Origin: Chloroflexota bacterium
GTDB taxonomy: Bacteria > Chloroflexota > Limnocylindria > Limnocylindrales > CSP1-4
Direction: 5' to 3'
Assembly (NCBI GenBank): GCA_021825385.1
Contig: JAKAHU010000005.1
Location: 1 to 32,257, forward strand
DNA length: 32,257 nt
Below, piece after piece: positions 1 to 32,257 of this stretch (the stretch's first letter is position 1; each line of letters begins with the position of its first letter). The position numbers and the translations under genes were made by a program. Below the pieces are notes generated by a model. The model was not told where the DNA came from. It saw nothing but the letters and a program-made list of their open reading frames with translations, and did no database searches.

Positions 1-42
1 GCCGCCGTCCGCGCCCCCCGCGCCGCCGTCCGCGCCCCCCGC
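1..42 (+). repeat. Two perfect 21-bp tandem repeats in coding sequence
   Basis: The unit gccgccgtccgcgccccccg-c occurs twice in a row from the first base and then degenerates. In the reading frame of the Fe-S protein it encodes a repeated PPSAPPA heptapeptide, a flexible linker-like stretch. The array may continue upstream of the window. Confidence 0.85.
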
Positions 43-955
43 GCCGCCAGCCGCGGCGGGTGTCACGGCGACGCTGGGCGAGGCCCCGGCCGACGCCGTC
101 CTCGTCCCGCTCGAGGCCATCGCCCCGGCCATCCGGCAGGCCTCCCTGTCCCGGCGCGCCTTCCTCGGCTTCGGCCTGGCGGTGGCGGGCGGGGTGGCGG
201 GGGCCGCGGTCCTCGGGCAGCTGTTCCCGGTGTTCGCGAGCGCCGGGGACCAGGCCTCGCCGCTGGTTCCCAACTACGACCCGGCCACCAAGGCGTGGAC
301 GTTCGTGGTGGACACGTCCAAGTGCATCGGCTGCGGCCTGTGCGTGGTCGCCTGCAAGGAGGAGAACCACGTGCCCGAGTCCGCCGCGTTCACGCGGACG
401 TGGGTGGAGCGGCACGTGACGATGACCGACGGCACGGTCTACGTGGACTCGCCCGACGCCGGCATCAACGGCTTCCCGCCCACCTCGACAGCACCGGGCG
501 CGGATGGCAAGACCGTCAAGTCCGCCTACTTCGAGCCGCGGCTGTGCATGCAGTGCGCGGACAGCCCGTGCACCTCGGTCTGCCCGGTCAGCGCCACCTA
601 CACGACCCAGGACGGCATCGTCCTGGTGGACGCCCGCAGGTGCATCGGCTGCGGCTACTGCGTGGTGGCGTGTCCCTACGGCGCCCGCTACCTCACGCCG
701 GCCGGCGAGGACACGCCGGCGGGCACGCCGGGCGTCGCCGACAAGTGCACCTGGTGCTACCACCGGATCAGCAAGGGGCAGCAACCCGCCTGCGTGGAGA
801 TCTGCCCGGTCGGCGCCCGGCGCTTCGGCAACGCCAACGATCCCAACGACGACATCCGCACGGCGGCGCTGGCCGCCGGGGCCCGTCCCCTCCACCCCGA
901 GTACGGCACGCAGCCCCGGGCGCTGTACCTCGGGCCCGCCCTCCAGGAGTCCTGA
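2..955 (+). CDS. Tat-exported four-cluster [4Fe-4S] electron-transfer subunit (DmsB/NrfC/PsrB family), 5' partial
   Basis: The frame is open back to the first bases of the window, so the 182 start in the ORF track is internal and the gene is cut at its 5' end. About 317 residues are visible. A Pro/Ala-rich stretch is followed at about residue 50 by a twin-arginine motif (SRRAFLGF) and a hydrophobic segment, so the protein is probably exported folded. Four cysteine groups follow: CIGCGLCVVAC (about 108), CMQCADSPCTSVCPVS (about 182), CIGCGYCVVACPYG (about 214) and CTWCYHR...ACVEICPVG (about 249). This is the usual four-cubane pattern of DmsB/NrfC/PsrB subunits, which wire a catalytic or cytochrome partner to an NrfD-type membrane protein. 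The NrfD gene starts 3 bp downstream. The long Pro/Ala region before the Tat motif is unusual; it could be a linker from a further N-terminal domain lying outside the window. The catalytic partner is not in view. Confidence 0.9.
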   Translation, partial: PPSAPPAPPSAPPAPPAAAGVTATLGEAPADAVLVPLEAIAPAIRQASLSRRAFLGFGLAVAGGVAGAAVLGQLFPVFASAGDQASPLVPNYDPATKAWTFVVDTSKCIGCGLCVVACKEENHVPESAAFTRTWVERHVTMTDGTVYVDSPDAGINGFPPTSTAPGADGKTVKSAYFEPRLCMQCADSPCTSVCPVSATYTTQDGIVLVDARRCIGCGYCVVACPYGARYLTPAGEDTPAGTPGVADKCTWCYHRISKGQQPACVEICPVGARRFGNANDPNDDIRTAALAAGARPLHPEYGTQPRALYLGPALQES

Positions 956-958
956 GCG

Positions 959-2320
959 ATGCAGGTCGTGGACAGCACGCTCCACGTCGGCAGGCTGGCC
1001 CTCCCCGCCAGCCCCCGCGCGATCCGCGCCGCGCTGGCGCGAGAAGTCAGCACCATGTCCCTCGCCACCCGGGTCTGGTATGCGCTGCTCCTGGCCGGTC
1101 TCGCGATCGGCGCGGTGACCGCGATCCTCGCCCTGCCGCCCGGCTGGGAGGTCATGGGCACGTCGCCGTCGATCGAGTGGGGCATGCTCATCGTGGGGTA
1201 TGTCTTCTTCGCCATCATGACCAGCGGCCTGTGCCTGGCGTCCTCGCTGGGCACGGTGTTCGGCATCGAGCGCTTCCTCCCCCTCGAGAAGCGCCACGCG
1301 GTCCTCGCGATCCTCTCGCTGTCCACGGCATTCGGGATCATCGCGCTTGAGCTCCAGTACCCCGTCCGGATGGTCTTCGGGGCCGTGCTGGTGATCTCGC
1401 CCAGCTCGCCCATGTGGTGGATGGGCGTCTTCTACGGCATGTACCTGGTGGTCCTCATCGTTGAGGTGTGGACGCTGTTCACGAACCACCCGGTCATCCA
1501 CAAGTACGCCTGCACCGGGGCCGCAATGATCGGCGTGGCGGCGCCGACCACGCTCGGGTCGGTGTTCGGCATGGTCGCGGCCAAGCCGCTCTGGGCCGGC
1601 GTCTTCACGCCGATCCTGATGGTCGCCTCGGCGTTCGTGGGCGGAGTCTCGCTGCTGGGGATCGTGTTCTGGGCGGTCAGTCGCTACCGCCTCGCCGACT
1701 GGGGTCGGTCCGGCGTGGCGCTCGGGTCGGTGCGCCTGCTGCTGGCGGGCGGCCTGCTGGTGGTCGCCGCCCTGCTGACCCGCCAGATCGCGGACGGCCT
1801 GACCAGCGACGTCGCAGGCTTCCGGCCCTCCACACTGGCGCTGGTCGCCGGGCCGCTGGCGCCCGCCTTCTGGGGTCTCCGGGTTGCGGCCGGCCTCGTG
1901 GCACCGCTCGCCATCCTCGCCCTGCCGCGCCTGCGGACCGTCGGCTTCACCGGCCTTGCCGCCGGGCTGGCGCTGCTCGGCATCTTCGTGGACCGGTCGC
2001 TGTTCGTCGTGGCCGGCGAGTTCGTGCCCCGCACAACGATGGCCGGCACCGTGTCCCACCCGTACGTCGCGTACACGCCGTCGCTGGTCGAGATCGGGAT
2101 CCTGGTCGGGGCCGCCTCGTTCATGGCGATGGCCTACTCCCTGTGCGAGCGGTACCTGCCGATGGGCGAGGGCGACGTCCATCTGTTCTGGCCGTGGCCG
2201 TGGCTCAAGGACCACCACCATGACGAGGAAGCGCACGGGGACGAGGGCGGCGCGGTCGCGGCCCCGGCAGCGGCCGGGTCGGGCGGCGAGCCCGCAGGCG
2301 CCGCGGAGGCGGTCCCGTGA
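959..2320 (+). CDS. NrfD/PsrC-family polytopic membrane subunit
   Basis: This 453-residue protein has about ten hydrophobic segments, a short cytoplasmic-looking N-terminus and a His/Asp/Glu then Ala/Gly/Pro-rich tail (DHHHDEEAHGDE). Family knowledge: NrfD/PsrC proteins sit in the membrane, bind quinone and exchange electrons with a four-cluster Fe-S subunit; related subunits occur in polysulfide and nitrite reductases and in alternative complex III. The gene follows the Fe-S gene by 3 bp and its stop overlaps the GTG start of the next gene (GTGA), so the three are co-translated. The call rests on the hydrophobic pattern plus this diagnostic neighbourhood; the direction of electron flow cannot be read. 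An alternative start is the Met in VSTMSLATRVWY, just before the first membrane segment. Confidence 0.85.
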   Translation: MQVVDSTLHVGRLALPASPRAIRAALAREVSTMSLATRVWYALLLAGLAIGAVTAILALPPGWEVMGTSPSIEWGMLIVGYVFFAIMTSGLCLASSLGTVFGIERFLPLEKRHAVLAILSLSTAFGIIALELQYPVRMVFGAVLVISPSSPMWWMGVFYGMYLVVLIVEVWTLFTNHPVIHKYACTGAAMIGVAAPTTLGSVFGMVAAKPLWAGVFTPILMVASAFVGGVSLLGIVFWAVSRYRLADWGRSGVALGSVRLLLAGGLLVVAALLTRQIADGLTSDVAGFRPSTLALVAGPLAPAFWGLRVAAGLVAPLAILALPRLRTVGFTGLAAGLALLGIFVDRSLFVVAGEFVPRTTMAGTVSHPYVAYTPSLVEIGILVGAASFMAMAYSLCERYLPMGEGDVHLFWPWPWLKDHHHDEEAHGDEGGAVAAPAAAGSGGEPAGAAEAVP

Positions 2321-3129
2321 GGCGACCCGTGATGCGCTCCCTGCCGCGCGCAACCGAGCAGATCGCCTTCCCGCTCGCGTTTCTCGCGCTGCTGGTTGCG
2401 ATCCTCGTGGCCGGAGGGTTCGTGGCCACGGTCGCGCTGCCGGACATGCTCCGCACGGGCGCGGCCACCGCACCGGGCACGGGCGGGGGCGGCGCCCGTC
2501 CCAGCGGCTCGCCGCAACCGAGCTCTGCCATGGCGCTCTCGGCGATCGGCATCGCGATGCCGGCCAACGCCGACTGCCTGGCCTGCCACACGGTTTCGAC
2601 GGGCGGGGTCGGCACGAAGCCGATCCCGTACCTCGGCCATCCGCTCCAGGGGTTCACCAACTGCACCGCCTGCCACAACCCGACCGGCCTGGTGAAGACG
2701 GCTCCCGGGCACTCCAGCCTCCACGCGAGCCAGTGCCTGATCTGCCATCAGGAGAACCCCAACCTGACCTCCATGAGCCAGGTGCCGGCCCGACCGGAGC
2801 ACATGACCGGCGAGGCGTGCACCGACTGCCACAATCCGTCCAAGCACGCGCCGCTGCCGTCGGACATGGCCAACCGCGGCGACAACTGCTGGATCTGCCA
2901 CAACGGGCCCGAGTTCCAGTACCTGTTCGCCTCTCCGTCGCCGTCGGCGGGCGCCGGGTCCGCCGTCCCCACGCCGGCGCCGGCCGCGTCGGGCTCGGTC
3001 GCGCCGTCGGGCTCGCCCGCTCCGGCCGCGACCTCCGCGACCTCCGCGACCTCCGGGGCGATCGCGCCGGCGGGCCTGCCCGCCCCGGTCACCGGGTACC
3101 TCCTCGTGCCGGCGCGCGCCACCCCCTGA
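2317..3129 (+). CDS. Membrane-anchored five-haem c-type cytochrome
   Basis: There are five CxxCH haem-attachment motifs in about 110 residues: CLACH (about 87), CTACH (116), CLICH (140), CTDCH (168) and CWICH (191). One N-terminal hydrophobic segment (about residues 20-42) acts as an uncleaved anchor or signal. The haem domain would face the periplasm or cell exterior and pass electrons to or from the Fe-S/NrfD pair. The GTG at 2317 overlaps the NrfD stop; ATG at 2332 is an equally good start. After the last haem the protein becomes a Ser/Pro/Ala/Thr-rich tail of about 65 residues, including a triplet ATSATSATS encoded by a 9-bp tandem repeat. The arrangement recalls NapC/NrfH or octahaem-like electron carriers, but I cannot assign a named family or substrate. 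Confidence 0.85.
   Translation: MRRPVMRSLPRATEQIAFPLAFLALLVAILVAGGFVATVALPDMLRTGAATAPGTGGGGARPSGSPQPSSAMALSAIGIAMPANADCLACHTVSTGGVGTKPIPYLGHPLQGFTNCTACHNPTGLVKTAPGHSSLHASQCLICHQENPNLTSMSQVPARPEHMTGEACTDCHNPSKHAPLPSDMANRGDNCWICHNGPEFQYLFASPSPSAGAGSAVPTPAPAASGSVAPSGSPAPAATSATSATSGAIAPAGLPAPVTGYLLVPARATP
3028..3054 (+). repeat. Three tandem copies of 9-bp gcgacctcc
   Basis: Three perfect copies encode (ATS)3 within the low-complexity C-terminal tail of the cytochrome. The repeat is in frame, so copy-number change would alter tail length without breaking the gene. Confidence 0.8.
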
Positions 3130-3138
3130 TCGGTCGCG

Positions 3139-4416
3139 CTACCTGGCCGTCGCCTCCTCGGGCGGGCGCAGGCGCCGGAACGAGCGGTAGAGCAACAGGT
3201 CGTAGACGATCTTGAGGCCGCCCGAGATGACGAACGGCGCTGAGGCGAGGGCCGCGGTTGCGAACAGCGGTCCCGCGATCAGCGGCGCGGCGGCGACGCC
3301 CAGGGACCGCGCGATGCCGGTGACGCCGGCCGCGGCCGAGCGCTCGTCGGGCGCCACGATCGCCATGGTGTAGCTCTGGCGGGTTGGCACGTCCATCTGG
3401 CTGATCGCGAAGCGCGCGAACAGGACGAGGATCGCGAGCGGCAGCGTGGGCATGAACGGCACCAGCGCCAGCAGCACGTTCGACGGGAGGTGGGTGAACA
3501 CCATGGTGTTCACGAGGCCGAAGCGGTTGGCCAGCCGACCCGCCGCCAGCGCGGAGAAGCCGGCGAGGATGTTCGCCCCCGCGAGCACGGCGCCGAGCGC
3601 CGCCGGGTCCACGCCGTAGCGCTGGTTGAACCAGAACGCGATGAAGCTCTGGATCGCGAAGCCGCCGGCGAACGCGTCGAGCGCGAACAGCGTGGACAGC
3701 CGGAGCACCACGCCCCTGGAGCGGTGGAGGCCAAGCCGACCGCGCACGGTCTCGTCGTGGACCTCGGCCGTCGGCACCTCCACGCGGGGCGACACCAGCA
3801 GGAACAGCCCGGCGAGCACGACGCCCACCAGCGCGTACCCGACGATGACCACGCGGTACGCGTCGGCCGGCTGCGCCCCGCCGGCCATGGCGACTTGCGC
3901 AACGGCCCCGCCGGCGAGCGTCCCGGCCGCGGTTGCGAACGAACCCGCGAGCTGGTACCAGGCGAACAGCCCGGTCCGCTTCCGGTCCGCCACCAGCTGC
4001 GAGAGCGACGCCTGCTCCACCGCGAGGAACGGCCCGACCTCGTTGCCCGACGGGCTGATCACCCCCAGCGTCGCGGCGACGATCAGCACGGGCAGGAGCG
4101 AGGTGGCGACAAACGCCACGCCCGCGCCCAGCATGAGGACCGCCCCGGCGACCAGGACGCGGCGCCGGCCGATCCGGTCCGCGTGCGTGGTCAGCCACAG
4201 CGACACGGCGGCGTCGCCGAGCAGCGTGAGGGCGAGCAGGAGCCCCACTTCGGCGCCGGACAGCCCGATCGCGTGGAGGTAGAGGACCAGGACGACCGCG
4301 AGGAAGCCGTAGCCGAACATCCGCAGGACACGCGTCCCGAACAGCAGCACGACGTCGCGCCGGTCGATTCCCGGCATGGCGCCATGGGCGTCGGGGGCGC
4401 CGACCCGACCGCTCAT
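3139..4416 (-). CDS. Major facilitator superfamily (MFS) transporter
   Basis: This 425-residue protein starts at MSGRVGAPDAHG. That ATG overlaps the stop of the upstream peptidase gene by four bases (ATGA); the 653-residue track ORF simply runs back in a shadow frame. About twelve hydrophobic segments are visible in two halves with a charged central loop (VSPRVEVPTAEVHDETVRGR). An MFS signature-like loop between segments 2 and 3 reads THADRIGRRRVLVAGA. Substrate is unknown; coupling to a proline-iminopeptidase-type hydrolase would fit export or uptake of a small peptide-like or ester compound, but that is inference. The 3' end lies only 9 bp from the convergent cytochrome gene, leaving no room for a separate terminator. 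Confidence 0.88.
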   Translation of the reverse strand: MSGRVGAPDAHGAMPGIDRRDVVLLFGTRVLRMFGYGFLAVVLVLYLHAIGLSGAEVGLLLALTLLGDAAVSLWLTTHADRIGRRRVLVAGAVLMLGAGVAFVATSLLPVLIVAATLGVISPSGNEVGPFLAVEQASLSQLVADRKRTGLFAWYQLAGSFATAAGTLAGGAVAQVAMAGGAQPADAYRVVIVGYALVGVVLAGLFLLVSPRVEVPTAEVHDETVRGRLGLHRSRGVVLRLSTLFALDAFAGGFAIQSFIAFWFNQRYGVDPAALGAVLAGANILAGFSALAAGRLANRFGLVNTMVFTHLPSNVLLALVPFMPTLPLAILVLFARFAISQMDVPTRQSYTMAIVAPDERSAAAGVTGIARSLGVAAAPLIAGPLFATAALASAPFVISGGLKIVYDLLLYRSFRRLRPPEEATAR

Positions 4417-5642
4417 CGGCCGCGCGCCAGGTCCAGCAGCCGGCCCAGGACGCGCTCGCCGTCCGCTCGCAGGCCGTTGTGCGCGTACTCGTTGGTGACC
4501 CAGGGCCGGAGACCCCGGACGCCTCGCGCTGTCTCCTCGGCGAACGTCCGCTCCACGTAGACGTCGTCCGCGTAGATCGTGGCGGCCACCGGCACCTCGT
4601 TGCGTGCCAGGCGGTCGGCGTCGTAGAGACGCGGCCACGGGTGCTGGGCCAGCAGCTCGGCCGCCTCGCGGTGGGGGCGCAGCCCGCTGTAGTCCTCCCA
4701 CATCCAGGGGAAGACGTGCTCGGCGCCCAGCAGGTCGCCCGAGACCGCGTCCTCCGGGGCCAGCCGGTGCGCCGACCAGCGCGTCGGGCCGCCGTCGGCA
4801 TAGGAACTCTCGTGGAGTGTGGCGTAGATGGGATTGCGCTCCCAGCCGGGCGCGTCCTGCACGTCGCGAAGGAAGGCGAGCGACCCGAACGGCAGCTCGA
4901 GCACGTGGTGCAGCTTCTCGAACCCCGCGCTGTCGCCCAGCCACATCCCCAGCTGGCGGAACCGACGGGACGTGAGGCGATCGCCGTTGGGCAGCCGGAC
5001 GTCCTCCGCGTCGAGATGCTCGAGGATGCTCGCCAGCCGGTCCCGGTCGCCCGGATAGCGCGCGTGGAAGCGCTCGTTCGCCTCGCGGACGCGGATCCAC
5101 GTTGCGCGGTAGACGTCGTCCGCCGGCCGGTTGGTGATCGGCGCGAGCCCGCCGGTGATCAGGGCCTCGCGCAGCCCCTCCGGAGCGATCGAGAGATAGG
5201 TCAATGACGTGAACCCGCCGAAGCTCTGCCCCAGCAGGCTCCAGCGCCCCACGCCCAGCTCCGCGCGGATCAGCTCCAGGTCGCGCACGATCGAGTCAGC
5301 GCGGAAGTGCGTGAGGTACTCCGCCTGGTCCGCCGCCGAGGCGCCCGGCAGCGTCGGGCCAACCGGCGTGGAGCGCCCCGTGCCCCGCTGGTCCAGCAGC
5401 AGGACCCGGAAGTCGGCCACGGCGCGTGCCATCCAGCCGGACAGCGGGCTGGTCGGCCGGGTGGCCTCCATGCCCGGGCCGCCCTGGAGGAACACCAGGT
5501 ACGGGCGGTCCAGGCCGTCGGGCGCGGCCACCTCGCGGGTGAACACCGTGATGGTGCCGCGAGACGGGTCGCCGTGGACCAGGGGAACGGTGTGCTCGCG
5601 CTCGGTCAGGACCGCGCCGGGCACGCGGAAGGTCACGCTCAT
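4413..5642 (-). CDS. Alpha/beta hydrolase, proline iminopeptidase-like (S33)
   Basis: The protein has 409 residues. Hallmarks in order: oxyanion-hole GGPG in LVFLQGGPGM (about 53), DQRGTGRS (about 83), nucleophile elbow GQSFGG (about 137), a probable acid in IYADDVYVE, and the catalytic His in NEYAHNGLR near the C-terminus. This is the set expected of prolyl/proline iminopeptidases, which release N-terminal proline from peptides; related S33 enzymes act on other amides or esters. There is no signal peptide, so the enzyme is cytoplasmic. Its stop overlaps the start of the MFS gene. It appears leaderless: a TAGAGT -10-like hexamer ends 6 bases before the ATG and there is no Shine-Dalgarno sequence. 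Confidence 0.88.
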   Translation of the reverse strand: MSVTFRVPGAVLTEREHTVPLVHGDPSRGTITVFTREVAAPDGLDRPYLVFLQGGPGMEATRPTSPLSGWMARAVADFRVLLLDQRGTGRSTPVGPTLPGASAADQAEYLTHFRADSIVRDLELIRAELGVGRWSLLGQSFGGFTSLTYLSIAPEGLREALITGGLAPITNRPADDVYRATWIRVREANERFHARYPGDRDRLASILEHLDAEDVRLPNGDRLTSRRFRQLGMWLGDSAGFEKLHHVLELPFGSLAFLRDVQDAPGWERNPIYATLHESSYADGGPTRWSAHRLAPEDAVSGDLLGAEHVFPWMWEDYSGLRPHREAAELLAQHPWPRLYDADRLARNEVPVAATIYADDVYVERTFAEETARGVRGLRPWVTNEYAHNGLRADGERVLGRLLDLARGR

Positions 5643-5648
5643 CAGACC

Positions 5649-5654
5649 ACTCTA
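5649..5654 (-). promoter_or_regulatory. Candidate -10 element of a leaderless promoter (TAGAGT)
   Basis: On the minus strand TAGAGT is followed by six bases and then the ATG of the peptidase gene. That would place transcription start at or next to the A of the ATG. TANNNT at this distance is the known signature of leaderless genes in high-G+C bacteria. No clear -35 element is seen. Confidence 0.5.
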
Positions 5655-5700
5655 CCCTGCCCCACCTGCCCCCGGCAGGCGCCCGGGAGAGGACCGGCCG

Positions 5701-5706
5701 TATCCT
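5701..5706 (+). promoter_or_regulatory. Candidate -10 element (TATCCT)
   Basis: TATCCT stands out in GC-rich sequence, 35 bases before the GTG start of the Septum_form gene, with a GAGAGG ribosome-binding site in between. The same hexamer appears at 13011 before another plus-strand gene. Confidence 0.4.
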
Positions 5707-5741
5707 CCGAGGCAGCATTCCAATGCCCCAGAGAGGCGCCC

Positions 5742-6554
5742 GTGGACTTCGACTACCGCCTGCCCAACTCCGACGCGCCCCAGATCCTGGTCCGGCGGAC
5801 CGCGATCGGTGGCGTCCGGGTGGTCGCGGACGGCGAGCGGGTGCCGGGCCGCGGCGGAGTGTACGAGATCGCGGGCTCGGACGGGCAGGCGCACCTGCTG
5901 CGCGTGACCGGGGCGTGGACCGGGCTGCGGGCGATTGCCGACGGCTGGGACGTCCCGCTGGAGGCCCCGGTGCCCCTCTGGTCGCGTGCCCTGATCGTCC
6001 TGCCGCTGGCGCTCGTCATCGGCGGCCTGGTCGGGGTCGCGCTGGGTGCGGTCGCCACGGCGCTGAACGCGATCGTCGCGCGCACGCCCCTGCGGGTCCC
6101 GGTCCGGGCGCTGGTCATGATCGCCGTGCTGGTGGCCGCCGGCGTGGCATGGGCGGCGGTGGGGTCGGCGCTCACGACGATGGGCAGCGCCAGCGTGTCG
6201 TACGCGGTGGGCACGTGCCTGTCGGGCCTCACCCCCGGCACGGACCTGGTGGCCAAGACGCCGACGCCCGTCGCGTGCGACGCCCCGCACGACGCCGAGG
6301 TGGTCGGGACGTACGCGGCCGCCGACGCCGCCACCTACCCGGGCGAGACCGCGCTGGCGAGCACGGCGGGCCAGCGGTGCCCGCCCCTGTTCAGGGCCTA
6401 CGTCGGCAGCGACTTCGCCTCGTCGCAGCTGGACATCCTGCCGGTGATCCCCACGCAGGTGGCCTGGGACGCCGGCACGCGCGACGTGGCCTGCGTGGCC
6501 GTCACGATGGACGGGTCCAAGCTGACCTCGTCGGTGAGGAACAGCCACCGCTAG
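5742..6554 (+). CDS. Septum_form-domain membrane protein
   Basis: The chosen start is GTG (MDFDYRLPNSDAP), preceded by GAGAGG five bases upstream, giving 270 residues. The N-terminal 85 residues are soluble. Two hydrophobic segments follow (about 90-115 and 125-150). The C-terminal 120 residues hold three to four spaced cysteines (GTCLSGL, VACDAPHDAEVVG, GQRCPPLF, RDVACVAV), with the PHDAEVVG motif and tryptophan typical of Septum_form/DUF4190-type proteins of Actinomycetota and relatives, where the domain faces outward. The actual role is not established for most members. The start in the long track ORF at 5307 is a shadow over the divergent peptidase gene. Confidence 0.7.
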   Translation: MDFDYRLPNSDAPQILVRRTAIGGVRVVADGERVPGRGGVYEIAGSDGQAHLLRVTGAWTGLRAIADGWDVPLEAPVPLWSRALIVLPLALVIGGLVGVALGAVATALNAIVARTPLRVPVRALVMIAVLVAAGVAWAAVGSALTTMGSASVSYAVGTCLSGLTPGTDLVAKTPTPVACDAPHDAEVVGTYAAADAATYPGETALASTAGQRCPPLFRAYVGSDFASSQLDILPVIPTQVAWDAGTRDVACVAVTMDGSKLTSSVRNSHR

Positions 6555-6555
6555 C

Positions 6556-6589
6556 GGCGCCGGGCGGCCGGCGAGGTCTGGCCGGCGCC
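6556..6589. terminator. Bidirectional hairpin between convergent genes
   Basis: GGCGCCGG (6556-6563) pairs perfectly with CCGGCGCC (6582-6589) around an 18-nt loop. The hairpin fills the whole 35-bp gap between the stop codons of the Septum_form gene and the aldo/keto reductase. There is no U-tract, as is common at very high G+C. Confidence 0.6.
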
Positions 6590-7573
6590 CTACCAGCGCT
6601 GGTGGACCAGCGGGCGAACCCTGGCGTCATAGAGCTCCGCCACCCGCGCCATCGTCTCCGGCGGCAGCGGCGCCAGGCCCGCGGCGGCGGCGTTCGCGAT
6701 GGCCTGCTCCGGCGACTTGGCGCCCGGGATCGCCGCGGTCACACCCTCGTGCATGAGGATCCAGCGCAGCGCGACCTGGGCCAGCGTGACGCCGTCCGGG
6801 ACCAGCTCGCGCAGCGCCTCGACCACCTCCAGGCCGGTCGTGTAGTCCACGCCGGCGAACGTCTCGCCCACGTCGAACACGGCGCCCTGCCGGTTGTAGG
6901 CACGATGGTCTGTCGCCTCGAAGACGGTGTCGGGCCGGAGCCTGCCGGTGAGCAGGCCGGACGCGAGGGGCACCCGGGTGAGCACGCCCACGTCGCGGCG
7001 GGCGGCCTCGCCCAGGAACCGCTCGGCGGGCCGCTGGCGGAGCATGTTGAAGATGATCTGGACCGTGGCCACGCCCGGGAACTCCAGCGCCTTGAGGCCC
7101 TCCTCCACCTTCTCCACGCTCAAGCCGTAGTTGCGGATCCGCCCCTCCGCCGCCATCTCGTCGAGGGCGGCGAAGACCTCAGGCGTGTAGTAGACCTGCG
7201 TCGGCGGGCAGTGCAGCTGGACCAGGTCCAGCGTGTCCACGCCCAGGTTCTCGCGGCTGCGGTCGTTCCAGGCCCGGAACGCGTCCGGGTTGTAGCTCTC
7301 GGGCAGCTGCGGAACGCGGCGGCCCATCTTGGTGGCCACGAAGAACGTCTCGCCCGGTCGCTCGCGCAAGAACCGGCCGATCAGCCGCTCGCTCCGCCCG
7401 TCGCCGTAGACATCGGCCGTGTCGATCAGGTCAACGCCGGCGTCGGCGGCCGCGTGGAGCGCCCGGAGCGCGGTCGCGTCCTCCACCGCCCCCCAGTCGC
7501 CGCCGATGGCCCACGCCCCGAAGCCCACGACCGAGACGGCACGGCCGGTCTTGCCAAGCCTGCGGTGCTCCAT
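6590..7573 (-). CDS. Aldo/keto reductase
   Basis: The protein is 327 residues from MEHRRLGKTGRAVS; AGGAGGGA lies 7-8 bases upstream, so the longer track start is rejected. The catalytic tetrad of the superfamily is visible: Asp and Tyr in DTADVYGDGRSE (about 50), Lys in VATKMG (about 79) and His in LVQLHCPP (about 117). The C-terminal GAKSPEQAIANAAA region is the NADP-binding segment. Family enzymes reduce aldehydes and ketones with NAD(P)H; this one is of the Tas/YghZ-like class of short single-domain reductases. Substrate is unknown. It is divergent from the PreA-like gene. Confidence 0.9.
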   Translation of the reverse strand: MEHRRLGKTGRAVSVVGFGAWAIGGDWGAVEDATALRALHAAADAGVDLIDTADVYGDGRSERLIGRFLRERPGETFFVATKMGRRVPQLPESYNPDAFRAWNDRSRENLGVDTLDLVQLHCPPTQVYYTPEVFAALDEMAAEGRIRNYGLSVEKVEEGLKALEFPGVATVQIIFNMLRQRPAERFLGEAARRDVGVLTRVPLASGLLTGRLRPDTVFEATDHRAYNRQGAVFDVGETFAGVDYTTGLEVVEALRELVPDGVTLAQVALRWILMHEGVTAAIPGAKSPEQAIANAAAAGLAPLPPETMARVAELYDARVRPLVHQRW

Positions 7574-7728
7574 GGCGCGCTCCCTCCTGGTTGCGGTCCC
7601 GTGGCGGGCCTGCGAGCCGAGTGTACCGAGCGGGGCGCGACGGCCGGGGGCGCCGGCCGGGAGGACCTGCACCCGCAGCCAGCGGCCCGCGAGCGCTTGC
7701 CGGCTCGCACTCCGCGACACAGGGCACG

Positions 7729-7760
7729 TTGTGACAACTGGCCCTACTCACAAGGCCAGT
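7729..7760. promoter_or_regulatory. Nested inverted repeats, candidate operator upstream of preA
   Basis: ACTGGCC (7737-7743) and GGCCAGT (7754-7760) form a perfect 7-bp inverted repeat with a 10-base spacer. Overlapping its left side is TTGTGACAA, itself a palindrome, and TTGTGA (7729-7734) is mirrored by TCACAA (7748-7753). The element lies in the 252-bp divergent region between the aldo/keto reductase and preA, 66 bases before the preA start. It could be an operator or an RNA hairpin; I cannot name a regulator. Confidence 0.4.
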
Positions 7761-7825
7761 CGGCATACCACCATCTCGCCTTCCGTTGCCGCGACCGACT
7801 GGCGGCACGTTCAGGAGCGAGCCCA

Positions 7826-8953
7826 GTGGCCGATCTGTCCACGCGCTTCACGGGGATTCCCTTCGTCAACCCATTCCTGCTTGCCTCGGCGCCCCCGACG
7901 GAATCCGAGAGCAACATCGAGCGGGCCTTTGAGGCCGGCTGGGGTGGCGTCGTCACCAAGACGATCGGCCTGCACCCCGTGGTGAACGTCGCCGGGCCCC
8001 GGACCAAGTTCCTCCGGACCGATCCGGCCACCGGGCGGACGTCGATGGCCAAGCGCCCCGAAGCCGCGCTGATGGCGTCGTGGAACTGGGAGCTGATCAG
8101 CGACAAGTCGCTCGACTGGTGGATGCCGCGCATCGAGCGGCTCAAGCGCAACTGGCCGGACCGCGTGCTGGTGGCCTCAATCATGGCCGGCTCCGGGGAT
8201 GACAAGGAGTTCGAGCACTGGCAGACGCTGGCGCGTGGCGTCCAGGAGGCTGGCGCCGACGCGATCGAGCTCAACTTCAGCTGCCCGCACATGGACCGGG
8301 TTGACATGGGCTCCAACGTGGGCAAGGACCCGGTCCTGTGCTCCACCTCCACCATGGCCGTGCGGCAGGTGGCGAAGGTCCCGGTCTGGGTCAAGCTCAC
8401 CCCGGCCACGGCGAACATCGCCGAGGAGGCGGAGGCCACCTTCCTCGGCGGCGCGAGCGCGATCGTGTCGTCCAACACGTTCCCGGCCCTGCCGCTGGTG
8501 GACCCCGACTCGCTCGAGTTCGAGATCAACGTTGACGGCTACGTCTCCGCCGGCGGCCTGGGCGGGCCTGCCATCCTGCCGCTGTCGCTGGCCAAGATGG
8601 CCGAGATGACGAAAGCCTTCCCGGACCGCGAGTTCTCCGGCATCGGGGGCATCTCCGGCTGGGCGCAGGCGCTGGACTACTTCCTGCTCGGCTGCGGGAC
8701 CGTCCAGGTGGCCACGGCCGCGATGCTCGACCACGCGATCGGGCCCAACGTGATCCGGGACCTGACCGAGGGCATGGCCGCCTTCCTCGATCGGCACGCC
8801 GACCGGGGCTGGACCAGCCTCGACGACTTCCGCGGCCTGCGCCGCGACCGGATCGTGGCCCAGGGCGACATCCGGCGCCCGAGCGGCAGCGACTACCACG
8901 GCGGGCACGAGGAGGAGGCCGAGGGCTACGCCCCCGTGCCCGCGTCCGCCTAG
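7826..8953 (+). CDS. preA: PreA-like dihydropyrimidine dehydrogenase (FMN domain only)
   Basis: The GTG at 7826 has AGGAG eight bases upstream and gives 375 residues (the ORF track carries it inside a 1076-aa run-on). The N-terminus (GIPFVNPFLLASAPPTES, GWGGVVTKTIG) and the active-site segment IELNFSCPHMD, with the catalytic Cys, are those of PreA/dihydroorotate-dehydrogenase flavoproteins; SGIGGISGWAQALDYFLLG is the phosphate-binding end of the FMN barrel. PreA with PreT reduces uracil and thymine with NADH. E. coli PreA is about 411 residues and ends in two [4Fe-4S] ferredoxin clusters; here the tail has no cysteine motif and no PreT gene is adjacent. The downstream NCS1 permease supports a nucleobase or hydantoin role. 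Confidence 0.82.
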   Translation: MADLSTRFTGIPFVNPFLLASAPPTESESNIERAFEAGWGGVVTKTIGLHPVVNVAGPRTKFLRTDPATGRTSMAKRPEAALMASWNWELISDKSLDWWMPRIERLKRNWPDRVLVASIMAGSGDDKEFEHWQTLARGVQEAGADAIELNFSCPHMDRVDMGSNVGKDPVLCSTSTMAVRQVAKVPVWVKLTPATANIAEEAEATFLGGASAIVSSNTFPALPLVDPDSLEFEINVDGYVSAGGLGGPAILPLSLAKMAEMTKAFPDREFSGIGGISGWAQALDYFLLGCGTVQVATAAMLDHAIGPNVIRDLTEGMAAFLDRHADRGWTSLDDFRGLRRDRIVAQGDIRRPSGSDYHGGHEEEAEGYAPVPASA

Positions 8954-8965
8954 CCAGGGAGGTGC

Positions 8966-9001
8966 GGACGGGTCTGGCGCGCCATCGGCGAGGACCCGTC
9001 C
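8966..9001 (+). terminator. Hairpin after preA
   Basis: GGACGGGTC (8966-8974) pairs perfectly with GACCCGTCC (8993-9001). The 18-nt loop contains the self-complementary ggcgcgcc. It begins 12 bases after the preA stop. There is no T-run. Confidence 0.6.
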
Positions 9002-9010
9002 CGCCACCCG

Positions 9011-9237
9011 GCCGCACGGCCCCGGCGCCGCGAGACGCGCCGTGCGGGAACGCCGAGAAATCCATGCAGCAGCAGCGCACAATCCCGTGCCAAGGTCCAG
9101 CCCCGGCTGCTCGGCCGGGTCACAGGGCCGACTTGCGACGTCCAGCCGTCGCGGTCCGCGATCGCGCGAGGGTGAGGGTGCACCAGACACTGGCCGCCGA
9201 GCCTCCGATCCGTCTCGACGCTCCGTCGAGCGGAGGC
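9011..9237 (+). other. Structured non-coding leader between preA and the permease
   Basis: The gap between preA and the permease is 493 bp with no credible gene. After the preA hairpin there are further perfect stems: CCGCACGGC (9012-9020) with GCCGTGCGG (9039-9047), and a compound stem in which GCCTCCG (9201-9207) pairs with CGGAGGC (9231-9237) enclosing CTCGACG-ctc-CGTCGAG (9214-9230). They could fold in a 5' leader of permease mRNA and act as an attenuator or riboswitch-like element. I do not recognise the purine, PreQ1 or other known nucleobase riboswitch consensus. High G+C makes chance stems common, so confidence is modest. Confidence 0.4.
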
Positions 9238-9446
9238 GCCCGTCCGGTCCCTGCCTGGCGAACCACGCGAATCCGCACCCTGCCGGCCTTCGGGGGCCCG
9301 ACGCCTGACCCCGGGGCGCGTCCCGCGCGCCCGGTCCCAGTGCCGCTCGCGAGGAGGGCGCGGGCAGGGGGGCGCTGGGTCGGAAGAGGCACGGGGTGTC
9401 GCCCGTCGTAGGTGCGAGGCATCGGTCACACCCGGAGGGAGGCTCT

Positions 9447-11012
<1,566 letters not shown>

Positions 11013-11039
11013 CCCCTGTCGGTTCGTCCTGACGCGAAG

Positions 11040-11069
11040 CGAGGCCCCTCCGGCAACGGGGGGGCCTCG
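11040..11069. terminator. Bidirectional hairpin between permease and helicase
   Basis: CGAGGCCCC (11040-11048) pairs with GGGGCCTCG (11061-11069) around a 12-nt loop, between the convergent stops of the permease and the helicase gene. Confidence 0.7.
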
Positions 11070-11089
11070 TCATGTCCCGGGGCGGGGTG

Positions 11090-12721
11090 CTACTTCCCCA
11101 GCCGCCACTGCCAGCGGCGCGCCGCCTGGAGACGCCCCACCAGCTCGGCCTCGGTGGCCTCGGTCACGCGACGGATGCCGGCGTTGCGGTTCAGCTCCAG
11201 GTTGACCGCCGCGTACGTCAGCCCCGACCAGCGCGCGATGTCCTTGGCCGCCTCGGCGTTGGCCAGGCGAAGCCGGTCCTTCACGGCGCGGCGCGTCGCC
11301 CCGTCCATCGGCAGGCCGGCCGGCGGCGCGACAAGGGGCGGGGGCGGCCCGAGCTCCAGCTCGATCGTCGGGTCCTCGCCCGACTCCCAGTCGCCCGGGA
11401 GCGGCTCGCTCCACGCCTCGCCCGTGGACGCGTCGCCCACGGCCACCGCGGACAGGGCCGCGAACAGCGAGAGCTGCTCGCCCGCCGCCAGCTCGGCCGC
11501 CTTGGCCCGGCGCTGCGCCTCCGGATCGTCCTCCTCGCCGGGGCGAGCCGTCCGTCGCAGCGAGTGCCGACGCTGCTCCGCGATCTCCGCCGCCCGGATC
11601 CGGAGCCGGGGATCGTCGGGGATGAACAGCCAGGCGCGCTGGTCGCGCACGCCGGGCACCCAGCGCACGAACCGGCCCACGGCCTGGCGGAAGAACAGGT
11701 CCGTGGTCACGGTGGTCGCGTAGACGCCCACCCGCAGGCGCGGGATGTCCACGCCCTCGCTCACCATCCGCACGGCCACCAGCCAGGGGTCCCTGCCCAC
11801 GGCGAACGCGGCGATCTTCTCGGACGCGTCCGGATCGTCCGAGGTGACCACCGTGGCCGGCGCGCCGATCTCCTGGCGCAGCAGCTGCGCGATCCCCCGG
11901 GCATGGTCCTGGTCCATGGCGATGACGAGGCCGCCCGCGTCCGATTGGTGCCGCCGCACCATCTCTAGCCGGGCGACAGCCTCGCGCAGAACCGACGGCA
12001 GCCAGTCGCCCTCGATCGAGAGCGCCGTCCGCAGGCGCTGGTTCGCCAGCTGGCTGGCGAGCGGGTCGTCGAACGTCGCCTGGTGGACGACGCCGTCGGG
12101 CGCGCTCCACTCCATCTCGCCGCCGGTCCGCGGGAAGTACACCGGACGCACCACGCGGCCGTCGCGCAGGGCGTCGCCGTAGCCGTACTCGAAATCGGGG
12201 ACGGCCTCGTCGGCCACGTAGCGCACGAACGGGATGGCCCGCGTGTCCGAGCGGAACGGCGTGCCCGAGAGCGAGATCCGCCGGTGCGTGGTGGCGAACG
12301 CGTGCCGCAGCGCGTCGCCCCACGCCTGCTCCTCGCCCGCGTGGTGGACCTCGTCGAGGACGACGTGGGCGCCCGCGGCCTGCGCCCGGATCGCGTCAGC
12401 GGCCAGCGCCACCTGCTGGTAGCTCGTGACGATGCCGTGCATGTCGGGCGGCATCGGCCCGTCGGCGGGCGACCAGGCCGGGTCCAGGTGCAGGCCGAGC
12501 CCCGCGGCGGCACTCGCCCACTGGACCTTGAGGTGCGCGGTCGGCGCCACCACGACAACCCGGCCCGGCCGCTTGGCGAGCGATGTCCGGAGGGCCGCCA
12601 GCGCGAACGTCGTCTTGCCGGCGCCGGGCGTGGCGACGGCCAGGAAGTCGGGGTGCTCGGCGGCGGCGAAGCGCGCCAGGGCGGCATGCTGCCAGGGTCG
12701 GAGACGGACGCTGCGGGACAC
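11090..12721 (-). CDS. SF2 DEAD/DEAH-box helicase
   Basis: The protein is about 543 residues from GTG (MSRSVRLRPWQHAALARF), which begins at the Q-motif-like RPWQ that opens most SF2 helicases. The 634-aa track ORF extends into Arg/Pro-rich sequence that does not look coding. Motifs: Walker A ATPGAGKTT (about 33), VVVAPTAHLKVQW (Ia), DEVHH (II), LSGTPFRSD (III), the MVSEGVDIPRL segment (V) and QAVGRFVRW (VI). The C-terminal 150 residues lack a nuclease motif; the last 60 (VKDRLRLANAEAAKDIARWSGL...) look like a small helical DNA-binding domain. It is a monocistronic gene, so repair or transformation-type DNA translocation is as plausible as defence. The start has only a weak AGGGA, so it is uncertain. 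Confidence 0.85.
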   Translation of the reverse strand: MSRSVRLRPWQHAALARFAAAEHPDFLAVATPGAGKTTFALAALRTSLAKRPGRVVVVAPTAHLKVQWASAAAGLGLHLDPAWSPADGPMPPDMHGIVTSYQQVALAADAIRAQAAGAHVVLDEVHHAGEEQAWGDALRHAFATTHRRISLSGTPFRSDTRAIPFVRYVADEAVPDFEYGYGDALRDGRVVRPVYFPRTGGEMEWSAPDGVVHQATFDDPLASQLANQRLRTALSIEGDWLPSVLREAVARLEMVRRHQSDAGGLVIAMDQDHARGIAQLLRQEIGAPATVVTSDDPDASEKIAAFAVGRDPWLVAVRMVSEGVDIPRLRVGVYATTVTTDLFFRQAVGRFVRWVPGVRDQRAWLFIPDDPRLRIRAAEIAEQRRHSLRRTARPGEEDDPEAQRRAKAAELAAGEQLSLFAALSAVAVGDASTGEAWSEPLPGDWESGEDPTIELELGPPPPLVAPPAGLPMDGATRRAVKDRLRLANAEAAKDIARWSGLTYAAVNLELNRNAGIRRVTEATEAELVGRLQAARRWQWRLGK

Positions 12722-13039
12722 GGTTCCCTGCGGGCTGGGACGGGGCGGGGGCGGAGGCCGGCCGCCAGTTTCGCACCCCTCGCCGGTTGGGGTCGCCACC
12801 GGCCGCGGTCGCGGTCGCCGGGCCAGGGCTGGCAGCCCGGCGCGAAGTGCGCGAGGACCGGGCAGGGGTAGCCCGACCGCGGCTGACCGGTCCCGAGCGG
12901 GGTTGCGCCGAGGACGCGCTCGCGCCTGGCGGAACGCCTCGGGCCGGGTCGCATTCCCAGGAGCGGTGAGGAATAGCCGCGCCGGCCCGATCACGTCGCC
13001 GTCGAGACGCTATCCTGCCGCGATGGAGGTGTCCCCCGT
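12722..13039. other. Divergent intergenic region, no gene seen
   Basis: These 318 bp separate the helicase start from the small membrane protein. Every open frame is Arg/Pro/Ala-rich without family resemblance. A small hairpin GGGCT-ggc-AGCCC lies near 12827-12839, and a TATCCT element near the plus-strand gene. Nothing else is recognisable. Confidence 0.5.
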
Positions 13040-13043
13040 ATGA
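13011..13043 (+). promoter_or_regulatory. TATCCT promoter with leaderless six-codon upstream ORF
   Basis: TATCCT (13011-13016) is followed, at exactly the leaderless distance, by an ATG at 13023. That ATG opens a six-codon ORF (MEVSPV) whose TGA (13041-13043) overlaps the ATG of the membrane-protein gene. The uORF also contains the GGAGG (13025-13029) that could serve the main start. It may be a translationally coupled leader or coincidence. Confidence 0.35.
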
Positions 13044-13447
13044 AGATGCCGCTCCCCAGCCCGGTCCGTGACCTCATCGCGTTCCTGGTCGTGGCCGTCG
13101 CCTGCCCGACGTCGGTGTTCGGCGGCGCCAACCTCGGCTGCGTGGGCCACACCGACTTCAGCGGCTCCTGCGCGGCCACCGTGATCTTCGTGTCGCCGCT
13201 CGTCCTGGTCCTCGGGGGCCTGATCGCTGGCATCGCCACCCGAGGCTGGACCGGGCTCCTGGTGTCGCTGGTCGGCATGGCGGTTGGGATGACGGCCATC
13301 CTGGTGCTCTCCGAGATGGGCGGCAACCCCGTGCCGCTCGACTGGTTCTCGGCGGTCGTCGCCGCGGGCTTCTTCGGCGCTCCCACGGTCGTGGGCTACG
13401 CCGCGGGGCGGGGCGCCATGCGGCTGGTCGCCGGCCGGGCCCGGTAG
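13040..13447 (+). CDS. Small four-segment membrane protein, unknown function
   Basis: The protein is 135 residues with GGAGG ten bases before the ATG. Four hydrophobic segments are visible (about 10-28, 45-65, 68-88 and 100-120). A short loop after the first carries two cysteines (LGCVGHTDFSGSC), possibly a disulfide pair outside the membrane. The ending GRGAMRLVAGRAR is positively charged, suggesting a cytoplasmic C-terminus. I do not recognise the family. It stands alone between divergent and co-directional neighbours. Confidence 0.75.
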   Translation: MKMPLPSPVRDLIAFLVVAVACPTSVFGGANLGCVGHTDFSGSCAATVIFVSPLVLVLGGLIAGIATRGWTGLLVSLVGMAVGMTAILVLSEMGGNPVPLDWFSAVVAAGFFGAPTVVGYAAGRGAMRLVAGRAR

Positions 13448-13511
13448 CCCCGGGGAGACGCCCGCCGGTGCTCGCGTCCTAGAGGTAATCGATTGCTGCG
13501 GTCATCCGCGG

Positions 13512-13517
13512 TACGCT
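13512..13517 (+). promoter_or_regulatory. Candidate -10 of a leaderless promoter (TACGCT)
   Basis: TACGCT ends six bases before the GTG of the DMT exporter, and no Shine-Dalgarno sequence is present, matching the leaderless arrangement seen for the peptidase gene. A palindromic AATCGATT lies just upstream (13487-13494). Confidence 0.4.
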
Positions 13518-13523
13518 CTCCGG

Positions 13524-14528
13524 GTGACTGACCCAGCCGCGCGGCCCGCCGCCAAGACCCCGCGCCGCCCCGTCCCCGCCGTCCACAGCCGGCCGGCCGC
13601 GCTCGTGCTGCTGGCCCTCCTGTCGCTCGTCTGGGGCGTCCACTGGGTGGTGGTCAAGGAGGGGCTCCGGTACTTCCCGCCGCTCACCTACGGCGCGCTG
13701 CGGCTCGTCACGGGCCTGCTCACGATGGTCGCCATCCTCGCGCCGCGACGGCAGTTGCGCCGGCCCCCGCGCGCCGACATCCCGATCGTCCTCTCCGTGG
13801 GGCTGGTCCAGATGGCGGTCAGCATTCTGATCATGAACTTCGCCCTGCAGGCCGTTCCCGCGGGCCGGTCGTCGGTGCTCGCCTACGCCATGCCGCTGTG
13901 GGTATCGCTTCTGATGTGGCTGCTGTTCCGGGTGGTGCCGCGCCGCAGCGAGGTCCTCGGCATCGTGCTCGGCGTCGCCGGTGTCGCCATCCTGGTCAAT
14001 CCCACCGTGATCGACTGGGGCATCCCCGCTGAACTGGCAGGCACGCTTGCGCTCGTCTCGTATGGCGTCATGTGGGCCGGCGTCACCATCCACATCCGAC
14101 GGCACACGTGGCACGCGACGCCGCTCGAGCTCCAGCCCTGGATGCTGCTGCTCGCCACGGTCGTGGTGGGCGCGGCGGCACTGCTGTTCGAGCCCGGGGC
14201 GAAGGTGGACTGGCAGCCGGGCGCCGTCTTCGCGCTGCTCTACAGCGGACCGCTCGCCACGGCGTTCGCCTACTGGGCGAGCCAGTCCATCACGCGCTCG
14301 CTCGGCCCCTTGAGCTCCGCGATGGGCTTCCTCGCGACGCCCCTCGTCGGCCTGGTGGCGGGCGCGCTGATCCTCGGCGAGCAGCTCGGGCCGGCCGACC
14401 TCGCGGGCTTCGGACTCGTCGTCGCCGGGATCGCTGCCGCGTCGCTCGTGCCGGCCCGGATGGCGGCCCGCCATGATCCCGCGGGCGCGGACCCCGGGGC
14501 CGCCTTCCCCGCGGAGCCCATGGGGTAG
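13524..14528 (+). CDS. EamA-type drug/metabolite transporter (DMT superfamily)
   Basis: The protein is 334 residues with ten hydrophobic segments in two EamA repeats. The first repeat begins LLALLSLVWGVHWVVVKEGL and the second LALVSYGVMWAGVTIHIRRH; the SITRSLGPLSSAMGFLATPLVG segment followed by LILGEQLGPADLAGFGLVVAG is the characteristic end of EamA proteins. Such carriers mostly export amino acids, nucleosides or small metabolites; the substrate is unknown. Start at GTG 13524, probably leaderless. It converges on the methyltransferase operon. Confidence 0.9.
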   Translation: MTDPAARPAAKTPRRPVPAVHSRPAALVLLALLSLVWGVHWVVVKEGLRYFPPLTYGALRLVTGLLTMVAILAPRRQLRRPPRADIPIVLSVGLVQMAVSILIMNFALQAVPAGRSSVLAYAMPLWVSLLMWLLFRVVPRRSEVLGIVLGVAGVAILVNPTVIDWGIPAELAGTLALVSYGVMWAGVTIHIRRHTWHATPLELQPWMLLLATVVVGAAALLFEPGAKVDWQPGAVFALLYSGPLATAFAYWASQSITRSLGPLSSAMGFLATPLVGLVAGALILGEQLGPADLAGFGLVVAGIAAASLVPARMAARHDPAGADPGAAFPAEPMG

Positions 14529-14542
14529 GGGCTGGGAAGCCC
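14529..14542 (+). terminator. Short hairpin after the DMT gene
   Basis: GGGCT-ggga-AGCCC starts right after the stop codon. A second stem, CGGCGC (14556-14561) with GCGCCG (14573-14578), follows. Both stems are short and there is no T-run. Confidence 0.35.
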
Positions 14543-14603
14543 GCTCGTGCCCGCTCGGCGCAACGCGACGTGGCGCCGCGTGACGCCGGGCGGAGAGAGC
14601 TGA

Positions 14604-14624
14604 GGCACCCCGCCCCGCGGTGCC
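14604..14624 (-). terminator. Hairpin at the end of the minus-strand operon
   Basis: GGCACC (14604-14609) pairs with GGTGCC (14619-14624) over a 9-nt loop, seven bases past the UroD-like stop codon on the minus strand. Confidence 0.4.
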
Positions 14625-14630
14625 GCCGGC

Positions 14631-15878
14631 TCAGCGGCTCACGCCGTACGTCTTTGCGGTCTCGATCATCGCGGCGAGGTTTTCGGGCTTCGCCTCGTCG
14701 AGCATCACCGACGTGTCCACGATGTAGCCGCCGTCGCGCCCGAGCAGGTCGATCAGCCGACGCGTCGTGGCCGCCACCTCGTCCGGCGTGGCGGCGAGGA
14801 GCTGGATGTTGGGCACGCTGCCCATCAGGCAGACCCTGCCCGCCAGCGCGCCGCGCGCCGCCTCGGGGCGCGTGCCCGCGAGGTGGTAGATCATCGTCCC
14901 GGAGGGCACGTCCGCAATGGCCTCGAGGCGGCTCTCGAAGTCCGCCTCCCAGTACACGAGCGGGATGATGCCGAGTCCCACCAGAGCGAGCAGGCCCTCG
15001 CGCAGGTACGGCCAGTAGAACTCCCGGAACTGGGCGTCGGACATGAACTCCCGGGTGGCCTTGTGGATCCAGATCCAAACGATGGGCAGCTCGGCCGAGG
15101 CTGCCGGGGCCGCGTACTCGACGAAGATCCGAGTCGCCACCTTGAGCGCGTCGTGGAGCTTGGCGGGCCGGCGGCGCATGTCGGCGAGGATGTTGGCGGT
15201 GCCGCGCAGCGTGTCGCCGAGGATGTCGAACGGCGCCCAGTCGAAGCCCGCGTACGCGAGCGGGTAGCCCTTGGCGCGCGCCTCCTCCGTGTACTGGCCA
15301 ATCGACGCGAACCAGTCGTTGACCTCCTCGCCGGCCTGGATCGCGGCCTCGAGCGAGCGGCGGGCCTCCGGGGCGGCCAGCGCGCCGAGGCTCATCCAGC
15401 CGCTCCACATGAAGCGCCTCCAGGGCGCGGGCCGCCCGAATCCCTCCAGGGCGGCGAACTGGCGTGGCGCCCAGGTGCGGAACATGAAGTCGGACGGGTC
15501 GGCGATGAAGTCGTCGTACTCGGCCGCTGTCATGTACTCGCCCTCGACGTACTGGTACATCGCGTCGTCGGGCAGGCCGTGGCCGGGCCAGCGGAACGCT
15601 CGGTAGCCCAGCGTCTCCATGGGCTTGGCGGGGTAAGCGAGGATCGGACCGAAGTCGAGGTCCGGGGCGAACCGATCGGCGAAGGCGTGGCACGCCCGCC
15701 GAGCGGCGGCGTAGTCGGTCATCGCCTCGCGCATCGTCAGGCCGCCGTAGGTGTAGACGTACTTCTGGTACGGCCCGAACACGGGGACGCGGTCCGGGGT
15801 CCGCTGCGCCACCGCGTCGCGCACGCGCTGCTGGCGGGCGGCGTAGGCGGCCGCGGGGTCGTCGTTGAACTCGCGCAT
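14631..15878 (-). CDS. UroD-family (uroporphyrinogen decarboxylase-like) methyltransferase without the Zn-Cys motif
   Basis: The protein is 415 residues from MREFNDDPAAAYAARQQRV; GGAGG lies about nine bases upstream, so the track start ten codons earlier is rejected. The family opening RVRDAVAQRTPDRVPVFG and the YDDFIADPSDFMFRT segment are typical of UroD-like proteins that work with corrinoid proteins. The corrinoid-protein gene is immediately upstream (17 bp). MtaA/CmuA-type methyltransferases bind Zn through H-x-C...C; here the corresponding places read YHLAG and VDTSVML with no Cys, so it may not methylate a thiol. It is longer than MtaA (about 340). Likely role: moving a methyl group between a methylated substrate and the corrinoid. 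True porphyrin synthesis is unlikely given the context. Confidence 0.8.
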   Translation of the reverse strand: MREFNDDPAAAYAARQQRVRDAVAQRTPDRVPVFGPYQKYVYTYGGLTMREAMTDYAAARRACHAFADRFAPDLDFGPILAYPAKPMETLGYRAFRWPGHGLPDDAMYQYVEGEYMTAAEYDDFIADPSDFMFRTWAPRQFAALEGFGRPAPWRRFMWSGWMSLGALAAPEARRSLEAAIQAGEEVNDWFASIGQYTEEARAKGYPLAYAGFDWAPFDILGDTLRGTANILADMRRRPAKLHDALKVATRIFVEYAAPAASAELPIVWIWIHKATREFMSDAQFREFYWPYLREGLLALVGLGIIPLVYWEADFESRLEAIADVPSGTMIYHLAGTRPEAARGALAGRVCLMGSVPNIQLLAATPDEVAATTRRLIDLLGRDGGYIVDTSVMLDEAKPENLAAMIETAKTYGVSR

Positions 15879-15895
15879 CTGCCGTGCCTCCGTGC

Positions 15896-16522
15896 TCAGG
15901 CGACCCAAGCCGAGGCGAGCCGGACGGCCGCCTGCGCGTTCGCGCCGTACGCGTCGGCACCGACGTAGGCCCGGACGTCCTCGTCCATGATCGCGCCCCC
16001 AATCATCACCTTGACCGTGCTGCGGAGGCCGGCCTCGGCCAGCGCCTCGACCGTCAGGCGCATCTGGTCGAACGCGATCGTGAGAAACCCCGACAGGCCC
16101 ACAACCGCGGGTCGCGCCTCGCGGACCCGCTCCACGAACACCTCCGCCGGCACGTCCACGCCAAGGTCCACCACCTCGAAGTTGTTCACCTCGAGCATGA
16201 ACGTGACGATGTCCTTGCCGATATCGTGGATGTCGCCGGCGACCGTGCCGATCACGACCCGCCCGCGGGGCGCCACCGGGGCCGCCTCGGCGAGCCGCGG
16301 CTTCACCAGCGCGGCGATCCCCTTCATCACGTCGCCCGCGATGATGAGCTCGGGCAGGAAGTACTCGCCCGCCTCGTAGCGTGCCCCGACGATCCCGAGT
16401 GCGTCCTTGGCGGCATCGAGGACCGCGGCAGGCTCGGCGCCGGCCTCGAGCCAGGCGACGGCCAGACGCGCGGCCTCGTCCTCCTCCATGTCGGCGATGG
16501 CGTGGATGAGCTCGTCTCTCAT
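15896..16522 (-). CDS. Corrinoid (cobalamin-binding) methyltransferase protein, MtaC/MtbC-like
   Basis: The protein has 208 residues. The N-terminal 85 form the helical cap (ALGIVGARYEAGEYFLPELI, with the conserved Met in GDVMKGIAAL). The C-terminal Rossmann domain has the B12 lower-ligand motif DIHDIGKDIV (D-x-H-x-x-G), then LSGFLTI and IGGAIM, which complete the D-x-H-x2-G...S-x-L...G-G signature. Such proteins carry a methyl group on cobalt between two methyltransferases, one demethylating the substrate and one passing the methyl on. Only one partner (UroD-like) is adjacent; no methyl-THF enzyme and no RamA-type reactivase are in the window. The gap to the upstream kinase is 22 bp. Confidence 0.93.
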   Translation of the reverse strand: MRDELIHAIADMEEDEAARLAVAWLEAGAEPAAVLDAAKDALGIVGARYEAGEYFLPELIIAGDVMKGIAALVKPRLAEAAPVAPRGRVVIGTVAGDIHDIGKDIVTFMLEVNNFEVVDLGVDVPAEVFVERVREARPAVVGLSGFLTIAFDQMRLTVEALAEAGLRSTVKVMIGGAIMDEDVRAYVGADAYGANAQAAVRLASAWVA

Positions 16523-16544
16523 CGTCCTCTCCTGCGGTTCCCGA

Positions 16545-17642
16545 TCAGCGGGCGATGCGGGCGCTCGCGCCCCGGATGACCGCCTCGACCTCGGCTCGTG
16601 CGGCCATCGACGCGTCGCCCGGCGTGGTCATCGCGAGCGCGCCGTGGGCGGCTCCGTACTCCACCGCCTCGGCTGGGCCGCGCCCGTCGAGGAGCCCGAA
16701 GATGAGGCCCGAGGCGAACGAATCGCCGCCGCCGACGCGGTCGAGGACCTCGAGGTCGGGCCGGCGCGTGGCCTCGTGCAGCACGCCGTCGGCCCAGCAG
16801 ACGGCCCCCCAGTCGTTCCGGGTGGCCGTCCGGGCGACGCGGAGCGTGGTGGCCACGACCCCGAGGTTGGGGTACGCGGCGACCACGTCCCCGATCATCC
16901 GGCCGAAGCCCGCCGGGTCCAGCGCCGTGAGGTCAGCGTCCGAGCCGGGCACGTCGAACCCGAGCGCCGCGGTGAAGTCCTCCTCGTTGCCAAGCAGCAC
17001 GTCCACCAAGGCCACGAGGTCGCGATTGACGTCGCGGGCGCGTTCGCGACCGCCGATCCCGGCCCACAGCGACGGTCGGTAATTGAGGTCGTACGAGACG
17101 ACCACGCCGTGGCGGCGGGCGGCCTCCATCGCCTCGCGCGCCACTGCGGCGGTCGTCTCAGACAGCGCCGCGAAGATGCCGCCCGTGTGGAGCCAGCGAG
17201 CGCCATCGCCGCCGAACAGCGCGTCCCAGTCCACCTCGCCAGGCCGCATCTGCGATGCCGCCGTGTGACCCCGATCGGACACGCCCAGCGCGGCGCGAAC
17301 GCCGAATCCGCGCTCCGTGAAGTTCAGCCCGTTGCGCACCGACCTGCCGATGCCGTCGTACTGGACCCAGCGGACGCGGCTCGCGTCCACGCCACCCTGG
17401 CGGATGAGATCCTCGATCAGGCGCCCGACGGGATTGTCGGCCAGCGCGCTCACGAGCGCCGTCCGCAGCCCGAAGCACCGGGTCAGGCCGCGGGCGACGT
17501 TGTACTCGCCGCCGCCCTCCCAGGCGCTGAACTCGCGCGTCGTCGAGATGCGCCCCTCGCCGGGGTCCAGGCGGAGCATCACCTCGCCCAGGGCCACAAG
17601 GTCCCAGCGCGACCCTGCCGCCGGCCGGATGTCAAGCGGCAC
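16545..17642 (-). CDS. kdgK: 2-keto-3-deoxygluconate (KDG) kinase, PfkB family
   Basis: The protein is 365 residues from GTG (MPLDIRPAAGSRW), two bases after the cupin stop; the 513-aa track ORF runs through the cupin in a shadow frame. PfkB features: VALGEVMLRLDP at the N-terminus, GGGEYNVARGL (substrate-binding glycines, about 45), VVSYDLNYRPSLW (about 180) and the anion-hole/catalytic-base motif DRVGGGDSFASGLIFGL (about 310). The whole resembles KdgK, which makes KDPG from KDG. A KDPG aldolase sits across the divergent promoter, so both steps are encoded at this locus. A ketohexose kinase is the alternative. Confidence 0.85.
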   Translation of the reverse strand: MPLDIRPAAGSRWDLVALGEVMLRLDPGEGRISTTREFSAWEGGGEYNVARGLTRCFGLRTALVSALADNPVGRLIEDLIRQGGVDASRVRWVQYDGIGRSVRNGLNFTERGFGVRAALGVSDRGHTAASQMRPGEVDWDALFGGDGARWLHTGGIFAALSETTAAVAREAMEAARRHGVVVSYDLNYRPSLWAGIGGRERARDVNRDLVALVDVLLGNEEDFTAALGFDVPGSDADLTALDPAGFGRMIGDVVAAYPNLGVVATTLRVARTATRNDWGAVCWADGVLHEATRRPDLEVLDRVGGGDSFASGLIFGLLDGRGPAEAVEYGAAHGALAMTTPGDASMAARAEVEAVIRGASARIAR

Positions 17643-17644
17643 CG

Positions 17645-18055
17645 CTACACCTTGCGATCCGAGTCGCCCGACTCGTCGAACGCCCGGTGCATCATGCCCA
17701 GCGACGGGTCCGGACCCTTGAAGCCGACCAGATACTCGAGCCGAATGGGCGCGAACGCCTCGTAGAACACAACGTCCTCGTCGCCCAGCTGACGGAAGGC
17801 GTGGATCCAGTTGGAGGGGATGACCAGGAGCGAGCCCGGCCCCACCTCCCTCTCCTCGCCCGCCACCCTGGCCCACAGGCGTCCCGACGCGACCAGCATG
17901 ATCTGCTCGGCTTCGTGGCTGTGCTCCGGGACCACCACGCCGCCGCGGTAGACGATGCGGGTCAGCATCACCTTCTCGCCGGAGACGGCCTGGCGGTGGA
18001 CGCCCTTGACGTACTCGACCGTCGGGAACTCGTCCCAGGTGGTGATCTGGCTCAT
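17645..18055 (-). CDS. Small cupin protein, KdgF-like
   Basis: The protein is 136 residues from MSQITTWDEFPT; its ATG overlaps the stop of the upstream molybdopterin subunit (ATGA). The single cupin fold shows the metal ligands H-x-H-x3-Q in PEHSHEAEQ (about 44) and a later His in IPSNWIHAF, with GPGSLLVIP between. The end FYEAFAPIRLEYLVG matches the closing segment of KdgF-type cupins, which help convert unsaturated uronates to the linear keto form that feeds KDG. Its place directly before the KDG kinase supports this. Other small cupins (isomerases or sugar-binding) cannot be excluded. Confidence 0.7.
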   Translation of the reverse strand: MSQITTWDEFPTVEYVKGVHRQAVSGEKVMLTRIVYRGGVVVPEHSHEAEQIMLVASGRLWARVAGEEREVGPGSLLVIPSNWIHAFRQLGDEDVVFYEAFAPIRLEYLVGFKGPDPSLGMMHRAFDESGDSDRKV

Positions 18056-19071
18056 GCGGCTCCCTCCCCGGCGGCGGCCCGGGCATCGAGCCCGCGCAGG
18101 ATCGCCTCCGGCGTGACCGGCAGGGTGTCCACCCTCACCCCGCACGCGTGGTAGATGGCGTTGACGATGGCCGGGATCGGCGCGTTGGCAGTCATCTCGC
18201 CGACGCCCTTGACGCCGTACGGCCCGTTGGCCGAAGGGACCTCGAGCACCACCGATTCGATGAGCGGCAGCTCCGGCATGCCCGGCATCAGGTACCCGGC
18301 GAAGTCCTTGGGGCTGTGGTCGCGGCTCGGGTAGTACGGCTCCGTGGTCTCGTAGAGCGCGTGGCTCATGCCCATCCATGCACCGCCCGTGATCTGGCCC
18401 TTCACCAGCGCTGGGTTGACCTGCCGGCCCACCTCGTAGGCGCTTCGGATGCTCAGCACCGCCACCTCGCCCGTCTCGGTGTCCACCTCCACCTCGGCCA
18501 CCGTGCAGGCGTAGGCCTGGGTGGAGTCGGGGTCCATGGCCCCGGTCTCCGGGTCCACGCCGCTCTTGGGTTTCATGTACGCGCCGCGTCCGGAGATCGT
18601 GCGGCCGTACTGGAACTGGGCTCGTGACGCGAGGTCCGCGATGTCGCGCCGCTTCTGGGGCGAGCCGGACACATAGACGCCGCCCCGCCCGTCGAGGACG
18701 AGGTCGTCAGCCGACACCTCGAGCTCCTCGGACGCGAGCTGGAGCACGGCGTCGCGCGCCTCGATGGCCGCCGCTTTTACCGCGTTGCCCACCCGGTGCG
18801 TGGCGCGGCTGGCGAAGGTGCCCATATCGTGCGGCCCGGTGTCGGTGTCGGCGGTCTGGATGACGATCTGGTCATAGGGGACGCCGAGCGTCTCCGCGGC
18901 GATCTGGGCCATCACGGTGCGCAGCCCCTGTCCCAAGTCCGCGGCAGCGAGCACCACGTTGAACGAGCCGCTCGTGGTGGCGTGGATCAGCGCCTGGGAC
19001 GGGTCACCGCCTAGGTTCATCCCAGTCGGGTAGTTGACCGCGGCCATGCCGGTCCCACGCAGCTTCGCCAT
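18052..19071 (-). CDS. Molybdenum hydroxylase, C-terminal half of the molybdopterin subunit (NdhM-like)
   Basis: The protein is 339 residues from MAKLRGTGMAAVNYPTGMN, with the ATG one base after the stop of the N-terminal half. It corresponds to the second Mo-cofactor-binding domain of xanthine dehydrogenase-type large subunits: GMNLGGDPSQALIH, AAADLGQGLRTVMAQIAAE, DTDTGPHDMGTFASR, and the catalytic Glu in GVKGVGEMTANAP. It cannot act without the preceding subunit. The same split, with near-identical sizes (as I recall about 425 and 330 residues), is known for nicotinate dehydrogenase of Eubacterium barkeri (NdhL/NdhM). The clean start after the upstream stop suggests a real two-gene arrangement rather than a frameshift. 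Confidence 0.9.
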   Translation of the reverse strand: MAKLRGTGMAAVNYPTGMNLGGDPSQALIHATTSGSFNVVLAAADLGQGLRTVMAQIAAETLGVPYDQIVIQTADTDTGPHDMGTFASRATHRVGNAVKAAAIEARDAVLQLASEELEVSADDLVLDGRGGVYVSGSPQKRRDIADLASRAQFQYGRTISGRGAYMKPKSGVDPETGAMDPDSTQAYACTVAEVEVDTETGEVAVLSIRSAYEVGRQVNPALVKGQITGGAWMGMSHALYETTEPYYPSRDHSPKDFAGYLMPGMPELPLIESVVLEVPSANGPYGVKGVGEMTANAPIPAIVNAIYHACGVRVDTLPVTPEAILRGLDARAAAGEGAA

Positions 19072-19072
19072 G

Positions 19073-20419
19073 TCAGCGGCCCCCTTCCTGCTCGGCGCGC
19101 GGGGCCGAGGACATCGCCATGAGGTCGGGCGGCAGCTCGCGCCCGACAAGCCCGGCGGCCGCCTGCATCGTCTCGATGAGGGTGCAGTCCGCGACGGCCT
19201 TGCGGTGCGGCTTGACGTCGCCGTTGTGGTGGGCATTCCGGAAGCGAACTGTCCAGGGGTCCAGGCCGCAGACCTCGGCGATCTTGTCCATCTGGACCTC
19301 GACCGCGAACGAGCCCATCGTGACGCCGAACCCGCGCATCGCCGAGGTGGGGGTCCGGTTGGTGTAGACGCAGTAGGCATCGATCGACACGTTCGGGATG
19401 CGGTAGGGCCCGGCGGCGTTCGCCGCGTGCTTGGTCAGCGCGTAGGGCGTCTGGCGGCTGTAGGCGCCGCAGTCGGCGAGGCTCGTCACCTGGCGTGCGA
19501 CGACGGTGCCGTCGGCCAGCACCCCGTCCTTGATCCGGATCGTCCACGGGCTGCGCGTGGAGCTGACCTGCATCTCCTCCTGACGGGTGAACACGTAGCG
19601 CACGGGCCGACCGGTCCTCATCGCGCCGAGGGTCGCGAGCGGCTCGACGATGACGTCCACCTTGCCGCCGAACCCACCGCCGACGGTGCCGCCCACGAAG
19701 CGCAGCCGGTTCGGCTGCACCTGCAGGATGATCGAGGTGTTGTCCAGGCTGAAGTACAGCGCCTGCGTGTTGGTGTAGACCGTGTACCGGCCGTTGGGCT
19801 CGGGGACCGCGATGGCACCGGTGGTCTCGAGGGGCGCCTGCTCGATCGGCGAGGTGCGGTACTCGCCCTCCACGATGTGGTCCGCCTGCGCGAAGCCGGC
19901 CTCGACGTCGCCGAAGCGGACGCGCCGGCAGTTGTGGCCCTCGAACATGAACGTGTTGTTGCCCCAGTGGGTCACCACCGGGGCGTCGGGCCGCAGCGCC
20001 TCGTCCATGTCGAACACGGCGGGCAGTTCCTCGAGGTCCATGCCGACCCGGGCGACCGCCTCGTTGGCTGCGGCCTCGGTCTCGGCGAGGATGGCCACGA
20101 TCGGCTCGCCGACGTAGCGGACCCGGTCCTCGGCGAGCACGAACTCCTCCTCGGGCTCCACGCCGATGAGCCCCAGGATCGTGTAGACGTTGTGCGGCAC
20201 GTCGGCGTGGGTGAGGGCGCGGACGAAGCCCGGCACGCGCTCCGCCTCGGACAGGTCCACCCCCCGCACGCGTGCGTGGGGCAGCGGGCTGCGGACCACC
20301 TTGAGGTGCAGCATGCCCGGGAAGGTCAGGTCCGCCGTGTACTTCGTCTGGCCGGAGACGTGTCCGGCGCCGTCGTATCGCTGGAGCGATTCGCCGACGA
20401 CATTGAGGCCGGCGCTCAT
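19073..20419 (-). CDS. Molybdenum hydroxylase, N-terminal half of the molybdopterin subunit (NdhL-like)
   Basis: The protein is 448 residues from MSAGLNVVGESLQRYDGAG; the ATG overlaps the end of the 2Fe-2S gene. Residues 1-125 are the a/b hammerhead domain (VSGQTKYTADLTFPGMLH). The first Mo-binding domain follows with FVGGTVGGGFGGKVDV (about 245) and the active-site loop SAMRGFGVTMGSFAVE (about 370). The CoxL loop AYRCSFR is absent, so this is not a form I CO dehydrogenase. It ends in TGA just where an intact XDH-type subunit would continue; the remainder is the next gene. Together they total 787 residues, the normal size. The substrate could be an aldehyde, aldose, purine or N-heterocycle. 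Confidence 0.9.
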   Translation of the reverse strand: MSAGLNVVGESLQRYDGAGHVSGQTKYTADLTFPGMLHLKVVRSPLPHARVRGVDLSEAERVPGFVRALTHADVPHNVYTILGLIGVEPEEEFVLAEDRVRYVGEPIVAILAETEAAANEAVARVGMDLEELPAVFDMDEALRPDAPVVTHWGNNTFMFEGHNCRRVRFGDVEAGFAQADHIVEGEYRTSPIEQAPLETTGAIAVPEPNGRYTVYTNTQALYFSLDNTSIILQVQPNRLRFVGGTVGGGFGGKVDVIVEPLATLGAMRTGRPVRYVFTRQEEMQVSSTRSPWTIRIKDGVLADGTVVARQVTSLADCGAYSRQTPYALTKHAANAAGPYRIPNVSIDAYCVYTNRTPTSAMRGFGVTMGSFAVEVQMDKIAEVCGLDPWTVRFRNAHHNGDVKPHRKAVADCTLIETMQAAAGLVGRELPPDLMAMSSAPRAEQEGGR

Positions 20420-20910
20420 CGGGTGGCCTCCTCGCGGGACACGACGGCTGCAGCCTCGACGGCTGCGAGGATCGGCGCGTAGCCCGTGCACCGGCAGACG
20501 TTGCCCGACAGCGCGTCCATGACCTCCTCGCGGGTGGGCGACGGGTTCCGCTCGAGCAACGCCTCGGTGACCATCTCCATGCCCGGCGTGCAGTAGCCGC
20601 ACTGGGTGCCGTTGGCGTCGAGGAACGCCCGCTGAACGGGCGTTAGCCCCTCGGCGGGCGTGAGGTCCTCAAGGGTGGTCACGCTCCGGCCGGCCACGTC
20701 CTGGACCGGGAGCAGACAGGACGGGACGGGCTCGCCGTCCAGCAGCACCGTGCACGAGCCGCAGCCGCCCTGTCGGCAGCCGTCCTTCACCGACGTGCGG
20801 CCGAGCTGCGTGCGGAGGACCTGCTGGAGGGTCGTCAGCGGGCGAACCAGCACCTCCACGGGCCGGCCCCCAAGCTCGAATTCGACGACGACTGACGCCA
20901 CGCTACGCAC
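20416..20910 (-). CDS. Molybdenum hydroxylase [2Fe-2S] subunit
   Basis: The protein is up to 164 residues. The plant-type N-terminal cluster motif is CRQGGCGSC with a fourth Cys in VPSCLLP; the C-terminal helical-bundle cluster is CGYCTPGM...NVCRCTGY. These two [2Fe-2S] clusters relay electrons from Mo to FAD in XDH-family enzymes. Two GTG starts are possible: 20910 (overlapping the FAD-subunit stop by 8 bases) and 20901 (one base after it, better spaced from AGGAGAGGGG). The end overlaps the large-subunit ATG. It is part of one complex with the genes on both sides. Confidence 0.95.
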   Translation of the reverse strand: MRSVASVVVEFELGGRPVEVLVRPLTTLQQVLRTQLGRTSVKDGCRQGGCGSCTVLLDGEPVPSCLLPVQDVAGRSVTTLEDLTPAEGLTPVQRAFLDANGTQCGYCTPGMEMVTEALLERNPSPTREEVMDALSGNVCRCTGYAPILAAVEAAAVVSREEATR

Positions 20911-21751
20911 CCCTCTCCTCGGGCTGCGCGAGCTGCGCCAAGGCCCGTTCCACCATCACGCCCACCATCCGCCGCCGATACCAGGCCGACGCGACCGGAT
21001 CCGAGAAGGGCTCGGCGTCCTCCATCGCCGCGGCGACCGCCTCGGCGATGGCCGCGTGGGTCAGCGGGCGGCCGAGCAGGGCCGCCTCGGCACCAGCCGA
21101 TCGCAGCGGGTGCGGACCGACGGCTCCGAGCGCCACGCGCGCGTCGGCGACCACATCGCCCTCCATGGCGACCCGCGCGGCGACGGTCACCACCGCCGGC
21201 GTGTTCGCCGCCTTGCGGCCGAACTTGAGGAACGCCTGGCGGTCGGCAGTGACCGGAACCGCCAGCCGCACCGCGAGCTCGTCCGGGGCGAGTGCGGTGG
21301 TCATGAAGCCCGTCCAGAACCCGCCGAGCGGCAGCACGCGGACACCGGACGGGCCGATCGCCTCGACCTGCGTGTCGAGCGCGAGCAGCGCCGTGGCCAC
21401 GCCCCCCCCCGGCGGCGGGGTGAACAGGTTGCCGCCGACCGTGCCCACGTTGCGCACCTGCCAGCTGGCCGTGTGGCGCGCGGCCTCAGCCAGGAGCGGC
21501 AGGTGCGGCTGGGCGGCCAGCGCCGTGAGCGTTGCCGTAGCGCCGATCATGAGGCGGTCGCCCACCAGCTCCACGCGGTCGATCCCGAGCCGGCGCAGGC
21601 CCATCACCCTGGCCGGCAGCGAGATGCCCTCGTTGATCAGCGGCATCGCGACCGTCCCACCGGCGATCACCAGGAGCTCGGGACCGTGCTCCGTGAGGAG
21701 GGCCAGGGCCTCTGGCACCGACGCGGGCTGGAAGTAGCTCGAGACCGTCAC
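20903..21751 (-). CDS. Molybdenum hydroxylase FAD-binding subunit (CoxM/XdhB-like)
   Basis: The chosen GTG (MTVSSYFQPASVPEALALL) overlaps the CoxG-like stop (GTGA) and gives 282 residues; the 399-aa track ORF is an upstream shadow extension. FAD-binding motifs: LLVIAGGTVAMPLIN (about 26) and VRNVGTVGGNLFTPPPGGG (about 97), then the FAD_binding_5 C-terminal domain (ARVALGAVGPHPLRSAGAEA). It passes electrons from the Fe-S subunit to NAD or another acceptor. A run of nine C's on the plus strand encodes the PPPGGG part; the frame is intact. Confidence 0.93.
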   Translation of the reverse strand: MTVSSYFQPASVPEALALLTEHGPELLVIAGGTVAMPLINEGISLPARVMGLRRLGIDRVELVGDRLMIGATATLTALAAQPHLPLLAEAARHTASWQVRNVGTVGGNLFTPPPGGGVATALLALDTQVEAIGPSGVRVLPLGGFWTGFMTTALAPDELAVRLAVPVTADRQAFLKFGRKAANTPAVVTVAARVAMEGDVVADARVALGAVGPHPLRSAGAEAALLGRPLTHAAIAEAVAAAMEDAEPFSDPVASAWYRRRMVGVMVERALAQLAQPEERGA

Positions 21752-22197
21752 TCGTGGACCTCCATGGCAAGGCGACGGTCCAGGGCGGCGAGACCCTGGC
21801 CGATCAGCGATTGGGCGAGGCGTTCTGCGATGCCGCCGTCGAGGCGGGCGAGCGGGCCGCCGACCACGCCCGACCCGCTGTAGGTCATGGCGGTCCCGGC
21901 GTCGGCGTCCGCGAGCTCGAACCGGGCCCGGCCCGCGATCGTGCCCATGGCGCCCTCGACGCGACCGTCGAGGTCGCATCGCTCGGGCTCGAGGATGTCG
22001 ACGAGGCGGACGTGCGTGCGGTAGGTGCCCGCAGCGCCCGGAAGGCGGAGGGCGATCCGGCCCGCGTACTCGTCGGGGCCAACCTGCTGGACGGCCTCGC
22101 AACCGGGGATCACAGCGAGCAGCACGCGCGGGTCGCGGATGGCGGCGAACACCGCGCCGCGCGGTGCGGCGAAGTGGTGGCGGCCCTGGATGTTCAT
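21748..22197 (-). CDS. CoxG-family SRPBCC protein
   Basis: The protein is 149 residues; its ATG overlaps the end of the GntR gene (ATGA). The sequence MNIQGRHHFAAPRGAVFAAI...VLLAVIPGCEAVQQVGPDEY is the classic opening of CoxG (SRPBCC/START-like fold). The middle EGAMGTIAGRARFELADADAGTAMTYSGSGVVGG also fits. CoxG-like proteins accompany many molybdenum hydroxylases and are linked to enzyme maturation or membrane recruitment; CODH activity is not implied. CoxG homologues often have a C-terminal membrane tail, which is missing here. Confidence 0.88.
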   Translation of the reverse strand: MNIQGRHHFAAPRGAVFAAIRDPRVLLAVIPGCEAVQQVGPDEYAGRIALRLPGAAGTYRTHVRLVDILEPERCDLDGRVEGAMGTIAGRARFELADADAGTAMTYSGSGVVGGPLARLDGGIAERLAQSLIGQGLAALDRRLAMEVHE

Positions 22198-22961
22198 CGC
22201 CGCACGGCCGACGCCACGGCGCTCGCCAGCGCCGCCTCCACGTGGGTCAGGTGCGCCTCCATGGCGGCGGCTGCCGCAGCGGGGTCATGCGCGCGCAGCG
22301 CGGTCAGGATCGTCTCGTGGTCCTTGAGGGCGCCCCGGCGAGTCGCGGCGGCAGCGCCCGTCCGCTCTCGGCTCACCCTGCCCAGCGTGTTGATGATGCG
22401 CATGAACTGGACGAGCAGGAAGTTGCCGGCCGCCTCGCAGACGGCGTCGTGAAACGCGATATCGAGCTCCGCGAAGCGGTCGGCGTCGTCCACGGCGGCC
22501 TGCAGCCGCTGCAGCAGCGCATCCAGGTCGCTCAGCTCGTCGGGCGTGATCCGCTGAGCCGCTAGGCGGACGTTGCCCACCTCCACGATGCGCCGGGTCT
22601 CGATGACCTGCGACAGCGCGACGGGGTCCTTCGAGAACACGAAGTCGAGGTGCGAGATGAGCTGCTGCGGCTCGAGGGCGGTGATGTAGGTGCCGGCACC
22701 CTGGCGGATCTCGACGACGTTCATGATCGCGAGCGCGCGAAGCGCCTCGCGCAGGACCGGCCGACTGACGCTCATCTCCGCGGCCAGCTCCCGCTCGGCG
22801 GGCAGCTTGTCGCCGGGCCGGAGCTGCTCGGCCCGGATGAGGTCGAGCAGGCGCGACGCGATCTCCTCGGGCAGGGTGCTGCGGTCCACCAGCGCGAAAC
22901 GCGGCCACGCCGGTGGCGTCTCGGCACCGCCGCCGGCGGCGGGTTCGGGATCGGTTGCCAC
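22194..22961 (-). CDS. FadR-type GntR-family transcriptional regulator (FCD domain)
   Basis: The protein is 255 residues from GTG with GGAGGAG just upstream. After a low-complexity start, the winged helix is clear: LPEEIASRLLDLIRAEQLRPGDKLPAEREL (about 30), then SRPVLREALRAL as recognition helix and RQGAGTYI as wing. The C-terminal FCD effector domain is all-helical, with metal-site residues such as ELDIAFHDAV and the later histidines DHETI and EAHLTHVE. FCD regulators usually sense carboxylic acids such as sugar acids. It is the first gene of the minus-strand operon, so it probably autoregulates and controls both divergent units through the palindrome at 23023. Confidence 0.93.
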   Translation of the reverse strand: MATDPEPAAGGGAETPPAWPRFALVDRSTLPEEIASRLLDLIRAEQLRPGDKLPAERELAAEMSVSRPVLREALRALAIMNVVEIRQGAGTYITALEPQQLISHLDFVFSKDPVALSQVIETRRIVEVGNVRLAAQRITPDELSDLDALLQRLQAAVDDADRFAELDIAFHDAVCEAAGNFLLVQFMRIINTLGRVSRERTGAAAATRRGALKDHETILTALRAHDPAAAAAAMEAHLTHVEAALASAVASAVRR

Positions 22962-22991
22962 GCTGCTCCTCCGCTCGATGGGACCCGGGCG

Positions 22992-23021
22992 ATGCTATGG
23001 CGCGTCTGATAAAGTCGTCAA
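22992..23021 (-). promoter_or_regulatory. Minus-strand promoter of the GntR operon (TTGACG-N18-TAGCAT)
   Basis: On the minus strand TTGACG (23021-23016) and TAGCAT (22997-22992) are separated by 18 bases, close to the sigma-70-type consensus. They lie 31 bases before the GntR start codon. Confidence 0.6.
23008..23015 (+). promoter_or_regulatory. Plus-strand extended -10 promoter (TGa-TAAAGT)
   Basis: TG-A-TAAAGT reads as an extended -10 element. The predicted start (about 23022) is directly before the operator, and AGGAG (23038-23042) then precedes the ABM-protein ATG. No -35 is apparent. Confidence 0.45.
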
Positions 23022-23022
23022 C

Positions 23023-23033
23023 TGGTAAGACCA
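23023..23033. promoter_or_regulatory. FadR-type GntR operator (TGGTAAGACCA)
   Basis: TGGT-AAG-ACCA is a perfect match to the family consensus TNGT-N3-ACNA of FadR-subfamily GntR proteins. It lies between divergent units, one of which begins with a FadR-type regulator. It abuts the minus-strand -35 and the predicted plus-strand start point, so bound protein would block both. A wider TAAAGT...ACTTTA pair (23010-23015, 23033-23038) surrounds it. Confidence 0.7.
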
Positions 23034-23050
23034 CTTTAGGAGCCACCGGC

Positions 23051-23338
23051 ATGATCGAGCGCCACATCAGCTTCGCCGTCCTGCCCGCCAAGACCGCCGA
23101 GTTCGAGCGCTTCATCGCTGAGCAGTACCGGCCGCCCGTGCTCGAGATGCCGGGCCTGATCGAGTGCAGTCTCCTGCGCGAGGCGGAGCACGCCGACCGT
23201 TACCAGCTGGTGTTCCGGTGGGAGACGGCCGACAACGCGGTGGCTTGGCGCGTGAGCGACGTGCACCAGGGCCTGCAGCCGGCGCTCAACGCGCTGCATG
23301 CGGGCATGGAGATCGTCGCGTACGAGAAGGTTGCCTAG
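23051..23338 (+). CDS. Small ABM/Dabb-fold protein
   Basis: The protein is 95 residues from MIERHISFAVLPAKTAEFE with AGGAG eight bases upstream. The pattern of a beta strand, then KTAEFERFIAEQYRPPVLEMPGL, then a strand with ADRYQLVFRWETADNAVAW matches the ferredoxin-like dimeric alpha-beta barrel of antibiotic-biosynthesis-monooxygenase (ABM) proteins. Members act as small oxygenases, isomerases or mutarotase-like enzymes, and many have no known activity. As first gene of the divergent sugar-acid arm it may handle the same substrate. No catalytic residue can be assigned. Confidence 0.75.
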   Translation: MIERHISFAVLPAKTAEFERFIAEQYRPPVLEMPGLIECSLLREAEHADRYQLVFRWETADNAVAWRVSDVHQGLQPALNALHAGMEIVAYEKVA

Positions 23339-23387
23339 GCCGAGCACCTCCCCACCTCGCCCAACCCCAGCGCGACCGGAGGACGCG

Positions 23388-24380
23388 ATGCCCGACGAGC
23401 GGTTCCTGGTCACCGGCGGCACCGGCTGCATCGGCGCGTGGGTCGTGCGCGCCTTGGTGCGCGAGGGCCTGTCCGTCACGGTTGTGTCTGCCCGGGGCTC
23501 CGACGCCCGGCTGCGCCTCGTCCTGACCGAACCGGAGCTGGCGAGCGTCCAGCTGGTGGCCGCCGACATCACCGACCTCGCCGCGATCGAGGCGGTGGCC
23601 CGCCGCTCGGGCGTGAGCCGCATCGTCCACCTCGCCGCCCTCCAGCTGCCGTTCTGCGCGGCCGACCCGATCGCCGGCGCCCGCGTCAACGTCGAGGGCA
23701 CCGCCGTGATGTTCGAGCTGGCGCGGCGCCTGGAGACCGGTCGCCTCGTCTACGCGAGCAGCGCCGCGGTGTTCGGTCCGAAGGCACACTACGCGGATGC
23801 GGTCGTCGGCATGGACGCCGAGCTTCATCCGACCTCGCACTACGGCGTGTTCAAGGTCGCCAACGAGCAGGCGGCCCGCGTGTACTGGGAGAGCTGGGGG
23901 CTCGCGAGCACGGGGCTCCGGCCCCATTCCGCCTACGGCCCCGGCCGGGACCAGGGGGTGACGTCAAAGCCCACCGTGGCGATGATCGCCGCGGCAGCCG
24001 GGCGCCCATACCGCATCGACTTCGGCGGCGGCTGCCAGTTCCAGTTCGTCGAGGATGTCGCGGCGGCGTTCATCGCGGCGGCGCGCAGCGGGCGGCCGGG
24101 CGCCGAGGTGTTCAGCATCGGCGGCCCGCGCATCGGCGTGGACGAGGTGGTCGACGCCATCGGGGACGTGGCGCCTGCCTCCCGCGGGATGATCACGTTC
24201 GGAGACCGGATCCTGCCGTTCCCCGAGGCGTTCGACGGCGCGCCGCTAGAGGCCGCGCTGGGCGCCCAGCCGGTGACGCCACTGGCCGTGGGCGTCGAGC
24301 GGACGATCGCCGTCTATCGCGACGCGATCGCACGCGGGCTCGTGGACGACGCGTTCCTCGACCGCGTGGTGGGGGGCTGA
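23388..24380 (+). CDS. Extended SDR NAD-dependent epimerase/dehydrogenase
   Basis: The protein is 330 residues, start ATG after CGGAGGA. The NAD-binding TGGTGCIGAWVVRAL (G-x2-G-x2-G) is at the N-terminus, and ADITDLAAI and VHLAAL follow. The catalytic triad is visible as SSAAVFG and SHYGVFKVANE (Y-x3-K, about 145). The C-terminal substrate domain includes LRPHSAYGPGRDQGVT. Extended SDRs either epimerise nucleotide sugars or oxidise free sugars and sugar acids (uronate or erythronate dehydrogenase types). The neighbouring KDPG aldolase and KDG kinase favour a dehydrogenase acting on a sugar or sugar acid. This is inference. Confidence 0.85.
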   Translation: MPDERFLVTGGTGCIGAWVVRALVREGLSVTVVSARGSDARLRLVLTEPELASVQLVAADITDLAAIEAVARRSGVSRIVHLAALQLPFCAADPIAGARVNVEGTAVMFELARRLETGRLVYASSAAVFGPKAHYADAVVGMDAELHPTSHYGVFKVANEQAARVYWESWGLASTGLRPHSAYGPGRDQGVTSKPTVAMIAAAAGRPYRIDFGGGCQFQFVEDVAAAFIAAARSGRPGAEVFSIGGPRIGVDEVVDAIGDVAPASRGMITFGDRILPFPEAFDGAPLEAALGAQPVTPLAVGVERTIAVYRDAIARGLVDDAFLDRVVGG

Positions 24381-24382
24381 CC

Positions 24383-25027
24383 ATGCAGGTGGAGGCGTTC
24401 GCGGCGCGGCTCGCCGAGGTCCGCGTGGTCCCGGTCGTGACCATCGACGACGCGGCCGACGCTGTCGGGCTTGCTGAAGCGCTCGCGCAGGGCGGGCTGC
24501 CGATGGCGGAGGTGACGTTCCGCACCGCCGCGGCGGCTGATGCGATCGCCGCGATCCGCGCCGCCAGGCCAGATGCGCTCGTGGGAGCGGGCACGGTGCT
24601 CGACCCGGCCACCGTCGACCGGGCGGTTGACGCCGGCGCCGAGTTCATCGTGGCGCCCGGGTTCGGGCCAGCCGTCGTGGCGCGGGCCGCCGAGCGCGGC
24701 GTGGCCATGCTCCCGGGCGCTGCCACGCCCACCGAGATCGAGATGGCGCTCGCGGCGGGCCTGAGCCTCGTCAAGTTCTTCCCCGCCGAGGCGTCGGGTG
24801 GCGTCGGCTACATCCGGGCCATCGCGGCCCCCTATCGCGAGGTGCGCTTCGTCCCCACGGGCGGGGTCACGGCGGCCAACCTGGCCGCGTACCTCGCGCT
24901 CCCGGCCGTCGTCGCCTGCGGAGGCACATGGATCGCCCCGCCTGACGCGATCCGCAACCACCGCTGGGAGGCGATCGGCGCGGCCGCGGCCGAGGCGGTC
25001 GCGATCGGGCGGCGAGCTGCGAGCTGA
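24383..25027 (+). CDS. eda: KDPG aldolase (2-keto-3-deoxy-6-phosphogluconate aldolase)
   Basis: The protein is 214 residues, two bases after the SDR stop. Class I aldolase features: VVPVVTIDDAADAVGLAEAL at the N-terminus, the catalytic Glu in MAEVTFRT (about 44), VGAGTVLD, FIVAPGF, and the Schiff-base Lys in LVKFFPAE (about 135), then PTGGV for phosphate binding. It cleaves KDPG (or the galacto epimer) to pyruvate and glyceraldehyde 3-phosphate. With the KDG kinase in the divergent arm it completes a KDG catabolic route. Confidence 0.92.
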   Translation: MQVEAFAARLAEVRVVPVVTIDDAADAVGLAEALAQGGLPMAEVTFRTAAAADAIAAIRAARPDALVGAGTVLDPATVDRAVDAGAEFIVAPGFGPAVVARAAERGVAMLPGAATPTEIEMALAAGLSLVKFFPAEASGGVGYIRAIAAPYREVRFVPTGGVTAANLAAYLALPAVVACGGTWIAPPDAIRNHRWEAIGAAAAEAVAIGRRAAS

Positions 25028-25097
25028 GGGGGCGACCGGCGGGCCGAGACGTCCAGCACGGCACCGGGAACGTCACGCGGCCCGGGGGCTCGAGCGG

Positions 25098-26222
25098 TCA
25101 GCTCGCGTCCACCCAGGCTTCCCCTCGGAGCACGCGGCGAACCCGCAGGTCATCGTCCAACTCCACGAGGTGCGCGAGGCGCCCGACCTCGATCCGCCCG
25201 CGATCGTGCGCATCGAGCAGCGCGGCGGGGTTGGACGACGCGGCCTGCACGGCGCGCACCAGCGGCAGCCCTTCGCGGACGAGGTTGCGGACCGCCGTGT
25301 CCAGCGCGATCGTGGAGCCCGCGAGCGTGTCCGTGCCCACCAGCGTCGCGCGGCCGCCGCGCACGTCCACCTCGAGGCCACCCACGCGTGTGCGCCCGTC
25401 GCCCATGCCGGCGAGCGGCAGCGCGTCACTGATCAGCACCAGGCGGTCCGCCGGCTTGGTGCGCGTGATGATCGGCCACAGCGCCGGGTGAACGTGGAAG
25501 CCGTCGGCGATTAGCTCTGCGTAGGCGTCGTCGTCCACGAGCGCCGCCACCGCGAGGCCGGGGTTGCGGTGGTCGATGCCGGACATCGCGTTGAACAGGT
25601 GCGTGGTCGTGACGCGCCGCCCAGCCGCCGCGTAGCCCGCCTGCGCCTCCGCGAGCGTCGCCTGCGAGTGGCCGAGCGAGGTCACGATCCCGCGCTCGGC
25701 GAGCCGCGCGATGAGTGCCGGCGATCCCGGCAGCTCAGGCGCGATCGTCATGATCCGCAGGCCGTCGAGCACGCGCTCGATCACGGCCGGGTCGAGGTCG
25801 GCCGGGGTGCGGAGGAGCGCCGGGTCGTGCGCGCCCTTGCGCGCAGGCGCGATGAACGGCCCCTCGAGGTTGAACCCGAGCGGCACGGCGCCGTCGGCCG
25901 GGGCAATGGGCATCCAGGCCCGGACCCGCTCAGCGAAGCGGGGCAGCTCGTCGGCTGACAGCGTCGGAGCGGTGGGCAGGAACGACGTGACGCCCCGACG
26001 GAGCAGCGCCCGCGCCATGCCTGACAGGGCGTCCGTGTCGCCGGTGGCGTCGTGGCCGCCCCAGCCGTGGCAGTGGACGTCGATGAAGCCGGGCGCGACA
26101 TAGGGCCCGGCGGCGGCCGACTCGTCGGGCTCGACCGAGGCGATCTTGCCGCCCTCCACGACGACGCGGCCCGGCACCACCGCGTCGGCGAGCACGAGAC
26201 GACCAACGACGACCTCAGGCAT
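25098..26222 (-). CDS. nagA: N-acetylglucosamine-6-phosphate deacetylase
   Basis: The protein is 374 residues from MPEVVVGRLVLADAVV; the ATG overlaps the stop of the remnant ORF upstream. Amidohydrolase motifs: DVHCHGWGGHDATG (about 55), the metal/substrate Glu in FNLEGPFIAPARKGAH (about 122), TSLGHSQAT (about 190), THLFNAMSGIDHRNPG (about 212) and the catalytic Asp in LISDALPLAGMG (about 268). It removes acetate from GlcNAc-6-P in amino-sugar and cell-wall recycling. No NagB is in the window. The HutC-type regulator upstream is probably its controller. Confidence 0.92.
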   Translation of the reverse strand: MPEVVVGRLVLADAVVPGRVVVEGGKIASVEPDESAAAGPYVAPGFIDVHCHGWGGHDATGDTDALSGMARALLRRGVTSFLPTAPTLSADELPRFAERVRAWMPIAPADGAVPLGFNLEGPFIAPARKGAHDPALLRTPADLDPAVIERVLDGLRIMTIAPELPGSPALIARLAERGIVTSLGHSQATLAEAQAGYAAAGRRVTTTHLFNAMSGIDHRNPGLAVAALVDDDAYAELIADGFHVHPALWPIITRTKPADRLVLISDALPLAGMGDGRTRVGGLEVDVRGGRATLVGTDTLAGSTIALDTAVRNLVREGLPLVRAVQAASSNPAALLDAHDRGRIEVGRLAHLVELDDDLRVRRVLRGEAWVDAS

Positions 26223-26487
26223 GGACGGGCTCCCACTCGCGCACGGCCTCGTGCATTGCGAGGATGTTCTCGGCTGGCAGGTCCGGCTGGATATCGCGGA
26301 CCGGGGCGAGCTGCTGGGCGCGGTCCTCCGCACCGGGCTCGCGCGGCTCAAGGCCAGGTGCGGGCCGAACCGCCGGCAGGAGTTGACGTGCATCCCGGTC
26401 AGGCGCGTGCCGCCCAGCTCGATCGGCAGGCGGTGGGGTTCGCGACGGGCGACGAGCGGCGCGGATGCGCTCGCGGCCGGCGGGCAT
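26215..26487 (-). pseudogene. Collapsed UroD-family methyltransferase gene (frameshifts plus internal deletion)
   Basis: A 90-codon ORF here begins on an ATG overlapping the GntR stop (TGATG) and ends overlapping the nagA start, so it kept an operon position. Its frame opens RERIRAA; the next frame then reads ARREPHRLPIELGGTRLTG followed by MHVNSCRRFGPHLAL, a textbook UroD-like N-terminus. The first frame resumes with EPREPGAEDRAQQLAPV. It then passes straight into IQPDLPAENILAMHEAVREW, the family's C-terminus. So about 65 N-terminal and 25 C-terminal residues remain, with two frame changes, and roughly 250-300 residues are missing. The middle of the current ORF is therefore unlikely to be a functional protein, though the short ORF may still couple translation into nagA. 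Confidence 0.75.
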
Positions 26488-27251
26488 CAGACCTCCCGGG
26501 TCGTGTCGGGCTCGACGTCGAACCGGACGTCGAGCGCATAGCGGTCGGCGGAGTAGCGGCTCTCGGTGGCCTCGACTCGCCGCCCATGGGCATCGGCGAT
26601 CACCCGCCGCTCGACCAGCAAGGGGTCGCCGCGCCGGAGCTCCAGCAGGCGGGCGTCCTCGGCGGTGGCGGCCGCGGCGCCGATGGTCGCGGCGCCGCGA
26701 CGCAGGTGCCAGCCGCCCTGCGCCAGGGCTTCGTGGAGCGAGCCCTGCTCCACCTCGGCGGCCAGCACGATCTTGGCCACGGCAGCGATCAGCACGGCGG
26801 TCTCGAGCGCGATCGGCTCCCCATCGGCGCAGCGCAGCCGACGCACGACCACCACGGGCTCCGAGACGCGGATCCCGAGCGACTCCGCCTCCGCCCGCAC
26901 GGACGGGCGGATCTCGCGCGCCAGCAGGCGCGACGAGGGCGTGCGCCCACGGCGGCGCATCTCGTGGCTGAAGGTGAGAAGGCGGTCCGCCCGGCGGTGG
27001 GACGGCGGCTCCGCGACGTAACTGCCGCGGCCCGAGACGCGCACGATCAGGCCGTCAGCGGCAAGCCTCGCCATCGCATTCCGGGCGGTCATGCGGCTGA
27101 CGCCGAACTCGCGGCACAGCTCGGCGTCCGACGGAAGCGGGTCGCCGGGGGCCAGCATGCCGATCCGGATCCGCAGGGCCAGCTCAATGCGACGCCAGTG
27201 CGGAACGGCGGGACCCGGCGCGGGGGCGAGGCTGTCGAATGCGTCCGTCAC
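26487..27251 (-). CDS. HutC-type GntR regulator (UTRA domain), probable NagR-like
   Basis: The protein is 254 residues from GTG. The winged helix is [26 protein letters not shown] (about 25) with [18 protein letters not shown] as recognition helix and [13 protein letters not shown] as wing. The UTRA domain follows: [41 protein letters not shown] and the ending [23 protein letters not shown] regulators of the NagR/DasR group bind amino-sugar phosphates; the downstream nagA makes that likely. The start lacks a strong ribosome-binding site. Confidence 0.9.
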
Positions 27252-27370
27252 GTCAGGCCCCTGATGCGGGAGGCGCTCGCCTCATGGCGGCTGCACGACC
27301 TGCCCCGCCGTCCGGCGGCACCCGCTGGCGCGGTGCGACACGGCCGGCACAACCATGGGATCGCTGCGCC

Positions 27371-27378
27371 AGTATAGT
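27371..27378. promoter_or_regulatory. AGTATAGT: candidate -10 on both strands, near HutC-type site
   Basis: This AT-rich octamer in GC-rich sequence offers TATAGT on the plus strand (for the phosphoesterase) and TATACT on the minus strand (for GntR). GTATAGTC (27372-27379) is one base off the HutC-subfamily core GTNTANAC, but the flanks are not palindromic. Weak evidence. Confidence 0.3.
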
Positions 27379-27442
27379 CGGGTTGGCGGGCGAGAACGGG
27401 AGGCCGGTAGACGAAACCGGCGCTGTGGCGTATCCATGGGGC

Positions 27443-28369
27443 ATGCCCACGCGCGTCGCCCCGGTCGCGATCCCCGACGAGTTCACGGTGTTCGCCGCGT
27501 CAGACCTCCACGGTCAGCTGGCCGCGACGGATCGGCTGCTGGCGCGAGCAGGTCTGACCGACGGGGCCGAGGCCTGGACAGCGCCCCCCGGCACCGCGCT
27601 CGTGATCACGGGCGACCTGGTTGACCGCGGGCCGAACAGCGTGGGCCTGGTGCGGCGGATGGCATCGCTTCGCGATCAGGCCCCAGCACGCGGCGGCATG
27701 GTCGTGCTGCTCGAGGGCAACCACGAGATCCAGCTCCTCGGCGCGCTCGACGGCGTGCCCGACATCTTCCGCGCGTTTATGACCTTCGGCGGGGCGGCCA
27801 CGCTGCTCTCGGCGGGCATGCGCGAGGCCGAATGGCTCGGCGCGAGCGCGCAGGCCCTCGCCAGCCGCTTCCTCGCAGCGGCACCCGACGTCCGCAGCCT
27901 CGTGTGGTCGTTCGCCCCGTACGCGCGCTGGCGCGACGTGCTCCTCGTGCACGGCGGGCCTGTTCCCGGCCAGGATCTCGCGGCGTTTGAGGGCAGCGCG
28001 AGGAGACTGTGGATCCGGCAGCGGTTCTTCCAGGCCGAGGAAGCCTTCCCGGCGGCGTCGGCCTGGTCTGTCTACCGGCGGGCGCGAATGGAGCGGGTCG
28101 TGTTCGGCCACACACCGGTCGCGGCGCCCACCCTGTTCCACGGCGTCCACGCGCTGAACCTCGACACCTGGCGCGGCCAGACCGTGTCCCTGGCGCACCT
28201 CGCCGGCGAGCGGCTCGACGACGCGGTGCTCTTCTCCGAGCCCGTCGAGCCGCGCGCGATCGCCGATGCGCCGGTCACGCCCGAGCAGGTGCTTGCGATC
28301 GACGCGGCGCTGGCGGCGATCGTCGACGACTGGTGGCTCCGGACCAAGGGGCCGCTGCGGAGGGGGTGA
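27443..28369 (+). CDS. PPP-family metallophosphoesterase
   Basis: The protein is 308 residues from MPTRVAPVAIPDEFT; GTG 27425 is an alternative and neither has a clear Shine-Dalgarno. The metal-binding set is complete: ASDLHGQ (about 18), GDLVDRGPNS (about 54), EGNHE (about 90), LVHGG (about 170) and FGHTP (about 222). GDLVDRG and GNHE are the signature of phosphoprotein phosphatase/ApaH/PrpE-like enzymes, which hydrolyse phosphoserine/threonine or dinucleoside polyphosphates. Which of these it uses cannot be told. It is a single-gene unit next to nagA but not obviously linked. Confidence 0.9.
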   Translation: MPTRVAPVAIPDEFTVFAASDLHGQLAATDRLLARAGLTDGAEAWTAPPGTALVITGDLVDRGPNSVGLVRRMASLRDQAPARGGMVVLLEGNHEIQLLGALDGVPDIFRAFMTFGGAATLLSAGMREAEWLGASAQALASRFLAAAPDVRSLVWSFAPYARWRDVLLVHGGPVPGQDLAAFEGSARRLWIRQRFFQAEEAFPAASAWSVYRRARMERVVFGHTPVAAPTLFHGVHALNLDTWRGQTVSLAHLAGERLDDAVLFSEPVEPRAIADAPVTPEQVLAIDAALAAIVDDWWLRTKGPLRRG

Positions 28370-28378
28370 CCCCGTCAA

Positions 28379-28392
28379 CGGTCCGCCGACCG
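28379..28392 (+). terminator. Short hairpin after the phosphoesterase
   Basis: CGGTC-cgcc-GACCG begins nine bases after the stop codon. The stem is only five base pairs. Confidence 0.3.
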
Positions 28393-28415
28393 CTAGCGCA
28401 CGGCCGCGACGTGTT

Positions 28416-28431
28416 CGATAATCGATCATCG
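28416..28431 (+). promoter_or_regulatory. GATAAT -10 inside a near-palindrome (GATaATCGATcATC)
   Basis: GATAAT (28417-28422) is one base from the sigma-70 -10 consensus. It is part of GAT-a-ATCGAT-c-ATC, a 14-bp inverted repeat apart from the two lower-case bases. This lies 66-80 bases before the alcohol dehydrogenase start, so it may be a promoter with an overlapping operator. Confidence 0.4.
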
Positions 28432-28496
28432 CTCGGGCGCGCCATCTGCTGGCGCCGCAACCGCCGCGATCCCACCCCGCCGGAGGTGCCGACGCC

Positions 28497-29564
28497 GTGA
28501 CCGCCGCCCTGCCCACAACAATGCGGGCCCTCGTGCTCCTGGCCCCGAGCGCCCTCGAGGTCCAAGACGTCCCAGTGCCCCAGGCGGGCCGCAACGAGGT
28601 CCTCGCCCGCGTCCGCGCCGTGTCCATCTGTGGCACCGACGCCCACCTGATCCACGGCGACTACCCCGGCTTCTGGCCACCGTCCTTCCCGTTCATCCCC
28701 GGCCACGAGTGGGCGGGCGAGATCGCGGCGCTGGGGCCGGGCGCCGAGGGCTACGGCTGGAAGGTCGGCGACCGCGTAGCGGGCACCAGCCACGACGCAT
28801 GCGGAGTGTGCCAGAAGTGCGTCGAGGGCCACTACAACTTGTGCGAGAACTACGGCAAGCCGGGCCTCCACCGCCAGTACGGCCACAGCTACCAGGGCGC
28901 CGATGCCACGTACGTCGTCCAGGGCATCAAGACGATCTTCCGGCTGCCCGACAGCCTGTCCTTCGACGAGGGCGCCCTGATCGACCCGGCCTCGATCGCG
29001 CTCCATGTCGCGGTGCGGGGCGGCGTCCGACCCGGCGACACGGTGGCGATCACGGGCGCCGGGACGATCGGCCTGCTGGCCGCCGACGCGGCCCTCGCGA
29101 TGGGCGCGGCGCGGGCCGTCGTCGTCGGCCGCGGCTACCGGCTGGCGAAGGCAGCGGCGCTGGGCTTCGACACCGTGGACAGCACGACCGGTGACCCGGT
29201 GGCGGCGGCGCGCGCGTACAACGACGGCCTCGGCGCGGACGTGGTCCTCGAGTGCGCCGGCGTGCCCGAGATGGTGAACGCCGCGCTCGCGATCGCCCGG
29301 CGCGGCGGCCGCGTGGCGGCCGTCGGCATCCCCACCGAGGGTGTCACGATCAACCTCCAGCGCCTCGTCCTCGACGAGGTGGAGCTGGTCGGCTCGCGTG
29401 CGTCCGCGGGCGAGATGCGCCGCGTGATGCCCCTCGTCGAGGAGGGCCGCATCCGCGTCAAGGAGCTGATCACGCACCGCTTCCCGCTCGCGCAGTACCA
29501 GCAGGCCATCGACACGTTCAACGACCGCGCCAGCGGCGCGATCAAGATCATCGTCAACCCCTGA
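28497..29564 (+). CDS. Zinc-dependent medium-chain alcohol/polyol dehydrogenase
   Basis: The protein is 355 residues from GTG after CGGAGGTG. Catalytic zinc ligands: Cys in VSICGTD (about 43) and the GHEW glutamate/His pair (about 70). The structural-zinc loop has four cysteines in ACGVCQKCVEGHYNLC (about 100-115). The Rossmann motif is AITGAGTIGLLAADAAL (about 180). It resembles threonine/sorbitol dehydrogenase-type MDR enzymes that oxidise a secondary alcohol with NAD(P). It is upstream of the Tm-1-like pair in the same direction with a 94-bp gap containing hairpins, so the two may be partly coupled. Confidence 0.92.
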   Translation: MTAALPTTMRALVLLAPSALEVQDVPVPQAGRNEVLARVRAVSICGTDAHLIHGDYPGFWPPSFPFIPGHEWAGEIAALGPGAEGYGWKVGDRVAGTSHDACGVCQKCVEGHYNLCENYGKPGLHRQYGHSYQGADATYVVQGIKTIFRLPDSLSFDEGALIDPASIALHVAVRGGVRPGDTVAITGAGTIGLLAADAALAMGAARAVVVGRGYRLAKAAALGFDTVDSTTGDPVAAARAYNDGLGADVVLECAGVPEMVNAALAIARRGGRVAAVGIPTEGVTINLQRLVLDEVELVGSRASAGEMRRVMPLVEEGRIRVKELITHRFPLAQYQQAIDTFNDRASGAIKIIVNP

Positions 29565-29570
29565 CCCCAA

Positions 29571-29644
29571 CCGCGTGCCACCACGCGGCCATCGTCAATC
29601 ACGGGCGTCCCCAATGGGAGTTCGGCCCGGCTCTCCGGCCGGGC
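29571..29644 (+). terminator. Two hairpins in the ADH/Tm-1-like gap (attenuator-like)
   Basis: CCGCGTG-ccac-CACGCGG (29571-29588) is a perfect 7-bp stem just after the dehydrogenase stop. GCCCGG (29625-29630) pairs with CCGGGC (29639-29644), just before the ribosome-binding site (GGGAGG) of the next gene. They may end or attenuate transcription between the genes. Confidence 0.5.
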
Positions 29645-29658
29645 GAAAGGGAGGCCGT

Positions 29659-30879
29659 ATGTCGGCGAAGACCATCCTGCTGATCGGCACGCTGGACACC
29701 AAGGGTCGGGAGTACGCCTACGTGCGCGACCTGATCCGGGCGCGCGGCCACCGGGTGTTCATGCTCGATGCCGGCGTCCTGGGCGAGCCGGTGTTCGAGC
29801 CCGACAGCCCCTCTTCAAGAACCGCGGAGGCAGGTGGAGGCACCCTGGCCGAGCTGCGCGAGCGGCGCGACCGGGGGCATGCGCTGGAGATCATGGGCCT
29901 CGGGGCCAGGTCGCTGGCCCTGGACCTGCTGGCGGCGGGCAAGTTCGACGCCGTGTTCGCGATGGGCGGGTCCGGCGGGACCTCGATCGGCGCCACCGCG
30001 ATGCAGGCGCTCCCGGTCGGCATGCCCAAGCTGATCGTCTCGACGATGGCGTCGGGCAACGTGGCCCCCTACGTCGACGTGAAGGACATCACGATGATGT
30101 ACTCCGTCGTGGACGTGGCGGGCCTCAACCGCGTCTCGCGCCGGGTGCTCGCCAACGCAGCCGGCGCGATCTGCGGGATGGCCGAGCAGGAGGCCGGCGA
30201 CGCGGAGCAGAAGCCGCTCGTGGCCGCCACGATGTTCGGGGTCACGACGCCGTGCGTGGACCGCGTCCGCGAGCGGATCGAATCGGCCGGCTACGAGATG
30301 CTGGTCTTCCACGCGACCGGCAGCGGCGGTCGCGCGATGGAGTCGCTGATCTCCGACGGGTTCGTGGCGGGCGTCGCTGACGTCACCACCACCGAGTGGT
30401 GCGACGAGCTGGTGGGCGGGGTCCTGTCCGCCGGGCCGACCCGCCTCGACGCCGCGGCCAGGGCGGGCATCCCGCAGGTCGTCTCGCTGGGCGCGCTGGA
30501 CATGGTCAACTTCGGCCCCATGGACACGGTGCCAGAGCAGTTCCGCGACCGGAACCTGTACGTCCACAACCCGCAGGTCACGCTGATGCGGACGACGCGC
30601 GAGGAGAACCGCCGCCTGGGCGAGATCATCGCGGGCAAGCTCAACGCGGCCACGGGGCCCACGGCGCTGTTCATCCCGCTCGGCGGCGTGAGCATGATCG
30701 ACGCCGAGGGGATGCCGTTCCACGACCCGGTGGCCGACGCCGCCCTGTTCGACGCCCTCCGCGCCAACCTCGACCGGTCCCGGGTGGACCTCGTCGAGAT
30801 CGACGCCAACGTCAACGACCCGGCCTTCGCCGACGCCATGGCCGATCGGCTGCTGGCCGAGCTCGCCGCCAAGGCCTGA
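29659..30879 (+). CDS. Tm-1-like ATP-binding protein (UPF0261)
   Basis: The protein is 406 residues, start ATG after GGGAGG. The opening [23 protein letters not shown] and the segments [37 protein letters not shown] and [13 protein letters not shown] are the hallmarks of UPF0261. In plants the same domain forms the N-terminal half of Tm-1, a tomato mosaic virus resistance protein; the bacterial role is unknown. The nucleotide-binding glycines (MGGSGGTS, about 101) are intact. It is followed after 28 bp by the TIM-barrel partner that is fused to it in plants. Confidence 0.92.
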
Positions 30880-30907
30880 CCGCGCTGCACCATCGAGGAG
30901 TCGCACC

Positions 30908-31750
30908 ATGCCCTTCATTCCGCGCGCCGAACTGGAGCACCGCCTGCGGGCGAACATCGAGGCCGGCATCCCGATCGTGGGCGCCGGGGCCGGCACCGGC
31001 ATCAGCGCCAAGATGGCCGAGGCCGGCGGCGCCGACATGGCGATCATCTACAACAGCGGCCGCTACCGGATGGCCGGGCGAGGCTCGCTGGCCGGCCTCC
31101 TCGCCTACGGCGACGCCAACGGGATCGTGGTCGAGATGGCGGCCGAGGTCCTCCCGGTCGTGAGCCGGATGGCCGTGCTGGCGGGCATCAACGGCACCGA
31201 CCCGTTCCGGATCATGAGGGTCTTCCTGCGCCAGCTGCGCGAGCTCGGCTTCGACGGCGTCCAGAACTTCCCGACCGTGGGCCTGATCGACGGGGACTTC
31301 CGCAAGAACCTCGAGGCCACCGGCATGGGCTACGACAAGGAGGTCGCGGCCATCGCCGAGGCCCACGCCCAAGACATGTTCTGCTCGCCCTACGTCTTCG
31401 ACCCCGACCAGGCCAGGGCCATGGTGGGGGCGGGCGCCGACCAGCTGGTCGCCCACGTCGGCCTGACGACCGCCGGCACGATCGGCGCGGGCGTGGCGTT
31501 CACGCTCGACCAGGCGATCGACAAGGTCATGGCGATGGCCGAGGCGGGCCGGAGCGTCCGCAAGGACGTCATCATCCTGTGCCACGGGGGACCGTTCGAC
31601 GAGCCGGCCAACGTGGGCGAGGCGCTTCGGCGCATGCCCGGCGTGCACGGCTTCTTCGGCGCCTCGTCGGTGGAGCGGCTGCCCACCGAGCGGGCGATCA
31701 AAGCCCAGGTGGCGGAGTTCAAGCAGCTGGCGGTGGCCGGGCCCGCCTGA
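30908..31750 (+). CDS. TIM-barrel PEP-hydrolase-like protein, Tm-1 C-terminal domain type
   Basis: The protein is 280 residues with GAGGAG before the ATG. Barrel motifs: [22 protein letters not shown] (about 20), [35 protein letters not shown] (about 120) and [12 protein letters not shown] (about 223), ending [17 protein letters not shown]. This is the family annotated as phosphoenolpyruvate hydrolase or TIM-barrel signal transduction protein. It is the natural partner of UPF0261. A true enzymatic reaction is not established for most members. Confidence 0.9.
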
Positions 31751-31768
31751 CGATCCCCGCGGGTTCAC

Positions 31769-31797
31769 GCGCGTCGGCGGCCAACCCGCCGGCGCGC
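31769..31797. terminator. Strong bidirectional hairpin
   Basis: GCGCGTCGGCGG (31769-31780) pairs with CCGCCGGCGCGC (31786-31797), a 12-bp stem with a single G-U/mismatch position and a five-base loop (ccaac). It sits in the 57-bp gap between convergent genes. Confidence 0.75.
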
Positions 31798-31807
31798 TGC
31801 CCTGCCC

Positions 31808-32257
31808 CTACGCGCGCCCTGCCGCCACCTCGTCCGCGCGGTTGCGGCCCGCGAGGATGATCAGGTCCTCGTGGAGCTCGAACCAGACGCCGTGGTACGA
31901 GTCGACCCGCGGCGACGCGACGTACTTCCCGTTGCCGCCTGCCACGGCCTCCGCAGCCGCGGCGAGACGGGCGCCGTACTGCGCCAGCCTGGGCAGGCCC
32001 GCGGCGGCGCCGTCGAGCCACGCCACGACGTCCGCGTGCAGCGGCGCGAGGCCGGCCAGCACCTCCGCGTCGTACGCGGCGTCGGCGTGCGTGTTCGGCG
32101 CGCCGTCGCGCAGCTGCCATGCCGTGGCGAACGCCTTGACGCGGCGGTCGAGCGCGATGAACGCCTCGAGCGCGGCCGATGCGCGGTCCAGACCCCAGGC
32201 GCGGGTGTCGGCCGCCATCAGTGCCGCCCCCTTCGTCCTGCCCTCGGCGGTCAGCTT
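31808..32257 (-). CDS. Probable winged-helix regulator-like protein, 5' partial
   Basis: The track starts this at 32218, but the frame is open to the window edge. The preceding codons read KLTAEGRTKGAALMA, which resembles the last strand and helix of a MarR/PadR-like winged helix, so the gene is cut at its 5' end. About 149 residues are visible. The helical C-terminal part includes FIALDRRVKAFATAWQLRDG, AEVLAGLAPLHADVVAWL and the distinctive ending SYHGVWFELHEDLIILAGR. I recall this tail from uncharacterised actinobacterial regulators but cannot name the family with certainty. Function unknown. Confidence 0.6.
   Translation of the reverse strand, partial: KLTAEGRTKGAALMAADTRAWGLDRASAALEAFIALDRRVKAFATAWQLRDGAPNTHADAAYDAEVLAGLAPLHADVVAWLDGAAAGLPRLAQYGARLAAAAEAVAGGNGKYVASPRVDSYHGVWFELHEDLIILAGRNRADEVAAGRA

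Follow-up and report, generated by a model that had tools for sequence, protein, structure and literature searches.

A UroD-superfamily remnant between gntR and nagA

What occupies the 265 bp that separate the gntR stop codon from the nagA start codon in this member of the Chloroflexota? The window, that is, the whole 32,257-nt stretch of DNA analysed, is the complete contig C90 of a MAG (3.54 Mb, 371 contigs; completeness 88%, contamination 7%). On its minus strand, a regulator gene, a 90-codon open reading frame (ORF), and a deacetylase gene follow one another in this order:

26487-27251, minus strand: gntR, first gene of the unit, encoding an intact GntR/UTRA (HutC-type) transcriptional regulator (PF00392, 1.1e-16; PF07702, 2.5e-33)
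26215-26487, minus strand: very probable uroD-like pseudogene, coinciding with the open 90-codon ORF
25098-26222, minus strand: nagA, encoding an intact N-acetylglucosamine-6-phosphate deacetylase (TIGR00221, 248.6 bits against a cut-off of 225.65)

The preliminary description of this DNA had proposed a decayed UroD-type methyltransferase gene that keeps start and stop overlaps with both neighbours. Both overlaps hold: at the end of gntR stands TGATG, where its TGA (26489-26487) overlaps the ATG of the ORF (26487-26485), and the TGA of the ORF (26217-26215) falls within the first codons of nagA, which starts with the ATG at 26222.

The 90-codon ORF gave no match in Pfam or NCBIfam, and neither did a composite obtained by reading through the frames. 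Frameshift-aware alignment to a profile built from 11 intact UroD-superfamily homologues scored the N end at 132 and the C end at 67.7. When this DNA was shuffled, the scores reached at most 29.8 (24.8 +/- 3.0) for the N end and 27.2 (20.2 +/- 2.7) for the C end, and other places in the window, covered by 468 tiles on both strands, reached at most 51.9 and 31.9, respectively. The background maximum of 51.9 is itself the window's UroD gene at 14631-15908, which acts as a positive control. Because both scores lie far above those of the shuffles and of all other tiles in the window, chance is excluded as the source of the similarity. We conclude that the gap is occupied by the remnant of a gene for a UroD-fold (MtaA/CmuA-like) protein.

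Two opposite frameshifts and one internal deletion

Translation of the minus strand gives ARREPHRLPIELGGTRLTGMHVNSCRRFGPHLAL in one frame and DIQPDLPAENILAMHEAVREWEPVHA, ending at 26215, in the ORF frame. Alignment to the homologues resolves the remnant as follows:

26455-26487, minus strand: remnant piece 1, ORF frame, 11 residues, matching SRERVRAA at the homologue N end
26450-26454, approximate (about 26454), minus strand: frameshift 1, 1 nt, placed by frameshift-aware profile alignment
26349-26453, minus strand: remnant piece 2, shifted frame, (V)ARREPHRLPIELGGTRLTGMHVNSCRRFGPHLAL
somewhere in 26356-26378, exact place ambiguous, minus strand: frameshift 2, 1 nt, of opposite sign, restoring the ORF frame
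26305-26355, minus strand: remnant piece 3, ORF frame, GLEPREPGAEDRAQQLA, matching UroD
26304-26309 (about 26308), minus strand: deletion junction, 295 codons (885 bp) missing, placed by homologue alignment and by the blastn pieces, which overlap at remnant positions 181-185
26215-26303, minus strand: remnant piece 4, ORF frame, PVRDIQPDLPAENILAMHEAVREWEPVHA followed by the stop codon, the C end, matching VHNIQPNVPAENILAMRxALRE

The preliminary description had read two peptides in two frames, the second following the first across a large deletion. The peptides (pieces 2 and 4) and the deletion stand, but the readable pieces number four: the 11-residue piece 1 and GLEPREPGAEDRAQQLA, the latter overlooked earlier, are added here. 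Pieces 1 and 3 both match UroD in the ORF frame; thus the two opposite frameshifts return the ORF to the ancestral frame ahead of the deletion.

Nucleotide comparison gives the same picture. The remnant splits into two collinear blastn pieces on the intact genes of five loci (L028, L029, L030, L040, and L041), which encode UroD-superfamily proteins of 376-384 aa (PF01208, 68 bits for L040). With L029 the pieces correspond to remnant positions 15-184 and 181-250; the other loci give similar splits, and in the intact genes the two pieces lie about 880 bp apart. Relative to each of the 11 homologues (11 of 11), the missing length is exactly 295 codons, and the deletion is therefore in frame. In L041, the ends of the stretch missing from the remnant read CTCGCCGAC and TTCGCCGCC, with TCGCC common to both, and the deletion probably arose between these short direct repeats.

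Internal deletion between short direct repeats is a known route to bacterial pseudogenes. The remnant shares with such pseudogenes the retention of both ends, the loss of the middle, a short word at the junction, and intact flanking operon genes; its one notable difference is that the deletion, together with the paired frameshifts, leaves the frame open.

The URO-D match in an intact homologue spans residues 166-377, most of which is absent from the remnant. The deleted part also holds the HxC motif (H270 and C272) and H357, none of which varies among the homologues, so that the putative zinc site is gone. What is left is too short for a barrel or an active site.

Intact uroD at the same place in relatives

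According to the proposal of gene decay, relatives should carry an intact gntR-uroD-nagA order. Locus L092, in genome G093 of the same family, does: ROK kinase, gntR, uroD, and nagA are all intact there, with gene ends abutting or overlapping. L060 is a second probable case (L060/L091: uroD and nagA follow the last part of gntR, with a contig edge cutting the locus). Variants of the arrangement occur in other genomes. In G090 (L117) and G091 (L118/L040), the position of gntR before intact uroD-nagA is taken by a gene for a GNAT acetyltransferase; in L030, an intact uroD adjoins nagA; in G028, gntR and uroD are separated by a gene for a 469-aa protein of no known family, which in G088 also stands before uroD; and in G023 and G040, a distance of about 4-5 kb separates uroD and nagA. 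The nagA-linked uroD genes of L092, L040, L117, L118, L060, and L027 occupy the same place before nagA as the remnant and match it at the N and C ends. In several the uroD stop overlaps the nagA start; L040 and L030 share this overlap with the window, and the order in L092 is that of the window. The nagA-linked genes are intact, at 376-384 aa, whereas 295 codons are missing from the window copy, which carries two frameshifts as well.

The gene is patchily distributed. A homologue at at least 66% identity is present in only 10 of 107 family genomes, the window's own genome not being among them, and no intact uroD orthologue was found in the 88%-complete MAG itself. In the nagA tree, the window gene pairs with that of L116 (support 100/99) inside a seven-member clade (100/100), to which the uroD-linked L117 and L118 also belong, though the tree gives no firm branching order within that clade. 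L116 and L039 are one locus, where the genes to either side of gntR and nagA keep the order of the window at 70-90% identity. In L039, the nearest orthologous locus, uroD is lost: gntR and nagA are separated by 67 bp, and this gap holds no significant uroD remnant (best local score 22, matched by 107 of 500 shuffles). Because the nearest orthologous locus does not have it, the 90-codon ORF does not count as a conserved gene; the conservation in relatives that would have spoken against decay was not seen. Elsewhere, too, gntR and nagA are close: at most of the other loci examined that carry both, no more than a few tens of bases separate them.

Several further features of these loci were recorded. 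In L030 (G038:C111, 3660-3990, minus strand), it is nagA, directly behind an intact uroD, that is frameshifted, being recognisable only to about residue 107; this mirror case shows that either gene of the uroD-nagA pair can decay. In L060 (1284-2390; RBG_16_72_14), the nagA that follows an intact uroD has to be read in two frames and includes an N run, reflecting sequencing error or decay. The 469-aa protein (L027 2347-3756, L028 596-1954, L029 9558-10946, L093 95-1477) has its gene beside uroD, nagA, or that of a ROK kinase in several genomes; neither Pfam nor NCBIfam recognises it, and a PDB search with the L027 copy gave nothing convincing. The window's genome has a second ROK-gntR-nagA locus (G000:C205; L031 2245-5134), which is without uroD. 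At 29575-31750, the window encodes a UPF0261 protein and then a PEP-hydrolase-like protein, a pair that is conserved in L039 beside the same neighbouring genes.

Relaxed constraint on the remnant

The remnant has also accumulated replacements. Over the 66 codons alignable in the ancestral frame, a small sample, it is 56-62% identical in amino acids to its homologues, vs. 68-91% for functional homologues compared with one another over the same codons. (L029 was left out of this comparison, since its last segment is mis-anchored owing to a short C end.) Mismatches at first codon positions amount to 0.24-0.33 for the remnant, vs. 0.05-0.27 among functional homologues, and third-position mismatches of the remnant show no rise. 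In this small sample of codons, such a pattern fits a gene under constraint, and working, through most of its past, with the constraint lifted only rather recently.

Nature of the lost enzyme

The preliminary description held that an amino-sugar locus once carried a methyltransferase. The gene order in L092 and the profile scores bear out a UroD-fold gene at this place; the putative methyltransferase role has its basis in the fold and in weak profile similarity. An AlphaFold model of the L040 protein from a ten-sequence alignment (pLDDT 79.5, pTM 0.86) is a UroD-type TIM barrel, for which the best PDB match by Foldseek is 4ay8 (E 7.7e-11, TM 0.64/0.71), with uroporphyrinogen decarboxylases next. 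The HxC motif of the homologues (H270-x-C272) aligns with the HxC of the Methanosarcina mazei methyltransferase 4ay7, and H357, a His in all homologues, aligns with a later cysteine of 4ay7; in 4ay7, a member of the MtaA family, these residues are the zinc ligands. The homologues thus share with MtaA/CmuA (methylcobalamin:coenzyme M methyltransferase; PDB 4ay7/4ay8) the UroD-type fold, a weak profile match, and the HxC motif. They differ from it in sequence, at 16% identity; in profile score, with 42.4 bits for L040 against TIGR01463 (MtaA/CmuA), far below the family cut-off of 235.4; in the His that replaces the later Cys; and in their surroundings, since a search with the window's own corrinoid protein as the query found no corrinoid protein gene within the 4-13 kb around nine related loci. 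Because the homologue falls below the MtaA/CmuA cut-off, has His for Cys, and has no corrinoid relative nearby, we limit the label: as far as the evidence reaches, the lost enzyme is UroD-fold, methyltransferase-like. Fold and profile similarity suggest that it may have transferred methyl groups, and, to judge from the neighbouring genes for NagA, a ROK kinase, and a GntR regulator, it may have served amino-sugar use.

The window also contains an intact UroD-superfamily gene (PF01208; 14631-15908, minus strand), which the preliminary description had taken to be echoed by the remnant. The echo is real at the level of the superfamily; closer kinship is not borne out, as the two belong to different subfamilies, with identity between this gene and the lost gene's family of 33-35% over short stretches. 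We accordingly reject the 14631 gene as an orthologue or recent paralogue of the lost gene. It overlaps a gene for a B12-binding corrinoid protein (15896-16522), and together the two (14631-16522, minus strand) are likely a corrinoid methyltransferase pair; the 14631 gene thus has its own corrinoid partner, whereas none was found near the homologues of the lost gene.

Alternative readings of the locus

The open frame across the remnant raises the question of whether something still keeps it open. The ORF begins in the gntR stop and ends in the nagA start, and the three indels jointly leave it uninterrupted, as would also be seen with a functional small ORF; in L039, a 24-codon ORF likewise runs from the gntR stop to an overlap with the nagA start, though it does not resemble the remnant significantly. 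A dead ORF could, on this showing, have been kept open through three indels as a translational bridge, by selection on operon coupling and not on protein; we consider this unlikely. That the ORF was kept as a translated gene, yielding a shortened protein or feeding ribosomes into nagA, we consider a shade less likely still. About 25-35 of its middle codons are out of the ancestral frame, and its sequence is not conserved in L039. Open frames are common at this G+C content. The arrangement itself, the one positive sign of a bridge, arises by chance about one time in three. L119, L121, and most other loci have no bridge, gntR there lying against nagA or almost so.

An assembly artefact would mean that a short repeat caused reads from an unbroken uroD to be collapsed or wrongly joined, and that the frameshifts arose in sequencing. 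This reading would draw on the fragmented state of the MAG (noted above), whose assembly was the material analysed, and on the short word shared at the junction. But a repeat of about 5 nt is much too short to mislead an assembler, replacement changes are in excess along the whole remnant, beyond the indels, and no unplaced uroD pieces were found in the MAG. Since, in addition, the orthologous locus L039 is also without uroD, we judge the risk of assembly error to be small and this reading very improbable. A point against the decay reading itself is that no second partly decayed copy was found, the 67-bp gap of L039, the nearest orthologous locus, holding no significant remnant.

The reading of the stretch as unrelated spacer, or as part of a nagA with a longer N terminus (an ATG at 26393, upstream in the nagA frame, would give a 431-aa ORF), is refuted by the profile scores against shuffles and the 468 window tiles, its residual probability being negligible: the extension is UroD remnant read in mixed frames, and nagA homologues match from about the residue at 26222 onward.

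Discussion

The stretch between gntR and nagA shows homology across broken frames, product-abolishing lesions, relaxed constraint, and an intact orthologue at the same place in relatives (L092; uroD-nagA in L117/L118). We therefore hold with high confidence that it is a UroD-superfamily pseudogene, formed by two opposite frameshifts and an 885-bp deletion. In the history that we propose, a gene for a UroD-fold (MtaA/CmuA-like) protein would once have been the middle gene of a tightly packed gntR-uroD-nagA operon; a pair of 1-nt frameshifts of opposite sign and an internal deletion of 885 bp, the latter presumably made by slippage at the short TCGCC repeats, would have turned it into a pseudogene; and the remaining 90-codon ORF would have no protein function. 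Both flanking genes are intact, and the open frame over the remnant may still let ribosomes pass from gntR to nagA.

A limited literature search found no description of a nagA-linked UroD gene, nor anything on its decay. The remnant was missed by profile libraries and ORF callers, and the case cautions against entering a 90-aa hypothetical protein or an extended nagA in annotations of this place. This is ordinary gene loss from an operon, clearly resolved, and, set against its relatives, it provides a clean example of the loss of a middle gene from a compact operon. For this Chloroflexota family, the results point to a patchily kept partnership between nagA and a UroD-fold enzyme.
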